Shown here in pieces: positions 1 through 64,000 of a stretch of DNA of 64,000 nt (position 1 is the stretch's first letter; each line of letters begins with the position of its first letter). The translations under genes were made by a program, and so were the position numbers. Origin of the DNA: Methanocaldococcus lauensis (GTDB taxonomy: Archaea > AGJL01 > Methanococci > Methanococcales > Methanocaldococcaceae); the NCBI GenBank assembly GCA_902827205.1, contig LR792634.1:1-64000 (forward strand), in the 5' to 3' direction. Below the pieces are notes generated by a model that worked only from the letters and a program-made list of their open reading frames with translations, was not told the DNA's origin and searched no databases.

Positions 1-1
1 T

Positions 2-682
2 TATGTTATTGTTAGAGAAAATACTGAAGGGCTTTATAAGGGAATTGAGGCAGAGATAGATGAAGGAATAACAACTGCTACAAGAGTTATAACTGAAAAG
101 GCTTGCGAGAGAATATTTAGATTTGCCTTTAATTTAGCAAGGGAAAGGAAAAAAATGGGTAAAGAAGGAAAAGTAACCTGTGCCCATAAAGCAAATGTTT
201 TAAAAATAACTGATGGTTTATTTAAGAGAGTATTTTACAAAGTATTTGAGGAATATAAAGATATAAAAGCAGAAGATTATTATATAGACGCAATGAACAT
301 GTATATAATTACTAAACCACAGACCTTTGATGTTGTAGTAACATCCAATTTATTTGGAGATATTCTCTCAGATGGAGCGGCTGGAACTGTTGGAGGTTTA
401 GGTTTAGCCCCTTCTGCTAATATTGGAGATGAACACGGATTATTTGAGCCAGTTCATGGTTCAGCCCCAGATATAGCTGGAAAGAAAATAGCAAATCCTA
501 CTGCTACAATATTAAGTGCTGTGTTGATGCTTAGATACTTAGGAGAGTATGAAGCGGCTGATAGAATAGAGAGAGCATTAGAAGAAGTTTTAGCGTTAGG
601 TTTAACAACACCTGACTTAGGAGGGAATTTAAACACTTTTGAAATGGCAGAGGAAGTTGCTAAGAGAGTTAGAGAAGAATAA
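2..682 (+). CDS. leuB: 3-isopropylmalate dehydrogenase (5' end outside window)
   Basis: This is the C-terminal two thirds of an NAD-dependent beta-decarboxylating dehydrogenase that oxidises 3-isopropylmalate in leucine synthesis. The reading frame is open from base 2 and lacks a start. Visible motifs are RENTEGLYKG at the left edge (substrate-binding loop), the Lys in KANVLK, the metal/substrate stretch DAMNMYIITKPQTFDVVVTSNLFGDILSD, and the adenosine-binding HGSAPDIAGKKIANP. The methanogen paralogue AksF (homoisocitrate dehydrogenase) shares these motifs. I prefer LeuB because the C-terminal half is nearly identical to my memory of M. jannaschii MJ0720, which also lies beside the ABCE1 gene. 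Confidence 0.9.
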   Translation, partial: YVIVRENTEGLYKGIEAEIDEGITTATRVITEKACERIFRFAFNLARERKKMGKEGKVTCAHKANVLKITDGLFKRVFYKVFEEYKDIKAEDYYIDAMNMYIITKPQTFDVVVTSNLFGDILSDGAAGTVGGLGLAPSANIGDEHGLFEPVHGSAPDIAGKKIANPTATILSAVLMLRYLGEYEAADRIERALEEVLALGLTTPDLGGNLNTFEMAEEVAKRVREE

Positions 683-696
683 TACTCTATAATAAT

Positions 697-728
697 ACTC
701 TATTTTGTTTTTATATTCTATTTTTTTC
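697..728 (+). terminator. T-rich termination tract after leuB
   Basis: Runs of T (TTTTGTTTTTATATTC then TTTTTTTCT) start about 15 bases after the leuB stop. Oligo-T tracts on the coding strand are the usual archaeal intrinsic termination signal. There is no hairpin. Confidence 0.45.
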
Positions 729-768
729 TAACATTAAATTTTTAAAATAAACAAAATATGAAATTTAA

Positions 769-789
769 AATCTAATTTAAATTTAGATT
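769..789 (+). promoter_or_regulatory. Palindromic promoter element upstream of ABCE1
   Basis: AATCTAA (769-775) and TTAGATT (783-789) form perfect inverted arms around TTTAAAT, a TATA-like core. It lies about 28 bases before the ABCE1 start, so the message would have a very short leader. The symmetry may simply reflect AT-richness, but arms flanking a TATA core could be an operator. Confidence 0.35.
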
Positions 790-816
790 AAAATTGTCTC
801 TTATGGAGGTGGTTTT

Positions 817-2583
817 ATGAGATTGGCTATTATTGACTATGATAGATGTCAGCCAAAAAAATGCTCTATGGAGTGTATTAAATACTGTCCAGGAGTTAGA
901 ATGGGAGAGAAAACAATAGTTATTGATGAAAATACTGGAAAGCCAATTATATCAGAAGTTTTATGTTCTGGTTGTGGAATATGCGTTAAGAGATGTCCAT
1001 TTAAAGCAATATCTATCATAGGATTGCCAGAAGAGTTAAGTGAGGATAAAATAGTTCATTCCTATGGGCAAAATAGATTTAAGTTGTTTGGTTTAGTTGT
1101 GCCAAGAGATGGAGTAGTTGGAATTATTGGTCAAAATGGAATTGGTAAATCTACAGTTTTAAGAATATTGGCAGGAGAATTAATTCCAAACTTAGGGAGA
1201 GATGACAAAGAGCCGAATTATGATGATGTTATCAAGTATTTTAGAGGTTCTGAATTGCAGGAATATTTTGTGAAGTTGAAAAATAAAGAAATAAAGGCAA
1301 TACATAAAGTTCAATATGTTGATATTTTACCAAAAGTTGTTAAAGGAAAAGTTGGAGAGTTGTTAAAGAAAATAGATGAAAGAGGAAAATATAATGAAGT
1401 TGTTGAAAAGTTAGAATTAAAAAATATCTTAGATAGGGAATTACATCAATTGTCAGGGGGAGAATTGCAAAGAGTTGCTATAGCCGCTGCATATTTAAGA
1501 AAGGGAGACATATATTTCTTTGACGAACCTTCTTCTTGGTTAGATATTAGGCAGAGATTCAATGCCGCGAGATTAATAAGGGAGTTAAATAAGGTTGTTG
1601 TAGTAGAACACGACCTAATAGTTTTGGATTATTTATCTGACTATATACATATAATGTATGGGGTTCCTTCAGCATATGGTATTGTTTCACTACCTAAGAG
1701 CGTTAGAGTAGGAATAAATGAATATCTATATGGTGAGTTAAGAGAGGAAAATATAAAGTTTAGAAAGGAGCCAATAATATTTGAAAAAAGACCAGTTATT
1801 GATTATAAAAACAGACCTGTATTATTAACATATTCACCAATGAAAAAAACCTTAGGTAGTTTTAAATTAGAAGTTAGTGGTGGAACTATATACAAAGGAG
1901 AAGTTATTGGAATTTTAGGGCCCAATGGTATTGGAAAGACAACATTTATTAAATTGTTGGCAGGAGTCATTAAACCAGATGAGGGAGAGGTTACTAAAGA
2001 AAGTGAAATTAAAGTATCTTACAAGCCACAGTATATAAGTCCAGATTATGATGGAACTGTTGAAGATTTATTAAGTTCAATAATTAATATTCACACTTCC
2101 TACTATAAATCAGAGATTATTAATCCTTTACAATTAGAAAAATTATTGGATAGGAATGTTAAAGAGTTATCTGGTGGTGAGTTACAGAGAGTGGCAATAG
2201 CGGCGTGTTTAAGTAGAGAAGCAGATATTTATTTATTAGATGAGCCTTCAGCATTCTTAGATGTTGAGCAGAGGTTAGTAGTTTCAAAGGTTATTAGAAG
2301 AATGGCAGATGAGAAAGAGGCAGGAATGTTTATTGTCGATCACGATATGTTATTCCAAGATTATATTTCAGATAGGTTTATCGTATTTAGTGGTGAGCCA
2401 GGAATATACGGAATTGGAAGTAGTCCAATGAATAAGAGGGAGGGAGCAAATAAATTCTTAAAAGAAATGCAAATTACATTTAGAAGAGACCCAGAAACTG
2501 GAAGACCAAGAGCTAATAAAGAAGGTAGCCAAAGAGATATTTTACAAAAAGAAAAAGGAGAGTATTACTATTTGGATGAATAA
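817..2583 (+). CDS. abcE1: Ribosome recycling ATPase ABCE1 (RNase L inhibitor homologue)
   Basis: A soluble twin-cassette ATPase that splits 70S ribosomes into subunits after termination. The N-terminal 70 residues form a double 4Fe-4S ferredoxin domain (CQPKKCSMECIKYCP and CSGCGICVKRCP). The first ATPase has Walker A GQNGIGKST near residue 105, signature LSGGELQRVAIA and Walker B IYFFDEPSSWLD. The second has GPNGIGKTT near 370, LSGGELQRVAIA and IYLLDEPSAFLD. Length 588 aa is standard. The ATG follows a strong GGAGGT site at 805-810. All catalytic and cluster-binding motifs are intact. The gene ends 3 bases from the 3' end of the convergent RNA at 2587-2781. Confidence 0.97.
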   Translation: MRLAIIDYDRCQPKKCSMECIKYCPGVRMGEKTIVIDENTGKPIISEVLCSGCGICVKRCPFKAISIIGLPEELSEDKIVHSYGQNRFKLFGLVVPRDGVVGIIGQNGIGKSTVLRILAGELIPNLGRDDKEPNYDDVIKYFRGSELQEYFVKLKNKEIKAIHKVQYVDILPKVVKGKVGELLKKIDERGKYNEVVEKLELKNILDRELHQLSGGELQRVAIAAAYLRKGDIYFFDEPSSWLDIRQRFNAARLIRELNKVVVVEHDLIVLDYLSDYIHIMYGVPSAYGIVSLPKSVRVGINEYLYGELREENIKFRKEPIIFEKRPVIDYKNRPVLLTYSPMKKTLGSFKLEVSGGTIYKGEVIGILGPNGIGKTTFIKLLAGVIKPDEGEVTKESEIKVSYKPQYISPDYDGTVEDLLSSIINIHTSYYKSEIINPLQLEKLLDRNVKELSGGELQRVAIAACLSREADIYLLDEPSAFLDVEQRLVVSKVIRRMADEKEAGMFIVDHDMLFQDYISDRFIVFSGEPGIYGIGSSPMNKREGANKFLKEMQITFRRDPETGRPRANKEGSQRDILQKEKGEYYYLDE

Positions 2584-2586
2584 CAT

Positions 2587-2781
2587 AAGGAAATACCTTC
2601 TATGGTTGAGGATACCGTTCTGGTTCTCCGCTACAAATGGAACAAATCGTAGCGGAGAGCCTTCCAGCCTCCTAACTTCATTGGCTGGCAATCGGGATTT
2701 AAAAGAAACCACATCTTCAGCTTACCCATTCGGGCTTAGTTTCCTCCACATATCTGGACTGCCGTGTTATAATATATCCTT
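2587..2781 (-). ncRNA. GC-rich structured RNA, family unassigned
   Basis: This stretch is far richer in G+C than its flanks, the classic sign of an RNA gene in an AT-rich hyperthermophile. Read on the minus strand, the ends pair: AAGGATATA (2781-2773) with TATTTCCTT (2595-2587), 8 of 9 pairs. A second long-range helix joins TATGTGGAGGA with TCCTCAACCATA (one mismatch, one bulge). Inside are three hairpins: GAAAC/GTTTC enclosing CCC-GAAT-GGG, CCAGCC/GGCTGG, and a 13-bp stem GGCTCTCCGCTAC/GTAGCGGAGAACC (one G-U). A TATA box (TCTATAAAA, 2813-2805) sits about 25 bases before the predicted 5' end. A 77-codon frame on the plus strand is not a believable protein. It resembles RNase P in GGAGGAAA and AGAAC but lacks the P3/P4 layout. 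Confidence 0.6.
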
Positions 2782-2850
2782 ATTTAAATTTTTGGATAGT
2801 GTTTTATAGAAACAAAAGTATAGATTTGTTTTGTATGTTCTATTTAATTT

Positions 2851-2887
2851 AAGGAAACTGCCCGAATTGTGTTTTACAATAGTTTCA
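2851..2887 (+). other. Hairpin echoing a motif of the neighbouring RNA
   Basis: GAAACT (2854-2859) pairs with AGTTTC (2881-2886), and ATTGT (2866-2870) with ACAAT (2876-2880), leaving GCCCGA bulged. The sequence GGAAACT-GCCCGAAT repeats, in inverted orientation, the GGAAACTAAGCCCGAAT of the RNA at 2587-2781. It could be a partial inverted copy or a separate small RNA element. Confidence 0.35.
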
Positions 2888-3047
2888 CATAGTATTTTTA
2901 TATGTTTAAAGAAAAATTACAGAAATTAGGAAGATATTAAAATAATGAAACAATTATAAAAATCTATATATCCATATATTTATTTATATTGTTATATAAA
3001 TATATAATGTATTAACAAATAAAAAACAAATAAAATAAGATAAATAA

Positions 3048-3122
3048 TGCTCCGGCCGGGATTTGAACCCGGGTCGCGGGCTCGAAAGGCCCGCATGATT
3101 GGCCGGACTACACCACCGGAGC
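3048..3122 (-). tRNA. tRNA-Glu (UUC)
   Basis: Minus-strand cloverleaf of 75 nt. Acceptor GCTCCGG pairs with CCGGAGC, discriminator A. The anticodon stem GGGCC/GGCCC-type arm encloses loop CTTTCGA with anticodon TTC. The T-arm contains GGGTTCAAATCCC. The CCA end is not encoded. It lies downstream of tRNA-Arg on the same strand with 20 bases between them, so both are probably made from the promoter at 3273-3287. Confidence 0.95.
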
Positions 3123-3141
3123 ACATTATAATTAAAAAAAA

Positions 3142-3219
3142 TGGCGGACCCGGGGGGATTTGAACCCCCGACCCCCGGCTTAGAAGGCCGGTGCCCTATC
3201 CAGGCTAGGCTACGGGTCC
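3142..3219 (-). tRNA. tRNA-Arg (UCU), CCA encoded
   Basis: Minus-strand cloverleaf with acceptor GGACCCG/CGGGTCC, discriminator G and an encoded CCA (3142-3144). The anticodon stem CCGGC/GCCGG encloses CTTCTAA, anticodon TCT. The T-arm is GGGGGTTCAAATCCCCC. First gene of a two-tRNA transcript followed by tRNA-Glu. Confidence 0.95.
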
Positions 3220-3272
3220 TCTTAATCTTTTAAATCTATTAAGTGAGCATTTCTTACAATAGAAATTTCTAC

Positions 3273-3287
3273 TATATATACTTTTCG
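3273..3287 (-). promoter_or_regulatory. BRE/TATA promoter for tRNA-Arg and tRNA-Glu
   Basis: On the minus strand CGAAAAGTATATATA combines a purine-rich BRE with a TATATATA box about 55 bases before the tRNA-Arg 5' end. The same 15 bases occur before tRNA-Leu (40938-40953), which supports function. Confidence 0.75.
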
Positions 3288-3351
3288 TTTCATTATTAAT
3301 AACAAAAATTAATTAAGACGAAGTTAAAATAGATAAAGGAATCTATCTAAT

Positions 3352-3759
3352 TTACAACTCTTTATTATTTTTAAACCATTTTGGACACTCAACTATCTTA
3401 TAACCTCCAAAAGGACCTGATTTACTCTCTATTTTAAATCCAAGTGTTTTTAAATCTTTTATTCTGTTATGGACTGCTACTCTACTCTTTCTATCAATGT
3501 AGTTTTTTAAAAATTCACCTGATACAAAATCTGAGTTCTTAGCGAATATTCTATTCTTTTCTAATATTTTTTTAGCCTCTTCTGTACCATATTTCTTAGA
3601 TAAGTTTTTAAATATTTCATTAACTCCCATAAGAATATTTAAAAGAATAAAATGCCCTATATCTAACTTTATATTATTTTCATAAGCCTTTTTTAAAAAT
3701 TCCCAAAAGTCGTAATCTTTTCTATTTACAATTTTTTTTAACTCTTCTTCTATATTCAT
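3352..3759 (-). CDS. Small winged-helix-like protein, function unknown
   Basis: I do not recognise the family. The 135-aa product is soluble and basic. Residues about 90-125 (SRVAVHNRIKDLKTLGFKIESKSGPFGGYKIV) look like the recognition helix and wing of a BirA/HTH_11-type winged helix. The N-terminal part is alpha-helical. Its ATG overlaps the TGA of the upstream CBS-domain gene by 4 bases (ATGA), so the two are translationally coupled and may form a ligand-sensor plus DNA-binding pair. That role is inference. Confidence 0.7.
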   Translation of the reverse strand: MNIEEELKKIVNRKDYDFWEFLKKAYENNIKLDIGHFILLNILMGVNEIFKNLSKKYGTEEAKKILEKNRIFAKNSDFVSGEFLKNYIDRKSRVAVHNRIKDLKTLGFKIESKSGPFGGYKIVECPKWFKNNKEL

Positions 3760-4400
3760 CTACCTCCCCTGATCTTTGCCAATCTTCTCGCTAATGCAAC
3801 CATTCCTATTTCAATAAGACCTACAAAGAATTTTTCCAAACCTCCACAAGCCCATATTGCCTTTCCAAAAGTAGTTTTTTTAATTCTCTCTTCATACTCT
3901 TTTGGCGTTATATCCTCTCCAGTCATTCTTTTTGTTACAACTGCTGCTGCTTCCATCAGCTCTTCCCAGCTGATATCTCCAATATGATTGTGTAATTCCT
4001 TAAATATCTTATATACTGGAATTTCATATAACTTAGCTAAGGTTTTAACAACATCACAGTTTCTAACCATCCCCACAACTCTACCATCTCTTGTTAAAAC
4101 TGGAATACTAACAACCTTATATTTAACGAATTTTAAAACCACATCTCTTGCCTCATCATCTTCATAAACAGTAATAACTTCTTCTTTATTACGCATAAAC
4201 TCAGTTATTGGTTTTTTGAAATCTTTCTCTGAAATCCCTAACAACTCCAAAGCAGTTATCCAACCCACTAATTTATCTTCTTTATCAACTATAGGAGCAG
4301 AAAATCTCATTTTCTTTTTTAATAAGTTTATAGCATCTTCAACAGTCTCATCTATATATACTTTAGCAAAATTCTTGTCCATTAAATCTCTAACTTTCAT
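3756..4400 (-). CDS. CBS-domain protein
   Basis: A 214-aa protein with two CBS repeats: residues 1-60 (VRDLMDKNFAKVYIDETVEDAINLL to VGWITALELLG) and 65-125 (ITEFMRNKEEVITVYEDDEARDVV to VVGMVRNCDVV). An 85-residue helical tail of unknown fold follows. CBS pairs bind adenosyl ligands such as AMP, ATP or SAM. The gene lies downstream of the homoaconitase large subunit on the same strand, about 80 bases away, and overlaps the small winged-helix-like gene by 4 bases. I recall a CBS gene next to aksD in M. jannaschii too (MJ1004 beside MJ1003), which would suggest conserved linkage. Confidence 0.85.
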   Translation of the reverse strand: MKVRDLMDKNFAKVYIDETVEDAINLLKKKMRFSAPIVDKEDKLVGWITALELLGISEKDFKKPITEFMRNKEEVITVYEDDEARDVVLKFVKYKVVSIPVLTRDGRVVGMVRNCDVVKTLAKLYEIPVYKIFKELHNHIGDISWEELMEAAAVVTKRMTGEDITPKEYEERIKKTTFGKAIWACGGLEKFFVGLIEIGMVALARRLAKIRGGR

Positions 4401-4480
4401 AGTATCACGGAAAAATTTATAAAAATAATTATAGCATTTGAACTTTTTATCTTTTTATCTTTATCTTTTTAAAATTAATT

Positions 4481-5749
4481 TTAACTGAAATCTAATTTAT
4501 TTGTAATATATCCTTTAATTGCACTTATTGCAGCAACTTTTGGTGATGCCAAATAAATATAGCTATTTATATGTCCCATTCTTCCTCTAAAATTCCTATT
4601 TGTCGTTGATAAACAAACTTCCTCCTCAGCTAAAACCCCCTGATGAGCCCCTAAGCAAGGACCACAACCTGGAGGACAAATCATTGCCCCAGCTTTAACA
4701 AATATATTAATAAGCCCCTCTTTTAACGCTTGCATAAAAACCTTTTTTGATGCAGGAATGATAATTAATTTAACATCTTTATGAACCTCTCTACCCTTTA
4801 AGTATTTAGCCGCTTCCCTTAAATCACTCAATCTTCCATTTGTACAACTACCTATAAAAACTTGATCAATTTCAATTCCTTCAACTTCACTAACTGGCTT
4901 TACATTATCTGGATGGTGTGGAACTGCTATTTGCTCTTCCATATCTGTTATATCAATCTCAATTTCTTTATAATAACTCTCCTCTTCCCTATTTACTGTT
5001 ATCCTTTCTTTTTTTAATTTTGCAATTTCTTCATCACCTAAATTCCTCTCTTTCTTTAAATAGTTGTAAGTTATTTCATCTGCCTCTATAACTCCTGTTT
5101 TTCCTCCCATTTCTATTGCCATATTACATAATGTTAATCTCCCATCCATATCCATATTTTTTACTACTTCTCCACCATATTCAATAGCCATGTATGTAGC
5201 TCCTCTCCTACCTATCTCTTTACAAACCCTTAAAACAATATCTTTAGCAGAAATATTTTCATTTTTTCCAACAATATCAACCCTAATAGTTTTTGGCACT
5301 TTAATCCATGTTTCCCCTGTTGCATAAATATAAGCCATGTCTGTGGCTCCAAAGCCTGTGGCAAAAGCTCCAAAAGCTCCGTGAGTGCATGTATGACTGT
5401 CTCCACCAGCTACAAACATATTAGGAAGGACATAATTTTCAGCCAAGATTTGATGACAAATACCTTCCCCTCCTTTATGGAACTTTTTTATGCCAAATCT
5501 CTTAACGAACTCTAAAGCCAATTTTTGCATTTCAGCAGCTTTAACTGTATTTGCTGGAACATTGTGGTCGAAGGCAACAACTATTTTATCTGGATTCCAA
5601 ACACTATCGCTCATCTCTTTTAAAGCTTTATAAGCTAATGGAGTAGTTCCATCATGAGTCATTGCCAAATCAACTTCAACCTCTATGCTATCTCCTTCAT
5701 AGACATTATAACCAACTTTTTTTGATAATATCTTCTCCACTAATGTCAA
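4481..5749 (-). CDS. aksD: Homoaconitase large subunit (coenzyme B synthesis)
   Basis: A 422-aa 4Fe-4S (de)hydratase of the LeuC/AksD family, which isomerises homocitrate and its longer homologues in the 2-oxosuberate pathway to coenzyme B. Visible are GGDSHTCTHGAFGAFATG, the cluster cysteine in IGSCTNGRL and the pair in CPPGCGPCLG. The N-terminal sequence (LAMTHDGTTPLAYKAL, FDHNVPANTVKAAE) matches my memory of MJ1003 rather than the LeuC MJ0499, so I call AksD. The start is TTG at 5749, four bases after GGTGA; there is no suitable ATG. The small subunit is not in the window. Confidence 0.88.
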   Translation of the reverse strand: MTLVEKILSKKVGYNVYEGDSIEVEVDLAMTHDGTTPLAYKALKEMSDSVWNPDKIVVAFDHNVPANTVKAAEMQKLALEFVKRFGIKKFHKGGEGICHQILAENYVLPNMFVAGGDSHTCTHGAFGAFATGFGATDMAYIYATGETWIKVPKTIRVDIVGKNENISAKDIVLRVCKEIGRRGATYMAIEYGGEVVKNMDMDGRLTLCNMAIEMGGKTGVIEADEITYNYLKKERNLGDEEIAKLKKERITVNREEESYYKEIEIDITDMEEQIAVPHHPDNVKPVSEVEGIEIDQVFIGSCTNGRLSDLREAAKYLKGREVHKDVKLIIIPASKKVFMQALKEGLINIFVKAGAMICPPGCGPCLGAHQGVLAEEEVCLSTTNRNFRGRMGHINSYIYLASPKVAAISAIKGYITNKLDFS

Positions 5750-5783
5750 TTTATCACCTACCTTAAATTATATAGTAATTATA

Positions 5784-6497
5784 TTATTTCTTATTTTGAT
5801 TTGAGCAATTTCCACAAAAAATACAGGGTTTTATATATCCCGCTAAAAAATCTAATGCATCACTAATTTTTTTATGAAATGACTTTGGAAATTTATATAT
5901 GAAATAGCCGTATATGATTCCAGTAATTATATCAACTATCCAATGCATTCCTAAAATTAAAGTTGATATAGGGATTAGTATAGCCAATGTAAAGTAAATA
6001 TAATTTAAATATGTCTCATCTTTGAAATGTAATGCCAATAGAAATGAATATGCCGTATGTAATGAGGGAATTTCATAAGTTGGTTTTGTAAATATCCAAA
6101 AGTAATGCATATCTACCAAATCTTTAGCAACATTTACTTGAAACGGTGATTTAACAACAAAAATAGAATATATTATTCCTGCAAACAACCAACCAAGTGC
6201 TAAATCAATTAAAATAATATCACTTTTTAAAAAATCTTTTTTTATAAATAAATAGTATGCGATACCTCCAACAATCATAAGAGAAAATCCATATAAATAT
6301 ATTATTTTAAAAAATTCAATAACAACTGTTGGAAGTGATTGAAGAATTAAGTAAAAATCTTTGTTACATAAAGGGAGAGTCATTAATAAAGTAGTTCCAT
6401 CTATTGGCTTTAATATTTGTGAATACCACATTAAGCCACCCCACATAATATAGGCAATTGGATATACTGCCAATCTAACTACAATCCTTCTATCCAC
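5784..6497 (-). CDS. PAP2-family membrane phosphatase/phosphotransferase
   Basis: A 237-aa polytopic protein with five or six hydrophobic segments. The PAP2_3-type active-site signatures are present: PSLHTAYS near residue 150 and GMHWIVDIITG near 190, which give the two catalytic His and the Asp of the acid-phosphatase mechanism. Relatives act on polyprenyl or lipid phosphates and phosphoinositol lipids; the substrate here cannot be read from sequence. The hydrophilic tail CIFCGNCSNQNKK contains three Cys, perhaps a metal site. I chose GTG 6497, spaced correctly from GGTGAT, over an in-frame TTG that lies inside that site. Confidence 0.75.
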   Translation of the reverse strand: MDRRIVVRLAVYPIAYIMWGGLMWYSQILKPIDGTTLLMTLPLCNKDFYLILQSLPTVVIEFFKIIYLYGFSLMIVGGIAYYLFIKKDFLKSDIILIDLALGWLFAGIIYSIFVVKSPFQVNVAKDLVDMHYFWIFTKPTYEIPSLHTAYSFLLALHFKDETYLNYIYFTLAILIPISTLILGMHWIVDIITGIIYGYFIYKFPKSFHKKISDALDFLAGYIKPCIFCGNCSNQNKK

Positions 6498-6543
6498 AAA
6501 TATCACCAAAGAGTTTTTAAATACAATAAATTAAGGTGAGATT

Positions 6544-8040
6544 ATTAAATTTTTAGAAGGAATAGTTGATTTCCTACAAAAAAATGTAAAAACAATATTT
6601 TCCTATCCCGGAGAGCAGATACTTCCACTTTATAATGAGATAGAAAATAGTAGTATAAAAAATATTATGGCTAAAGATGAGAGAGGAGCTGGCTTTATGG
6701 CTGATGGTTATGCAAGAATAACTAACTATATAGGAGTTTGCTTAGTAACTGCCGGACCAGGAAGCACAAATTTAACTACTCCTATAGCTAATGCTTACAA
6801 AGATAACTCCTCAGTATTAGCCATAACTGGAAGATGCGAAAGAAAATATATTAGTAAAAATTACTTCCAAGAGATTAATATGGATTTTTTAAATTTTTAC
6901 AAAGGGTATTTTATTAACAACGCTGATATAAATTCTATTGTTTCAGCAGTTAGAGATTGTCTATACAACAAAAAGCCAGTTCAGATAAATATTCCCTCTG
7001 ATGTATATAAAGATAAAGTTGATGAAAATGATTTATATAACAATAATATATATTATAATAATGATAATAAAATAAACATTGATGAAATCGTTGATAAAAT
7101 AAACTTTATATTATTTAATGCTAAAAAACCACTTTTTTTAATTGGGCAAGGGATTTATGGAAATTTAAGTTATAATGAAATGCTAAAAATATCCAAAATT
7201 TTGGAAAAATTAGATTGTCCAATATCTACAACATTTCCAAGTAGAGGAGTTATTGATGAAAATTTAAATAACTGTGTGGGTTTAGTTGGTAGAAGAGGAG
7301 ATATAAAATCTTTATTGGAGGCAGATAAGATAATAAATGTTGGCTCGTCACTTTCATACAATACATATGTTGAAAGTGTTAGGGAAAAACTTTTAAAGAA
7401 AACTGTAAATATAAACCTAAAACCAAAAAGCATTAAAGAGTTAAAAGAATTTTTTGAAAATTTAGAGATAGATAACAAAAATTGGTTTTACAATGATAAA
7501 AAAAACAAATTCTCTCTTAATGGTGATTATTCAACTAAAATAAATGAAATAATTGAAAGTATTCCAAAAGATTCTATAATAGTTACAGACGCTGGAAAAC
7601 ATACAGTATTTACTTGCCTATTAAAAAAATGCGTTGTTCCAAGAAATATTATTTCCTCTCATTCCTTTGGATCTATGGGCTTTGGTTTGCCAGCATCTAT
7701 AGGAGTTAAATTTGGATGTATTGACTTTAATATTGATAGAGAGGTTGTATTAATCAGTGGGGATGGTGGCTTTTTAATGAATATTGAAGAATTACAGGTA
7801 GTTTCTGAACATAATTTAAAAATTTTAATGGTTGTAATGAAAAATAATAAATTGGCTGAATTTTGCAAAATAAAAAATCCTAACTTTAATAAATTGGCTG
7901 AAGCCTTTGAAATAGATAACTGCTACATAGAAAAAGTTGATGAGATTAGTTCAACAATTAAAGAGTTTTTAAAGAAAGATAAGCCATTATTAATGGTTAT
8001 TGAGACAGAGGATGAAAAACTACCTAACCCAAATAGGTAA
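6544..8040 (+). CDS. Thiamine-diphosphate enzyme, acetolactate-synthase-like
   Basis: Homologous to the large subunit of acetolactate synthase and other ThDP decarboxylases. The catalytic Glu region is KDERGAGFMADGYAR and the ThDP/Mg site is GDGGFLMNIEELQVVSEHN with MKNN. At about 498 aa it is shorter than true AHAS (550-590) and resembles the IlvB paralogue MJ0663 (494 aa from memory). The first ATG (6667) would cut off the conserved FSYPGEQILPLYNEIE strand. The frame stays open upstream to a TAA at 6532, and the only site at the right distance from the GGTGA at 6535-6539 is ATT at 6544, giving (M)KFLEGIVDFLQ. So the start looks like AUU or a mutated ATG. Substrate unknown. Confidence 0.8.
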   Translation: MKFLEGIVDFLQKNVKTIFSYPGEQILPLYNEIENSSIKNIMAKDERGAGFMADGYARITNYIGVCLVTAGPGSTNLTTPIANAYKDNSSVLAITGRCERKYISKNYFQEINMDFLNFYKGYFINNADINSIVSAVRDCLYNKKPVQINIPSDVYKDKVDENDLYNNNIYYNNDNKINIDEIVDKINFILFNAKKPLFLIGQGIYGNLSYNEMLKISKILEKLDCPISTTFPSRGVIDENLNNCVGLVGRRGDIKSLLEADKIINVGSSLSYNTYVESVREKLLKKTVNINLKPKSIKELKEFFENLEIDNKNWFYNDKKNKFSLNGDYSTKINEIIESIPKDSIIVTDAGKHTVFTCLLKKCVVPRNIISSHSFGSMGFGLPASIGVKFGCIDFNIDREVVLISGDGGFLMNIEELQVVSEHNLKILMVVMKNNKLAEFCKIKNPNFNKLAEAFEIDNCYIEKVDEISSTIKEFLKKDKPLLMVIETEDEKLPNPNR

Positions 8041-8099
8041 ATATTTAAAATTATTAATTGATTGGATAATTTAAATTACTAAATTAATGGAGGGATACT

Positions 8100-8969
8100 A
8101 TGGAAGTTTTAACTGAGTTATTTAATATATTGTCAAAAGATTTACACTTTAATGTTACAAAATTGGACTCTAAAACTTATGAACAAAATTGGAAAGTTCC
8201 AGAAGGATTTATTTCCATAATTGGTTTAGAAAATGCTAAGATGCCAGTATTTTACTATGGATTAACAGATTCTTACAAAAAGGAGTATAAGCTTAAAAAA
8301 GTTGTTACACCTAAAGGACAAAAACAGGTTTTTGCAAGACTCTACTACATATTTGACAGAAGAGATATTATAGAAAAAGAGAAATATGTTGTTGCGAATG
8401 CATTTAATGGACTTTTATTACTTATAAAATTTGATAAAAATGAATTTATTGAAAAAGCAATTGAAATGCTAACAAGAGGTTATGAAGAAGATGATTTTAT
8501 TAAAGAAGTTATTAATAAGGTTAAAGAAAAAAATATGTTTGACTCTGTTGAAGAAACTATAAGATTTATGGCTAATAGAGATTATAACTGGATTATTGGA
8601 AAAATAAAATACAATGTAGGTAGTTTAGAGTATTCTGGACAAGGTTTCTATTTACTTCCTATAAAAACAAATATGCAGATAACTCCGGGGCTAAAAATTG
8701 AAAATGGTAAAGTTATTATTGACTTGGAGAATTCACATTTATTTAAAAACTTTATTGTATATGTGGATACTATCAACAACAAAATAATCTTTAACAAACA
8801 AAGATTGTGTAATAAAACACCAGCTATATTAGAAATAATGTCAAAAATTGATGACAACACTTGTCCTTGGTGTGGTGCTAAATTAAGAGTAGTTAAAACA
8901 AAAAAAGGAGAGTTTTTAGGTTGTACAAATTACCCAAAGTGTTTATATAGGAGATTTCCAAAGAAATAA
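8100..8969 (+). CDS. Unknown protein with topoisomerase-type zinc ribbon
   Basis: 289 aa, unknown function. The C-terminal 40 residues (CPWCGAKLRVVKTKKGEFLGCTNYPKC) form a four-cysteine zinc ribbon of the kind repeated at the end of topoisomerase I, here as a single copy. The remaining 245 residues have no motif I recognise. They are mixed alpha/beta and show no membrane segment. The start ATG follows GGAGGG at 8090-8095. The finger suggests DNA or RNA binding. It stands alone, followed by the repeat element at 9094-9218. Confidence 0.7.
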   Translation: MEVLTELFNILSKDLHFNVTKLDSKTYEQNWKVPEGFISIIGLENAKMPVFYYGLTDSYKKEYKLKKVVTPKGQKQVFARLYYIFDRRDIIEKEKYVVANAFNGLLLLIKFDKNEFIEKAIEMLTRGYEEDDFIKEVINKVKEKNMFDSVEETIRFMANRDYNWIIGKIKYNVGSLEYSGQGFYLLPIKTNMQITPGLKIENGKVIIDLENSHLFKNFIVYVDTINNKIIFNKQRLCNKTPAILEIMSKIDDNTCPWCGAKLRVVKTKKGEFLGCTNYPKCLYRRFPKK

Positions 8970-10131
<1,162 letters not shown>

Positions 10132-10201
10132 AAACCTTTAAATATCAGATTCTCCAAAAATTTATTTAAAAATAAATTAACAAAAAATTGTGGGGATAAA
10201 T

Positions 10202-10519
10202 ATGGCAGAAGAAAAAGAAGTTAAAGAAATAAAAATTGAAGTTCCTAAAGAAATCGCTGAAAAAATAGAAAAAATTACTAATTTTTTAAATAGTTTAAAA
10301 GATAAAAAGGAAGTAGTTTCTAAAGAAAAGGTAGAAGAAATTTTAAAACTCGCTGAAGAAGTTAAAGAAAAATTACCTAAACTTAATATAGATGTTGAAA
10401 AAATTGCTAAAATCTTAGAGGGCAGTGGTAGCGAGGTAAGAATTGTATTTGACAATTTCACAATTAATGGAGAGGTTGGCTTAAAAATCATTCCTTTAAA
10501 AAAAGAGAAAAAAGAATAA
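10202..10519 (+). CDS. Unknown charged helical protein
   Basis: A 105-aa Lys/Glu-rich protein. Residues 5-75 are predicted coiled coil or helical bundle (EIAEKIEKITNFLNSLKDKK, VEEILKLAEEVKEKLPKL). The last 35 residues are beta-like (EVRIVFDNFTINGEVGLKII). No family recognised and no membrane segment. ATG 10202 follows GGGGAT; a GTG 12 bases upstream lies inside that site. It sits between pstK and the next unknown gene on the same strand with short gaps, so it may share their transcript. Confidence 0.7.
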   Translation: MAEEKEVKEIKIEVPKEIAEKIEKITNFLNSLKDKKEVVSKEKVEEILKLAEEVKEKLPKLNIDVEKIAKILEGSGSEVRIVFDNFTINGEVGLKIIPLKKEKKE

Positions 10520-10538
10520 AAATATAATTAGTGAGATT

Positions 10539-10952
10539 TTGCTCGATAAAATAAATTATCTATTTTTATTTCAGAATTTAATAAAAGAAGGAAATTTAAA
10601 AATAATATTCAAAAATATCTTTTCTTTAACTGTTGATAAAAATTTTATTGTTTTAGATATTTTTAATGTAAAAACAATAAAGGAGTTAATGAGCGCTATG
10701 CAGATTGATAAAAAAGAAAATATATCAGTTTCAAATATTTTATCAAATATTAAAAATATTAACGACTTAATGTCTAAGGTTTCAAAAATTGCTGATATAT
10801 TGGTAAAAAATAAAAAAACATTTGTTTTAAAATATAATGGAGAAGATGTTTTAATTTTAGGATATGAAGCAAAAGGAGGAATTTTTTTAAAAAATATAAA
10901 AATTACCAATAAACTGTTATTAATAAAATTACTAAATGAGTTTAGAGATTAA
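10539..10952 (+). CDS. Unknown protein downstream of the kinase pair
   Basis: 137 aa, function unknown. Hydrophobic-rich but without a clear membrane helix: beta strands IIFKNIFSLTVDKNFIVLDIF, a helical middle (IKELMSAMQ, NILSNIKNINDLMSKVSKIADIL) and strands FVLKYNGEDVLILGYEA. The start is TTG 10539, four to five bases after GTGA. It begins 19 bases after the preceding gene, and its stop overlaps by 4 bases the convergent stop of dadD. Confidence 0.65.
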   Translation: MLDKINYLFLFQNLIKEGNLKIIFKNIFSLTVDKNFIVLDIFNVKTIKELMSAMQIDKKENISVSNILSNIKNINDLMSKVSKIADILVKNKKTFVLKYNGEDVLILGYEAKGGIFLKNIKITNKLLLIKLLNEFRD

Positions 10953-12211
10953 CTTCTTAAAATCTCATACATTTCCTCAGCCTTTTCATATACTTTTTCT
11001 TCATCAACAGTTAATATTTTACCCTCTCTCATTACTATTATTCCATCTATGATAACATCATCCACAAAGCCATTGAATGCATAAACTAAGTGAGACATAA
11101 TATTTTCTTTTGGATATAGGAATGGTTTATCCATGTTTATTAAAACTATATCAGCCAAATAACCCTCTTTTATTTCTCCAGCTTTTATATTCAACGCCTT
11201 AGCTCCATTTTTTGTAGCAAAATTAAAAGCAGTTTCAGCCTTAATTACAGTAGGATTTAAATTAACTCCTTTATGTAAAATAGCAGTTATTTTTATCTCC
11301 TCAAATAAATTTAAATTATTGTTACTTCCACAGCCATCAGTTCCCAATGTAACATTTATCCCTTCTTTTAAAAGTTTAGTTATTGGAGCAATTCCAGAGG
11401 CTAACTTTAAGTTACTAATAGGATTATGAGATACATTTATGTTTTTTTCTTTAATTATTCTAATCTCCTCATCTGTTAAATGGACACAATGGGCGGCAAC
11501 AACATTTACATCATCAAAAAACCCAAATGAATTTAAATAAATAAATGGCTCCATTCCTGTTTTCTCTTTAACTGTTTTAATCTCATCTAATGTCTCATTC
11601 ATATGAATGTGTATCATAACATTGTATTTTTTAGCCAATTCATTAACTTTCATTAATAATTCTTTAGAGCAAGTATATGGGGCATGTGGGCCTAAAGCTG
11701 GAATTATTCTACTGTTATTTAATTTATTTATATATTTAATGTATTTTTCAGCGTTTTTTAACTCTTTTTCTCTTCTTTCTTCATCAAACAAGTCAATCAT
11801 TCCATAGGCTAAAACTGCCCTCATTCCACTTTCATCTACTGCCTTAGCAATCCCCTCTAAGTAAAAATACATATCATTAAATGTAGTAGTTCCGCTTTTA
11901 ATCATCTCTATACATCCTAATAATGTTCCCCAATAAACGATTTTTTCGTTAAGTTTTGCTTCCATTGGCCATATATAATTGTTTAACCACTCCATTAGTG
12001 GAAGATCATCAGCAACTCCCCTAAACAATGTCATTGGTATGTGGGTGTGAGTATTTATTAAACCAGAAATCGCTATTTTTTTCTTTCCATCAATAATTTC
12101 AACATCCTCAATTTCATCGTTTTTAACCTCTCCAATCTTTTTTATTTTGTTTCCTTCAATTAATATATCCTGCCTTTTTCCATTTACATAAACATCTTTT
12201 ATTAATATCAA
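10949..12211 (-). CDS. dadD: 5'-deoxyadenosine / methylthioadenosine / SAH deaminase
   Basis: A 420-aa zinc-dependent amidohydrolase of the MtaD/SsnA-like group. Metal ligands are visible: HTHIPM near residue 56, HIHMNE near 200, AAHCVHLT near 230 and GTDGCGSNN near 290. The M. jannaschii homologue (MJ1541, same length from memory) deaminates 5'-deoxyadenosine, a radical-SAM by-product, as well as SAH and MTA. Start TTG 12211 lies four bases after GGTGA. Convergent with the unknown gene at 10539. Confidence 0.87.
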   Translation of the reverse strand: MILIKDVYVNGKRQDILIEGNKIKKIGEVKNDEIEDVEIIDGKKKIAISGLINTHTHIPMTLFRGVADDLPLMEWLNNYIWPMEAKLNEKIVYWGTLLGCIEMIKSGTTTFNDMYFYLEGIAKAVDESGMRAVLAYGMIDLFDEERREKELKNAEKYIKYINKLNNSRIIPALGPHAPYTCSKELLMKVNELAKKYNVMIHIHMNETLDEIKTVKEKTGMEPFIYLNSFGFFDDVNVVAAHCVHLTDEEIRIIKEKNINVSHNPISNLKLASGIAPITKLLKEGINVTLGTDGCGSNNNLNLFEEIKITAILHKGVNLNPTVIKAETAFNFATKNGAKALNIKAGEIKEGYLADIVLINMDKPFLYPKENIMSHLVYAFNGFVDDVIIDGIIVMREGKILTVDEEKVYEKAEEMYEILRS

Positions 12212-12300
12212 ACTCTCACCTATCTTAATTTTTATAATTTTTAAAAATTTTAATTTAATCTTTTAATCTATAATTTGTTTTTGTTCTTTATGCTTATTTG

Positions 12301-13299
12301 TCAAACTCCTTCAACATACTTTCTTAATTTTTCAAGTTGTTCTTTAGTTCCAAATGCATATATAATATCTCCAACGTTAATTATTGTGTTAGGAGTTGGA
12401 CTTGTAATCATTTTGTTTCCTTTTTTAATAGCTAAAATTGTAGCCCCTGTCTTTTCTCTAATTTTTGAATCCTTTATTGATTTATTGTCAAGTTCATAAT
12501 TTTTTATAACAAATCTTCTAATTTCTATATCTTCCTGTGAAGCCACTAATGAATGGATAAATTCAACAACATCTGGATTAATGGCTATTTTTGCAATTTC
12601 CAAACCTCCAACTATGTAAGGACATACAGCCCTATCAGCCCCCGCTTTTATTAATTTATCTAAGGTTGATTGATCATCTGCTTTTGCAACTATGTAAATA
12701 TTTGGATTTAATTTTTTTGCAGATAAGGTAATAAATACATTTTCAGCGTCTGAGGTTACTACTGATATTAAACCCTTAGCCCTATCAATCCCTGCCTTTT
12801 TTAATATGTCATCAGATGTTGCATCTCCAACGATACATATAAGACTTGGATCTTTTTCAATTGCCTCTTGCAATAATTTCTCATCTTTATCAATAACAAC
12901 AAAAGGAATTCCTGATTTTTTTAACTCATCTGCTACAACTCTTCCCAATCTTCCATAACCACAAATTATATAATGATTTTTAAGTTTTTTAAGTTTATCA
13001 GACATCTTTTTCGACCTATAATATTTTTTAAAGTGCCCTTCAATAATAAACTCCGCAATAGTTCCCATAGTATATGCCACAGCTCCAACACCAGCAAATA
13101 TGTATATAATTATTGATAACTTTCCAATAAATGTTTTTGGAGTATAATCTCCATAACCTACTGTTGATATTGTAACAACTGCTACATAAAAAGCTGTGAA
13201 GAAATCCCAACCCTCAACAGTCATCAATATTACTGATTCAATTAATATGATTAAGATAATTACAAATATCCCAAGTTCTATCTTTTTATAAGTCTCCAT
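12301..13299 (-). CDS. Two-TM potassium channel with RCK/TrkA domain
   Basis: A 332-aa MthK-like channel. Two membrane helices (about residues 8-28 and 60-85) flank the pore with selectivity filter TVGYGDYTP. A Rossmann RCK_N domain follows (YIICGYGRLGRVVADEL, residues about 108-230), then RCK_C (about 250-332). The RCK ring gates the pore on binding a ligand such as calcium or nucleotide. The start ATG follows GGGAG. Its upstream side abuts the palindrome cluster at 13326-13575, beyond which lies the remnant of a voltage-gated potassium channel. Confidence 0.92.
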   Translation of the reverse strand: METYKKIELGIFVIILIILIESVILMTVEGWDFFTAFYVAVVTISTVGYGDYTPKTFIGKLSIIIYIFAGVGAVAYTMGTIAEFIIEGHFKKYYRSKKMSDKLKKLKNHYIICGYGRLGRVVADELKKSGIPFVVIDKDEKLLQEAIEKDPSLICIVGDATSDDILKKAGIDRAKGLISVVTSDAENVFITLSAKKLNPNIYIVAKADDQSTLDKLIKAGADRAVCPYIVGGLEIAKIAINPDVVEFIHSLVASQEDIEIRRFVIKNYELDNKSIKDSKIREKTGATILAIKKGNKMITSPTPNTIINVGDIIYAFGTKEQLEKLRKYVEGV

Positions 13300-13325
13300 T
13301 TAATCTCCCTTTAAATTCTTTTATA

Positions 13326-13575
13326 ACCATAGGGGCTACGCCCCTATTGGTATACACCGCATAGAGGGAAACCCTCTATTGCTATACTCCCTAACACCTC
13401 TGCCAAAGGCAGAGGTGTAAATTTTGGGTATACCAATAGGGCGAAGCCCTATGGTTCGGAATACCCGAGATGCATTACCAAGCAAAGCGAGGTAATGCCT
13501 CTTATTATTAAACTAATACAAGCTTATGGGGGAGTATCCCAATAGAGGGGGCATAGCCCCCTCTATGGTTACTCA
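13326..13575. repeat. Cluster of GC-rich palindromes between two channel genes
   Basis: Six hairpins fill the gap. ATAGGGGC/GCCCCTAT (13329-13347). ATAGAGGG/CCCTCTAT (13361-13379). ACACCTCTGCC/GGCAGAGGTGT (13394-13418, 11 bp, AAA loop). ATAGGGC/GCCCTAT (13436-13452), itself inside GGGTAT/ATACCC (13426-13466). GCATTACC/GGTAATGC (13472-13498). ATAGAGGGGGC/GCCCCCTCTAT (13542-13566), inside GAGTA/TACTC. Recurrent flanks CCAATAG and CTATGGT, and TATCCC or GGTAT, link the hairpins as one family. No coding potential. The last element reaches into the end of the channel gene at 13569. Confidence 0.85.
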
Positions 13576-14160
13576 CTCTTTAAAGCCTTTTGTAATGAAG
13601 TAATTAAGCCAGAAATAAAGAATAAGACAGAGAATATTATTATTAACTTCCCAGCATCTGTTTTTGGAGTTATATCTCCATAACCTACTGTTGTTATAGA
13701 TATTGTTGTGAAATAAAAAGCATCAAAAAAATTGTTTATTGCTGGATTTACATCTGATTCGGCAATCCATATTAGACAGGAAGAAATAAAGCAAATTATT
13801 AATAGTGATAAAAAGTTAATTAATTCTGGATTTTCTTTTAATCTCCTCAACTTAATTATTCTTAGTAGAATTAAAATTCTCAGAATATTTATTACTCTTA
13901 GCCCTAAAAATGCTTTTGAATAAAATAACTGCAAAGAATATAATAGAAAAGCAAATATAACTATGGCATCAACAATATTATAAACATCTTTAAAAAATTT
14001 TGCTTTGTCTTCAATATAATAGAAGTTGTATATAAACTCAAAGGTAAACTTGATATGGAGGGTTGTAAGTTGATAGTATAAAAGAAATAACAATCTCCAA
14101 TGTAAATATTAAGCTTAAAATTTCTATAATTTTTTTCAACTTTATATCTTTCAAATTCAT
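13569..14160 (-). pseudogene. Voltage-gated potassium channel (MVP-like), frameshifted
   Basis: The 3' frame (13569-14085 region) encodes the second half of S2, S3, the S4 sensor LRVINILRILILLRIIKLRRL, S5, the filter TTVGYGDITP and S6. The S1 helix lies in another frame: ATG 14160 begins MNLKDIKLKKIIEILSLIFT and runs to STYNPPYQ before a TGA at 14040-14038. Joining the two pieces leaves out roughly 13-17 residues of the S1-S2 linker and early S2 relative to M. jannaschii MVP (about 209 aa from memory). A short frame-shifting deletion explains this. A 174-aa frame from 14093 could be translated but lacks S1. Confidence 0.8.
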
Positions 14161-14213
14161 TTAAATCCCATTTTAGTATTTTTTATATCTAATAAATTAA
14201 TTGGTGATAACTG

Positions 14214-15686
14214 ATGGAAATTGGTATTTTAGATATAAAAGGTTCTTTGCCACTATTTGAAGATTTTGGTAACTTACCAACAAAAATTATTGATGAAAAA
14301 AATTACAAAGAAATTAAAGATTTAGAAGTTTTAATAATTCCTGGGGGTAGTTTAATAGAGAGTAATTCATTAACCAATGAGTTAAAGAAAGAAATAGTTA
14401 ATTTTGATGGATACATTATAGGAATATGCAGTGGCTTCCAAATCTTATCAAAAAAAGTAGATGTTGGTAGAAAAAGCACTATTCCCATTTTTAGAGAAGG
14501 TTTAGAGTTGTTAGATGTAGAATTTTATCCGTTGGTTTGCACTGATAGGGTTAGATTTGAATTAAAAAAATCTATCTTTGGGGAGGGATTTGGAGAAGGT
14601 TTTCACTGCCATACTTATGGAGACATTAAAATAGTTGATAAAGAAACTAAAATTTTAACAATATCAAAAGTTAGAAAGTTAAATTATAAGATAAATGAGG
14701 AAAAAAATATAATTTCTGGGGTTTTTAAAGGAAAAGTCTTTGGAACTATGGTCCATAACTTTTTAGATAATGAATTTATTAGAGACGATTTTTTAAAGCA
14801 TTTGAATGTTGAAGAAGATGAGAAGGAAGAAATTTTTACAAAAAATAAAATAGTAAAAGAGGAATTAAAAAAGAGAGCGTTAAAATATAGAATAAATCCT
14901 AAATTATATCATAAAGAGGATAAATCAAAAGACAAAAACAAAAAGTATGGAATTGTATTATTATCTACATCATCAAACAGTGGAAAAACATTTTTAACTA
15001 CTGCAATATCTGGAAAATTAGATGGAAAGGTTTTTGTGGCTAAAATTGGGGGAGATGTTAGAGATATAGTTCCCTCTCTTTATTTGTTAAGAGAAAAGAT
15101 GACAAAATACAACAGCATAAAAATTGGTGAGAGGGGTTGGGTTAAGGTAAATGAATTTTTAGAATATGTAAAAAATTCAGAGTATAAATATATAATTGTT
15201 GAAGGAGTTATGGGAGCTTTTACTGCCGCATTTAAAAATCTATCTTCTTACCAAATTGCTAAAAAACTTGGATTTCCTGTTTATATTATAAGTTCCTGTA
15301 ATTTAAGTGGAATTGAAGGAGCATTTGTTGAGGCAATCTCTTATTATAATCTACTTAAAGATATTGGGATAAAAGTAGAAGGAATTATTTTGAATAAGGT
15401 ATATGATTGGAATATCTTTAATAAATTAAAAGAGTTAGCAGAAAAGTATAACATAAAACTTTATGGAGTAGGAAAAGTATCTAATGAAAGTAGAGGGCTT
15501 ATTCCAGAGATAGAAATAGACTACGAAAGTTTTTGCAAAAATGCACTTAATGTTGATTTAAATATAGATATTCCAGAAGTAAATTTAGAAGATAACACCA
15601 TAACAAATATAAATGAAGAAAACGATAATTTTTTAGCGGTATTAGATAAATGGATAAAAAGAATATTTAATATGAGGGGACAATAA
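14214..15686 (+). CDS. Class I glutamine amidotransferase fused to CobQ/BioD-type NTPase
   Basis: 490 aa with two recognisable domains. Residues 1-200 form a GATase1-like domain with the nucleophile elbow [10 protein letters not shown] and a late [10 protein letters not shown] histidine segment. Residues about 240-430 form a P-loop domain of the dethiobiotin synthetase/CobQ type ([39 protein letters not shown]). Cobyric and cobyrinic acid synthases carry the NTPase first and the amidotransferase last; here the order is reversed. The substrate is not evident. ATG follows GGTGA by 6 bases. The stop overlaps the start of the following protease gene (TAATG). Confidence 0.75.
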
Positions 15687-16528
15687 TGGATATACTTGGA
15701 GGATTTTTTAGTTTAATCTGGTGGCTATTGTTTTTTTATTTACTTATGGCACCGCAAATACAGTATAAACAATTACAACTCGCAAGGTTAAGACTCCTTA
15801 AAGAGATTTCAGATAAAAGAAATTCAACGGTAATTACATTAATACATAGACAAGAGAGTATAGGATTCTTTGGAATACCAATATACAGGTTTATATCAAT
15901 AGAAGATAGTGAAGAAGTTTTGAGAGCTATAAGGTCTGCTCCAAAAGATAAACCAATAGATTTAATTATACACACTCCTGGAGGTTTAGTTTTAGCGGCT
16001 ACACAAATAGCTAAAGCGTTAAAGGCACACCCAGCAGAAACGAGGGTTATAGTCCCACACTATGCGATGAGTGGGGGAACTTTAATAGCTTTAGCGGCAG
16101 ATAAAATAATTATGGATGAAAATGCAGTTTTAGGGCCTGTAGACCCGCAACTTGGGCAGTATCCTGCTCCAAGTATTGTTAAAACTGTTGAGCAGAAAGG
16201 TGTTGAAAAAGTAGATGATCAAACATTAATATTGGCAGACATTGCTAAAAAAGCAATAAATCAAGTTCAAAATTTTGTATATAATTTATTAAAAGATAAG
16301 TATGGAGAAGAAAAGGCTAAAGAACTATCAAAAATATTAACAGAAGGTAGATGGACTCACGATTATCCAATAACTGTAGAGGAGGCTAAAAAACTTGGTT
16401 TGGATGTAGATACAAATGTCCCAGAGGAAGTTTATGCATTGATGGAATTGTATAAACAACCAGTTAGACAGAGAGGAACTGTTGAATTTATGCCTTATTC
16501 AAATGCTCAAAATAGTAAAGCTAAATAA
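15686..16528 (+). CDS. Membrane-anchored SDH/ClpP-fold serine protease
   Basis: A 280-aa protease of the SppA/ClpP fold (the SDH_sah, formerly DUF114, group). One N-terminal membrane helix (residues 8-26) is followed by a cytoplasmic or external protease domain. Visible are the oxyanion strand HTPGGLV near 95, the catalytic Ser in HYAMSGGTLIALAADKI near 130, and GPVDPQLGQYPAPSI after it. Its ATG shares one base with the stop of the amidotransferase gene, so the two are coupled. Methanogen homologues are thought to act in membrane-protein turnover; the target is unknown. Confidence 0.88.
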   Translation: MDILGGFFSLIWWLLFFYLLMAPQIQYKQLQLARLRLLKEISDKRNSTVITLIHRQESIGFFGIPIYRFISIEDSEEVLRAIRSAPKDKPIDLIIHTPGGLVLAATQIAKALKAHPAETRVIVPHYAMSGGTLIALAADKIIMDENAVLGPVDPQLGQYPAPSIVKTVEQKGVEKVDDQTLILADIAKKAINQVQNFVYNLLKDKYGEEKAKELSKILTEGRWTHDYPITVEEAKKLGLDVDTNVPEEVYALMELYKQPVRQRGTVEFMPYSNAQNSKAK

Positions 16529-16605
16529 ATTTTTTATTTAACTGATAGTGTGATTTAACAATATTAATCTTAATATAGGAAAAATAAAAACATACAATAT
16601 AGTAT

Positions 16606-17244
16606 TTAAGCCATGCTTATTTCATTCCACGTTATAACGTTGTTGTTAAATTCTTTTTTATGTAGTATTATTTTTCCGCCATATACCCTGTCTTTAATCC
16701 ATTCAAATTCTAATTTTGAACTTTGCCATTCTTTTAAAAATTTTCTTTCGTCACTATCAGGTTTATTTGACATATAAAAGGTTGTTGGAGATATTGTTTC
16801 TTCTTTAAGATGTGGAACTAAGCCATAAAATTTTTTTGGAAATATATCAAAAAGTTTTAAGATAATTAATGATACATAAAGAGAACATTTAAATTTTTCT
16901 TTAATTTTTTTAATATTCTTTATTCTAAAATTTCTAAGTGTAGATTTCATTTCAATAAGTGTTAAATAATAATCTTCACCTTCTTTTATTAAAATTGCAC
17001 ATTCACATTTTTTGTTTCCTTTAATATTAAAAACTGTATAGTACTTATCTTTATCAATTATAATTGGTAATATTTCAATACTATTTGGAAACTTAATTTT
17101 TACTTCTTTAAAAGGTGCATTGTAATCATTTTCATAAATTTTAGCAATTATGTAATCGTCATTTTTTTCAATTTCTATCCTTTCTGGTTTGTGTATTAAA
17201 TCTTCCTTAAATATCTTCTTTATTTCATTCTTCAAAGTTTCCAT
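16606..17244 (-). CDS. Putative nuclease partner of AAA ATPase
   Basis: 212 aa, family not recognised. Residues about 75-105 (KKCECAILIKEGEDYYLTLIEMKS) have the spacing of a PD-(D/E)XK nuclease core: an acidic residue in a first strand, then E-M-K in the next strand. A helical arm follows (IKKIKEKFKCSLYVSLIILKLF). ATG 17244 follows GGGAG; an upstream in-frame TTG lies before that site. It overlaps the end of the ATPase gene by 20 bases and is clearly co-expressed. ATPase-nuclease pairs of this shape are common in phage-defence loci. Nuclease activity is inference. Confidence 0.55.
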   Translation of the reverse strand: METLKNEIKKIFKEDLIHKPERIEIEKNDDYIIAKIYENDYNAPFKEVKIKFPNSIEILPIIIDKDKYYTVFNIKGNKKCECAILIKEGEDYYLTLIEMKSTLRNFRIKNIKKIKEKFKCSLYVSLIILKLFDIFPKKFYGLVPHLKEETISPTTFYMSNKPDSDERKFLKEWQSSKLEFEWIKDRVYGGKIILHKKEFNNNVITWNEISMA

Positions 17245-18412
17245 TATCTCCCTCAATTAAATCCCTTAACTCTTCTGTTTCTTTGTGTAAATCAAGCAAT
17301 GTATGATAAAATGCTTCATAAGAAATCCCCTCACCATCTATAATTTCTAATTCTTTTATTATAACTCCATCGCCTTTATCTACAAATAAGTATGGAGCTA
17401 CTTTTTCAGGATTTAATATTTCATCTTCTTTGTAATCATGTTTATTTAAAAATTCGTATAACTTTTCTTTATTAATTTTTCCCAAATAATGCAATTTCAT
17501 ATTATTATTTATCTGTTGTAGAATATATGGGCTGTGAGTTATTAAAAAAACATAAACTCCTTTGTTGATTAATTTGGTTATTGCTCGTGCAAAAATCCTT
17601 TGTGCATCAGGATGCAAATGTGCCTCTGGTTCTTCAATTATTAGAAGAGTACCTTTTTTAATGATTTTTGAGTATTTTAGCAACTTTAATAATGGAATTG
17701 TTTCAACTACTGATGAAGATGCACAATGAAATGGAACAGCATTTCCTCCTTTTGTAGTATAAGTAATTTTATTTGCTTCTTTATCATAAACTAATTCTCC
17801 TTTTATTATGTTGTTTTCAAATAATAAAGCAATATCTTGATATTCTTGATTAATATCTGGGTTATAAATATGTGGATGAAGATACATTTTCATAAAATCC
17901 TTTACAGGTTCAGGAAATTCTAATTCTATTGACCTTTTTGATTTACCGTATGTTTTAAATATGACAGAACTTTCGAAAAATTTCTCAATAAATAGTCCTG
18001 AAGATAAAATAAGACCACTTTTTGAAGCTGGAAGATATATAGCATTATTAATGGTATTTTTTATTAAAATATTGAATATATCCAATACGATGTTTTTTAA
18101 CATCATCTCAAATGCTTTTTTCTTCAGATTTATCATTTTCTTATTTATACCTACTATTATATCTTTTCCTCTAACCATACAAAACATTGACCATGGTCTT
18201 TTTTCAAAGATACCAATGCATAATTTATTAGTCATTTTATTTTTTATTTTTTCTTCATTTAAAAAATCCATTAATAATTTTTCATCAGTAAATTCTTCAA
18301 CATTTTCATCAAAAGTTCCAAGAAATTTTTTCACTGCTACATCATATTCCAAAGTTTTATTTATTATCAACTCTAATTTATTAAAATTCAGATTTTCGTA
18401 ATTAAAATCTCC
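17225..18412 (-). pseudogene. AAA/OLD-like ATPase, C-terminal part after frameshift
   Basis: This frame carries the second half of an ABC-type AAA_15 ATPase: signature-like VPFHCASSSVVETIPLL, Walker B LLIIEEPEAHLHPDAQR, and the H-loop FLITHSPYILQQI. The Walker A half lies in the frame at 18388-18732. This frame is open from 18412; its first usable start is TTG 18370, 381 aa without a P-loop and without a nearby ribosome site. The two frames overlap by 25 bases, and one extra base in the TTTT or AAAA run at about 18392-18408 would join them into a protein of about 508 aa. Either a broken gene, a phase-variable tract, programmed slippage or a sequencing error. Confidence 0.7.
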
Positions 18413-18732
18413 TTAACATAATCTTTCCTAATGTTTAATCTAATATTATCCATTTGAATTTTTCCGCATGTCTCATTAATTATTATTGATTTTAACTTTG
18501 ATATGACATTATTTAACTTATTATCATTAACTATTTCAAATTTAAAACGAGGAGGATACATACGTGTATTAAAAATTCCCCAAATTAAATACCCCATATA
18601 TGTCTTTCCAGTATTATTTTTCCCAAAAAATATGGTTAAAGGTTTTAATTTAACTTCTCCTTCTTTAATAATACCAAAATCTTTAACCTTAATGGTCAGT
18701 AATTCATAGTTCTCTTTATTTTCAATAGTCAT
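18388..18732 (-). pseudogene. AAA/OLD-like ATPase, N-terminal part
   Basis: 114 aa holding the first strands of an AAA_15/RecF-type ATPase (ITVKVKDFG-like IKVKDFGIIKEGEVKLKPLTIFF) and Walker A GKNNTGKTYMGYLIWGIF, then stopping at TGA 18390-18388. The ATG at 18732 follows GGTGA with the usual spacing. Walker B and the H-loop are in the adjoining frame downstream. On its own this fragment could not hydrolyse ATP. Confidence 0.7.
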
Positions 18733-18846
18733 AAATATCACCAAAAAATAATTTTAAATGAAATCTACATTATTTATATATTTTATATATTTCCCAATAT
18801 TATTCAAATTAAATTAAAATTAAAAATTTAAAATTTAGTAAATTAT

Positions 18847-19860
18847 CTAAAATCTACTTGTAGCTTGATAAATATGGATTAAATCGCTTAAAATGGCTGA
18901 TGCTGTCTCTATTGGCCCTGCTCCTCTTCCAACAACTACGACCTCTTTTGCCAAATCTGTTTCAAACATTGCTACATTTAAAGTTCCTTTAACATTTAGT
19001 GGGCTATCAATTGGTATAAGCATTGGCTCGACAATTAAGTATTTATCCTTAATTTGGCCAATTAGTTTTATTGTATAGCCTCTTTTATTTGCTAAGAATA
19101 TTGCCTCTGGAGTTATTCTGCTAATTCCTTTAACTTTTACATCTTTTATAGTTTTATTCATTCCCATAATTGAGTTTGCTAAAATAACAATCTTTGCCGC
19201 AGTGTCTAAACCTTCAATGTCTTGAGTAGGATCAGTTTCAGCAATCCCTAATTCCTTAGCCTCTTTTAAAATAGTTTCAAAGTCTAATCCTTCTTTTTCC
19301 ATTTTTGTTAATATATAGTTTGTTGTTCCATTTAATATTCCTCTAATTGATAAAATTCCATTTCCCGCTAATGTTTCTTTGGCTAAGTTTATTATAGGCA
19401 TTGCTCCTCCAACTGATGCCTCGTGTCTAAAAATAACATTGTATTTTTTTGCCGTCTCAATTAGCTCTTTATAAAATAAAGCTAAAGGTCCCTTATTTGC
19501 AGTAACAACATGTTTTTTATTTTTAAAACTCTCTAATATGTGGGTTTTAGCAGGTTCTCCTGTATCTAAGTTTGAGGGTGTTACTTCAACAACTACATCG
19601 GCATCAACATTTCTTATAACGTCTATTGAACTCATCACTCTACCTTTTTCTGGATAATTTATAATTTTTCCTGTCTTCTCTTTAACATCAATTGCCTTTT
19701 TTAAATCTAAACCATTCTCGTCAATTGCCGCTCCAGAACTGTCTGTTATTGCTACAACTTTAAACTCCTCGAAGTTTTCCTTTAAATATTTCCTCTTTTC
19801 ATATAAAACTTTAGCAACTCCTTTACCTATTGCTCCAAATCCAATTATGATAATGTCCAT
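18847..19860 (-). CDS. hom: Homoserine dehydrogenase
   Basis: A 337-aa NAD(P)-dependent enzyme reducing aspartate semialdehyde to homoserine for Thr and Met. N-terminal Rossmann motif [13 protein letters not shown], nucleotide-domain segment [12 protein letters not shown] and the catalytic/substrate region [10 protein letters not shown] to [20 protein letters not shown] are all intact. There is no C-terminal ACT domain; the separate ACT protein encoded 21 bases upstream probably supplies that regulation. ATG preceded by GGTGAGACG. Confidence 0.95.
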
Positions 19861-19881
19861 CGTCTCACCAAATAATAAAAT

Positions 19882-20364
19882 TTAGAGTATAGATTTTATA
19901 AAAAACAAATTTTTTTCTTTTTCCAATTTATCAAATAAATAAAATAGTTCATTTATTTTATCTTTGTCAATAACAATTCTCATAATTGCCGAAGATTCCT
20001 TATCTGGATGTGGCATAATTAAATCTAAATCCTCTACGAGACCAATTTCGTTTATTCTATCTATTGTATCTTTTATGTCAGTATCTACAACATGCCCAAT
20101 AACTACGACATCCAAATAAACCTTTTTATTCTTTCCATCAATTTTTTTAATTATTGCTCCTTCTTTTTCTAAATCTTCTAAAATTTTTTTTAATTTTTCA
20201 GAATCCTCAACATCAATAACTATTCTAACAGGAACTTTGCCTCCTCTCTTGTCTTCTCTTGAATGAATTACACTTATTATATTTGCTCCATACTTTGATA
20301 TTGGTGTTAAAACTTTTAACAACTCTCCTGGTTTATCTTTTAATTCAATATCTATGGTTATCAT
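19882..20364 (-). CDS. ACT-domain regulatory protein
   Basis: 160 aa with an N-terminal ACT domain ([36 protein letters not shown], residues 1-80) and a second, divergent ACT-like half ([23 protein letters not shown] to [18 protein letters not shown]). ACT domains bind amino acids. Placed between carS and hom on one strand with gaps of 3 and 21 bases, it is the likely allosteric partner of homoserine dehydrogenase, which lacks its own ACT domain here. Confidence 0.85.
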
Positions 20365-20367
20365 ATT

Positions 20368-20901
20368 CTACCACCAAATATCTTTAACTCCCAATTTATA
20401 GGCAATTATATTTCCAAGTAAATGAACAAATAAAGTAATTAAACAAATTGTTATTATCATCTCATGAGGTATTGGTGCTAAAATATAACCAAAGGCAATT
20501 GCCCCAATTACAAAATCAAGTTGATCTAATAGAGGGGCTGGTCTTCCTCTCTCAATATTTAATCTCCTTTTTATAAAACTTCCTACAGCATCTCCAACAA
20601 TTGCCCCAGTAGATAAAAAGAATGCCAATATAACATGGTCTAAAACAGTGCCATAAAAATCCAAACTTCCAAAAATATTAAAATCTACTAAAATTCCTTG
20701 TATTAAACCAACCAATGTTCCACAGAGAATTCCAAAAACACAACCTCTATATGTTACACCATCTCCTATTAACCTTTTGCCATCAATAAAATTTTTTCCT
20801 AAATCTACTGGTGTGCCTCCTCCAAATATACATGCTGATGCATTAGCCACATACGCTGGAAGAATATACCACAACGATTCAAACAACAGCTTATAGAACA
20901 T
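20368..20901 (-). CDS. carS: CDP-archaeol synthase
   Basis: A 177-aa integral membrane CTP:2,3-di-O-geranylgeranylglycerol-1-phosphate cytidylyltransferase, the step that activates the archaeal lipid core before polar head-group addition. About five hydrophobic segments. The conserved stretch VDLGKNFIDGKRLIGDGVTYRG and AIVGDAVGSFIKRRLNIERG, PAPLLDQLDFVIGA are the cytidylyltransferase signatures of the CarS/CdsA fold. Length equals MJ1600 as I remember it. First gene of the carS-ACT-hom run. Confidence 0.93.
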   Translation of the reverse strand: MFYKLLFESLWYILPAYVANASACIFGGGTPVDLGKNFIDGKRLIGDGVTYRGCVFGILCGTLVGLIQGILVDFNIFGSLDFYGTVLDHVILAFFLSTGAIVGDAVGSFIKRRLNIERGRPAPLLDQLDFVIGAIAFGYILAPIPHEMIITICLITLFVHLLGNIIAYKLGVKDIWW

Positions 20902-20997
20902 TCATCTCCCCTTACTTAATAATTTTATAATAATAGGCGTTAGAATTTAATAAGTAAAAAATTTTCATATCCCCTATAAAATATTATCCGTGATAAT

Positions 20998-21831
20998 ATG
21001 GAATGTTCTATCTGTGTTCATACATCAAAAACAAAAAAGATTATTGACTATAATGGTAAAAAGATTTGTGTAGATTGCTTAACAATGTTAAAGTATCCTC
21101 CAAATTTTGAAAAGATGAAGGAAGAAGTTGAAAATATTTTATACAATTTAAAAAAAGAAAATAAAAAATATCATTGTATTTTAGCCTTTTCTGGAGGAAA
21201 AGATAGTGTTTTATCTCTAAAATTATTAGTTGAAAAGTTTAAATTAAATCCATTGTGTGTTATAGTTGATAATAAATATATTGCCAACAAAGCAATAGAA
21301 AATGCCTTAAATGTAACTAAACATTACAATGTAGATTTGGTTATATTAAATAGAGACTTCACAGATTTGTTTGAAGATGTGATAAAAAGAGGAGAGAGTC
21401 CTTGTAGAAGATGCTCAAGATTAATATTAAGAGATGTTTGGAGAGTTGCCAAACTATTGAATATAAAGTATATAGTAACTGGTCACGAACTGCCTTTTGG
21501 ACACTCGGCAATAAGAGATATGAAAGAGGGTATAAAGATGATAAGATTGTTAGCTCCTTATAAATTTAAAGAGGAGGAAAAATACAAAATGCTAAAAGAT
21601 CTACCTTGGAAAAAACCAAATTTGGGTGGTTATACTACAAACTGTTTAGTTTTAGGATTGGCACTAAATAGATTTTTTGAAAAATATGGGTTTAGTTTTG
21701 AGATTGATAGAATAGCAACACTCGTTAGATTAGGTTTGTTATCAAAAGAAAAAGGTAAAAAATTATTAGAAAAACCAGAAGTTCCAGAAGAAGTTTATGA
21801 AGAACTAAGAAAGAGAGGATTAAAGATATAA
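20998..21831 (+). CDS. PP-loop ATPase with zinc ribbons (tRNA thiolase-like)
   Basis: A 277-aa adenine-nucleotide alpha-hydrolase of the TtcA/Ncs6 type. An N-terminal zinc ribbon (CSICVHTSKTKK to GKKICVDCLTML) precedes the pyrophosphate loop FSGGKDSVLSLKL near residue 64. A further CRRCSRLILRDV motif near 138 resembles the catalytic/cluster cysteines of thiolases. VTGHELPFGHSAIRD is the conserved downstream segment. It probably adenylates a tRNA base or another acceptor for sulfur transfer; the target is unknown. Start ATG follows CCGTGATAAT. Confidence 0.75.
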   Translation: MECSICVHTSKTKKIIDYNGKKICVDCLTMLKYPPNFEKMKEEVENILYNLKKENKKYHCILAFSGGKDSVLSLKLLVEKFKLNPLCVIVDNKYIANKAIENALNVTKHYNVDLVILNRDFTDLFEDVIKRGESPCRRCSRLILRDVWRVAKLLNIKYIVTGHELPFGHSAIRDMKEGIKMIRLLAPYKFKEEEKYKMLKDLPWKKPNLGGYTTNCLVLGLALNRFFEKYGFSFEIDRIATLVRLGLLSKEKGKKLLEKPEVPEEVYEELRKRGLKI

Positions 21832-21852
21832 AATAAAATGAGGGGCGTAAGT

Positions 21853-22917
21853 ATGGATATAATAACGATAAATGAAAATGGATTTTTAGATAAAATTAAA
21901 GGAAAAAAGCCATTATTTACTTGCGTAATTTCTTCTATTGAAACTACAACCTATATTCCAATATCTGGTGTCCATAGAGATGTTATTAAATATACTCCAG
22001 CGGCAGATGTGGAACTTGTTTTCTGTGGAAAATCTTTAACTTTAAAAACTCCTCCAATAGATTCAACAGGATCTCCTACGCCAGCAATTATTACAAGGAG
22101 TTGTGTTGAATTAAAAAATATAAAAAACTTACACATAGATGCTGGAGCCTTTATAAAGCCAAAAATTCCATTTATTGAAATTGACTATAAACCAACGGGA
22201 AAAATAGAAGAAGGTAAAGCAATGAACAACTCCAAGGAATTATTTAAAAAAGGTTATCTATTAGGGAAAAATTTGGAGGCGGATATTTTAATTGTAGGAG
22301 AATGCGTTCCTGGGGGAACTACAACTGCCTTGGGTGTTTTGTTAGGTTTAGGCTATGAGGCAGAGGGAAAAGTTAGTTCTGGCTCTGTAAATAATCCACA
22401 CGAGTTAAAAATAGAAGTTGTAAAAAAGGGATTAAAAAAAGCAAATATAAATAAAAATTCATCTGTTTTTGATGTTTTAAATGCAGTTGGAGATAAGATG
22501 ATGCCTGTTGTTGCTGGTTTAGCAATAAGTTTCGCTGAAAGAGATAAGCCAGTTATATTAGCTGGTGGAACTCAGATGAGTGCTGTTCTTGCGGTTATAA
22601 AAGAAATTAATAAAGAGCTTTTAAAAAACAATTTAATAGCTATAGGAACAACAGAATTTGTTTTAAATGACAAAAAAGGAGATTTAAAGGGAATAGTAGA
22701 GCAAATTTGGGATGTTCCTATATTGGCATCTAAATTTTATTTCGAAGATTCAGAAATTGAAGGTTTAAGAAATTACTGTAAAGGTTCTGTAAAGGAAGGT
22801 GTGGGAGCTGGAGGAATAGCAGTATATAGTATAGTTAATGGATTAAATTCATATATATTTAAAACTCACATAGAAAATAAATATAAACAATTATTTAAAT
22901 TAGCCCAATATCTCTAA
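21853..22917 (+). CDS. CobT-like phosphoribosyltransferase family protein (UPF0284)
   Basis: 354 aa, homologous to the nicotinate-nucleotide:dimethylbenzimidazole phosphoribosyltransferase fold. Glycine-rich stretches are [56 protein letters not shown] and [14 protein letters not shown]. Archaeal members (MJ1598) have a known structure but no firmly settled substrate; activation of the cobamide lower ligand is the usual proposal. I chose ATG 21853 over ATG 21838, because the homologue starts at this point and a GAGGGG site lies 7 bases before it. The 3' end overlaps the convergent eS27 gene by 18 bases. Confidence 0.85.
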
Positions 22918-23085
22918 GATTTTTGCCTTAACTTTACCTTTTCCTCCTCTTGGCTCCACCAATACTTTTCCACAAGTTAAACATTTAACTACAGTTGCTG
23001 GACTTCCAAATACTATCTGCTCATTGTTACATTCTGGACATTGAACTTTTAAGAATTTACTTTTTGGTTTTGGGATTAAGTCCAT
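22900..23085 (-). CDS. rps27e: Ribosomal protein eS27
   Basis: A 61-aa small-subunit protein with one zinc ribbon: C-x2-C in [10 protein letters not shown] and C-x2-C in [10 protein letters not shown]. Two ATG codons lie in tandem; the second (23085) is better spaced from GAGGGGAG and matches the usual [14 protein letters not shown] start. The C-terminus overlaps the convergent CobT-like gene. Upstream on the same strand lie eL42 and GINS. Confidence 0.95.
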
Positions 23086-23140
23086 CATCTCCCCTCTTTC
23101 ATGTTTTACTTAAAATAGTTTAAAGAATTTTTTCCCAAAA

Positions 23141-23425
23141 TTATTTTTCAACTATCTCAAATCTTCCTGATCTAAAGCAACCATTAGCTTTTGTGTGCAT
23201 TTTTCCACATTCTGTACATTTAAATCTTAAATCAATTTTTTTAACTGGCTTGGATCTGTCTGGTAATGGTCTTGGGAAACCTCCATAACCTGCTGTAACT
23301 CTTCTGAACTGTCTCTGACCCCAAGTTAATTCACTTGGTTTTCCTTTTTTTGCTTTTTCCACGATGTGTATTGTGTGTTTTTTACAATATGGGCAGTATC
23401 TTCTAATCTTCTTTGGCATCTTCAT
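23141..23425 (-). CDS. rpl44e: Ribosomal protein eL42 (L44e)
   Basis: A 94-aa large-subunit E-site protein. Zinc-binding pairs CPYCKKHT and CTECGKMH, and the E-site loop [18 protein letters not shown], are intact. ATG 23425 is five bases from GGTGA; an in-frame GTG at 23434 falls inside the ribosome site, and the next ATG (23419) gives MPKKIRRY, an equally conserved beginning. The start overlaps the end of the GINS gene by 23 bases. Confidence 0.94.
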
Positions 23426-23918
23426 AACTTTCACCTATCTTTGAGACAATGTTGTGTTTTTGTAAAATATTAACTATTCTTTTATTTAGTGAGATTACAT
23501 CATTTTTATTTAAGTGATATATAAAAGTGCCGTCTGTGAAAGGAGGAAAGTTTTTGTCTATCTTTACAACATCAATATCGTTAGTTGTATATATAGATTT
23601 TGGTATATCTATTATTTCATTTTCTTCTTCAAGTTCTTTAATTTTTACTTCAACAACAATATTTTCAATAGCATTTATAATATTTTCCTCTTCTGGAAGT
23701 AAATACTCTCTACTTTCATCTAAATACATGGCTTTGTATATTCTCAACTTTCTAAGTTCTTTAAAATAGTATTTAACTCTATCAATTTCAATTTCATCAT
23801 TTATTTCATTTATATATTTTCTAATGTCTTCATAAAAATTGTCAGGTAGTTTTAATAATTTGTCTGATTTAATTTCTTCAAAAAAATAATTTTTTAAGGA
23901 GTTATAAATATTACTCAT
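23403..23918 (-). CDS. GINS complex subunit (Gins51-type)
   Basis: A 171-aa subunit of the archaeal replicative helicase complex (CMG-like). The N-terminal A-domain is helical ([22 protein letters not shown] to [19 protein letters not shown]). The small B-domain follows ([37 protein letters not shown]). The A-then-B order is that of Gins51. It is encoded 9 bases downstream of PCNA on the same strand, which supports a replication role. Confidence 0.8.
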
Positions 23919-23927
23919 AATCTCACA

Positions 23928-24671
23928 TTAGCTTTCGATTCTTGGAGCTAAGAGGAATGTTAAATTAACTCCTGCCAAAGAATATTCTATTTTTACAGGC
24001 ATATCTGTTCCTAAGTAAATTTTAATAATGTCTCCTTTACTAACTCCTTTAACCATATCCACTAAATAATCTAAGTTAAATGCACTCTTAGCTTCTTCTG
24101 TTACTTCCAAACTAATTATAGCCGAACTGTCTTTTTCAAATACTGCTTCAATTTCATTTAAGTCTCCTTTTGCTTGCACAACGAATTTATCTTCATCAGC
24201 TTTTAAAATTACATAATCACTAAATAAATCAGCATCTTTTAAAGCCTCTTTAAAGGCATCTCCTTTAATCATTATAACATTTGGATACTCTATTTCAGGA
24301 ACTTTGACTGATGATGAACTTATATCCAACAATGCCAAACTGAATTTTCTCTTACCAGTATTTTCAAAAATAACATTTAATCTGTTCTTTTCTTCATCCA
24401 ATTCTAATATCAACTTATCTTTTGATTTAGCCCTATTCATGACTTTTTTGAAAGCCTCTAAATCAATTCCAATTTCATGAGAATCTGCTTCATACTCTTC
24501 AAATGCTAATCTTGGAATTTCTAAACTTACTAATGCTACGTGACTTGGATCCATCGCCGCGGCTTTAACACCCTCTTCATCTACCTCAAAGCAAATCTCA
24601 TCTAAAAGTGTTGCTACAGTATCAACCACTTTTTTAAACTCTTTTGCACTTTCTAAAACTCCCCTAAACAT
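23928..24671 (-). CDS. pcn: DNA polymerase sliding clamp PCNA
   Basis: A 247-aa clamp subunit that trimerises around DNA as processivity factor. Two similar domains are seen (residues 1-120 and 130-247), joined by the interdomain loop near [17 protein letters not shown]. The N-terminal signature [37 protein letters not shown] is typical. The C-terminal LLAPRIES is the PIP-box docking tail. Start follows GGTGATAAAGT. First gene of the PCNA-GINS-eL42-eS27 run. Confidence 0.97.
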
Positions 24672-24923
24672 ACTTTATCACCAACTAAAATATTCAAGTG
24701 ATTTAGGTAGTATTGTTTTAGTATTTATAAGGTATAAAAACATTTTTATATTCCTTTTCATTCTTTTAAGTATTGCTTAGTTTTGATACTACTACAAAAT
24801 GCAATCAAAAATAATTTATATTCTTTCTTATAATCTTTATGTATTAAATAGTTTTACTATGACAAAGTCCTATAAATTACTTTTCTAAACTCTCTATAAC
24901 TATAATAAATTTTGGGATATAAA

Positions 24924-25226
24924 ATGATAGAGAAACTCGCTGAAATTCGAAAAAAAATTGATGAAATTGACAGTCAGATATTGAAGTTAATTTCTGAAAG
25001 AAATAGCTTAGCTAAGGATGTAGCTAAAATAAAAAATGAGCTTGGTATTCCTATTAATGATCCAGATAGAGAAAAATATATATACAATAGAATAAGAAAA
25101 CTTTGTAAAGAACATAATGTTGATGAGGATATTGGCATAAAAATATTTCAAATATTAATTGAACATAATAAATTCCTTCAGAAAAAATATCTACAGGAAA
25201 CACAGCATAAAAATAAAAAACTTTAA
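24924..25226 (+). CDS. Chorismate mutase (AroQ type)
   Basis: 100 aa, all-helical AroQ fold converting chorismate to prephenate for Phe and Tyr. Conserved basic/acidic residues are in IRKKIDEIDSQILKLISERNSLAKDVAKIK (the R, D and K of the active site) and DREKYIYNRIRKLCKEHNVD. ATG 24924 is taken over TTG 24912, because GGGAT lies between the two. It begins a plus-strand run with eS17 and dapA, and diverges from PCNA across a 252-base promoter region. Confidence 0.92.
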   Translation: MIEKLAEIRKKIDEIDSQILKLISERNSLAKDVAKIKNELGIPINDPDREKYIYNRIRKLCKEHNVDEDIGIKIFQILIEHNKFLQKKYLQETQHKNKKL

Positions 25227-25238
25227 CCGGGTGAGAGA

Positions 25239-25427
25239 ATGGGAAGAATTAGGCAAGCATTAATTAAAAGAACTTCTATGGAATTAATTAAAAAATACAG
25301 AGATTTATTTACAACAGATTTTGAAACTAACAAAAAAGTTTTAGAAAAAGTTGCTGTAATATCTACAAAAAGATTAAGAAATAGAATCGCTGGATATATA
25401 ACACACAAAATGAGACAGCTCCAATAA
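25239..25427 (+). CDS. rps17e: Ribosomal protein eS17
   Basis: A 62-aa small-subunit protein with the family signature MGRIRQALIKRTSMELIKKY and RLRNRIAGYITHKMRQ. It starts 12 bases after the chorismate mutase stop, with a GGTGAGAG site, and is followed 10 bases later by dapA, so the three are one operon. Confidence 0.96.
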   Translation: MGRIRQALIKRTSMELIKKYRDLFTTDFETNKKVLEKVAVISTKRLRNRIAGYITHKMRQLQ

Positions 25428-25437
25428 AGGTGACGTT

Positions 25438-26307
25438 ATGTTTAAGGGAGTTTATCCCGCAATTATTACTCCTTTTAAAAATAATGAAATTGATTATAAT
25501 GGATTAGAAGAAAATATCAATTTTTTAATTGAAAATGGAGTTAGTGGAATTGTAGCAGTTGGAACTACCGGAGAAAGTCCTACACTATCATATGAAGAGC
25601 ATAAAAAAGTTATTGAAAAGGTTGTAGATATTGTAAATGGTAGAGTTCAGGTAATTGCAGGAGCTGGTTCAAACTGCACAAGAGAGGCAGTAGAATTATC
25701 AGTATTTGCTGAAGATGTTGGTGCAGATGCTGTTTTATCTATAACTCCATACTATAACAAACCTACTCAAGAAGGTTTAAGAAGACATTTTAGTAAAATA
25801 TCTGAATCTATAAACATTCCTATTATTTTATATAATGTTCCTTCAAGGACTTCTGTTAATTTAGAACCAAAAACCGTTAAAATGTTAGCTGAAGAATACA
25901 GCAATATTTCAGCAGTTAAAGAGGCTAATCCTAATCTTTCTCAGGTTTCTGAATTAATATATGATGCTAAAGTTACAGTTCTTTCAGGAAATGATGAATT
26001 AACCTTGCCAATAATTGCGTTAGGTGGCAAAGGAGTTATAAGCGTTGTAGCAAATATCATCCCTAAAGAGTTCGTTGAAATGGTTGATTCTGCCCTTAAA
26101 GGAGATTTTGAGAAAGCAAGAGAGATTCATTACAAACTCTTTCCATTAATGAAAGCAATGTTTATTGAGGCTAATCCAATTCCAGTTAAAACTGCTCTAA
26201 ATATGATTGGAAGACCAGCAGGAGAGTTAAGACTTCCTCTGTGTGAAATGAGCGAAGAACATAAGAAAATATTAGAAAATGTTTTAAGAGATTTAGGCTT
26301 AATTTAA
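25438..26307 (+). CDS. dapA: 4-hydroxy-tetrahydrodipicolinate synthase
   Basis: A 289-aa TIM-barrel class I aldolase condensing pyruvate with aspartate semialdehyde in lysine synthesis. Motifs are GTTGESPTLSYEEH (residues 45-58), the Tyr in YNVPSRTSVNL near 134, and the Schiff-base Lys in SAVKEANPNLSQ near 162. Third gene of the mutase-eS17-dapA operon. Its substrate is shared with homoserine dehydrogenase, encoded elsewhere in the window. Confidence 0.96.
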   Translation: MFKGVYPAIITPFKNNEIDYNGLEENINFLIENGVSGIVAVGTTGESPTLSYEEHKKVIEKVVDIVNGRVQVIAGAGSNCTREAVELSVFAEDVGADAVLSITPYYNKPTQEGLRRHFSKISESINIPIILYNVPSRTSVNLEPKTVKMLAEEYSNISAVKEANPNLSQVSELIYDAKVTVLSGNDELTLPIIALGGKGVISVVANIIPKEFVEMVDSALKGDFEKAREIHYKLFPLMKAMFIEANPIPVKTALNMIGRPAGELRLPLCEMSEEHKKILENVLRDLGLI

Positions 26308-26344
26308 TATTATTTATTTCCAATTTACCTTATGGTGAATTACT

Positions 26345-26593
26345 ATGGACGAAAAAACTATTGAAAAAATAAAGAAAGAGGCTGAAGAAATAATTAATAA
26401 ATTCAGCGAAGTTTTAGAAAAATATAACTTAGAGATGGAAGAAAGTTACTATATTATTGACAGCAGAAATGTTCTTAGAGATGATGAAGCAGTAGAAAGC
26501 AATCCCGAATTTAGAAAAAATTTCTTAAAAATTGCTCCTAAGGCAAATAAAGAAGGTTATATCGTAGTAGAAAAAGGTAGCTGGTTAAAATAA
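26345..26593 (+). CDS. GatC-like protein (aspartyl/glutamyl-tRNA amidotransferase C-type)
   Basis: 82 aa. An N-terminal helix pair (EKIKKEAEEIINKFSEVLEKYNLEME) is followed by SRNVLRDDEAV, then NFLKIAPKANKEGYIVVEKGSWLK. The pattern of an arginine/aspartate turn followed by a xxAP...G(Y/F)xxVxK tail is that of GatC, which clamps GatA to GatB. No gatA or gatB lies nearby, so the assignment rests on this weak pattern alone. It follows dapA by 37 bases with a GGTGA site. Confidence 0.55.
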   Translation: MDEKTIEKIKKEAEEIINKFSEVLEKYNLEMEESYYIIDSRNVLRDDEAVESNPEFRKNFLKIAPKANKEGYIVVEKGSWLK

Positions 26594-26685
26594 AAGTATA
26601 TATAATACCTATCATTATTACATCTTAACAATTTACTTCTAATAAAAGTTTTATAAATAGAAAAAATAATATAGAGGGTGATACT

Positions 26686-26793
26686 ATAAAGAGGAGTTCA
26701 AGAAGATGGAAAAAGAAAGGTAGAATGAGATGGAAATGGTACAAGAAAAGATTAAGAAGGTTAAAGAGAGAAAGAAGAAGAGCAAGATCATAA
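26686..26793 (+). CDS. rpl41e: Ribosomal protein eL41 (apparent ATA start)
   Basis: A very small, extremely basic protein of the large subunit. The core [21 protein letters not shown] is unmistakable. The GGTGA site at 26677-26681 is four bases before ATA 26686, which would give a 35-aa product beginning (M)[17 protein letters not shown]. The only in-frame ATG (26725) gives a 22-aa form with a weak AAAGGT site. Eukaryotic eL41 aligns with the short form, but the open, equally basic extension and the well-placed ribosome site favour initiation at ATA. Confidence 0.8.
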
Positions 26794-26800
26794 TAAATCT

Positions 26801-26817
26801 ATATTTTTTATTTTTTA
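26801..26817 (+). terminator. T-tract terminator after eL41
   Basis: ATATTTTTTATTTTTTA begins 7 bases after the eL41 stop, with two runs of six T on the coding strand and no hairpin. This is the archaeal type of intrinsic terminator. Confidence 0.5.
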
Positions 26818-26931
26818 GGCGTAACATTATTATTTAAAAATTAATTTTTCATTTTGATTTTCATTTTATTTATTATTTTTAATTTTTATCTGACAATTTA
26901 TTAGTAAATTTGAATAGATGATTGTGAGAGA

Positions 26932-27369
26932 ATGAAAGTTGAAGGATTAACTAAAAAAATTATGGAAAATTTAAAGGAACCAATAACAATTAAAGAGCTT
27001 GCTAAAAAACTTAACATTCATCCTAAAAACTTAGATGTTAAAATTAGAGTTTTAAGAGATTTAGGATTAGTAGAAACAAAAAAAGGTAGAAATGGCTGGG
27101 TTAGATTATCAAAAGAAGGATTATACTTATTAGAAAAAGGAGAAATTAAATTAAATTCTTTAAAATTGCAGATAGTGGCTAAGGATAGAATCGGGTTGTT
27201 AGCAGATATTACATCAAAAATCTCAAAAATTGGTGGAAACATAACTTCAACAATTCTTGAAAGAGATGGAGAGGATGTTATTATATATTTAATTGTAGAA
27301 AATGTAGAGAAGGAAGAAATAGAAAACGCATTAAAGGATATTGTTAAAAAATTCTCAATTATATGGTGA
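26932..27369 (+). CDS. Winged-helix protein with ACT domain
   Basis: 145 aa. Residues 5-60 form a winged helix (EPITIKELAKKLNIHPKNLDVKIRVLRDLGLVE, then the wing KKGRNGWVRLSKEG). Residues 75-145 are an ACT domain (LQIVAKDRIGLLADITSKISKIGGNITSTILE). The architecture is that of an amino-acid-responsive transcription regulator. The effector is unknown. Its TGA stop lies inside the GGTGA site of the next gene, so the two are coupled. Confidence 0.82.
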   Translation: MKVEGLTKKIMENLKEPITIKELAKKLNIHPKNLDVKIRVLRDLGLVETKKGRNGWVRLSKEGLYLLEKGEIKLNSLKLQIVAKDRIGLLADITSKISKIGGNITSTILERDGEDVIIYLIVENVEKEEIENALKDIVKKFSIIW

Positions 27370-27375
27370 AACATT

Positions 27376-27921
27376 ATGATAGAAGTTGAAATTAAAGTAA
27401 AAATTGATAATAAGGACGAAATAATAGAAAAATTAAAAAAATTCGGATTTAAATTTATTAAAAAGAAATTTCAGGAAGATATTTATTTTAATGGAATTAA
27501 TAGAGATTTTAGAAAAACTGATGAAGCTTTAAGGATTAGAGATGAAGATGGAACTTTTTTTATTACATATAAAGGACCAAAGTTAGATAATGTTTCAAAA
27601 ACCAGAGAAGAGATTGAGGTAAAAATCGACGATAAAGAAAAGATGAGATTAATTTTAAAAAAACTTGGATTTAAAGAAGTCTCTCCAATAAAAAAAATTA
27701 GAGAGATTTATAAAAAAGGTGATATTATAGCAAGTATTGATAATGTAGAAGGATTAGGATTATTCTTAGAATTAGAAAAATCTATATCTGACTCTGAGAT
27801 TACCAAGAAAGATGAAATTTTAAATGAACTATTAGATTTACTGAAAAGTTTAAATATCAGTAAAGATAAGATTATTAGAAAATCATACTTGGAATTAAGG
27901 GGAGAGTATGAAAAAATCTAA
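27376..27921 (+). CDS. CYTH-domain phosphohydrolase (class IV adenylate cyclase-like)
   Basis: A 181-aa triphosphate-tunnel protein. It carries the hallmark N-terminal EVEIKVKI (ExExK). Basic and acidic tunnel residues are in DEALRIRDEDG, FITYKGPK, REEIEVKI and LGLFLELEK. The closest named homologue is CyaB of class IV adenylate cyclases; archaeal members are more often inorganic triphosphatases or thiamine-triphosphatase-like. The activity is therefore uncertain. Downstream, a 34-codon membrane-peptide gene overlaps its last 14 bases. Confidence 0.85.
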   Translation: MIEVEIKVKIDNKDEIIEKLKKFGFKFIKKKFQEDIYFNGINRDFRKTDEALRIRDEDGTFFITYKGPKLDNVSKTREEIEVKIDDKEKMRLILKKLGFKEVSPIKKIREIYKKGDIIASIDNVEGLGLFLELEKSISDSEITKKDEILNELLDLLKSLNISKDKIIRKSYLELRGEYEKI

Positions 27922-28012
27922 ATCAAAATTAAATAAGAGAAAGTTATTAGCAATATTTGTAGCCATAGTTATGATGCTTTCTATAATTCCTGTATTCCTA
28001 ATAGGGCTTTAA
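27908..28012 (+). CDS. 34-aa single-pass membrane peptide
   Basis: The frame from ATG 27908 encodes a strongly basic N-terminus (KKSKSKLNKRK) followed by one hydrophobic helix (LLAIFVAIVMMLSIIPVFLIGL). It overlaps the CYTH gene by 14 bases and has its own GGGGAG site about 4 bases upstream, a typical coupled arrangement. Positive-inside charge implies a cytoplasmic N-terminus. Too short for homology judgement; function unknown. Confidence 0.6.
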   Translation: MKKSKSKLNKRKLLAIFVAIVMMLSIIPVFLIGL

Positions 28013-28149
28013 AACAGCTTTAAAACATCAAGAAATATAATTAAGATTTTGCTTATTAGTTAAAATCAGAAAATAAAAATTCAAGAGATTAATAATTATC
28101 ACTAACTTTTATTAATTAGAAATATTAATATCGATATTAAAAAAATTAA

Positions 28150-28635
28150 TCACTTAAAATAACTTTTGATTCTTCCTACTAATTCTCTCAAATCATTTAT
28201 ATTAGATGCCCGAATATCCTTTTTTTGGGGAAATTTTAAAATAATTTCATCAAATATATTTGTATTTTGTGGTTTTTTCATCATATAATAGTATTTTGCT
28301 ATGCAGTTAATTCTCGCAGTAATTAGTTCGCTTAAATATGTTAAACACATTTCTTCAGTAACAAGACCCATATAGTTGTTTTTATCATCGTGTTTTAATA
28401 GAGATATTCCTACTAAAACTTCAATTATATCAAATTTAACGAGTTCCTTAGAATTCTGTTGCTTCTTTTTTAACTCATATAAATAAATTGCTAAATCTCT
28501 AATAGAGTCCCAAGGTAAATTTAAATTAACCTTATCTAAATCTTCTTTTTTTAATTTCCATAAAGGAACTTCCTTATCATCTAACAATACTGGATATTCT
28601 AAGCAAAATTGATATAGCATTTCATAAACATCCAT
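28150..28635 (-). CDS. Unknown helical protein
   Basis: 161 aa, soluble, mostly helical, no family recognised. Notable stretches are LPWDSIRDLAIYLYELKKKQQ and LVTEEMCLTYLSELITARINCIAKYYYMMKKP, and a C-terminal helix DLRELVGRIKSYFK. ATG 28635 has GTGA five bases upstream; a GTG at 28644 lies inside that site. It lies 29 bases downstream of trpG on the same strand. The alternation of helices recalls GINS or DUF-type scaffold proteins, but I cannot assign it. Confidence 0.7.
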   Translation of the reverse strand: MDVYEMLYQFCLEYPVLLDDKEVPLWKLKKEDLDKVNLNLPWDSIRDLAIYLYELKKKQQNSKELVKFDIIEVLVGISLLKHDDKNNYMGLVTEEMCLTYLSELITARINCIAKYYYMMKKPQNTNIFDEIILKFPQKKDIRASNINDLRELVGRIKSYFK

Positions 28636-28664
28636 ATTTTTCACTTAGTTTATTTTATTTTTGT

Positions 28665-29258
28665 TTAATATTCATTTTCTATAAAGTTCTTAATAAGTTT
28701 TAAACCTAAATCTGGAAATTTCAATTTGTCAGACTCTGTCAATATACTCTCAGGATGAAATTGAACTCCTTCAATTGGCAACTTTTTATGTCTAACTCCC
28801 ATAATATAGTTATCATCCAAACTTTTAGCAGTTATTTTTAACTCTTTTGGCACTTCTTTTGCTATTAATGAATGATATCTCCCCCCATAAAAAGGATTTG
28901 GTATATCTTTAAAAATACCTTCGCCATCATGTTTTATTAAACTTGCTTTTCCGTGCATGACTCTATTTGCCCTATCAACAACCCCTCCAAAAGCCTCAAC
29001 AATACATTGATGCCCTAAACAAACTCCTAATATTGGAACATCAACCTCTTGAATTATTTTTATACAGTTTCCAGCGTCTTTTGGAGTTTTTGGACCAGGA
29101 CTTATAATTATTCTATCTGGATTTATTTTGTTAATTTCCTCTAAGGTTATTTTATTATCTACTAACTTAACTTTATGCCCCAAAGTTCCTACATATTGAA
29201 CTAAGTTCCAAACAAAGGAATCAATATTATCAATGATTAAAACTCTCTTAACTTCCAT
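28665..29258 (-). CDS. trpG: Anthranilate synthase component II (glutamine amidotransferase)
   Basis: A 197-aa GATase1 that supplies ammonia to TrpE. The triad is visible: nucleophile in GVCLGHQCIVEAFGG near residue 80, and His/Glu in GVQFHPESIL near 170. Oxyanion region ISPGPKTPKDAG is intact. ATG 29258 is preceded by GGAGGT at a rather long 9 bases; a TTG at 29267 directly abuts that site and is less likely. trpE is not in the window; trpD lies about 3.6 kb away on the same strand. Confidence 0.93.
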   Translation of the reverse strand: MEVKRVLIIDNIDSFVWNLVQYVGTLGHKVKLVDNKITLEEINKINPDRIIISPGPKTPKDAGNCIKIIQEVDVPILGVCLGHQCIVEAFGGVVDRANRVMHGKASLIKHDGEGIFKDIPNPFYGGRYHSLIAKEVPKELKITAKSLDDNYIMGVRHKKLPIEGVQFHPESILTESDKLKFPDLGLKLIKNFIENEY

Positions 29259-29422
29259 TCTCTTCAAACCTCCTTAATAATTAATATGTTAACAAAATTA
29301 AAAATAATAAACTCAATAAAGATTAAATTTAAAAATAAGGAGATTTTTTATTTATAATTAACTACAACCTACAATCTAATTATACTTTATCTTATAACTT
29401 ATAATTTTTTAATCAATTACCA

Positions 29423-31120
29423 TTACATCCTACCAGGACAATTTATTCCTAACAACATTAATCCAGTTTCCAATACATTTTTAGTACTTTTGACTAACGA
29501 CAATCTTGATTTTTTGATATTTTCATCTTTAGCCATTAAAATTGGACAATTTGCATAAAATCTATTGAATGTTTTGGCAAGTTCTAACAAGTAATTAGCT
29601 AAGATATGCACTTTTCTATTCTCAGCACTTTCTTTAATAATATCTTTAAACTCATTTAACATTTTAATTAAACTTTTTTCTTCGTTAGTTAATTCATAAT
29701 CAAATATTGCCTCATCTTTAATGTTCTTATTTTCTGCCTCTTCCAAAATTCTGCAACATCTTGCGTGGGCATACTGTATAAATGGACATCCTACTTTTTC
29801 AAAATCTAACGCCTCATCCCATTTAAATATCATTGACTTTTCTGGAGAAATTCTTGCAATGTTATATCTAACTGCCCCCAATCCAATATCATAAGCTATT
29901 TTTTCATCTACTCCTCTTTTTTTACACTCTTCCTTAGCTCTCTTTATAGCCTCCTCTAACAACTCATCAGCACTAATAAATCTACCTTTTCTTGTACTCA
30001 TTGAACCTTCTGGGAGAGAGATAAATTCATAAAATATAACTTCTGGAACTTTACTACCTAACAATTTTAATGCTGCTTTAACCATTTCAGCAGTTAATTT
30101 GTGATCAGCTCCCAATACATCTATTCCAATGTCACACTTTGATAGTTTATCCAAATGATAAGCAATATCTCTCGTTGAATACAAACTTGTTCCATTAGCC
30201 CTTGCTAAAACCATTTTCTTTTTAATGCCAAAATCTGATAAATCAAGCATATAGGTATCTTCTTTAATTACCTTACCAGTCTCTATTAACCTTTTTATAA
30301 CATCTTTAACCATTCCATTTCTTACATAAGAGCTTTCCCAAACAAATGTATCATGCTTAATATTTAAATTTTTTAATGTCTCTTTTATTCCATCCAATGC
30401 ATAATTAACTGCAAATTCAAATTTTTTGGCAATTTCATTATCTTCATTCCTCTCCAAAGCATTTTCATATTCTCTCATTAATTCGAGGATTTTTTCCTCT
30501 TCCTCTGGATGTTCTTCCAAATACTTATTAATTTTTACATAAGTTTCAGCAATTGCATTATCTTTCTTCTTATTTTCATCTAAACCAAACAACTCTATAC
30601 CATAAACAACCAACGCCATCTGCCTACCCATATCATTTACATAGTAGTGAGTTTCAACATCATAACCATAAAACTCCAATATTCTTTTTAAACAATCTCC
30701 AATAATAGCATTTCTCAAATGTCCAATATGTAAAGGTCCGTTAGGATTTGCAGAAGTATGTTCTAAAATAATTTTTATTCCCTTTTTGTCTCCTCTTCCA
30801 TAATTATGTCCTTCTTTATTAATCTCCTCTGTTAAATCTTTACCTAATTTATTATAATCAATATAGAAGTTTATGTATCCATTAACTACCTTTATTTCTT
30901 TAACACCCTCAATATTCATACTTTTTAACTTATTTCTTATACTTTCGGCAATCTCTTTTGGACTTTTCTTTAATTCTTTAGCCAATTTAAAGCAAATATT
31001 AACAGAATAATCCCCTAATTCTAAATTTGGAGGTTCATCTAATTTTATATCTATTTCTTTTTTTAATTCTTCACTAATTACTTTTTTTAATGCATTTATA
31101 ATATTACTTTTAACATCCAT
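29423..31120 (-). CDS. argS: Arginyl-tRNA synthetase
   Basis: A 565-aa class I synthetase. Order of parts: Arg-specific N-terminal domain (residues 1-100), Rossmann catalytic core with HTSANPNGPLHIGHLRNAI (HIGH motif, near 115-133), a KMSKS equivalent written MSTRKGRFIS near 385, as is common in ArgRS, and an all-helical anticodon-binding domain ending LMLLGINCPGRM, the conserved C-terminus. It diverges from tRNA-Ala across a 122-base gap. Confidence 0.97.
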   Translation of the reverse strand: MDVKSNIINALKKVISEELKKEIDIKLDEPPNLELGDYSVNICFKLAKELKKSPKEIAESIRNKLKSMNIEGVKEIKVVNGYINFYIDYNKLGKDLTEEINKEGHNYGRGDKKGIKIILEHTSANPNGPLHIGHLRNAIIGDCLKRILEFYGYDVETHYYVNDMGRQMALVVYGIELFGLDENKKKDNAIAETYVKINKYLEEHPEEEEKILELMREYENALERNEDNEIAKKFEFAVNYALDGIKETLKNLNIKHDTFVWESSYVRNGMVKDVIKRLIETGKVIKEDTYMLDLSDFGIKKKMVLARANGTSLYSTRDIAYHLDKLSKCDIGIDVLGADHKLTAEMVKAALKLLGSKVPEVIFYEFISLPEGSMSTRKGRFISADELLEEAIKRAKEECKKRGVDEKIAYDIGLGAVRYNIARISPEKSMIFKWDEALDFEKVGCPFIQYAHARCCRILEEAENKNIKDEAIFDYELTNEEKSLIKMLNEFKDIIKESAENRKVHILANYLLELAKTFNRFYANCPILMAKDENIKKSRLSLVKSTKNVLETGLMLLGINCPGRM

Positions 31121-31193
31121 ATTCTTCCCTCTTCTTATTTATTATCAATTAAAATTCATCAATTTAAATCCTAAATTAATTTAATTTATTGAC

Positions 31194-31209
31194 AGAAAAT
31201 TTTATATAT
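31194..31209 (+). promoter_or_regulatory. Promoter of tRNA-Ala
   Basis: GAAAATTTTATATATG combines a BRE-like purine run with TTTATATAT about 35-45 bases before the tRNA 5' end. It closely resembles the ATP synthase operon promoter block at 41601-41614 (AAAATTTTATATAC). Confidence 0.65.
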
Positions 31210-31242
31210 GATTATGCAATATAAAAACTCTCGGTGTTGTGT

Positions 31243-31319
31243 GGGCTGGTAGCTCAGACTGGGAGAGCGCCGCATTGGCTGTGCGGAGGCCGCGGGTTCA
31301 AATCCCGCCCAGTCCACCA
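31243..31319 (+). tRNA. tRNA-Ala (GGC), CCA encoded
   Basis: Cloverleaf with acceptor GGGCTGG/CCAGTCC that carries the G3-U70 wobble pair, the alanine identity element. Anticodon stem CCGCA/TGCGG encloses TTGGCTG, anticodon GGC. The T-arm is GCGGGTTCAAATCCCGC, discriminator A, CCA at 31317-31319. It lies between argS and the convergent thiDN gene, on the strand opposite to both. Confidence 0.95.
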
Positions 31320-31330
31320 TTTTTTAAATT

Positions 31331-32602
31331 CTATTTTTCTTTTATTGAGTTATATATTTTTTGAATAAATTCAACTTTTTTAACTACATCTATTGAAGTT
31401 TTACCTAATACTCTTATCATTGGCTCTTTTCCTAAACCTCCTTTGTCGTAAATAATATCTGGAACTTTACCAATTTTTTTACATGCTATTGTAGTTCCCC
31501 ACTCCATTGTTGAAACATTTGGAGGCTCCTCACTCCTATCAAATGAAGAAATTATAAATTTATCTTTAAATTTCTCTTTTAATATATTTATTAAATCTTC
31601 ATCATATTTTATATTCATACAACTTCTTATTTTAGGATTAAACTTAGATGCAGATAAAATTATCTTTGCAATGTGTTCAGAAGCCCCAAATTCTATATCT
31701 CCTACTACATAAAATCCTCCAAGTTTATTTTTTATAATTCTACCAGTTAGAGATGCTATATCATTAAAATCCTTTGGTAGTGGTAGAGATTCAGCAATAT
31801 TACTCCCAACTTCTGGTATTAAAGTAAAATTAATCTTTTTTAGTAAGTATATAGCATAACTTAAATTCTTTATAACTGTCTCTTTATTGATATAAGTAGG
31901 ATTAGAATTATATCCATATTTTGTTTTTTTAGCATATATAATTGAGGAGAGTATAAAATTCTTTGCCTCTTTAATGGCATCTTCCAATTTATAACCTTTT
32001 GATAAAAATGCTGTTATGGCTGTAGAATAAACGCATCCAGTTCCATGAACTTCCTTATTTATTTTAAATCCTTTAAATATCTTTATAGTTATAGAGTTTC
32101 TTTTTAAAATATCATCAATTCCTGTAATTAGGATATATAAATCTTTTTTAAGATTGTAATTTTTATTTTTTACAAATTCCATAATTTTATTATACTCTTC
32201 TCTATTTGGAGTTATTAAGTAAGATTTATTAAAGAGTTCAATATACTTCTCCATTAATTTTTCATCAACAAAATTATATTTAGTTGTAGATGCAAGAACA
32301 GGATCGCAGATAACTTTTAAATCGTATTTATCAATATATTTCAGTAAAATATCTATACTCTGAGAAGTTAAAACTCCAGTTTTCACATACTCTATTTCAA
32401 ATTCTTCAAACACTGATTTAAATTGATTTTTTATATCTTCTTTTGGTAAGTCATATTTTTCATAAACCTCTTTATTTGTTTGAGGAATTATTGAAGTAAT
32501 TATAGATGGACAATAAACTCCTAATGTGTGAGCTGTTTTTATATCCGCTGAAATTCCTGCTCCACCAGTAGGATCATAGCCCCCAACAGATAATATTACC
32601 AT
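31331..32602 (-). CDS. thiDN: Bifunctional HMP-phosphate kinase / thiamine-phosphate synthase
   Basis: 423 aa in two domains. Residues 1-240 form a ribokinase-fold ThiD (GGYDPTGGAGISADIKT at the start, HGTGCVYSTAITAFLSKGY anion-hole/catalytic loop near 195). Residues about 245-423 form ThiN (NIAESLPLPKDFNDIASLTGRII, GASEHIAKIILSASKFNP), the archaeal thiamine-phosphate synthase that replaces ThiE. Phosphorylation and coupling are therefore done by one polypeptide. ATG 32602 is 5 bases from GGTGG; upstream TTG/GTG codons lie in or before that site. Confidence 0.93.
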   Translation of the reverse strand: MVILSVGGYDPTGGAGISADIKTAHTLGVYCPSIITSIIPQTNKEVYEKYDLPKEDIKNQFKSVFEEFEIEYVKTGVLTSQSIDILLKYIDKYDLKVICDPVLASTTKYNFVDEKLMEKYIELFNKSYLITPNREEYNKIMEFVKNKNYNLKKDLYILITGIDDILKRNSITIKIFKGFKINKEVHGTGCVYSTAITAFLSKGYKLEDAIKEAKNFILSSIIYAKKTKYGYNSNPTYINKETVIKNLSYAIYLLKKINFTLIPEVGSNIAESLPLPKDFNDIASLTGRIIKNKLGGFYVVGDIEFGASEHIAKIILSASKFNPKIRSCMNIKYDEDLINILKEKFKDKFIISSFDRSEEPPNVSTMEWGTTIACKKIGKVPDIIYDKGGLGKEPMIRVLGKTSIDVVKKVEFIQKIYNSIKEK

Positions 32603-32615
32603 TAAACCCACCAAG

Positions 32616-32864
32616 TTATAAAGATTTTACATTGATTTCTCTTAAACATTTCATAATTCTATTTATATTTTTTTCTAAAAAATTAATTTTTTCCAAATCT
32701 TCTTTAATATCTTCTTCTTTAATTTCTCCACTGGATATTTTATTTTTAAGTTCATCAGTAGTTTTTACACCATATTTTTTCAAAATTTCATTTAATTCAT
32801 TTTCAAGTTCATTTAACTCTTCTAAAAACACTTTTTTCATAGATTTTATTATTAATTTTTCCAT
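32616..32864 (-). CDS. Small coiled-coil protein
   Basis: 82 aa, nearly all helix, with heptad-like leucines (FLEELNELENELNEILKKYG, then DLEKINFLEKNINRIMKCLREI). No family recognised. It sits between trpD and thiDN with gaps of 2 and 13 bases, so it belongs to that transcript. An M. jannaschii counterpart occupies the same place (MJ0235, from memory), which argues that it is a real gene. Confidence 0.75.
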   Translation of the reverse strand: MEKLIIKSMKKVFLEELNELENELNEILKKYGVKTTDELKNKISSGEIKEEDIKEDLEKINFLEKNINRIMKCLREINVKSL

Positions 32865-32866
32865 AA

Positions 32867-33880
32867 TTATCCCTCACTATAGAATTCTATTAAATCTTCT
32901 AATTTTTTCAAAGCCTTTCCAGAGTCAATTGATTTTTCTGCCAACTTTATACCTTCCTCAACATCTTTAGCAACCTCAGAGATATATAAAGCAAATGCAG
33001 AATTTAATACAACAATGTCTCTTTTAGCCTCAGTTTCTTCCCCTTCCAAAATATTTCTAATTATTTTAGCATTCTCTTTAGCGTCTCCTCCTTTAATATC
33101 ATTTAATTTAGCTCTTTTTATACCAAAATCTTCTGGTTCTATATAATAACTTCTTACCTCTCCATTCTTTAATTCAGATATTTTTGTTCTCCCTACAGTT
33201 GTAATTTCATCCATTCCACTACCATGAACAACTAACGCCCCTTTTAACCCCAAATTTTTTAAAACATAAGATAATTTTTCAGTTAAATTTTCATCATAAA
33301 CTCCCATTAATTGATAATTTGCATTTGCTGGATTGGTTAAAGGCCCTAAAATATTAAAGACAGTTCTAATTCCTAACTCTCTTCTAACTGGTGTAGCATA
33401 CTTCATTGCTGGATGAAAGTTAGGAGCAAATAAAAACCCTATTCCTATTTTTTCTATTGATTCCTCAACTTTCTCTAATGGAACATTTAAATTAACTCCT
33501 AATGCCTCCAAAACATCTGCACTACCACTTTTACTACTTACAGATTTATTTCCATGTTTAGCCACTGGAACATATGGAGAGACTACAAAAGCTGTGGCTG
33601 TGCTTATATTGAATGTGTTTAAATTATCTCCACCAGTTCCACAAGTATCTAACAACTTAGGAACTTTTGGATTTATCTTTAATGAAAATTCTCTCATAAC
33701 TTTTGCAAAAGATGTTATTTCCTCTATTGTTTCCCCCTTCATTCTTAAAGCTGTTAATAAGGCGGCTATTTGAGTTGGCTTTGCAATTCCTCCCATAATT
33801 TCTTTCATAACTTCTTCTGCTTCATTTTTATCTAAATCTTTAAATTCTACAACTTTTTTTAATACCTCAGTAATAACCAT
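32867..33880 (-). CDS. trpD: Anthranilate phosphoribosyltransferase
   Basis: A 337-aa enzyme joining anthranilate to PRPP in tryptophan synthesis. Signature loops are [16 protein letters not shown] (PRPP-binding, residues about 77-92), [21 protein letters not shown] near 105-125, and [20 protein letters not shown] near 165. ATG 33880 is five bases from GGTGA; in-frame GTGs before it lie within the site. It is separated from trpG by three genes, so the trp genes are scattered in this genome. Confidence 0.95.
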
Positions 33881-33898
33881 TAATATCACCACTCAAAT

Positions 33899-33976
33899 TT
33901 TAGTAAGAAATAATAGAAAGTTAATTAGTTAATTAATAGTATGTATATATCTCCCCTTTTTAGAAGTCTTACTAAA
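33899..33976. promoter_or_regulatory. Divergent trpD/eno promoter with long inverted repeat
   Basis: TTTAGTAAGA (33899-33908) and TCTTACTAAA (33967-33976) are perfect inverted 10-mers. They bracket the TATA-like ATATATACAT of trpD (minus strand, about 33942-33951). The eno TATA box (TTTATATAAAA, about 33987-33998) lies just outside. The arms may be two half-sites for one regulator controlling the divergent pair. Confidence 0.45.
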
Positions 33977-34058
33977 CATTATAAACATTTATATAAAACT
34001 AAGTAGTTAAATACTTATGCTATTTGTTGCTAATAGAAACATTAAAATGGTGATATTT

Positions 34059-35348
34059 TTGTTATACAATGTAGATGAAAGATTTGAAATTAAAGATATC
34101 GTTGCGAGAGAGGTTATTGATTCAAGAGGAAATCCAACAGTTGAGGTGGAAGTAATAACAAAAGGTAAAGGTTACGGTTCAGCTATTGTTCCAAGTGGAG
34201 CTTCAACTGGAACTCACGAGGCTTTAGAGTTGAGAGATAAAGAACAAAGATTTGGAGGAAAAGGAGTATTAATGGCTGTTGAAAATGTTAATTCTATAAT
34301 AAAACCTGAAATAATAGGTTATGATGCAAGAATGCAGAGAGAAATAGATAATATAATGATTGAATTAGATGGAACTCCAAATAAATCAAAGTTAGGGGCT
34401 AATGCCATATTGGCAGTTTCTTTGGCAGTTGCTAAGGCGGCGGCATCAACAGCAAAGATTCCACTGTATAAATACTTAGGAGGATTTAACTCTTTTGTTA
34501 TGCCAGTTCCAATGATGAATGTTATAAATGGAGGAAAACACGCTGGAAATGATTTGGACTTACAAGAGTTTATGATTATGCCTGTTGGAGCCCTATCAAT
34601 ATCTGAAGCTGTAAGAATGGGCTCAGAAGTTTATCATGTATTAAAGAAGGTTATTGAGGAGAAGTATGGTAAAAATGCTATAAATGTTGGTGATGAAGGA
34701 GGTTTTGCTCCTCCATTAAAAACTTCAAGAGAGGCATTAGATTTACTAACTGAAAGTGTTAAAAAAGCTGGTTATGAATGTGGGGAAGATATTGTCTTTG
34801 CTTTAGATGCTGCAGCTTCAGAATTTTATAAAGATGGTTACTACCATGTTGAAGGTAAAAAATTAAGTAGAGAAGAATTATTAGATTATTATAAGGCGTT
34901 AGTTGAAGAATATCCTATTGTTTCAATTGAAGATCCATTCCACGAAGAAGATTTCGAAGGATTTGCAATAATAACTAAAGAATTAGATATTCAAATTGTT
35001 GGAGATGACATATTTGTAACAAATGTTGAAAGGTTAAGAAAAGGTATAGAAATGAGAGCAGGAAACGCCTTACTATTGAAAGTTAATCAGATTGGAACTT
35101 TAAGTGAGGCAATTGATGCGGCAAATTTAGCATTTAGAAATGGTTATGGAGTTATTGTCTCACATAGAAGTGGAGAGACAGAGGATACAACAATATCCGA
35201 TTTAGCAGTGGCATTAAACTCTGGGCAGATAAAAACAGGAGCACCAGCAAGAGGGGAGAGAACAGCAAAATACAACCAGTTAATTAGAATAGAGCAAGAG
35301 TTAGGAATAACAAAATACGCTGGAAAAAACTTTAGATGTCCATTCTAA
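34059..35348 (+). CDS. eno: Enolase
   Basis: A 429-aa phosphopyruvate hydratase of glycolysis/gluconeogenesis. Visible are [15 protein letters not shown], the Mg ligands and catalytic residues in [46 protein letters not shown], the Lys in [14 protein letters not shown] and [18 protein letters not shown]. The frame is open to an ATG at 34017, but the GGTGA site at 34049-34053 points to TTG 34059, giving (M)[13 protein letters not shown], which fits family length. Confidence 0.96.
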
Positions 35349-35350
35349 TT

Positions 35351-35376
35351 TATTTTTGCTTTATTTTTAATTTTTA
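35351..35376 (+). terminator. T-rich terminator after eno
   Basis: Immediately after the eno stop the coding strand runs TATTTTTGCTTTATTTTTAATTTTT, three T5 tracts within 26 bases, without a hairpin. Confidence 0.5.
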
Positions 35377-35444
35377 AAATTATAATTTTTAAGATTAATT
35401 TGTTATTTATTTTTTGATTATTTTTATTTTGTGAAGGTGAAATT

Positions 35445-36695
35445 ATGGACTTAGAAAAGTTAATAAAAATTGGTGAAAAAAATGGCTTTGAGACAGAAGT
35501 TTTTTTTGAAAAATCTTACTATACAGGAGTAGATTTAGATGGAAAGAGTGTAGATAGTTTTCAAACAGAGGTTGATTATGGTATCGGAGTTAGAGTTCTA
35601 AAAGATGGCAAAGTTGGTTTTGCCTATTCTAATAGATTTAATGAAAGTATTGTTTATAGAGCAATGAAAAACTTAGTAGAAGATAGATATACTAAATTTG
35701 CAGAGCCACAAAAGTATAAAGAGCCAAAAGGAATTTATTATAAAGAAATCCTAAATTTAGAGGAGGAAAAACTATTGGAATGTCTTATAACTATGAGGGA
35801 TATTATTTTAGACAATAATGCCACTGTTTTGAGCGGAGGAGTTTCGAAATCAGTAGGTTATGTAAGAATAATAAACTCTAATGGCGTAGATGTTGAATAT
35901 GAAGATACTTATTTTTCAGCATCAATATCAATAATGTATGAAGGAGAAACTTCTTATGAAGGAAAAACAGAGCATAATATTTTCAATGTCGAAGAAATTA
36001 GTTACAAGGCATTAGATTTGGCTAAAAAATCAGCAAATGGAAAAAGTATTTCATACAAAGGAAATATTATTTTATCTCCAAGAGCCTTGCGTGAGTTATT
36101 GGCATATACATTGGTGCCAGCGTTTAGTGCTGAAAATGTTCAGAGAGATAGGAGTATTTTAAAAAATAAAATTGGAGAACAGATTTTTAATGATTGTATA
36201 ACGATAGTTGATGATGGAACTTTGGATTATGGTTTATACTCTTCAAAGTGCGATGATGAAGGAACCAAAACACAAAGAACTGTATTAGTGGAAAACGGAA
36301 TTTTAAAAAATTATCTATATGATATAAAAAGGGCTAATAAAGAAGGAAAGACATCAACAGGAAACGCTTCAAGAGGTTATAGTTCTCTCCCATACATATC
36401 TCCAACGAACTTTATTATTGAGAAAACTAATAACAGTTTAGATGATTTTGATGAATATATTTATATAAATGGAATTATTGGTTCTCATACTTCAAATCCA
36501 ATTACAGGAGATTTTGCCGTTGAGATTCAAAACTCATACTATTACAAAAATGGAGAAATTATTCCACTAAAAAAAGGAATGTTTGGAGGAAATATATTTG
36601 AGATGTTTAAAGATGCTATTCCTTTAAATAATGTAGAACAGAGAGGTAAGTTAATTTCTCCTTCAATAGTTTTCAAAGGAGAAATAGTTAGTTAA
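35445..36695 (+). CDS. TldD/PmbA-family protein
   Basis: 416 aa of the PmbA side of the TldD/TldE family, metalloprotease partners that process small peptides such as microcin B17 and CcdA. Characteristic stretches are VDSFQTEVDYGIGVRVLKDGKVGFAYSN near residue 25-55, the middle YKGNIILSPRALRELLAYTLVPAFSAENVQRDRS, and STGNASRGYSSLPYISPTNFII near 305. The HExxxH zinc motif of TldD is absent, as expected for the TldE/PmbA half. No TldD lies adjacent. Start preceded by GGTGAAATT. Confidence 0.85.
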   Translation: MDLEKLIKIGEKNGFETEVFFEKSYYTGVDLDGKSVDSFQTEVDYGIGVRVLKDGKVGFAYSNRFNESIVYRAMKNLVEDRYTKFAEPQKYKEPKGIYYKEILNLEEEKLLECLITMRDIILDNNATVLSGGVSKSVGYVRIINSNGVDVEYEDTYFSASISIMYEGETSYEGKTEHNIFNVEEISYKALDLAKKSANGKSISYKGNIILSPRALRELLAYTLVPAFSAENVQRDRSILKNKIGEQIFNDCITIVDDGTLDYGLYSSKCDDEGTKTQRTVLVENGILKNYLYDIKRANKEGKTSTGNASRGYSSLPYISPTNFIIEKTNNSLDDFDEYIYINGIIGSHTSNPITGDFAVEIQNSYYYKNGEIIPLKKGMFGGNIFEMFKDAIPLNNVEQRGKLISPSIVFKGEIVS

Positions 36696-36719
36696 TAATT
36701 TTGTTTATTTTATTCTTTT

Positions 36720-38453
36720 TTATTCTTTTAATCTTTCCTTTAAATAATCTACTAAATTATCTATTCTAATTCTAATCTGCTCTCTGGTATTCCTCTCTCT
36801 AACTGTAACAGTTCTATCTTTTAATGTTTGTCCATCTACTGTTATACAAAATGGAACTCCAATTTCATCAGCCCTCATATATCTTCTACCAATAGCTCCA
36901 CTGTCATCATATTCAGCTATAATTCCATTATCTCTAAGTTTCTCTTTTATCTCCATGGCTATCTTTGGCATATCTTCCTTATTAACCAATGGTAAAACAT
37001 ATACCTTTATAGGAGCTATTGATGGTTTTAAATCTAAATAAACTCTATCATCTTCCTCTCTATATGAATGTTCTAATAAACAGTAGGTAATTCTATCGAT
37101 TCCAAATGATGGCTCAATGACATGAGGAATTACTTTTTCTCCTTTAATAACTTTTTTAACCTTTTTTATTTCAACATAATCTTTTAAAATTTCAAATTCT
37201 TTCTCATTAATTTTTATAATTACTTTGCCATCTTTTTTAATATTTTTAACAAATTCTTCTTTCTCTTTTTCACTTAAATTGTTTATATACTCTTCAATTA
37301 CTTTTGTATCTTTTTTAAATATCCTTCCAACAACTTTATAATTTAGATTTATTTCGTAAGTTTCTATCTCTTTTTCCTTATCAAACTCAACAAATATTGA
37401 TAATTCTACACCACTATGGTAAGAATGACTTCTTAAATCGTAATCTGTTCTATCGGCAATTCCTACACACTCAATCCATCCAAACCTCTCTGTGTATATC
37501 TCAGCATCCCAACAGTCCATTGCATAGTGTGCCATCTCATTTGGCAAATGCTGTCTAAATCTAATTTTATCTTTATCAATTCCAATATTTTCTAAAAATC
37601 TCTTCGTTAAAGCTATAAAGTATGCAATTGTTTGATGCCTTATTATTCCCTTCTCAACGGCCTCTCCTATAGAAATTTTAATTATTTTCTCGTCCTCTGA
37701 TAAGTTCTCATCCATCTGCCTATAAGCTGGCAGTAATGGAACTATTTCATCTTTAACTAAATCAAATTTTTCATGCTCTTTTCTTTCTGGATGGACAAAG
37801 TATTCAATCTCTGCTTGAGTGAATTCTCTCAACCTAATAACTCCCTGCCTTGGAGAAATTTCATTTCTGTAGCTTTTACCAATTTGAACAACACCAAAAG
37901 GCAACTTGTTTCTGAAAAATTGAGCCAATCTTCTAAATTGAATAAATATTCCTTGTGCTGTTTCAGGTCTCATATAACCAGTTCTCTTTCCTCCTGGCCC
38001 TATAGATGTAACAAACATCAAGTTGAATTTCTTAACCTCTCCTAACTCTCCTCCGCACTTTGGGCATTTTATATTATACTTTCTAATTAATTCTTCCAAT
38101 TCTTTCAAAGTTTTCCCTTCAGTATCTACATCTACAAACTCTTCAATTAAATGATCCGCCCTAAAACTTTCTAAGCAATTTTTACATTCTACAATTGGGT
38201 CTGTGAAGTTATCTACATGCCCAGATGCTTTTAAAACCTCATAAGGAGTTACTGTTGGGCTTTCTATTTCATAAAATCCTTCTTTTACAATAAATATTTC
38301 TCTAAATTTTGATATAATGTTATTTTTTAGTAAGCATCCTAATGGTCCATAATCTACAAATCCAGCAATTCCTCCATAGATTTCAAATGAACTCCATAAG
38401 TATCCTCTTCTTTTAGCCAAATCCATAATCTTTTCATAAATATCTTTTTCCAT
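36720..38453 (-). CDS. glyS: Glycyl-tRNA synthetase
   Basis: A 577-aa class IIa alpha2-type synthetase. Catalytic motifs are ESPTVTPYEVLKASGHVDNFTDP, the zinc-like pairs CKNCLESF and CPKCGGELG, motif 2 region QIGKSYRNEISPRQGVIRLREFTQAEIEYF, and motif 3 near IEPSFGIDRITYCLLEHSY. A C-terminal anticodon-binding domain (KVYVLPLVNKEDMPKIAMEI to GVPFCITVDGQTL) completes it. It is transcribed after the CitG-like gene with 4 bases between them. Confidence 0.97.
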   Translation of the reverse strand: MEKDIYEKIMDLAKRRGYLWSSFEIYGGIAGFVDYGPLGCLLKNNIISKFREIFIVKEGFYEIESPTVTPYEVLKASGHVDNFTDPIVECKNCLESFRADHLIEEFVDVDTEGKTLKELEELIRKYNIKCPKCGGELGEVKKFNLMFVTSIGPGGKRTGYMRPETAQGIFIQFRRLAQFFRNKLPFGVVQIGKSYRNEISPRQGVIRLREFTQAEIEYFVHPERKEHEKFDLVKDEIVPLLPAYRQMDENLSEDEKIIKISIGEAVEKGIIRHQTIAYFIALTKRFLENIGIDKDKIRFRQHLPNEMAHYAMDCWDAEIYTERFGWIECVGIADRTDYDLRSHSYHSGVELSIFVEFDKEKEIETYEINLNYKVVGRIFKKDTKVIEEYINNLSEKEKEEFVKNIKKDGKVIIKINEKEFEILKDYVEIKKVKKVIKGEKVIPHVIEPSFGIDRITYCLLEHSYREEDDRVYLDLKPSIAPIKVYVLPLVNKEDMPKIAMEIKEKLRDNGIIAEYDDSGAIGRRYMRADEIGVPFCITVDGQTLKDRTVTVRERNTREQIRIRIDNLVDYLKERLKE

Positions 38454-38457
38454 TTTT

Positions 38458-39339
38458 TCACCAAAGTATAGTTTTTCCAGAGTCTATTCTATCTAATATA
38501 AATATCATTAATGACGAGGCAATTAAATCAGCGGTAGTTCCAGGATTTAATTTATTTTCCTCCTTTGATAAATAATTATCAAATTCTTTAACCTTTTCTT
38601 CATTAAAGTTTTTTAATACATCTTTAGCCATTTTAGAAACTTTTAATGCAGTTTCAAAACCTTTCTTTCGTGCAATTAATGTATCTGGATATTCTGCCAA
38701 TATGTTTAAAAATGTTTTCGTTACTGCTAAGTTGATATTATTTAACTCCTTATAATACTTTTTTAATAACTCATAACCTTCAAATGAGATTTTAAAGTTA
38801 TCTACCCATTCTTTACTTATGTTATCCCATTCTGCGGATATTTTATAAACATCTAAAAGAGTTAATCCCTTCTCTATAAGTTCTCTTTTTGCGTCTTCTG
38901 AAGTTACATCAGGTCCTTTTTTTGGTTTATTGACATAAGCCATTGCTATATTTATAGCATCATAGACATTTATTGCATCTTCAACAGTTGTATTTTCAGA
39001 TATTTTCTTTAAATTCTTTTTTAGTTCATTTTTATTAAAATTGTCTAACTTTCCAGAAGCCATTGCTATTGGTATATGCAACATTATAATTCCTAAATTA
39101 GCATTTGTTGGAGACCACTTCTTACTCTCAATTACCGCCTTTTTTATATATAAGCCAACATTTTTGTCATCTTGTGAAGCCTCATAGACAACATTTCCAA
39201 AGGCAATTCCAGAATTTATAAAGTGATGATACTTTATATCTCTATAATCCCTATTTCTATGGACATTTCCAGGTTTAAAAGAACTAACTTCTAAACAGCA
39301 GGCAATTTGGGAGGCTTTCATAATATCAAAAGGATTCAT
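38458..39339 (-). CDS. CitG-family triphosphoribosyl-dephospho-CoA synthase-like protein
   Basis: A 293-aa all-helical nucleotidyl/ribosyl-transferase homologue of CitG/MdcB. Motifs are [22 protein letters not shown] (residues 12-33), [18 protein letters not shown] near 85, and [17 protein letters not shown] near 275. CitG makes the prosthetic-group precursor of citrate lyase; methanogens lack that enzyme, so the archaeal members probably use a different substrate. Start with TTTTGGTGAAAAA spacing. Coupled to glyS downstream. Confidence 0.8.
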
Positions 39340-39405
39340 TTTTTCACCAAAATTTATTTATATGTAGGAATATAAAAGTTACATATAATTCAATTGGGTG
39401 AAAGT

Positions 39406-39900
39406 ATGAATGTAGTTGGGCTAATACTATATCTTTATGTTGGATTTTTATCATTCTTTCTTGGAATGATTCCTATATACTATTTTATAAAATACTCAAA
39501 GTTGGAAAGGGACAAAATAAAAAACAATGCAATAATCCAATATAGGGAAAATCTTAAAAATCTTATGCCAAAGAGTTTTAGAAATTTAGTAATATCCTTC
39601 TTATTTATCATAGTCGTAATAACAGTTGTTAATATTTTTGTTTTTAAACTCTATACTTTTGCCTTAATTATGGATATAATATTGTTTATTTTAATGTGTT
39701 TTGTTGGATTTTATAGATTTCCAGTTTATATCTCTAAAGATGGATTTTATTTTGAAAAATTATATACTTGGAGAGGTTTTGAAGGTTACGAAAAAGTTGG
39801 AGATAAAATAAAACTAATTGGAAAAAAATATATCTCATCAGATGTTTATCTAAAAGATGATAAAAAACTTGAAGAAGTTCTTAAAAGATATTTCCATTAA
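39406..39900 (+). CDS. Unknown membrane protein
   Basis: 164 aa. An N-terminal membrane helix (VGLILYLYVGFLSFFLGMIPIYYFI), a cytoplasmic basic stretch (KLERDKIKNNAIIQYRENLK), two further helices (LVISFLFIIVVITVVNIFVF and LYTFALIMDIILFILMCFVGFY) and an 80-residue soluble tail that looks like a small beta domain (FPVYISKDGFYFEKLYTWRGFEGY). No family recognised. ATG 39406 lies four bases after GGTGA. It stands alone, divergent from the CitG-like gene. Confidence 0.7.
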   Translation: MNVVGLILYLYVGFLSFFLGMIPIYYFIKYSKLERDKIKNNAIIQYRENLKNLMPKSFRNLVISFLFIIVVITVVNIFVFKLYTFALIMDIILFILMCFVGFYRFPVYISKDGFYFEKLYTWRGFEGYEKVGDKIKLIGKKYISSDVYLKDDKKLEEVLKRYFH

Positions 39901-40078
39901 AGAGGGAAAACTTGTTTTCTCATTGTAATTTTTATTTTCAGCCCAGATGGAATTTTAGATTTATTTATATATTTTTATTTTTATATATTAAATATAAAAA
40001 AGCAAAAAAAGATTGGCATTATACCAAATCAAAATTATTTTTTAATATCTATATAATAGACAACTGATAAAAAATTAT

Positions 40079-40636
40079 TTAAATCCTATTCAATAAGAAT
40101 TTTTTAAACTCCTCAAAAGCTTTTTTTCTATGAGATATTTTACTTTTCTCCTCTGGAGTCATCTCAGCAAATGTCCTATTTTCTCCCTCTGGGATAAAAA
40201 TACTATCATAGGCAAATCCATATCCTTTACTTCTAATAGTTTCTGAAACTTTCCCCCTAACTACTCCTTTAAATAATTTTACACCATTTTCATCGCAATA
40301 ACCAATAACAGTTTTAAAATAAGCATCTCTATTATCCTTATCTTCTAACAATTTTAAAATTCCCTCATTACCTATAGTTTCTTGAACATACTTAGAATAT
40401 GTTCCCGGAAATCCTTTTAAAACTTCTACGAAAAAACCACTATCTTCAACAATAACAGGCTTTTTTAATATATTATAAACCCACTCTGCCCCAAATTCAG
40501 CAACTTCTTCCAAAGTTCCTTGAATTTCAGGATATTCTATTTTTACCTGCTCAATTTCTATATTTTTTAAATCTTTTAAAATAATATTAGCCTCTTTAAT
40601 TTTGTGAGGATTTCCAGTAGCAAAATAGATTTTCAT
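40079..40636 (-). CDS. XTP/dITP pyrophosphatase (Ham1/RdgB)
   Basis: A 185-aa house-cleaning enzyme hydrolysing deaminated purine triphosphates. The family signature is complete: [15 protein letters not shown] at the start, [36 protein letters not shown] and [10 protein letters not shown]. The founding structure is M. jannaschii MJ0226, which this matches closely. The frame is open a further 18 codons upstream, but that part overlaps the guide RNA at 40659-40732. ATG 40636 lies five bases from GGTGA. Confidence 0.96.
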
Positions 40637-40658
40637 AATTATCACCAAAATTTTTAAA

Positions 40659-40732
40659 GGATGTCCCCCCAGTTTAACACCCTCTATCATCCTAAAGCAT
40701 TGCTATGTCAAGAGAGCTAACCCACTGGGGGG
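40659..40732 (-). ncRNA. H/ACA-type guide RNA (single hairpin)
   Basis: Minus-strand, about 74 nt and GC-rich against an AT-rich background. Basal stem CCCCCCAGT/ACTGGGGGG (9 bp), then a two-sided internal loop (GGGTTAG on the left, GTGTTAA on the right) that can serve as a pseudouridylation pocket. A short stem CTCT/AGAG follows, then a kink-turn-like TTGA opposite GATGA and an apical hairpin. ACA directly follows the basal stem and sits three bases from the predicted 3' end. A TATA-like sequence (CTATATAC, about 40748-40757) lies 25 bases upstream. All of this fits an archaeal L7Ae-bound H/ACA RNA. The rRNA target was not established. Confidence 0.7.
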
Positions 40733-40817
40733 TTGTAAAAAAGTTAAGTATATAGAGTATAAATAATTTTAAATTAGTTAATCCAAATTAATTAATTTAT
40801 TTTTCTAAAATAAAAAA

Positions 40818-40905
40818 TGGTGCAGGGGAGGGGATTTGAACCCCCGAACCCCTACGGGACCGGATCTTAAGTCCGGCGCCTTTGGCCAGGCTTGGCGACC
40901 CCTGC
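40818..40905 (-). tRNA. tRNA-Leu (UAA), CCA encoded
   Basis: Type II cloverleaf with a long variable arm (TCCCGTAGGGGT region). Acceptor GCAGGGG/CCCCTGC, anticodon stem CCGGA/TCCGG enclosing CTTAAGA, anticodon TAA, T-arm GGGGGTTCAAATCCCCT, discriminator A, CCA at 40818-40820. It lies 85 bases upstream of the H/ACA-like RNA on the same strand. Confidence 0.95.
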
Positions 40906-40937
40906 ACCTTAGGCGAATTATAGAATTGATGTTCTCA

Positions 40938-40953
40938 TATATATACTTTTCGG
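40938..40953 (-). promoter_or_regulatory. Promoter of tRNA-Leu
   Basis: CCGAAAAGTATATATA on the minus strand, about 33-48 bases before the tRNA. It shares 15 consecutive bases with the tRNA-Arg/Glu promoter at 3273-3287, and so marks a stable-RNA promoter type. Confidence 0.75.
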
Positions 40954-41051
40954 TTTTTGGTAAAGATAAACATATATTAATGAGTTCCTTTATTTTGTAA
41001 AAAATATCTATATTATGGTTCAATAGTTTTCGTACAGTAATGAGGTAAAGT

Positions 41052-41588
41052 ATGAAAAATTTAAAAAGGTTAACTATAATTTTATATAACTCTTATGACA
41101 AAACAAGATGGCACGAAGCTCATAAAAGATCTATTGCAAGGGCGGCACCAATATGCTATGCCTTTAATTGTAACTTGGCAATAATGGACTTTCCTTGCAC
41201 CAAAGAGGATATATTAAATATAAAAACTACAATTGGAAATTCTGGAGAATACTTAGAAAAATTAATTGAGAAAAATAGATTTTTTATCGTTGATAAATTT
41301 CTTCCTCAGTTTGGAATACCTATTGCTACAACATCCAAGCCTGATGATAATAAAGTAATATCTCCTTTAGATACAGCATATTTATTAAAGAAGAAACCAA
41401 TTGGATTATATATAGGACTTGGAAGACATGGATTACCAAAGGATATTATGGAATCTTGTGTATATCACTTGGATATTACTGAAAAAAGAATATCTTTAGA
41501 AACTTGTACGGCAATTGGATGCATTCCAGCGGTGATATATACCCACACAAAGTATTTTAGTAAAGTAAAAAATAATTGTAAAAGATAA
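41052..41588 (+). CDS. DUF531 protein (SPOUT-like)
   Basis: 178 aa, conserved in methanogens as DUF531. Sequence features: [43 protein letters not shown] at the N-terminus and [28 protein letters not shown], then [22 protein letters not shown]. The glycine-rich strand-turn near residue 115-125 and the late hydrophobic strand recall the knotted SAM site of SPOUT RNA methyltransferases, but that is inference. Upstream of the ATP synthase operon; start has GAGGTAAAGT. Confidence 0.75.
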
Positions 41589-41600
41589 AAATGAAAACAA

Positions 41601-41614
41601 AAAATTTTATATAC
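41601..41614 (+). promoter_or_regulatory. Promoter of the ATP synthase operon
   Basis: AAAATTTTATATAC (BRE plus TATA) lies about 50 bases before the atpH ATG. Transcription would begin near 41635, leaving a short leader with the GGTGG ribosome site at 41651-41655. The upstream gene ends at 41588. Confidence 0.65.
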
Positions 41615-41658
41615 TTAAACTATTTTTAAATTACTATTACCAATTATTAGGTGGAAGT

Positions 41659-41973
41659 ATGAGTGTTAGCATTATGAATGCTATAAAGGAAGTAAAATTA
41701 GCTGAAGAAGAGGCTATTAATAAAATTGAAGAAGCAAAAAATAAAGCTGAACAAATAAAAAATGAAGCAATTGAAGAAGCAAAAAATCTTATTGCAAAAA
41801 CTGAAGATGAGGCTAAAAAAACTGTTGAAGAGATGATTAAAAAGGCTGAAGAGGACGCTAAAAAAATAGCCCAAGAAATCTTAGAAAAAGCAGAAAAAGA
41901 AAGGAAAGAAATTATATCTATTGCTAAGGTAAAAATATTATCTTTGAAGTTATCTGAAATCCTTGAAATCTAA
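41659..41973 (+). CDS. atpH: A1A0 ATP synthase subunit H
   Basis: A 104-aa, almost entirely helical, alternating Lys/Glu protein ([27 protein letters not shown]) that forms the right-handed coiled coil of the peripheral stalk with subunit E. First gene of the operon. Its paralogous relationship to subunit E is visible in the shared EEA-K repeats. It is followed 19 bases later by the real start of atpI. Confidence 0.93.
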
Positions 41974-41992
41974 ATTAAACAAGGTGATTTTA

Positions 41993-44029
41993 GTGAAACC
42001 CGTAAGAATGAAGAAATTAAAAGCGGTGATATTGGATGAAAAAGTTGATAATGTTGTAAGACAGTTACATGAATCTGGAATAGTTGAACTTTGTGATCTA
42101 TCTGAAAAATTAGAAGATGTTGAGTGGAAATCTTTATTATCACCATCATCCCATGCAGACTATGTTAGAAATGTTACTACACTGATGATAAAGGCTAGTA
42201 GAATATTAGATTTGTTTTCCAATGTTAATCCAAAAGAAGTTAGTGTAAAAGATATTCTAAATCCAAAACCAATTGAAAAAAAGAAAGTTCAATTTAATAC
42301 TCATGAAGAAGTTATTAAATACTGTGAAAAAGTATTAAATGAAATTAGTAAAGAAGTAGATGATCCTTCAGAAAAATTGAATGAATTAGAGAATAGAAAG
42401 TCAAGATTATTACAGTTGAAAGATCAAATATCTTACTTAAAAGGTTTAGAATTTGATTTAAAAGATTTAGGACCTGGAGTTTATATTTATATTGGATGTG
42501 GAAGTGTTCCAAAAGAGAAAGTTAATGAATTAAAATCTGAATTAGATAAAGTTACTGAGGAGTATATTGAAGTATTCGCAGGAGAAGAATTTGAGAAAGA
42601 CAATAAGATAAGGGTTCCAATAGTATTTGTTACATTAAAAGAAAAACTTGAAAGTGTATTATCCACATTAAGAAAGTTTGAGTTTGAGAGATACGACATA
42701 AGTGATGTTGAAGGTACTCCAAAAGAGGCATTACAGAAAATAGAAAATGAATTGAAGAATATAGAATCAGAAATAAAAAGTTTAATTGAAAAACTAAAAA
42801 CTTTAGCTAAAAAATGGGAAAATGAGCTATTGGTAGTTTATGAGCTATTGTCAATAGAAAAAGAGAGAGGAGATGCCTATTCACAATTTGGTAAGACTAA
42901 TAGAACTTACTACATAGAGGCATGGGTTCCTGCAAAAGATGCTGAAAAAGCTAAAAAAATAATAGAAAAATCTTCAGAAGGTTATGCATTTGTTGAAATT
43001 TCTGAGCCTGATGAACCTGAAGAAAAGATTCCTGTATTGTTAAATAATCCAAAACCAATTAAGCCATTTGAGATGCTTACAGAAATGTATGCTTTACCAA
43101 AATACAATGAAGTAGATCCTACATTATTAATAGTTCCAGGCTTCTTACTGTTCTATGGTATTATGCTTACTGATGCAGTTTATGGTTTATTATTAACAAT
43201 AGTTGGATTATGGACGTGGAAAAAAATAGGTAAGGTTAGTGAAGGTGCTAAAAAACTTGGATATATATTAACATTGGCTGGAATCTCAACAATTATAATG
43301 GGAATTATAACAGGAGGTTACTTAGGAGATTTTATGTATGAATTTTTAAATATTGACATATACAAAATGGGATTGGCATTAGTCAATCCACTTGGAGCAA
43401 GCACTTTTATTAAAAATGGTCCAATAGCCATATTAGAATTCTCAATTGCTGTTGGTTTATTGCATTTATTAATTGGATTAATTGTAGGATTTAAAGAGAA
43501 TATTAAAAAAGGTAATACTGGAGAAGCCATAATAAATCAAGGGATTTGGATTATATTAATTTTAGCAATAATATTAGGGGTAATTATGTATTTAGTAATA
43601 TCAAATATGATGATAACTATTGGTATAATTGGAGTAGCCGCATTAATTGCAATAATTGTTTGTGCAATTAAAGGATTCAAAGAAAATGGAATCATGGGAG
43701 CACTATTGGGAGCTATGGATATTACTGGTTTCTTAGGAAATGTTCTATCTTATGCAAGATTGTTGGCTCTCTGTTTGGCTACTGGAGGTTTAGCAATGGC
43801 TGTAAATATTATGGCTAAGATTGTTGGTGGTTCAATACCAATAATAGGAATTATAATTGCCATTATAATACTAATAGGAGGTCATGCATTTAACTTCGTA
43901 ATGAATGGTTTAGGAGCATTTATACACTCTCTAAGGTTGCACTATGTAGAGTTCTTTAGTCAGTTTTATGAAGGAGGAGGTAAAAAATTCAGTCCATTTA
44001 AGGCAAATAGAGAATATACTACAACATAA
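41993..44029 (+). CDS. atpI: A1A0 ATP synthase subunit I (a)
   Basis: A 678-aa stator subunit. The N-terminal half (residues 1-350) is the soluble arm with coiled-coil stretches (ENELKNIESEIKSLIEKLKTLAKKWENEL). The C-terminal half has seven or eight membrane helices, including the conserved ion-channel helix with YARLLALCLATGGLAMAVN that carries the essential arginine facing the proteolipid ring. GTG 41993 is five bases after GGTGA; a frame open to ATG 41963 overlaps atpH and is rejected. Confidence 0.94.
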   Translation: MKPVRMKKLKAVILDEKVDNVVRQLHESGIVELCDLSEKLEDVEWKSLLSPSSHADYVRNVTTLMIKASRILDLFSNVNPKEVSVKDILNPKPIEKKKVQFNTHEEVIKYCEKVLNEISKEVDDPSEKLNELENRKSRLLQLKDQISYLKGLEFDLKDLGPGVYIYIGCGSVPKEKVNELKSELDKVTEEYIEVFAGEEFEKDNKIRVPIVFVTLKEKLESVLSTLRKFEFERYDISDVEGTPKEALQKIENELKNIESEIKSLIEKLKTLAKKWENELLVVYELLSIEKERGDAYSQFGKTNRTYYIEAWVPAKDAEKAKKIIEKSSEGYAFVEISEPDEPEEKIPVLLNNPKPIKPFEMLTEMYALPKYNEVDPTLLIVPGFLLFYGIMLTDAVYGLLLTIVGLWTWKKIGKVSEGAKKLGYILTLAGISTIIMGIITGGYLGDFMYEFLNIDIYKMGLALVNPLGASTFIKNGPIAILEFSIAVGLLHLLIGLIVGFKENIKKGNTGEAIINQGIWIILILAIILGVIMYLVISNMMITIGIIGVAALIAIIVCAIKGFKENGIMGALLGAMDITGFLGNVLSYARLLALCLATGGLAMAVNIMAKIVGGSIPIIGIIIAIIILIGGHAFNFVMNGLGAFIHSLRLHYVEFFSQFYEGGGKKFSPFKANREYTTT

Positions 44030-44085
44030 AATATAAAAACAAAAAATACAAATTACAAAATTTAATAAAGATGAGGTGATGTATT

Positions 44086-44742
44086 ATGGTAGATGCTTTA
44101 CTATTAGGAGCTATTGGTGCTGGTTTGGCAGTTGGACTTGCAGGATTAGGTTCAGGAATTGGTGCAGGAATTACTGGAGCAAGTGGTGCTGGAGTTGTTG
44201 CAGAAGATCCAAATAAGTTTGGTACTGCTATAGTCTTCCAAGCATTGCCACAGACACAGGGTTTGTATGGATTCTTAGTAGCAATTCTTATTCTGTTTGT
44301 TTTTAAGACAGCCTCTCCATGGGCTATGTTTGCAGCTGGATTGGCAACAGGTTTAGCTGGTTTATCAGCAATTGGTCAGGGTATTGCATCAGCGGCTGGT
44401 TTGGGAGCAGTTGCTGAGGACAACAGTATATTTGGTAAGGCGATGGTTTTCTCTGTCCTTCCAGAGACACAGGCAATTTATGGTTTATTAATCGCTATTC
44501 TATTGTTAGTTGGAGTATTTAAAGGATCTGGAGCTGTATCAGTTGCTGCCTTAGGTGCAGGGTTTGCAGTTGGGTTTGCAGGTCTCTCTGGTATTGGGCA
44601 GGGTATTACTGCTGCAGGGGCTATTGGAGCAACAGCAAGAGATCCAGATGCTATGGGTAAAGGGCTTGTTTTAGCAGTTATGCCAGAAACTTTCGCAATC
44701 TTTGGGTTGTTAATAGCAATCTTAATCATGCTAATGGTATAA
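44086..44742 (+). CDS. atpK: A1A0 ATP synthase proteolipid subunit K (three fused hairpins)
   Basis: 218 aa containing three tandem copies of the c-subunit hairpin (six membrane helices), recognisable by the repeated GLAVGLAGLGSGIGAGITGA, GLATGLAGLSAIGQGIASA and GFAVGFAGLSGIGQGITAA. The ion-binding carboxylate is Glu in hairpin 2 (LPETQAIYG) and hairpin 3 (MPETFAIFG). Hairpin 1 has Gln instead (LPQTQGLYG). The M. jannaschii rotor is known to have such a triplicated proteolipid, which lowers the number of ions per turn. Confidence 0.95.
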   Translation: MVDALLLGAIGAGLAVGLAGLGSGIGAGITGASGAGVVAEDPNKFGTAIVFQALPQTQGLYGFLVAILILFVFKTASPWAMFAAGLATGLAGLSAIGQGIASAAGLGAVAEDNSIFGKAMVFSVLPETQAIYGLLIAILLLVGVFKGSGAVSVAALGAGFAVGFAGLSGIGQGITAAGAIGATARDPDAMGKGLVLAVMPETFAIFGLLIAILIMLMV

Positions 44743-44823
44743 ACCTTTACCCTCTTTTAAACCTTTTTAAACAATATATAAAATTAACTTTACTTAAAAA
44801 TTTGATTTTGGAAGGTGAAATTA

Positions 44824-45435
44824 ATGGGAGTGGATAAGATAAAATCGAAGATATTAGAAGATGCAAAAGTCGAAGCTGAAAAAATCATTGCTCAAGCTGA
44901 AGAAGAAAAAAATAAAATTTTAGAAGAAGCTAAAAAAGAGGCTGAAAAAAGAAGAGTTGAAATATTAAAAAAAGGGGAGAAAGAGGCTGAAATGGTTAAA
45001 AACAGAATAATAGCAGAGGCTAAATTAGAGGCTAAGAAAAAGTTATTAGAGGCTAAAGAAGAGATCATTAATATGGCAATAAATAAATTAAGAGAAGAAC
45101 TCCACAAATTACCAGAACAACCAGATTATAAAGATAAACTCATCAAATTAATAAAAGATGGGGCAATATCATTAGGTGGCGGAGAATTAGTTGTAAGATT
45201 AAACAGAAGAGATATGGAACTTATTGACGATGCTACATTGTGGGACTTAGAAAAAGAAATTGAAAATGTAACGAAAAAAGTAACTGTACTAAAGAAAGGA
45301 AAGTCTGTAGATATTATAGGTGGATGCATAATAGAAACATCTGATGGATTAAAATCATTAGATAACAGTTTAGAAGCAATATTTGAAAGGAACTTAAATA
45401 TAATTAGAGCGAAAGTTACAGAGAAGTTATTCTAA
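44824..45435 (+). CDS. atpE: A1A0 ATP synthase subunit E
   Basis: A 203-aa peripheral-stalk subunit. The N-terminal 100 residues are a coiled coil ([29 protein letters not shown]) that pairs with subunit H; the C-terminal globular domain ([17 protein letters not shown] to [26 protein letters not shown]) contacts the A/B head. ATG 44824 is five bases from GGTGA. Confidence 0.95.
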
Positions 45436-45448
45436 AAGGTGATGCCTA

Positions 45449-46651
45449 ATGGCGTTTGATGATATTGGGATATTATTAAACTTAAAAACACTTTATTCAA
45501 CTTTAATGACGTATTTTGATAATCCTTTAACTATACTTATTGTTATTGCAACTATAATTATTGTTGTTACTGTAATTGTTTGGATAGTAAAGATGGTTAT
45601 TGATCTGGCACCTTATGCCTATGTAAATGCGAGAATAAGAAGTAAAGAGGCAAAATTATTGGACAATACGAAATTAAATGAATTAATAGAGTCAGGAAGT
45701 TTAGAAGAAATGATCGGTATATTAGAAGATACTGACTATGGGCAATATATTAGTGAAGTTTTAAATGAGTTAAAGGATCCTATTGCAGTTGAAAAAGCCT
45801 TAGATATGTATTTGGCTGATTTATATAATTTAATATTCAATATCTCACCAGAAAGTGCTAAAAATATTTTAAAAGTATTTTCTAAAAAGTTTGACATTAA
45901 AAATATAAAAACATTAATTAGAGCCAAATATTATGGATTAAATGCTGAGGAAACTTACTCCTTATTAATTCCATTAGGAAATATTCCTATTGAAAAACTA
46001 AAAGAATTATCTGAGGCAAAAACAGTTGAAGAAGTTGTTAGAGGTTTAGATGGAACAGAGTATTTTAAAGTGTTGCAGGAAGAATTGTCAAACTATGAGC
46101 AAACTTCTAGTATAACAGGGCTTGAGTTGGCATTAGATAGATACTACTTAAATGAATTAAGAAAAGTTATGATGATAGAAGGTAAGGAAGAAGATTTATT
46201 TAGAGAATTTATAGGAACCTTAATTGATGTTGAAAACTTAAAGGTTATATTAAAAGGAAAGGCAGATGGACTATCTGCAGATGAATTAAGTAAATATGTT
46301 TCTTTAAGCGGTTATGAACTTCCAGAATGGAAATTAAAAGACTTAATGAGTGCTGAAGGGATAGAAGGAATATTAAGTGGCTTAGAAGGAACAAGTTATG
46401 CAAATGTATTATCAGAGTATATGGAAGAATTTGAAAAGACGAAGTCAGTATTTACTTTTGAAAAGGCATTAGATAGATTCATATTAGAGAAAGGTAAAAA
46501 ACTATCTGTGAGAAAACCATTTGGTGTAGGTCCAATTATTGGATTGATTGTTAGCAAAGAGCTCGAAGTTAAAAACCTTAAAGCAATAATTAAAGGTAAA
46601 ATAGAAAACTTAAAACCTGATGAAATTAGACGTTTGCTCATATCCTTATAG
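45449..46651 (+). CDS. atpC: A1A0 ATP synthase subunit C
   Basis: A 400-aa subunit (V-type d homologue) that couples the central stalk to the proteolipid ring. Three similar helical repeats are visible, each with a motif like KALDMYLADLYNLI, LALDRYYLNELRKV and KALDRFILEKGKKL followed by FI/KV-LIRAK-type segments. A hydrophobic N-terminal helix (PLTILIVIATIIIVVTVIVWIVKMVI) precedes the repeats. Its start follows GGTGATGCCTA. Confidence 0.94.
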   Translation: MAFDDIGILLNLKTLYSTLMTYFDNPLTILIVIATIIIVVTVIVWIVKMVIDLAPYAYVNARIRSKEAKLLDNTKLNELIESGSLEEMIGILEDTDYGQYISEVLNELKDPIAVEKALDMYLADLYNLIFNISPESAKNILKVFSKKFDIKNIKTLIRAKYYGLNAEETYSLLIPLGNIPIEKLKELSEAKTVEEVVRGLDGTEYFKVLQEELSNYEQTSSITGLELALDRYYLNELRKVMMIEGKEEDLFREFIGTLIDVENLKVILKGKADGLSADELSKYVSLSGYELPEWKLKDLMSAEGIEGILSGLEGTSYANVLSEYMEEFEKTKSVFTFEKALDRFILEKGKKLSVRKPFGVGPIIGLIVSKELEVKNLKAIIKGKIENLKPDEIRRLLISL

Positions 46652-46661
46652 GTGAGACATT

Positions 46662-46958
46662 ATGAAAATAGGTGTTATTGGAGATAGAGAAACAGCCACT
46701 GGGTTTAGATTGGCTGGATTAACTGATGTTTATGAGGTTAAAGATAAGGAAGAGGCAATTAAAGCTCTCAAAGATCTTGAAAATAATGATAATATTGCCT
46801 TCATTATTATAACAGAGAGAATCGCTGAAAATATAAAAGATGAAATAAAAAATATAAACAAGTATATTGTTGAAATTCCTGATAAATATGGAAAAATTGA
46901 GAGAGTTGATCCTATTAAAGAATTGATTAGAAAAGCTATTGGAGTTACTATAAAATAA
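46662..46958 (+). CDS. atpF: A1A0 ATP synthase subunit F
   Basis: A 98-aa central-stalk subunit with a Rossmann-like fold (IGVIGDRETATGFRLAGLTDVYEVKDKEEAI) and a mobile C-terminal helix (IKELIRKAIGVTIK). Starts 11 bases after atpC, with GGTGAGACATT as ribosome site. Confidence 0.95.
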   Translation: MKIGVIGDRETATGFRLAGLTDVYEVKDKEEAIKALKDLENNDNIAFIIITERIAENIKDEIKNINKYIVEIPDKYGKIERVDPIKELIRKAIGVTIK

Positions 46959-46985
46959 AGTTATAACTGTAAAGAGGTTGATAAT

Positions 46986-48749
46986 ATGTCAGTTGTTGGG
47001 AAGATTATTAAAATCGCAGGACCTGTCGTAGTTGCAGAAGGAATGAAAGGAGCACAAATGTATGAAGTCGTTAAAGTAGGAGAAGAAAAATTAACTGGAG
47101 AAATTATTCAATTGCAAGATGATAAGGCAGTTATTCAGGTTTATGAAGAAACCACAGGAATTAAACCAGGAGAACCTGTTGTTGGTACTGGCTCTCCTTT
47201 ATCTGTTGAATTGGGACCAGGAATGTTAAGAGCAATGTACGATGGTATTCAGAGACCATTAACAGCAATTGAAGAAAAAACTGGATCTATCTTTATTCCA
47301 AGAGGTGTTGATGTTCCAGCATTACCAAGAGACATAAAATGGGAATTTAAGCCAGTTGTAAATGAAGGAGATTATGTAGAAGAAGGAGATATTATTGGAA
47401 CTGTTGATGAAACTCCATCAATAGTTCATAAAGTATTAGTACCTGTTGGAGTTAAAGGGAAAATAGTTGAAATAAAGGAAGGAAAATTTACTGTTGAGGA
47501 AACAGTTGCTGTTGTTGAATTAGAAAATGGAGAAAGGAAAGAACTAACTATGATGCAAAAGTGGCCTGTAAGAAAAGGGAGACCATATAAAGAAAAGTTA
47601 CCTCCAAAAATCCCAATGATTACGGGGCAGAGAGTTGAAGATACATTCTTTACATTAGCAAAAGGAGGAACAGCAGCAATTCCTGGACCATTTGGTTCAG
47701 GAAAGACAGTTACTCAGCATCAGTTGGCTAAGTGGTCTGATGCTGATGTTGTCGTTTATATTGGATGTGGAGAAAGAGGAAACGAGATGACAGAGGTTAT
47801 TGAAGAATTCCCACACTTGGAAGATATTAGAACTGGAAATAAGTTAATGGATAGAACTGTATTGATAGCAAATACTTCAAACATGCCTGTAGCAGCAAGA
47901 GAAGCATCAATTTATACAGGAGTTACAATTGCAGAGTACTTTAGAGATATGGGATATGGAGTTTTATTAACAGCAGATTCTACATCAAGATGGGCAGAGG
48001 CTATGAGGGAAATCTCTGGGAGATTAGAAGAGATGCCAGGGGAAGAAGGATATCCAGCATACTTAGCGTCAAGATTGGCACAGTTTTATGAAAGAGCAGG
48101 AAGCGTCGTATGTTTAGGACAAGATAATAGAAAAGGATTCGTTTCAATTGTTGGAGCTGTCTCACCACCAGGAGGAGATTTCTCAGAACCTGTTACCTCA
48201 AACACTCTAAGAATTGTTAAGGTATTTTGGGCATTGGATGCTAACTTAGCAAGAAGAAGACACTTCCCAGCAATAAACTGGTTGCAGAGTTATTCATTAT
48301 ATATTGACGATGTTACAGATTGGTGGCATAAAAATACAGGACCAGATTGGAGACAGCTAAGAGATGAAGCTATGAGTTTATTACAGAAAGAGGCTGAACT
48401 TCAAGAGATCGTTCAGTTAGTTGGACCAGATGCATTGCCAGATAGAGAAAGGGTTATCTTAGAAGTAGCAAGAATGTTAAGAGAAGATTTCTTACAGCAA
48501 GATGCATTTGATGAAGTAGATACTTACTGTCCTCCAATGAAGCAATACTTAATGTTAAAGATAATTATGACCTTCTACCAAGAAGCATTGAAGGCTGTTG
48601 AAAGAGGAGTAGATCCATCTAAAATATTAAAAGTTTCAGTTAAACAAGATATTGCAAGAATGAAATATATTCCACACGAAGAATTTATAAATGTTAAATC
48701 AAAAGAAATCTTAGAGAAAATTAAAAATGAATTGGGATCCTTACAATAA
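46986..48749 (+). CDS. atpA: A1A0 ATP synthase catalytic subunit A
   Basis: A 587-aa catalytic subunit. P-loop [13 protein letters not shown] near residue 235, catalytic Glu in [12 protein letters not shown], Walker B/arginine region [20 protein letters not shown], and the archaeal non-homologous insert (residues about 115-190, [21 protein letters not shown]) are all present. No intein is present. Confidence 0.98.
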
Positions 48750-48799
48750 TTTAAACCTATTTAATTTTTTTATAAAAACTTTTTATTGAGGTGATGACT

Positions 48800-50200
48800 T
48801 TGGCAACATCTGCTATAGAGTATTCATCAGTTAAAAGTATTGCAGGACCTTTGTTAATTGTAGAGGGAGTAGAAGGAGCAGCATATGGGGAGATAGTTGA
48901 AGTTATATGTCCTGATGGAGAAAAGAGAATGGGACAAGTTTTAGAGGCAAGAGAAGGTTTAGCAGTAGTTCAGGTTTTTGAGGGAACTACTGGGTTGAGT
49001 ACAAATCAAACAAAAGTAAGATTCACAGGAAAAACTGCTAAGATTGGAGTATCAATGGAAATGTTAGGAAGAATATTTAACGGAAGAGGGAAACCTATTG
49101 ATGGAGGACCTGAAATAGTTCCAGAAAAAGAATTAGATATTAATGGATATCCATTAAATCCAGTTTCAAGAAAAGTTCCAAGTGATTTCATCCAGACAGG
49201 AATTTCTACAATTGATGGAATGAACACTCTCGTTAGAGGGCAGAAATTACCGATATTCTCAGGTTCTGGATTACCACACAACCAATTAGCAGCTCAGATT
49301 GCAAGACAGGCAAAAGTTAGAGGAGAAGGAGAAAAGTTTGCTGTCGTCTTTGCAGCTATGGGTATTACCTCAGAAGAGGCTAACTATTTCATGGAAGAAT
49401 TTAGAAAAACTGGTGCATTAGAGAGGGCTGTAGTCTTTATAAACTTAGCTAACGACCCATCAATTGAAAGAATATTAACTCCAAGACTTGCTTTAACTGT
49501 CGCTGAATATTTAGCTTATGAAAAAGATATGCACGTTCTCGTTATTTTAACTGATATGACAAACTACTGTGAGGCTTTGAGAGAAATCTCCGCCGCAAGA
49601 AACGAGGTTCCAGGAAGAAGAGGATATCCAGGTTACATGTATACTGACTTAGCTACAATCTATGAAAGAGCAGGAAGAGTTAAAGGTAGAAATGGAACAA
49701 TAACTCAAATTCCAATCTTAACAATGCCTCATGATGATATAACACACCCAATTCCTGACTTAACAGGATATATTACAGAGGGACAAATTGTATTGTCAAG
49801 AGAATTACATAGAAAAGGTATCTATCCGCCAGTAGATGTCCTTCCATCATTGTCAAGATTAGCTGGAAATGGACAAGGACCAGGTAAAACAAGAGAAGAC
49901 CATAAAAAAGTAGTTAACCAAGCATATGCGGCATATGCAGAGGGTAGAAGTTTAAGGGACTTAGTTGCAGTCGTTGGGGAAGAGGCATTAACAGACAGAG
50001 ATAGAGCATACTTAAAATTCGCTGACGAATTTGAAAAGAGATTTGTTAAACAGGGAATAGATGAAGATAGAAGTATTGAGGAAACTCTTGACTTATTGTG
50101 GGAGTTATTAGCAATATTACCAGAAGAAGAGTTGAAGAGAGTAGATAGAGAATTAATTGAAAAATACCATCCAAAGTATAGGAAAAAACAAAATCAATAA
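48800..50200 (+). CDS. atpB: A1A0 ATP synthase regulatory subunit B
   Basis: A 466-aa non-catalytic nucleotide-binding subunit. The degenerate P-loop [18 protein letters not shown] near residue 155, the arginine-finger stretch [43 protein letters not shown], and the C-terminal helical domain are standard. Start TTG 48800 is five bases from GGTGA; the preceding in-frame GTG and ATG lie inside the ribosome site. Last gene of the cluster; subunit D is not encoded here. Confidence 0.97.
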
Positions 50201-50219
50201 TTCTTAAATCTATTTAATT

Positions 50220-50600
50220 TTATATTTCATCTTCAAACTCTACTGTTACATTTTTTATATTAAATTCTTTACCTCCAGATAGTTTTAATCTCATACTGTT
50301 ACACTTTGGGCAGTATATTTCAAATTCATCTACTATTTTTACATCCCCTTCATAACCACAATCTAAGCATTTACATTTTGGTTTTATAAATTCAACATTA
50401 ATTTTAGCCCCTTTACAGACAGTTCCCTCTGCAATAACATCAAAAGCAAATTTTAACTGTTCAACATTTATAAAAGTTAATTCTCCTATTTCTAAGTTTA
50501 TTTCACTAACTTTTTTTATCTTTCTACCTTTTTCTTCTTCTTTTTTTATACTATTTAAAATAGCCTCAAGCATTGCTGTGGCATAAGACAATTCGTGCAT
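50220..50600 (-). CDS. hypA: Hydrogenase nickel-incorporation protein HypA
   Basis: A 126-aa nickel/zinc metallochaperone that, with HypB, loads nickel into hydrogenases. Nickel-binding N-terminus MHEL is intact. The zinc site has C-x2-C pairs CKCLDCGYEG and CPKCNSM. Convergent with the ATP synthase operon, 19 bases from the atpB stop. Confidence 0.94.
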   Translation of the reverse strand: MHELSYATAMLEAILNSIKKEEEKGRKIKKVSEINLEIGELTFINVEQLKFAFDVIAEGTVCKGAKINVEFIKPKCKCLDCGYEGDVKIVDEFEIYCPKCNSMRLKLSGGKEFNIKNVTVEFEDEI

Positions 50601-50616
50601 ATTTATCCCAATTTTT

Positions 50617-51069
50617 TTATTCGATTGAAAGATATTCTTTAATAATTTCTTTAACTTTTTCTTCTTTATTTTTTGGAGAGAATATTTTAAAGTTAAAAAC
50701 TACTCTAATGACATCATCTCCATCCATAACTTTACATTTTCCTAAATAAGCCTTTTGCTTATCAAATCTAACATAAAATTTGTTATCTTCTATTCTAAGA
50801 TGTAAATCTTTTTTTAATTTATTTATATTTCTTTCATCTGATTTTATTAAATCTATAATATGATTAAATATTTTTTTTGCCTCTTTTCCTTCAACATTTA
50901 CATTTATAATTTTTATTGGATTTCTAAAGTAACCTTCTGTCTCAACAACTTCCAAGTTTATTTTTTCCTCATCAACATCCTCTGGAATAAAAAATTCTAT
51001 AGCCTCTAAAACCTTATCTTCATCTTCAGTAGCATGAACTATAGCACTAATTTTTATAGAATTAAGCAT
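50617..51069 (-). CDS. Predicted RNA-binding protein (COG1325-like)
   Basis: 150 aa, alpha/beta. Members of this group (archaeal exosome-associated or DUF54 RNA-binding proteins) share an early IKISAIVHATEDEDKVLEAIEFF and a middle VVETEGYFRNPIKIINVNVEGKEAKKIF. The family is predicted to bind RNA; a direct role is not established. It ends 16 bases upstream of hypA on the same strand. Confidence 0.75.
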   Translation of the reverse strand: MLNSIKISAIVHATEDEDKVLEAIEFFIPEDVDEEKINLEVVETEGYFRNPIKIINVNVEGKEAKKIFNHIIDLIKSDERNINKLKKDLHLRIEDNKFYVRFDKQKAYLGKCKVMDGDDVIRVVFNFKIFSPKNKEEKVKEIIKEYLSIE

Positions 51070-51168
51070 ATATTAACACCCATAACAGTTGTTTTAAAGA
51101 TTAAAAATACAAAGAATAAAAACTTTAAAAAAATAAAAGTTTAAAAATAAAAAATAAAAATTATTTGG

Positions 51169-51435
51169 TTATGGTTTTGCTAAAACAATCTCTATTGTTG
51201 AAACATTAACCTCCCTACCGTCTGGATTTTTTACCTTGTCAGTTCCTATTTCTATTTTTTTAATTTTAATATCTTTAATAAATCTGTTTCTTATCATCTC
51301 TGCAACATCTACTGCCTTATTAATTGCCTTTCCTCTCGCCTTTATTACTACTTCGTCATTATTTGTCAATTGTGTTAAAACTGCTAAAACATAGTTCATC
51401 ACTGGCTTCTTCCCTATTAATACTACATTGTCCAT
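51169..51435 (-). CDS. albA: Chromatin protein Alba
   Basis: An 88-aa DNA/RNA-binding dimeric architectural protein. The conserved [21 protein letters not shown] contains the DNA-contacting lysine pair, followed by [22 protein letters not shown]. Homologues start at [11 protein letters not shown], that is ATG 51435; an in-frame ATG at 51486 would add 17 residues derived from an AT-rich tandem repeat and is rejected. Its leader carries two copies of a 15-base repeat. Confidence 0.93.
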
Positions 51436-51450
51436 ACTCTCAACCTTTTG

Positions 51451-51480
51451 TATGTTTTTATTATGTATGTTTTTATTATT
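51451..51480 (-). repeat. Tandem 15-mer in the alba leader
   Basis: On the plus strand TATGTTTTTATTATG (51451-51465) is followed by TATGTTTTTATTATT (51466-51480), differing at one base. It lies 16-45 bases before the alba start, within the likely 5' leader, between a TATA-like block near 51508-51520 and the ribosome site. Confidence 0.6.
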
Positions 51481-51502
51481 AGGCATAGAGATAAATAAAC
51501 AA

Positions 51503-52423
51503 TTACCTATTTATATTTTTTTTATCTTTCATCCAGTTAATTACTCTTTTTATTCCCTCTCTTAAATCAGTTTCTGACTTCCAACCTAATGATTTAGCTT
51601 TTTCTATATTTAAATAAATCCTATAGATTTCTCCCTCTCTTGGTTTGTCATAAATTGGATTTCCTTTAAAACCCATTTCATTTTTTATAATATTATAAAG
51701 CTCATTTATAGAAGTTTCTTTACCAGTTCCTATATTAACTATCTCATTTTTCCAGTTAAATGCCATTAAGTTGGCTTTAACGACATCTTTGACATATACA
51801 AAATCTCTTGTTTGATTCCCATCTCCAAAAATAATAGGACTTTGATTCTTTAACATTCTATCTATAAAGATACTAATAACGCCAGCATCTCCTTTTGGAT
51901 CTTGCCTTTCCCCATATACATTTGAATATCTTAAAATACAATATTTCAATCCATACAATCTATTGTATAATTTTATATACTCTTCTCCACAGTATTTACT
52001 TAAACCATAAGGAGATAATGGATTTATTGGATGATTTTCATCTACTGGGAGATAGTTTGGTTCTCCATATATACCTACAGAAGAAGCATATATTATTTTA
52101 TTAATGTCATATTTTCTCATTAATTCTAATAAATTTAATGTTCCTAAAATATTTGTATCAGCATCATATATTGGATTTTCTATAGATGTTCTTACATTTA
52201 TTTGAGCTGATTGATGAATGACTAATTCTAAATCTTTAAAATTGATTTTTTCATCTAAATCTTTATTTCTTATATCTGCATTAACGAATTCTGCCTTAGG
52301 ATTTATATTATCTTTATTACCAGTAGTTAAATTATCTAAAATTATAACATCATAGTTTTTTTTAATAAGTTCATCCACTATATGGCTACCTATAAATCCT
52401 GCCCCACCTGTAACTAATATCAT
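51503..52423 (-). CDS. NAD-dependent sugar-nucleotide epimerase (GalE-like)
   Basis: A 306-aa extended SDR enzyme acting on UDP-sugars, probably UDP-glucose or UDP-N-acetylglucosamine 4-epimerase. Rossmann motif [14 protein letters not shown] at the N-terminus, catalytic Ser in [12 protein letters not shown] and Tyr/Lys in [15 protein letters not shown]. Used for surface glycans. Two ATGs in tandem follow GGTGG; the second (52423) has the usual spacing. Confidence 0.9.
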
Positions 52424-52447
52424 CATCTCCACCAAAAAATTAATTAT

Positions 52448-53542
52448 TTATAGCATTTCAATAAGTTTTTTTCCAGCCTCTTCCATAGAGGTTTCATAAG
52501 GAATTCCATGCTCTTCTAAAATCTTCTTACCAATTTCCTCATTAGTTCCCATCATTCTAACAGCAAATTTTATATTTGGATGCTCTTTTAGAACTTCAAT
52601 AATTCCTTTTGCAACTTCATCACATCTTGTTATTCCTCCTAATATGTTAATAAATATTCCTTTAACATTTTTATTTTCTAAAACTTTTTTTAGAGCCAAT
52701 TTTACTGTTTTAGTATCAGCCCCTCCACCAATGTCTAAGAAGCACGCTGGTTTTCTGCCGAGGTTGTTAATTATATCCATACTTGCCAATGTTAAACCAG
52801 CTCCATTACCTATAACAGCAACATCTCCATCTAATTCAACATACGCAAATGGTAATTTTTCTTTGTTTTTGTATTCCTCAAACATTTCATAATTATGTCT
52901 AAATGAGGCATCATCATCTAAATGAAGGACTGCATCAGCGGCATAAACATTTCCATCCTTAGTTATAACTAAAGGATTTATTTCAACCATTGTTGCATCT
53001 AAATCTTTAAAGATTTTGTATAATTTATAGATTATATCAGCAACTTTACCAATCTCACTACTTGGTAACTTAGCATCTTTAACTATCCATCTTGCTATAT
53101 ATGGTAGGAAAGGTTTTTTGATGTCAATGTGGTATTTTATAATCTTTTCTGGCTCTCTTTCTGCAACTTCTTCAATATCTACTCCCCCTTCAGTTGAGAA
53201 AATAACTAACGGTTTTTTAGCGTCTCTATCAATAATAATTGATACATAGTATTCTTTCTCTATTGGTAATTTTTCTTCAACAAGAATTTTTTCTACCTTT
53301 TCTCCTTTAATTTCTTTGTTAAACAACTCTTCAGCCTTCTTTATAAATTCTTCTTTGTTTGATGCAAATAATATTCCTCCTGCTTTTCCTCTTCCACCAA
53401 CTAAAACCTGAGCTTTTAAAACAACTTCTTTATCAACATTTATGCTGTTTAAATCATCTCCTTTATTTATTAAAAAACTTTCTGGAACTGGAATTCCATA
53501 CTCTTTAAATATTTTCTTTGCCTCATATTCATGTAGTTTCAT
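52448..53542 (-). CDS. sucC: Succinyl-CoA synthetase beta subunit
   Basis: A 364-aa ATP-grasp subunit of the ADP-forming enzyme, part of the incomplete reductive TCA path to 2-oxoglutarate. Motifs are LKAQVLVGGRGKAGGI near residue 45, VEINPLVITKDGNVYAADAVLHLDD near 195, GNGAGLTLASMDIINNLG near 245 and NILGGITRCDEVAKGI near 300. The alpha subunit is not in the window. Confidence 0.96.
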   Translation of the reverse strand: MKLHEYEAKKIFKEYGIPVPESFLINKGDDLNSINVDKEVVLKAQVLVGGRGKAGGILFASNKEEFIKKAEELFNKEIKGEKVEKILVEEKLPIEKEYYVSIIIDRDAKKPLVIFSTEGGVDIEEVAEREPEKIIKYHIDIKKPFLPYIARWIVKDAKLPSSEIGKVADIIYKLYKIFKDLDATMVEINPLVITKDGNVYAADAVLHLDDDASFRHNYEMFEEYKNKEKLPFAYVELDGDVAVIGNGAGLTLASMDIINNLGRKPACFLDIGGGADTKTVKLALKKVLENKNVKGIFINILGGITRCDEVAKGIIEVLKEHPNIKFAVRMMGTNEEIGKKILEEHGIPYETSMEEAGKKLIEML

Positions 53543-53617
53543 TTTACCACCTTAAATATTATCTCATATACAAAAAGTTTTATTACAAACAACCATATAA
53601 AAACTTGGTGATACATA

Positions 53618-54400
53618 ATGGAGATTCCAAAAACACATCCAAGGTATGAATCTTTAATGAAGAGAGAAAAAATTATTGAAGCACTAAATAAAGGGATTTT
53701 AGCTAAAGCTGGGCTAATAGCTCACGGTAGAGGAGAGACATTTGACTATTTAATTGGAGAAAAAACTACACCAATAGCTTTAAAATCAATAAAGGTGGCG
53801 GCGGCATATTTAGTTTTAGCTAAAAATCCAGTGATAAGTGTTAATGGTAATACAGTAGCATTGGCTATAGATGAAGTTGTTGAACTTGCAAAAGAATTGA
53901 ATGGAAAAATAGAAGTTAATTTATTTTATAGAACTAAGGAGAGAGAGTTGGCTATAAAAAAAGCATTTGAAGAGAAATTTAAAGAGGATATAGAGACAGG
54001 AAAGATAAAAATTTTGGGTATTGAAGATGCCAATAAAAAAATTCCAAACTTAGACAGCTTGAGAGGAAAGGTTTCAGAGGAAGGTATATTTAGTGCGGAT
54101 GTTGTTTTAGTTCCATTAGAAGATGGGGATAGAGCAGAGGCTTTAGTTAATATGGGAAAAAAAGTAATATCAATAGATTTAAATCCACTATCAAGAACTG
54201 CAAGAAAATCTACTATAACAATAGTTGATGAATTAACAAGGGCTCTACCTCTACTAATCAAATATGTTAGAGAATTTAAAAATAAAGATAGAGAAGAGCT
54301 TTTAAAAATCATTGATAGTTTTGACAATATGAAGAATTTAAAAGAGATGATTGACTACATTGCTGAAAGATTAAAAAATTTGAGCTTAGAGGAGTTATAA
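53618..54400 (+). CDS. 4-phosphopantoate-beta-alanine ligase
   Basis: A 260-aa archaeal phosphopantothenate synthetase (COG1701), part of the archaeal route to CoA in place of bacterial PanC. The characteristic start [53 protein letters not shown] and [27 protein letters not shown] are all present. Start follows GGTGATACATA. Divergent from sucC. Confidence 0.9.
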
Positions 54401-54460
54401 AATATATTATCATCAACTAAAATCTTTAAATCATTTATTAAACTTTACTCTGGGATATAC

Positions 54461-55180
54461 ATGAGGATTGTTTGGTGCATAACAGGAGCGGGACATTTAT
54501 TAAGGGAGAGTTTTGAAGTTATGAAAAAATTGAAGGAAGAGATTGAAGATTTAAAAGTAACTACTTTAATCTCAAGAGCTGGAGAGGAAGTTGTAAAGAT
54601 GTATGGTTTATTTGAAGAATTAAAATATATCTCCAATGGAAATTATTATGAAGAGTTAATTTTAGAGAGAGAACATCCTTATTCATCTCCAATTACTGGA
54701 AGATTAAGCTTAGGAAAATATGATTATTTAATATCCTCTCCAACATCTGGAAATACGGTTGCTAAAGTCGTTAATGGCATAGCCGACAGTTTAGTAACAA
54801 ATGCAATTGCACAGGCTGGAAAAGGTTTCGTTAAATCGTTAATAGTCCCTGTTGATTACAAAGAGGGTATTGTTATTACTAAACTTCCATACTCCATAGA
54901 CAGAGAAAAATGCAAACTCTGCTTAAAATGCATAAAAGTTTGTCCTAATGGAGCTATAATTAAAAGAGATAACTTTGTTGAAATATACTTACCAAAATGT
55001 GTAGGTTGTGGAAAATGTAAAGAAATCTGCCAATATAATGCAATAATTGAAGGAAAAGAGATTAAAATGAGAGTTAGAAAAATAGACGCCAAAAATACTA
55101 AAAAATTAAAAGAATTAGAAGATGTTATTGTATTAAAGCATCCTTATGAGATTTTAGACTTTTTTGGAATCTATAAATAA
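54461..55180 (+). CDS. Archaeoflavoprotein with ferredoxin domain (DmrX-like)
   Basis: 239 aa. The N-terminal flavoprotein half (RIVWCITGAGHLLRESFEVM, SSPTSGNTVAKVVNGIADSLVTNAIAQAGKG) binds FMN. The C-terminal part carries two 4Fe-4S motifs, CKLCLKCIKVCPNGAI and CVGCGKCKEICQYNAI. This layout is that of the acceptor-type dihydromethanopterin reductase DmrX of methanogens. It would complete tetrahydromethanopterin synthesis with ferredoxin-like electron input. The identity is by architecture only. Confidence 0.78.
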   Translation: MRIVWCITGAGHLLRESFEVMKKLKEEIEDLKVTTLISRAGEEVVKMYGLFEELKYISNGNYYEELILEREHPYSSPITGRLSLGKYDYLISSPTSGNTVAKVVNGIADSLVTNAIAQAGKGFVKSLIVPVDYKEGIVITKLPYSIDREKCKLCLKCIKVCPNGAIIKRDNFVEIYLPKCVGCGKCKEICQYNAIIEGKEIKMRVRKIDAKNTKKLKELEDVIVLKHPYEILDFFGIYK

Positions 55181-55204
55181 AAATTAATTTTACGAGGGAT
55201 TTTT

Positions 55205-55618
55205 ATGGAATTTATTATCAAAGCTAAGGGTCACAAAAATATTTCAGCAAATCATAAAACAACCTTGGAGATTACAAAAGAAAACTATCTAACTCCTACA
55301 GGACATTGCATTATAGGAATAGAGGCAGATAAATCCATGTTAGATTTTAGAGAAGAATTTAAAGAAAAACTTAGAAATGCTAAAAAAATCATTGTAGAGA
55401 TTGAAGTTGAAGGAATAAAAGATACAATAATAGGAGAGGGGCATAAAGATTTAATTTTAAACCATCCAACAGACATTGTTATTAGAAAGAGTAATTATAT
55501 ATGCCCAAGAACATTAATGATTAATGCAAATAAATCAGCAAAAGATATTAATAGAGAGATAGTAAAAAAATTAAAAGAAGGTAAAGAGCTTATTTTCAAA
55601 ATAAAAATAGAAGAATAA
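55205..55618 (+). CDS. DUF371 protein
   Basis: 137 aa, conserved in Euryarchaeota as DUF371, no experimentally known function. Two similar halves can be seen: KGHKNISANHKTTLEITKENYLTPTGHCIIGIEADKS and EGHKDLILNHPTDIVIRKSNYICPRTLMINANKS. The shared GHK.(I/L)...H.T.(L/I).I pattern suggests an internal duplication with histidines in equivalent places, possibly a metal or nucleotide site. It starts 24 bases after the flavoprotein gene on the same strand. Confidence 0.85.
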   Translation: MEFIIKAKGHKNISANHKTTLEITKENYLTPTGHCIIGIEADKSMLDFREEFKEKLRNAKKIIVEIEVEGIKDTIIGEGHKDLILNHPTDIVIRKSNYICPRTLMINANKSAKDINREIVKKLKEGKELIFKIKIEE

Positions 55619-55779
55619 TTAATATTTTTTGGGAATAAATGTCTTTTTATTGGATACAACTATTTTCAATATTAAACCAAATATTTTTATACTATCAAAA
55701 CTAATGGATTAGAAGATGCTGAAATCTCTTTTTTGGCATCAATATATAGTAGAACAAATTTTAGTAGGATGTGAAATAA

Positions 55780-56919
55780 ATGAATTTTAACGACTTAAAC
55801 TTATCAGAAAATACCTTAAATGCTATTAAAAATAAAGGCTTTAACAAGCCAACTGATATTCAGACAAAAGTTATTCCTTTATTTTTAAATGAAAATTGTA
55901 ATATTGTGGCACAAGCAAGAACTGGTAGTGGGAAAACTGCCTCATTTGGAATACCATTAGTTGATCTTATAGACGAAAACTCTAAATTATCTGCAATTAT
56001 TTTAACACCTACGAGAGAATTGGCAATTCAAGTTGCAGATGAAATAGAATCACTAAAAGGAAACAAAAATTTAAAAATTGCTAAAATTTATGGTGGAAAG
56101 CCAATATATCCACAAATTAAAGATTTAAAAAACGCTAACATAGTTGTAGGAACACCGGGAAGAATTTTAGACCACATAAATAGAGGCACCATAAATTTGA
56201 AGAATGTTAAATACTTCATATTAGATGAAGCTGACGAAATGCTGGATATGGGATTTATTGAAGATGTTGAAAAAATTTTAAATTCATGCAATAATAAAAA
56301 TAAAAGAATCCTTTTGTTTTCAGCAACGATGCCAGAAAAGATATTAAATCTCTGTAAAAAATATATGAAAAGCTATGAATTTGTAAAGGTTAAAACTACT
56401 ACAAATATTGATCAGAGTTTTATTGAAACTAAGGAAAATGAAAGATTTAAAACATTATGTAAATTATTAAAAAATAATGAATTTTATGGGTTGGTTTTTT
56501 GCAATACTAAAAAAGATACTAAAGAGTTAAAGAATAAATTGAGAGATATTGGTTTTAAAGCAGAAGCAATACATGGAGATTTAAAACAACCAAGAAGAGA
56601 AAAGATAATAAGATTGTTTAAACAAAAAAGAATTAAAATTTTAATAGCTACAGATGTAATGTGCAGAGGTATTGATGTTAATGATTTAAAATGTGTAATT
56701 AACTATCATCTACCTCAAAACCCAAGAGCATATATGCATAGAATTGGAAGAACTGGAAGAGTTGATAAAAAGGGAACATCAATAACTATTATTACTAAAA
56801 GGGAGTATAGGAAGTTAAAATATATTGAAAAAACATATAAAATAAAGATTAAAAGACATAAACTAAACTATTCTAAACAAATAAAAAAAGTAGAGAATAA
56901 AAACAACCTACATAAATAA
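55780..56919 (+). CDS. DEAD-box RNA helicase
   Basis: 379 aa. Full motif set: Q motif GFNKPTDIQTKVIP, I ARTGSGKT, Ia PTRELAIQ, II DEAD, III SATMP, IV VFCNTKKDT, V ATDVMCRGID, VI HRIGRTGRVDKKG. The homologue MJ0669 is a compact model DEAD-box enzyme of similar length and sequence. The C-terminal KIKIKRHKLNYSKQIKKVENKNNLHK is a short basic tail that may bind RNA. Upstream leader of 160 bases contains GATGC/GCATC arms near 55714-55740. Confidence 0.95.
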   Translation: MNFNDLNLSENTLNAIKNKGFNKPTDIQTKVIPLFLNENCNIVAQARTGSGKTASFGIPLVDLIDENSKLSAIILTPTRELAIQVADEIESLKGNKNLKIAKIYGGKPIYPQIKDLKNANIVVGTPGRILDHINRGTINLKNVKYFILDEADEMLDMGFIEDVEKILNSCNNKNKRILLFSATMPEKILNLCKKYMKSYEFVKVKTTTNIDQSFIETKENERFKTLCKLLKNNEFYGLVFCNTKKDTKELKNKLRDIGFKAEAIHGDLKQPRREKIIRLFKQKRIKILIATDVMCRGIDVNDLKCVINYHLPQNPRAYMHRIGRTGRVDKKGTSITIITKREYRKLKYIEKTYKIKIKRHKLNYSKQIKKVENKNNLHK

Positions 56920-56947
56920 ATATATAACTATATGCAAGAAATTTATA

Positions 56948-56970
56948 AATAATAGATGTTATCTATTATT
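56948..56970 (+). terminator. Hairpin downstream of the helicase gene
   Basis: AATAATAGAT (56948-56957) and ATCTATTATT (56961-56970) are perfect 10-base arms with loop GTT, 29 bases after the helicase stop. No T run follows directly, so termination is possible but not certain. AT-only pairing would be weak at high temperature. Confidence 0.35.
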
Positions 56971-57094
56971 AAGTAAATTCTATTTATTTAGTTTTTAATT
57001 TATATTTAAGATTTGTTGAATTTATTTTAGGTAATTTTGTTTTGTTATTATTACTATATTGTCAATATTATTGTTAATGTTTGGTGACATTATT

Positions 57095-57325
57095 ATGAAT
57101 AATGTAAATAATGTAAATGTAGAGAAAATCTTGGAAGATTTAAAAATTATCAATTCCAAAGCAAGATATATGGGTATTAAAATTGTATTAGTGCGGCATA
57201 TAATTGAACCTCATATTAACAATGAAAAAATAATGCATAAGATATTAAAATCAACAGAAAATAGCGAATTATATAACTTAATTTTATTATCATGCCCTAA
57301 GTTAAAATATTCTCTAAAAAAATAA
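57095..57325 (+). CDS. Small unknown protein
   Basis: 76 aa, no family recognised. Helical, with conserved-looking [40 protein letters not shown] and C-terminal [16 protein letters not shown] 57095 follows GGTGACATTATT, a good ribosome site; the frame is open a further 12 codons upstream. The good site and normal codon use make it likely to be real, but length alone would not prove it. Confidence 0.5.
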
Positions 57326-57344
57326 AAAATTAGTTAATTAAATA

Positions 57345-58856
57345 TTAAAATCTTGAAATCTTTTGTAATAACATTCCTTCCACTTTAACAGGATACAATA
57401 TTCTTGCCAATTTTGCAGCAGATTTTAATCTTTCTTCAGAGTCAGAGTATATTGTATATAAAACATCTCCTTTTTCTACTTTATTTCCAACCTTTACATT
57501 TAAATATACTCCTGCCTTTTTATCATTTGGAGCTCCTGCCTCTTTGGCAATTCTTGTAATTCCTGAGTTAGATATTCTTGTCACATATCCATCTATTGGA
57601 GAATGTATATCAGTGTAGTATTTTCCTACTTCAATTTCCTCAGAACTAACTTCTTTCCCTCCCTGAGCAACAATTATTTCCAGAAATTTATCGTGAGCCT
57701 TACCTTTTGCTAATATATCTTCAGCCATATATTTTCCTTCTCCAGGAGGAGAAACTCCCCCCATCTCTAATAAAATTCCTGCAAGAGATATAGATTTCTC
57801 AACTAAGCTCGTTGGAGCTTGTTTGTAATCTTCTAATGCCAATAATGCCTCTTTTGCTTCTAACGCTGGGCCTATTGCCCTTCCAATTGGTTGGCCTCCA
57901 TAGGTTATTGCACATTCGGTAACTATTTTTAATCTTTCGCTTAACTCAATAAAGTTCCTTGCTAAACTTGATGCCTCTTTTATACTTTTAACCTTTGCTC
58001 CATAGCCAGTTGGAATATCAATTAATAATTTATTAACACCCATTGCTAATTTTTTAGCCATAACACTTGACAATAATAGTGGTTTAGGATCTATTCCTAA
58101 AGGTCTTTCTACATTTATAGTTATATCGTCTGCGGGAGCCAATTCTAATGCCCCTCCCCAAACCATACATCCGTTGGTTTCTTTAACTACTCTTTTTATC
58201 TCTTCAATAGTTAGATCTACTCTTGTTAATACTTCAACAACATCCGCTGTTCCTGCGGCAGATGTTATTGCCCTTGAAGAAGTTTTCGGAATCTTTAAGC
58301 CAGTAGATGCAACGATAGGAACTACAAGTAAAGCATATTTATTTCCAGGAACCCCTCCAATTGAATGCACATCAAATATTTGTGTCTCCCAATCAACCAT
58401 TTTTCCAGTTTCAGCCATTCTAATAGTCATTGCCTCAATTTCATCCATATCCATTCCATTTATATATAAAGAGGTAACAAAGGCAGAGATTTCAATATTT
58501 GTTAGTTTTCCATCAACCATTTCATCAATAATTGCAAAAATTTCTTCTTTTTTTAATTTATTACCATCCATTTTTTTTCTAATATATCCAAGAGATCTTG
58601 GTCTATCAGCGTGTCTTATTGTAACTACATCACCTTCTTTAACATTCAATTCCTTAACAAGTTTTTTAGGTAATCCTACTTCTCCTCTATTTATCAAACT
58701 GGTTGAAGAATATAAAACGCCAATAACTTCCTTATCATTAAATTTAACTACTACTCTATCCTGAGGAAAGTATTGGGAACTTTTTAAATCTTCAGAATTT
58801 ATTAAAACCAAATTCTCCAAGTCAATGTCTAATACTCTAACTTTCAAAAATAACAT
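57345..58856 (-). CDS. deoA: AMP phosphorylase
   Basis: A 503-aa member of the thymidine/pyrimidine phosphorylase family, in archaea an AMP phosphorylase that feeds ribose-1,5-bisphosphate to R15P isomerase and type III RuBisCO. An N-terminal archaeal-specific domain (MLFLKVRVLDIDLENLVLIN, residues 1-85) precedes the catalytic part with KKEEIFAIIDEMVDGKLTN, DVHSIGGVPGNKYALL, TSSRAITSAAGTADVVEVL and the biotinyl-like C-terminal DIHSPIDGYVTRI. ATG 58856 gives exactly the family length; a frame open further upstream has no ribosome site. Confidence 0.92.
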   Translation of the reverse strand: MLFLKVRVLDIDLENLVLINSEDLKSSQYFPQDRVVVKFNDKEVIGVLYSSTSLINRGEVGLPKKLVKELNVKEGDVVTIRHADRPRSLGYIRKKMDGNKLKKEEIFAIIDEMVDGKLTNIEISAFVTSLYINGMDMDEIEAMTIRMAETGKMVDWETQIFDVHSIGGVPGNKYALLVVPIVASTGLKIPKTSSRAITSAAGTADVVEVLTRVDLTIEEIKRVVKETNGCMVWGGALELAPADDITINVERPLGIDPKPLLLSSVMAKKLAMGVNKLLIDIPTGYGAKVKSIKEASSLARNFIELSERLKIVTECAITYGGQPIGRAIGPALEAKEALLALEDYKQAPTSLVEKSISLAGILLEMGGVSPPGEGKYMAEDILAKGKAHDKFLEIIVAQGGKEVSSEEIEVGKYYTDIHSPIDGYVTRISNSGITRIAKEAGAPNDKKAGVYLNVKVGNKVEKGDVLYTIYSDSEERLKSAAKLARILYPVKVEGMLLQKISRF

Positions 58857-58951
58857 ATTAATCCCCATCTGAATTATTTTTAATCTATTATTTTTATTTA
58901 AGATTATATAAAAATATTGAATGTAATTATTAACTTTAGAGGGTGAGACCA

Positions 58952-60145
58952 ATGAAGTTAATAAAAAAATTGATGCCATTAAATAATGCCGAAAAAATAG
59001 TTTTTAATAATTTGTCTGAATATATTGAAAAAAATAAAAAAATTAAAAAAGCTAATCTTATCGAGTCATTAAATAGAGTGTTATGTGAAGATATTATTTC
59101 TCCTATTGACTTACCATATTTTAATAGAGCGGCAATGGATGGATATGCAGTTATTGCTGAGGATACATTTGGGGCTTCTGAAACAAATCCTATAATACTA
59201 AATCTTGTTAATAATGATGAAATATTTTCAGGAGAGGCTAAAAAAATATTTACTGGAGAAAAATTACCAAAAAACGCTGATGCCGTAGTTATGAAAGAAT
59301 TTTGTAACGAAGTTAAAGACTTTGTAGAAATTTATAAATCTGTTTATCCTAATGAGAATGTATCAAAAGTTGGTGAGGATGTCAAAAAGGGAGAAATTGT
59401 TTTAAAAAAAGGAACCATAATTAATCCATATCATTTAAATTTACTTGCATCCTTAGGAATAAAAAAAGTTAATGTTTATGACTTAAAATTTGGAATAATC
59501 CCTACTGGGGATGAACTTGTTAGTTTAGAAGATGTTGAAAATATTGAAGAAGATATTAAAAAATTAAATGGAAAAGTTATAAATTCCAATGTGTATATGC
59601 TATATGGTTTAGTAAAAAATCTTGGATTTAATGGAAAAATTTATGATATAGTTGAAGATAACAAAGATTCATTAAAAAATACTATAAAATTAGCATTAAA
59701 AGAAAATGACATTCTATTAATAACTGGTGGAACTTCTATAAGTGAGAGAGATATAACGGTAGAAACAGTTAAAGAGTTAGGTAACATTTTAATTCATGGA
59801 GTAAATATAAGGCCAGGAAAACCTTTTGGTTTAGGTGTTGTAAATAACAAATTAATATTTATGCTATCTGGCTATCCAGTAGCGTCAGCAGTTCAATTTG
59901 AATTGTTTATTCAAAGATTTTTCACAAAAAGGAAAAAAATAATAATGCCTCTAAAAAGAAACATTGCCTCAGAACTTGGTAGAGTTGATTTTGTAAGAGT
60001 GAAAATAAATAAATATGTTGATCCTATAAGAATAACAGGAAGTGGAGTTATATCTTCATTAACAAAGAGTGATGGCTATATACTAATTCCAGAAAATGTT
60101 GAAGGTTATGAAAAAGGAGAGTTTGTAGAAGTTTATTTATTTTAA
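58952..60145 (+). CDS. moeA: Molybdopterin biosynthesis protein MoeA
   Basis: A 397-aa molybdenum insertase (metal ligation to adenylylated molybdopterin or tungstopterin). Domain order: DLPYFNRAAMDGYAVIAED, central IIPTGDELVSLED, the MogA-like TGGTSISERDITVETVKELG near residue 260-280, then RPGKPFGLG and a C-terminal beta-barrel (ELGRVDFVRVKINKYVDP). Methanogens use tungsten or molybdenum in formylmethanofuran dehydrogenase. ATG 58952 is five bases from GGGTGA; a GTG at 58943 lies in that site. Divergent from deoA. Confidence 0.93.
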   Translation: MKLIKKLMPLNNAEKIVFNNLSEYIEKNKKIKKANLIESLNRVLCEDIISPIDLPYFNRAAMDGYAVIAEDTFGASETNPIILNLVNNDEIFSGEAKKIFTGEKLPKNADAVVMKEFCNEVKDFVEIYKSVYPNENVSKVGEDVKKGEIVLKKGTIINPYHLNLLASLGIKKVNVYDLKFGIIPTGDELVSLEDVENIEEDIKKLNGKVINSNVYMLYGLVKNLGFNGKIYDIVEDNKDSLKNTIKLALKENDILLITGGTSISERDITVETVKELGNILIHGVNIRPGKPFGLGVVNNKLIFMLSGYPVASAVQFELFIQRFFTKRKKIIMPLKRNIASELGRVDFVRVKINKYVDPIRITGSGVISSLTKSDGYILIPENVEGYEKGEFVEVYLF

Positions 60146-60157
60146 GAGGTGATTATA

Positions 60158-61177
60158 TTGGATGTTTGGATTGACTTAACAAATGCACCTCATGTTCATT
60201 ATTTTTGTCAATTAATAAAAAAATTAGAAAAGGAAGGAATAGAATATTTATTAACTTACAGAGATTCAAAAAATTTAGATAAATTAGTTAAAATTTACAA
60301 TTTTGTAGGAAAATGTATAGGAAAACATGGAAAAACATTAAAAGAAAAATTAATTTTTTACGCTGAGAGAGTTATTGGTTTATCTGAATTAATATCTAAT
60401 GTAGAACCAAAAGTGGCAATAGCAAAACATTCAGTAGAATTGCCAAGAGTTGCCTTTGGCTTAAACATTCCAATTATTTTTGTTGTAGATAATGAATATG
60501 CAGAGGCTCAGAATAGATTAACTCTTCCATTGGCAAATGAAATTATAAAACCAATAGCAACTGATGAAAAAAAGCTTAAAGATTGCGGAGGAAGAAATTT
60601 TATAAGCTTTGATGGAACTTGCGAAGTGGCAAATGTAAATTCTCGATTAAATGGCTATTATCCAATAGATAACGATATTTTAAGGAAATTGGGTATTGAT
60701 AATAATAGACCTACAATAGTTATGAGACCATGTCCAAATTCTTCCTATTGTAATGGACACAAGGATATTTTGCCAGATATTATAAAAGAACTAAAAAAAA
60801 GAATTGACTGTAATATAGTAGTTTTTCCAAGAGATGATTATCAGAGAATAAATTATGAGAAACTCAATGTTATTGTTCCTAAGGAAGCAATTGATGCTTT
60901 ATCTTTATTATGTCACTCTGATTTTATGATTGGAGCAGGAGGAACTATGAATAGAGAGAGTGCTATTCTTGGAATTCCAACAATATCCTGCTATCCTCAA
61001 GAATTACTTGGAGTTGATAAATATTTAATTGAAAAAGGTAGAATGATCCATACAATCAATATTAAAGAAATAATAAATTATATAGAAAATAACTTAGGGA
61101 AAAAATTAGGAGTTATTGAGTTAGAAGACCCAACTAATTTGATGTTTGAAAAAGTTTGTAGTTATTTAAAGAAATAA
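60158..61177 (+). CDS. DUF354 glycosyltransferase-like protein
   Basis: 339 aa with a GT-B-like fold, a member of DUF354. Motifs are VWIDLTNAPHVHYFCQLIKKLEKEGIEYLLTYRD near the start, AKHSVELPRVAFGLNIPIIFVVDNEYAEAQNRLTLP and ACMIGAGGTMNRESAILGIPTIS-like FMIGAGGTMNRESAILGIPTISCYP, the probable nucleotide-sugar loop. Substrate unknown. No ATG fits; TTG 60158 lies after GAGGTGAT with usual spacing, directly behind moeA, so the genes are co-transcribed. Confidence 0.8.
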   Translation: MDVWIDLTNAPHVHYFCQLIKKLEKEGIEYLLTYRDSKNLDKLVKIYNFVGKCIGKHGKTLKEKLIFYAERVIGLSELISNVEPKVAIAKHSVELPRVAFGLNIPIIFVVDNEYAEAQNRLTLPLANEIIKPIATDEKKLKDCGGRNFISFDGTCEVANVNSRLNGYYPIDNDILRKLGIDNNRPTIVMRPCPNSSYCNGHKDILPDIIKELKKRIDCNIVVFPRDDYQRINYEKLNVIVPKEAIDALSLLCHSDFMIGAGGTMNRESAILGIPTISCYPQELLGVDKYLIEKGRMIHTINIKEIINYIENNLGKKLGVIELEDPTNLMFEKVCSYLKK

Positions 61178-61396
61178 TTTAAAATAAATATTGAAAGCCG
61201 TTTGAAACAGTTTAATTTTTCATGGACAAATATATACATTTATAGATATTCATTACCAAAAGGTTTGTATATATAATTTTTTATAAAATAAATTTATACT
61301 GTAGTATAACCAGTTAGTTTAGTGAAGATTTTATTAAGTGGACACATTCTTTATATCAACACTATTATACTATTAATGTTATGAAATTTTTAATTA
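61178..61396. other. Gap at the boundary of the foreign-looking operon
   Basis: 219 bases of AT-rich sequence between DUF354 and azlD, which are convergent. I see no gene, tRNA or clear direct repeat that would mark an insertion end. The base composition here is native; it changes on entering azlD. Confidence 0.6.
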
Positions 61397-61720
61397 CTAA
61401 AGATTTACTAAAGATAATAATAAATGTGTTATCACTCCGATTAATACAGAAAATCCTAAATTTTTCCATTTTTTGTATGATACGAAGACGAATGCCAACG
61501 CTATAATACTTATACCCATGCTTTTTAATTCAACCGGAAAGGATACGAGAGATGTAACGAAAAGTGCAGATATTAAGGCTGTTGATGAATACGCGAGGAA
61601 TTCGTTAAAACCCCTTAACCTTTTAAATCTTTCATTAAAATATATTGGTAAAAATCTTGATAGATATGTTCCTATCGCAACCAATATTATTGCTACGTAG
61701 TGTTCTATCATTTTTATCAC
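61397..61720 (-). CDS. azlD: Branched-chain amino acid exporter small subunit AzlD
   Basis: A 107-aa membrane protein with three to four helices (YVAIILVAIGTYLSRFLPIYF, FNEFLAYSSTALISALFVTSLV, ISIIALAFVFVSYKKW, LGFSVLIGVITHLLLSLVNL). The TYLSRFLP motif and the pairing with AzlC identify it. Its ATG overlaps the AzlC stop by 4 bases (ATGA). Codons are richer in C and G at the third position than in native genes. Confidence 0.88.
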   Translation of the reverse strand: MIKMIEHYVAIILVAIGTYLSRFLPIYFNERFKRLRGFNEFLAYSSTALISALFVTSLVSFPVELKSMGISIIALAFVFVSYKKWKNLGFSVLIGVITHLLLSLVNL

Positions 61721-62355
61721 CTATTTTTGATTTTTAGAACTACTATTGGACTTAAAATACCCGCGAGTAGAATTCCCATTGAAGTATATCCAAAGTAATG
61801 AAATATTAGAGCGATAGTCCCTCCAATTAACGCAGATAGCGTGTGATGTCCTTTAAGGTTGGGAATTAAGAGCACTAAGAATAAAGCTGTGAGTGCGAAC
61901 ACCAGAGAAGGAGCTAAAGTTTCATTAGAAAGTAAAACTGCTCCACCAAGAATACCAATCGTAGTTCCCAAAACCCAAGATAGATAAGCTCCCAATTCTA
62001 AACCCCAAATAAACCTCTCACTGTTTGGAGCGTTTAAAGATGTTGCAAAAACCTCATCCGTCAATCCAAATGCAGTTATAAATGGATTTCTTATTTCAAA
62101 CCTTTGAGATACCACGCAACCGTAAACTATATGCCTTAAATTTAAAATTATTGGAATAGTTACCGCATCAATTAACGAATTCGATGCAAGTGAAATTAAT
62201 GCAAATTGACTTGCTCCGGCAAAGATTAATGCTGATGCGAGAAGTGCTTCGACTTCATTGAATCCTAACGCCAACGCAGTTACTCCGAATGTTATGGCGA
62301 TGGGAATGTAACCAATCACAATTGGAAAGCTTGTGATCAATCCCTTTTTAAACAT
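61717..62355 (-). CDS. azlC: Branched-chain amino acid exporter large subunit AzlC
   Basis: A 212-aa membrane permease with about five to six helices. Family hallmarks are FPIVIGYIPIAITFGVTALALGF, ALIFAGASQFALISL, ILNLRHIVYGCVVSQRF and FGLTDEVFATSL. AzlCD pairs export branched-chain amino acids or analogues. Begins 2 bases after the methyltransferase stop. Codon use (TCG, CTC, GCC, GTC) resembles Thermococcales-like genomes and not the rest of this window. Confidence 0.92.
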   Translation of the reverse strand: MFKKGLITSFPIVIGYIPIAITFGVTALALGFNEVEALLASALIFAGASQFALISLASNSLIDAVTIPIILNLRHIVYGCVVSQRFEIRNPFITAFGLTDEVFATSLNAPNSERFIWGLELGAYLSWVLGTTIGILGGAVLLSNETLAPSLVFALTALFLVLLIPNLKGHHTLSALIGGTIALIFHYFGYTSMGILLAGILSPIVVLKIKNR

Positions 62356-62357
62356 CT

Positions 62358-64000
62358 TTACCCCTCCTTTTTTAGAGCGAAGATGTGTGTTCCCGCGTCC
62401 ATCTCGTTTGCTCCGTGAGTGGCATAGATTCTTGTGTGGTGTAATAAAGAAAATCCAGTTTCTTCTGCAAGTGATTTAAACCTTTCAGGGTATGTTTTTC
62501 TTTCAACTTCGTAATCAAGACCTGCAATCATTGCTGATAGCTCTAAGTATTGAAATATGTAGTAAGATATAAACGGATGAGAGATTTTGGGAGGAATTAA
62601 AATCTTATTGAGATCTCTAAAGAGTTGAAATGCATAGCTCATAGCAGTTCTAACCTCTCCAATCTCTGCAAGATATGAAATCAAAGGTATATTTCTCGAT
62701 AAAAGTTTGACTAACCTTCTTTCTTCATCCGTTAGATTAGCATTTTCTGGTATTTCAACCAAAGTTTCCAGCATGTATTTCGTATGATGGGATATAATAT
62801 TCCTCGCTCTTTCTAAGCGATCATGGTAGGGTGAGATAAACTCGTCGGAAACAATCAGAATACCACCATTTTCAAGTAAATCATATGATTTCTCTAAGAA
62901 GAACAGAGTATTCATGTGATGAGATGAGCCGACAGAAATTATCAACGGCACTTTTTTATCATACTCGAATTCTAGGAAGTCTTCAAGAATATAACCAAAA
63001 TTAAACCCTTTAAGATTATTTTTAAGGTATTCTATGGCTTTTGGGCTATTTTCTACGCATAGAACACTAAGGTAAGGTACTAACTCATATAACATTTTTA
63101 AGTGATGACCTGGACCAGTTCCTACATCAAGGGCTTGAATTTTTTCATCTCCAAAGTATTTTCTGACGATATAAGCAATAAACAATGCTTGCCGAGCATA
63201 ACCGGGGCGAAGTAGTTCAAAAGCATTGTATAAACCGACATTAATCCTCTCTTCGAATGACGTTTTAGGCTTGTAAAATATCTTTACATCCTTTTCGTAT
63301 AACTTAAGAATTATATTGGGAATTGTAGGATATGCATGGATTAAGAGCACTTCTGATGCTAAGACACTTAGCAAGAATGATGAGTCACTTGTTAAATCTT
63401 GTAAATACTTAAACTCATCTTCTGATAATTTTTGCTTATTAGAGAGTTTAAGAATTTTTACCGCTTCATGGAATTTCTTGTCATTTAAGCTAACTGAATC
63501 AAAACTCCTAAAAGTTCCCGGAAAGGTACTAAATAAGTATATTAATACCCTGTGATTATCTTCAATTAGGTAGGGCTTTAGATTTTTTACTTTCAGCGAA
63601 TAAAGGATGTCCTTTAGTTTTCTTAGATCATCTCTCGTATAGCCTCCATGGAGTTCGATTCTAAATACTGGGATACCTAAAAGAGATTCTTCACTTAACC
63701 TGCTTAACAAGGATTTTAAGCCATCCCATTCAACGTCATTCTCCGGAAACGGCTTAATAATGTCGTATTGACTATAAAAGTCCTCGAGCAATGGATATTT
63801 TATTGTGATTATTGCTGTTGCTCCTTCATCCATAGCCATGTATACGTGAGGCACATCAGCTTTGAATTCCATCTCTTCTCCAGCTTTTAAGAGTTTAGGA
63901 GATGATACTGGTCCTGTTAGCATGCTACCGCTTACTACGAGAACCTTCTCAATCACACCTTTTTGATGGGGATTAGCTCTTCTAACACTCTTTGGGCTTA
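62358..64000 (-). CDS. Cupin-like plus SAM-dependent methyltransferase protein (5' end outside window)
   Basis: The frame is open to the window edge, and the upstream sequence (KSVRRANPHQKGVIEKVLVVSGSM) reads like protein, so the start is probably outside; GTG 63956 is the alternative (532 aa). N-terminal about 60 residues look like the end of a cupin (VSSPKLLKAGEEMEFKADVPHVYMAMDEGATAIITIKYP). Then comes a middle region of unknown fold. The C-terminal half is a class I methyltransferase: motif I ALDVGTGPGHHLKMLYEL, acidic strand end VLCVENSPKAIEYL, IISVGSSHHMNTLF, LLENGGILIVSDEF. Substrate unknown. Tightly linked to azlC. Confidence 0.75.
   Translation of the reverse strand, partial: SPKSVRRANPHQKGVIEKVLVVSGSMLTGPVSSPKLLKAGEEMEFKADVPHVYMAMDEGATAIITIKYPLLEDFYSQYDIIKPFPENDVEWDGLKSLLSRLSEESLLGIPVFRIELHGGYTRDDLRKLKDILYSLKVKNLKPYLIEDNHRVLIYLFSTFPGTFRSFDSVSLNDKKFHEAVKILKLSNKQKLSEDEFKYLQDLTSDSSFLLSVLASEVLLIHAYPTIPNIILKLYEKDVKIFYKPKTSFEERINVGLYNAFELLRPGYARQALFIAYIVRKYFGDEKIQALDVGTGPGHHLKMLYELVPYLSVLCVENSPKAIEYLKNNLKGFNFGYILEDFLEFEYDKKVPLIISVGSSHHMNTLFFLEKSYDLLENGGILIVSDEFISPYHDRLERARNIISHHTKYMLETLVEIPENANLTDEERRLVKLLSRNIPLISYLAEIGEVRTAMSYAFQLFRDLNKILIPPKISHPFISYYIFQYLELSAMIAGLDYEVERKTYPERFKSLAEETGFSLLHHTRIYATHGANEMDAGTHIFALKKEG

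Follow-up and report, generated by a model that had tools for sequence, protein, structure and literature searches.

A probable TnpB ωRNA on a miniature IS607-family element of Methanocaldococcus lauensis

The closest described RNAs are probably sRk48 and sRk52 of P. abyssi, which were found in 2011 by a screen for GC-rich RNAs and come from repeated Thermococcales loci related to the 3' end of the IS607 OrfB (TnpB) (PMC3124441). These RNAs are expressed from a BRE/TATA promoter located 22 nt before the start. They form the stems P0 to P3, with covariation in P0 and P3 and a kink-loop in P2 that binds L7Ae, and their main processed form is 130 nt long and lacks P0 (PMC3124441). IS607 elements use a serine recombinase working on double-stranded ends (PMC4058570), and the guides of known TnpBs measure 16 to 20 nt (PMC10097598, PMC11061315).

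Here we analyzed 64,000 nucleotides of M. lauensis (contig LR792634.1, positions 1 to 64,000, hereafter the window), in which a first-pass annotation had pointed out a GC-rich structured RNA gene at 2587–2781. All the features described below lie on the minus strand. The GC-rich block was confirmed (48% GC in 2600–2749, against 12–39% in the flanks, tRNAs excepted), as were the stable fold of the annotated 195 bases (−63.7 kcal/mol, z = −3.96, equalled by none of 200 shuffles) and the position of tRNA-Glu (3047–3123) and tRNA-Arg (3142–3219) upstream on the same strand. The description as a minus-strand structured RNA gene without an Rfam family also stood. Only tRNAs were matched by Rfam in the window, with neither an RNase P nor an Hgc match; the other Rfam families gave nothing above gathering score, and the full elements described below were likewise unmatched. 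The plus-strand frame 2576–2809 gave no NCBIfam match, and the possibility that it encodes a host protein was rejected. Our analysis of relatives indicates that the block is very probably the ωRNA of a TnpB transposon belonging to the IS607 family, and sits on a miniature element devoid of tnpA and of nearly all of tnpB. The suggestion of an RNA without kin was therefore abandoned: the TnpB ωRNA is a kind of RNA already known, and not a new RNA class.

Relatives, borders and family of the element

A DNA search with window positions 2560–2860 (minus strand) detected a second copy in the same genome (188201–188440, 93% identity). Ten other genomes contain related copies, and the shared borders are sharp. 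In locus L008 (genome G015), the left and right parts of the window sequence are split by a 404-aa TnpB gene. The same ends surround, in L035 (G001), a TnpB that is 82% identical to the one of L008, and both proteins are TnpB-family nucleases (NF040570; Cas12f1-like TNB domain). Based on the structure of these two loci, the window block thus corresponds to the right end of a TnpB transposon that has lost most of its tnpB gene by deletion.

A scan of named genomes revealed 15 loci with TnpBs 58–64% identical, distributed among Thermococcus, other Thermococcaceae, Archaeoglobales, Desulfurococcales, Baldrarchaeota and Thermoproteota. The Thermococcus locus L165 has, between these same ends, an IS607 TnpA (NF033518, 238.5 bits) followed by TnpB; in several other named TnpB loci, the same TnpA end is seen immediately upstream. 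The left end GGGCTGTTTC is common to the window element and to intact elements of Thermococcus and other archaea that contain TnpA and TnpB; the left end GGGCTGTTTCATAAATAG is common to the full IS607 elements of Thermococcus and the solo copies. Also, an RNA model (R1, see below) matched the right ends of 14 of the 15 named TnpB loci (67–143 bits), as well as those of L008 and L035. In these tnpB-bearing elements, the RNA thus extends over the 3' end of tnpB as well as the right end. As both the left end and the right-end RNA are common with elements carrying an IS607 TnpA, we assigned the family to IS607 and not to IS200/IS605. Membership in IS200/IS605 would need a Y1 HUH TnpA, and the full member L165 has an IS607 TnpA instead. 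The serine-recombinase TnpA is known in the family through L165, the window copy itself being without tnpA. A fragment resembling the start of TnpA in L006 gave nothing in a Pfam scan. No relative of the cognate TnpB was found in viral contigs, and plasmids gave no match.

The whole miniature IS607-type element covers 249 bp (2615–2863), from the left end GGGCAGTTTCC at 2863 to the right end CCAGAACGG terminating at 2615. Its borders are common to 18 copies, and an orthologous copy is present in G041, another genome of the same species. The copies checked start with GG(G/A)C and finish with GAACGG, where the RNA scaffold exactly ends, and the sequence beyond differs at each site. Solo copies measure 243–266 bp, elements with tnpB only about 1.3 kb, and full elements about 1.85 kb. 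Between its two ends, the window copy contains a promoter-like stretch, the ωRNA and a tnpB relic. The left end with the promoter-like sequence (2770–2863) was delimited by an alignment of left ends including the full Thermococcus elements. It holds a TATA-like box, TTTAAATA (2781–2788), read from the sequence, and similar boxes with a similar spacing were seen in other solo copies. The first-pass annotation had placed such a box 25 bases upstream of the predicted 5' end; it is present, at 2788–2781, and lies partly within the annotated block. From its position, the RNA start may be predicted 22–25 bases downstream, near 2757–2763. The scaffold defined by R1 occupies 2615–2769 and includes the tnpB 3'-end relic (2631–2714), which reads MWFLLNPDCQPMKLGGWKALRYDLFHL-stop over 27 codons and can be compared with PPESYPMKLGGWKVIRY in L008. 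The 3' border is 2615 and not 2587 as annotated: positions 2587–2614, a 28-base overrun, are host DNA and differ at every other insertion, while the conserved scaffold starts near 2769 and the mobile unit at 2863. The predicted guide, TATCCTCAACCATAGAAGGT (2595–2614), would be the host flank directly after the right end, outside the element. We also observed that ATTCGGGC-AGTTTCC at the left junction (2866–2852) is complementary to GGAAACTAAGCCCGAAT within the ωRNA (2745–2729), which is probably due to chance, since part of it is host flank.

An archaeal RNase P RNA, possibly in a minimal form, had been mentioned with doubt in the first-pass annotation because GGAGGAAA and AGAAC recall its conserved motifs. 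The doubt was justified, although the two pieces turned out to have another origin: the former is a relic of the region coding for the TnpB zinc ribbon (compare CPICGGRMSPNG in L008), and the latter belongs to the right-end terminus CAGAACGG. Moreover, a genuine archaeal RNase P RNA is located elsewhere in the genome (G000:C1:180310–180565, 165.7 bits), the block has no Rfam match, and the element is multicopy and mobile. The genuine gene and the homology to TnpB right ends refute this identity, to which we attach practically no probability.

RNA fold and covariation

The model R1 was constructed from ten copies, leaving out the lineage of the window, and found a single match in the window (126.7 bits, E = 6.5e-31). 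Covariation was studied in an alignment of 35 matches, which includes one spurious match to a hairpin of L136 on the reverse strand. In this alignment, 93.6% of the cells pair and 27 of the 36 base pairs change on both sides, a value reached by none of 500 shuffles; when the pair partners were shifted by 1–3 columns, pairing fell to 37–52%. The alignment was fitted to the model and is thus biased towards the structure, the changes being nonetheless visible by eye. Covariation was present in all six helices, including the one formed by the terminal CGG. The model-fitted alignment therefore describes a conserved multi-stem fold whose last scaffold bases pair upstream, as in ωRNAs. Among the helices proposed in the annotation, several hairpins are real and conserved across copies; the two outer long-range helices do not belong to the RNA family, because their 3' arms are host DNA.

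Hairpin P0 (2725–2761) persists in the window as the 5' arm CAGTCC (2761–2756) and an inner helix, as judged by alignment with the intact copies L003, L004 and L063; its outer 3' arm, ACTGC, was deleted in the window lineage. Covariation in P0 is exemplified by CAGTCCC/GGGACTG in L003 versus GGTGGTCTCC/GGAGACCACC in L021. Hairpin P1 (2694–2710), positioned by alignment and covariation, is weakened (GGUUU/AAAUC versus GGGGAG/UUCCCC in intact copies), and is absent from the single-sequence fold of the window copy. Hairpin P2 (2664–2688) is constituted of CCAGCC/GGCUGG with a kink-loop-like AAU-GA...GA, and four of its six pairs change on both sides across copies; by a rough pattern, RAU-GA...GA was found in 25 of the 35 rows. 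The long terminal stem P3 (2622–2661) has 13 pairs with 94.7% of cells paired, and eight of these pairs show two-sided changes, for example GGTTATCC... in L005 versus GACTCTCC... in L035. Finally, the terminal CGG (2615–2617) pairs with CCG at 2695–2693 (helix 4), with 99% of cells paired and two-sided changes at all three pairs in some copies. A pseudoknot between this CGG and a CCG of the P1 loop was also envisaged, and was rejected by eye since the variants L152, L145 and L164 favour the CCG after P1.

Hairpins are frequent at transposon ends, and the block could be a transposon relic whose hairpins matter as DNA, as binding sites of the right end, and not as RNA. Against this, the family is IS607, whose serine recombinase works on double-stranded ends (PMC4058570), and not IS200/IS605. 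In addition, the fold covaries and accommodates G-U pairs, part of it lies in what used to be tnpB coding sequence, and its stems are the same as those of the expressed P. abyssi RNAs. We consider a role restricted to DNA very improbable, and retain the ωRNA.

Mobility, partner nuclease and present state

Both main sites occupied by the element in the window genome are also occupied in G041, the other genome of the species. In G041, an ATPase gene is moreover interrupted by a third copy, L063, which is intact; the window genome has the empty, open allele of this gene. Similarly, L003 sits in an acyltransferase-like gene of G009, and the window genome again shows the empty, open allele. These two empty alleles reveal no long target duplication and the element has no terminal inverted repeats, as expected for IS607. 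GG is found at both borders of every copy and the insertion point is G-rich; the G counts at the two empty sites (GGGGG and GGGCG) fit no single simple GG-crossover scheme. No ancestral empty site could be read for the window locus from G009 and G005, where the genes downstream are different ones.

P0 has an 8-base deletion at site 1 of both genomes (window copy and L039) and at site 2 of the window genome (G000, copy L013), and this deletion is absent from site 2 of G041 (L053). Such a distribution is suggestive of homing or of gene conversion among the copies of G000. In L013, the sequence flanking the element, which is also its predicted guide (L013:1391–1502), is a dispersed repeat, apparently the right end of yet another TnpB family. 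Also, genome G023 carries five nearly identical solo ωRNA elements of 262–264 bp (L005, L015, L020, L022, L024), and its own TnpBs reach no more than 36% identity with the cognate one. This implies a recent spread by an enzyme since lost or not recognised. The full IS607 elements of G023 were rejected as parents of these solo copies, as their right ends (...GACCCC) differ.

Four R1 matches were detected in the window genome, and no cognate TnpB was found there. Its best TnpBs are 30–36% identical over longer stretches, and were discarded as partners because their right ends are unrelated and not matched by R1. By descent the block is thus a guide-RNA gene, for which no partner was found in this genome. 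The search for an intact IS607 TnpA in this genome gave just one broken fragment. The window copy scores 126.7 bits with R1, versus 193–212 bits for intact copies. Since neither the cognate TnpB nor an intact TnpA was found, one P0 arm is lost and the copy is worn, the window copy is probably an idle, inactive relic in this genome. Thus, the kind of RNA is clear, and its present activity in the window genome is doubtful. As a separate observation, the window genome contains two TnpB elements of another family, L029 and L028 (G000:C1, near 493.5–494.7 kb and 1030.6–1031.7 kb), of 1130 bp and 99.9% identical, with the ends GGGTTTGAAAC and GAAAACGG; a related locus of G009, L088, has a broken resolvase-type TnpA gene upstream.

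The host could also have domesticated the ωRNA as a regulatory RNA, working for instance with a TnpB of another family in this genome. Both genomes of the species have retained the two sites, the changes in P1 and P3 of site 1 between the two genomes preserve pairing, and other TnpB genes are present. However, the position is not conserved beyond the species, no conserved target was found, the right ends that go with the other TnpBs are different, and among all copies in the species that of the window is the most worn. Domestication hence appears very unlikely to us, and we maintain a transposon ωRNA that has probably become idle.

Across the order, ωRNA-only copies (R1 gave 57 matches in 14 of the 36 genomes) far exceed close cognate tnpB genes, which were detected (E <= 1e-50) in 3 of 41 genomes, the gene of one being interrupted by stops. 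Nine further-checked genomes contained no TnpB above 36% identity to the cognate one. Dozens of solo copies thus exist in related methane-making archaea, mostly in genomes without a found matching TnpB. On these elements, which have the ends of full IS607 elements, are repeated and mobile, and keep by covariation a fold whose scaffold ends at the element border, the left-end promoter would drive an RNA reading through the right end into the host flank. The scaffold would bind a TnpB supplied in trans, and the first 16–20 bases of the flank would act as guide, by analogy with other TnpBs. Since the sequence of this flank is also that of the unoccupied target beside the G-rich insertion motif, chromosome copies without element may be cut there by TnpB, and repair from the filled copy would keep or spread the element. 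These archaea are polyploid. We tentatively hypothesize, with less than even confidence, that solo ωRNA elements of Methanococcales could be a self-sufficient class of mobile guide genes, with their own promoter and with TnpB (and TnpA) borrowed in trans, in which the borrowed nuclease converts the empty chromosome copies of polyploid cells, so that they may outlive the parental TnpB genes. The cutting step is taken from published work on other TnpBs (PMC10097598, PMC11061315, PMC10278001). The excess of ωRNA-only copies makes it testable whether guide RNAs can function and propagate with no nuclease gene linked to them. Also, an unassigned GC-rich RNA becomes a defined ωRNA family matched by no Rfam model, which is a warning that screens for GC-rich noncoding RNAs in hyperthermophiles pick up transposon guide RNAs.

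Comparison with described guide RNAs

Altae-Tran and colleagues reportedly described, in 2021, stand-alone ωRNAs of IscB elements without an adjacent nuclease gene. IscB is a different nuclease family, and the solo copies described here keep both transposon ends, and are thus miniature mobile elements. The ωRNA of the ISDra2 TnpB, from IS200/IS605, likewise covers the tnpB 3' end and the right end, pairs its terminal scaffold bases upstream and takes its guide from the flank; it differs by the Y1 transposase family, the RNA sequence and the target motif (PMC10097598). The IS607 TnpB of ISFba1 uses a right-end guide RNA, the RAGATH-18-derived reRNA, as in our case, and its G-rich target-adjacent motifs (AGGAG or GAGGG) constitute another likeness (PMC11061315). 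Nevertheless, the ISFba1 RNA is bacterial and lies wholly outside the coding region (PMC11061315), whereas the present RNA overlaps the tnpB 3' end and has no Rfam match.

The nearest resemblance is probably with sRk48 and sRk52. Compared by their published description, these RNAs agree with the present family in the stems P0–P3, the P2 kink-loop, the IS607 OrfB 3' end and the upstream promoter, while the window copy has a damaged P0 and a weak P1. The distance from just before P1 to the right end is 106 nt in the window, compared with about 116 nt for L005, and the 130-nt form would therefore include a short guide. If the mature RNA has no P0, the damage of P0 in the window lineage need not abolish function. 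The paper of 2011 gave no guide-RNA interpretation (PMC3124441); we infer from these likenesses that sRk48 and sRk52 may themselves be ωRNAs of the present type.
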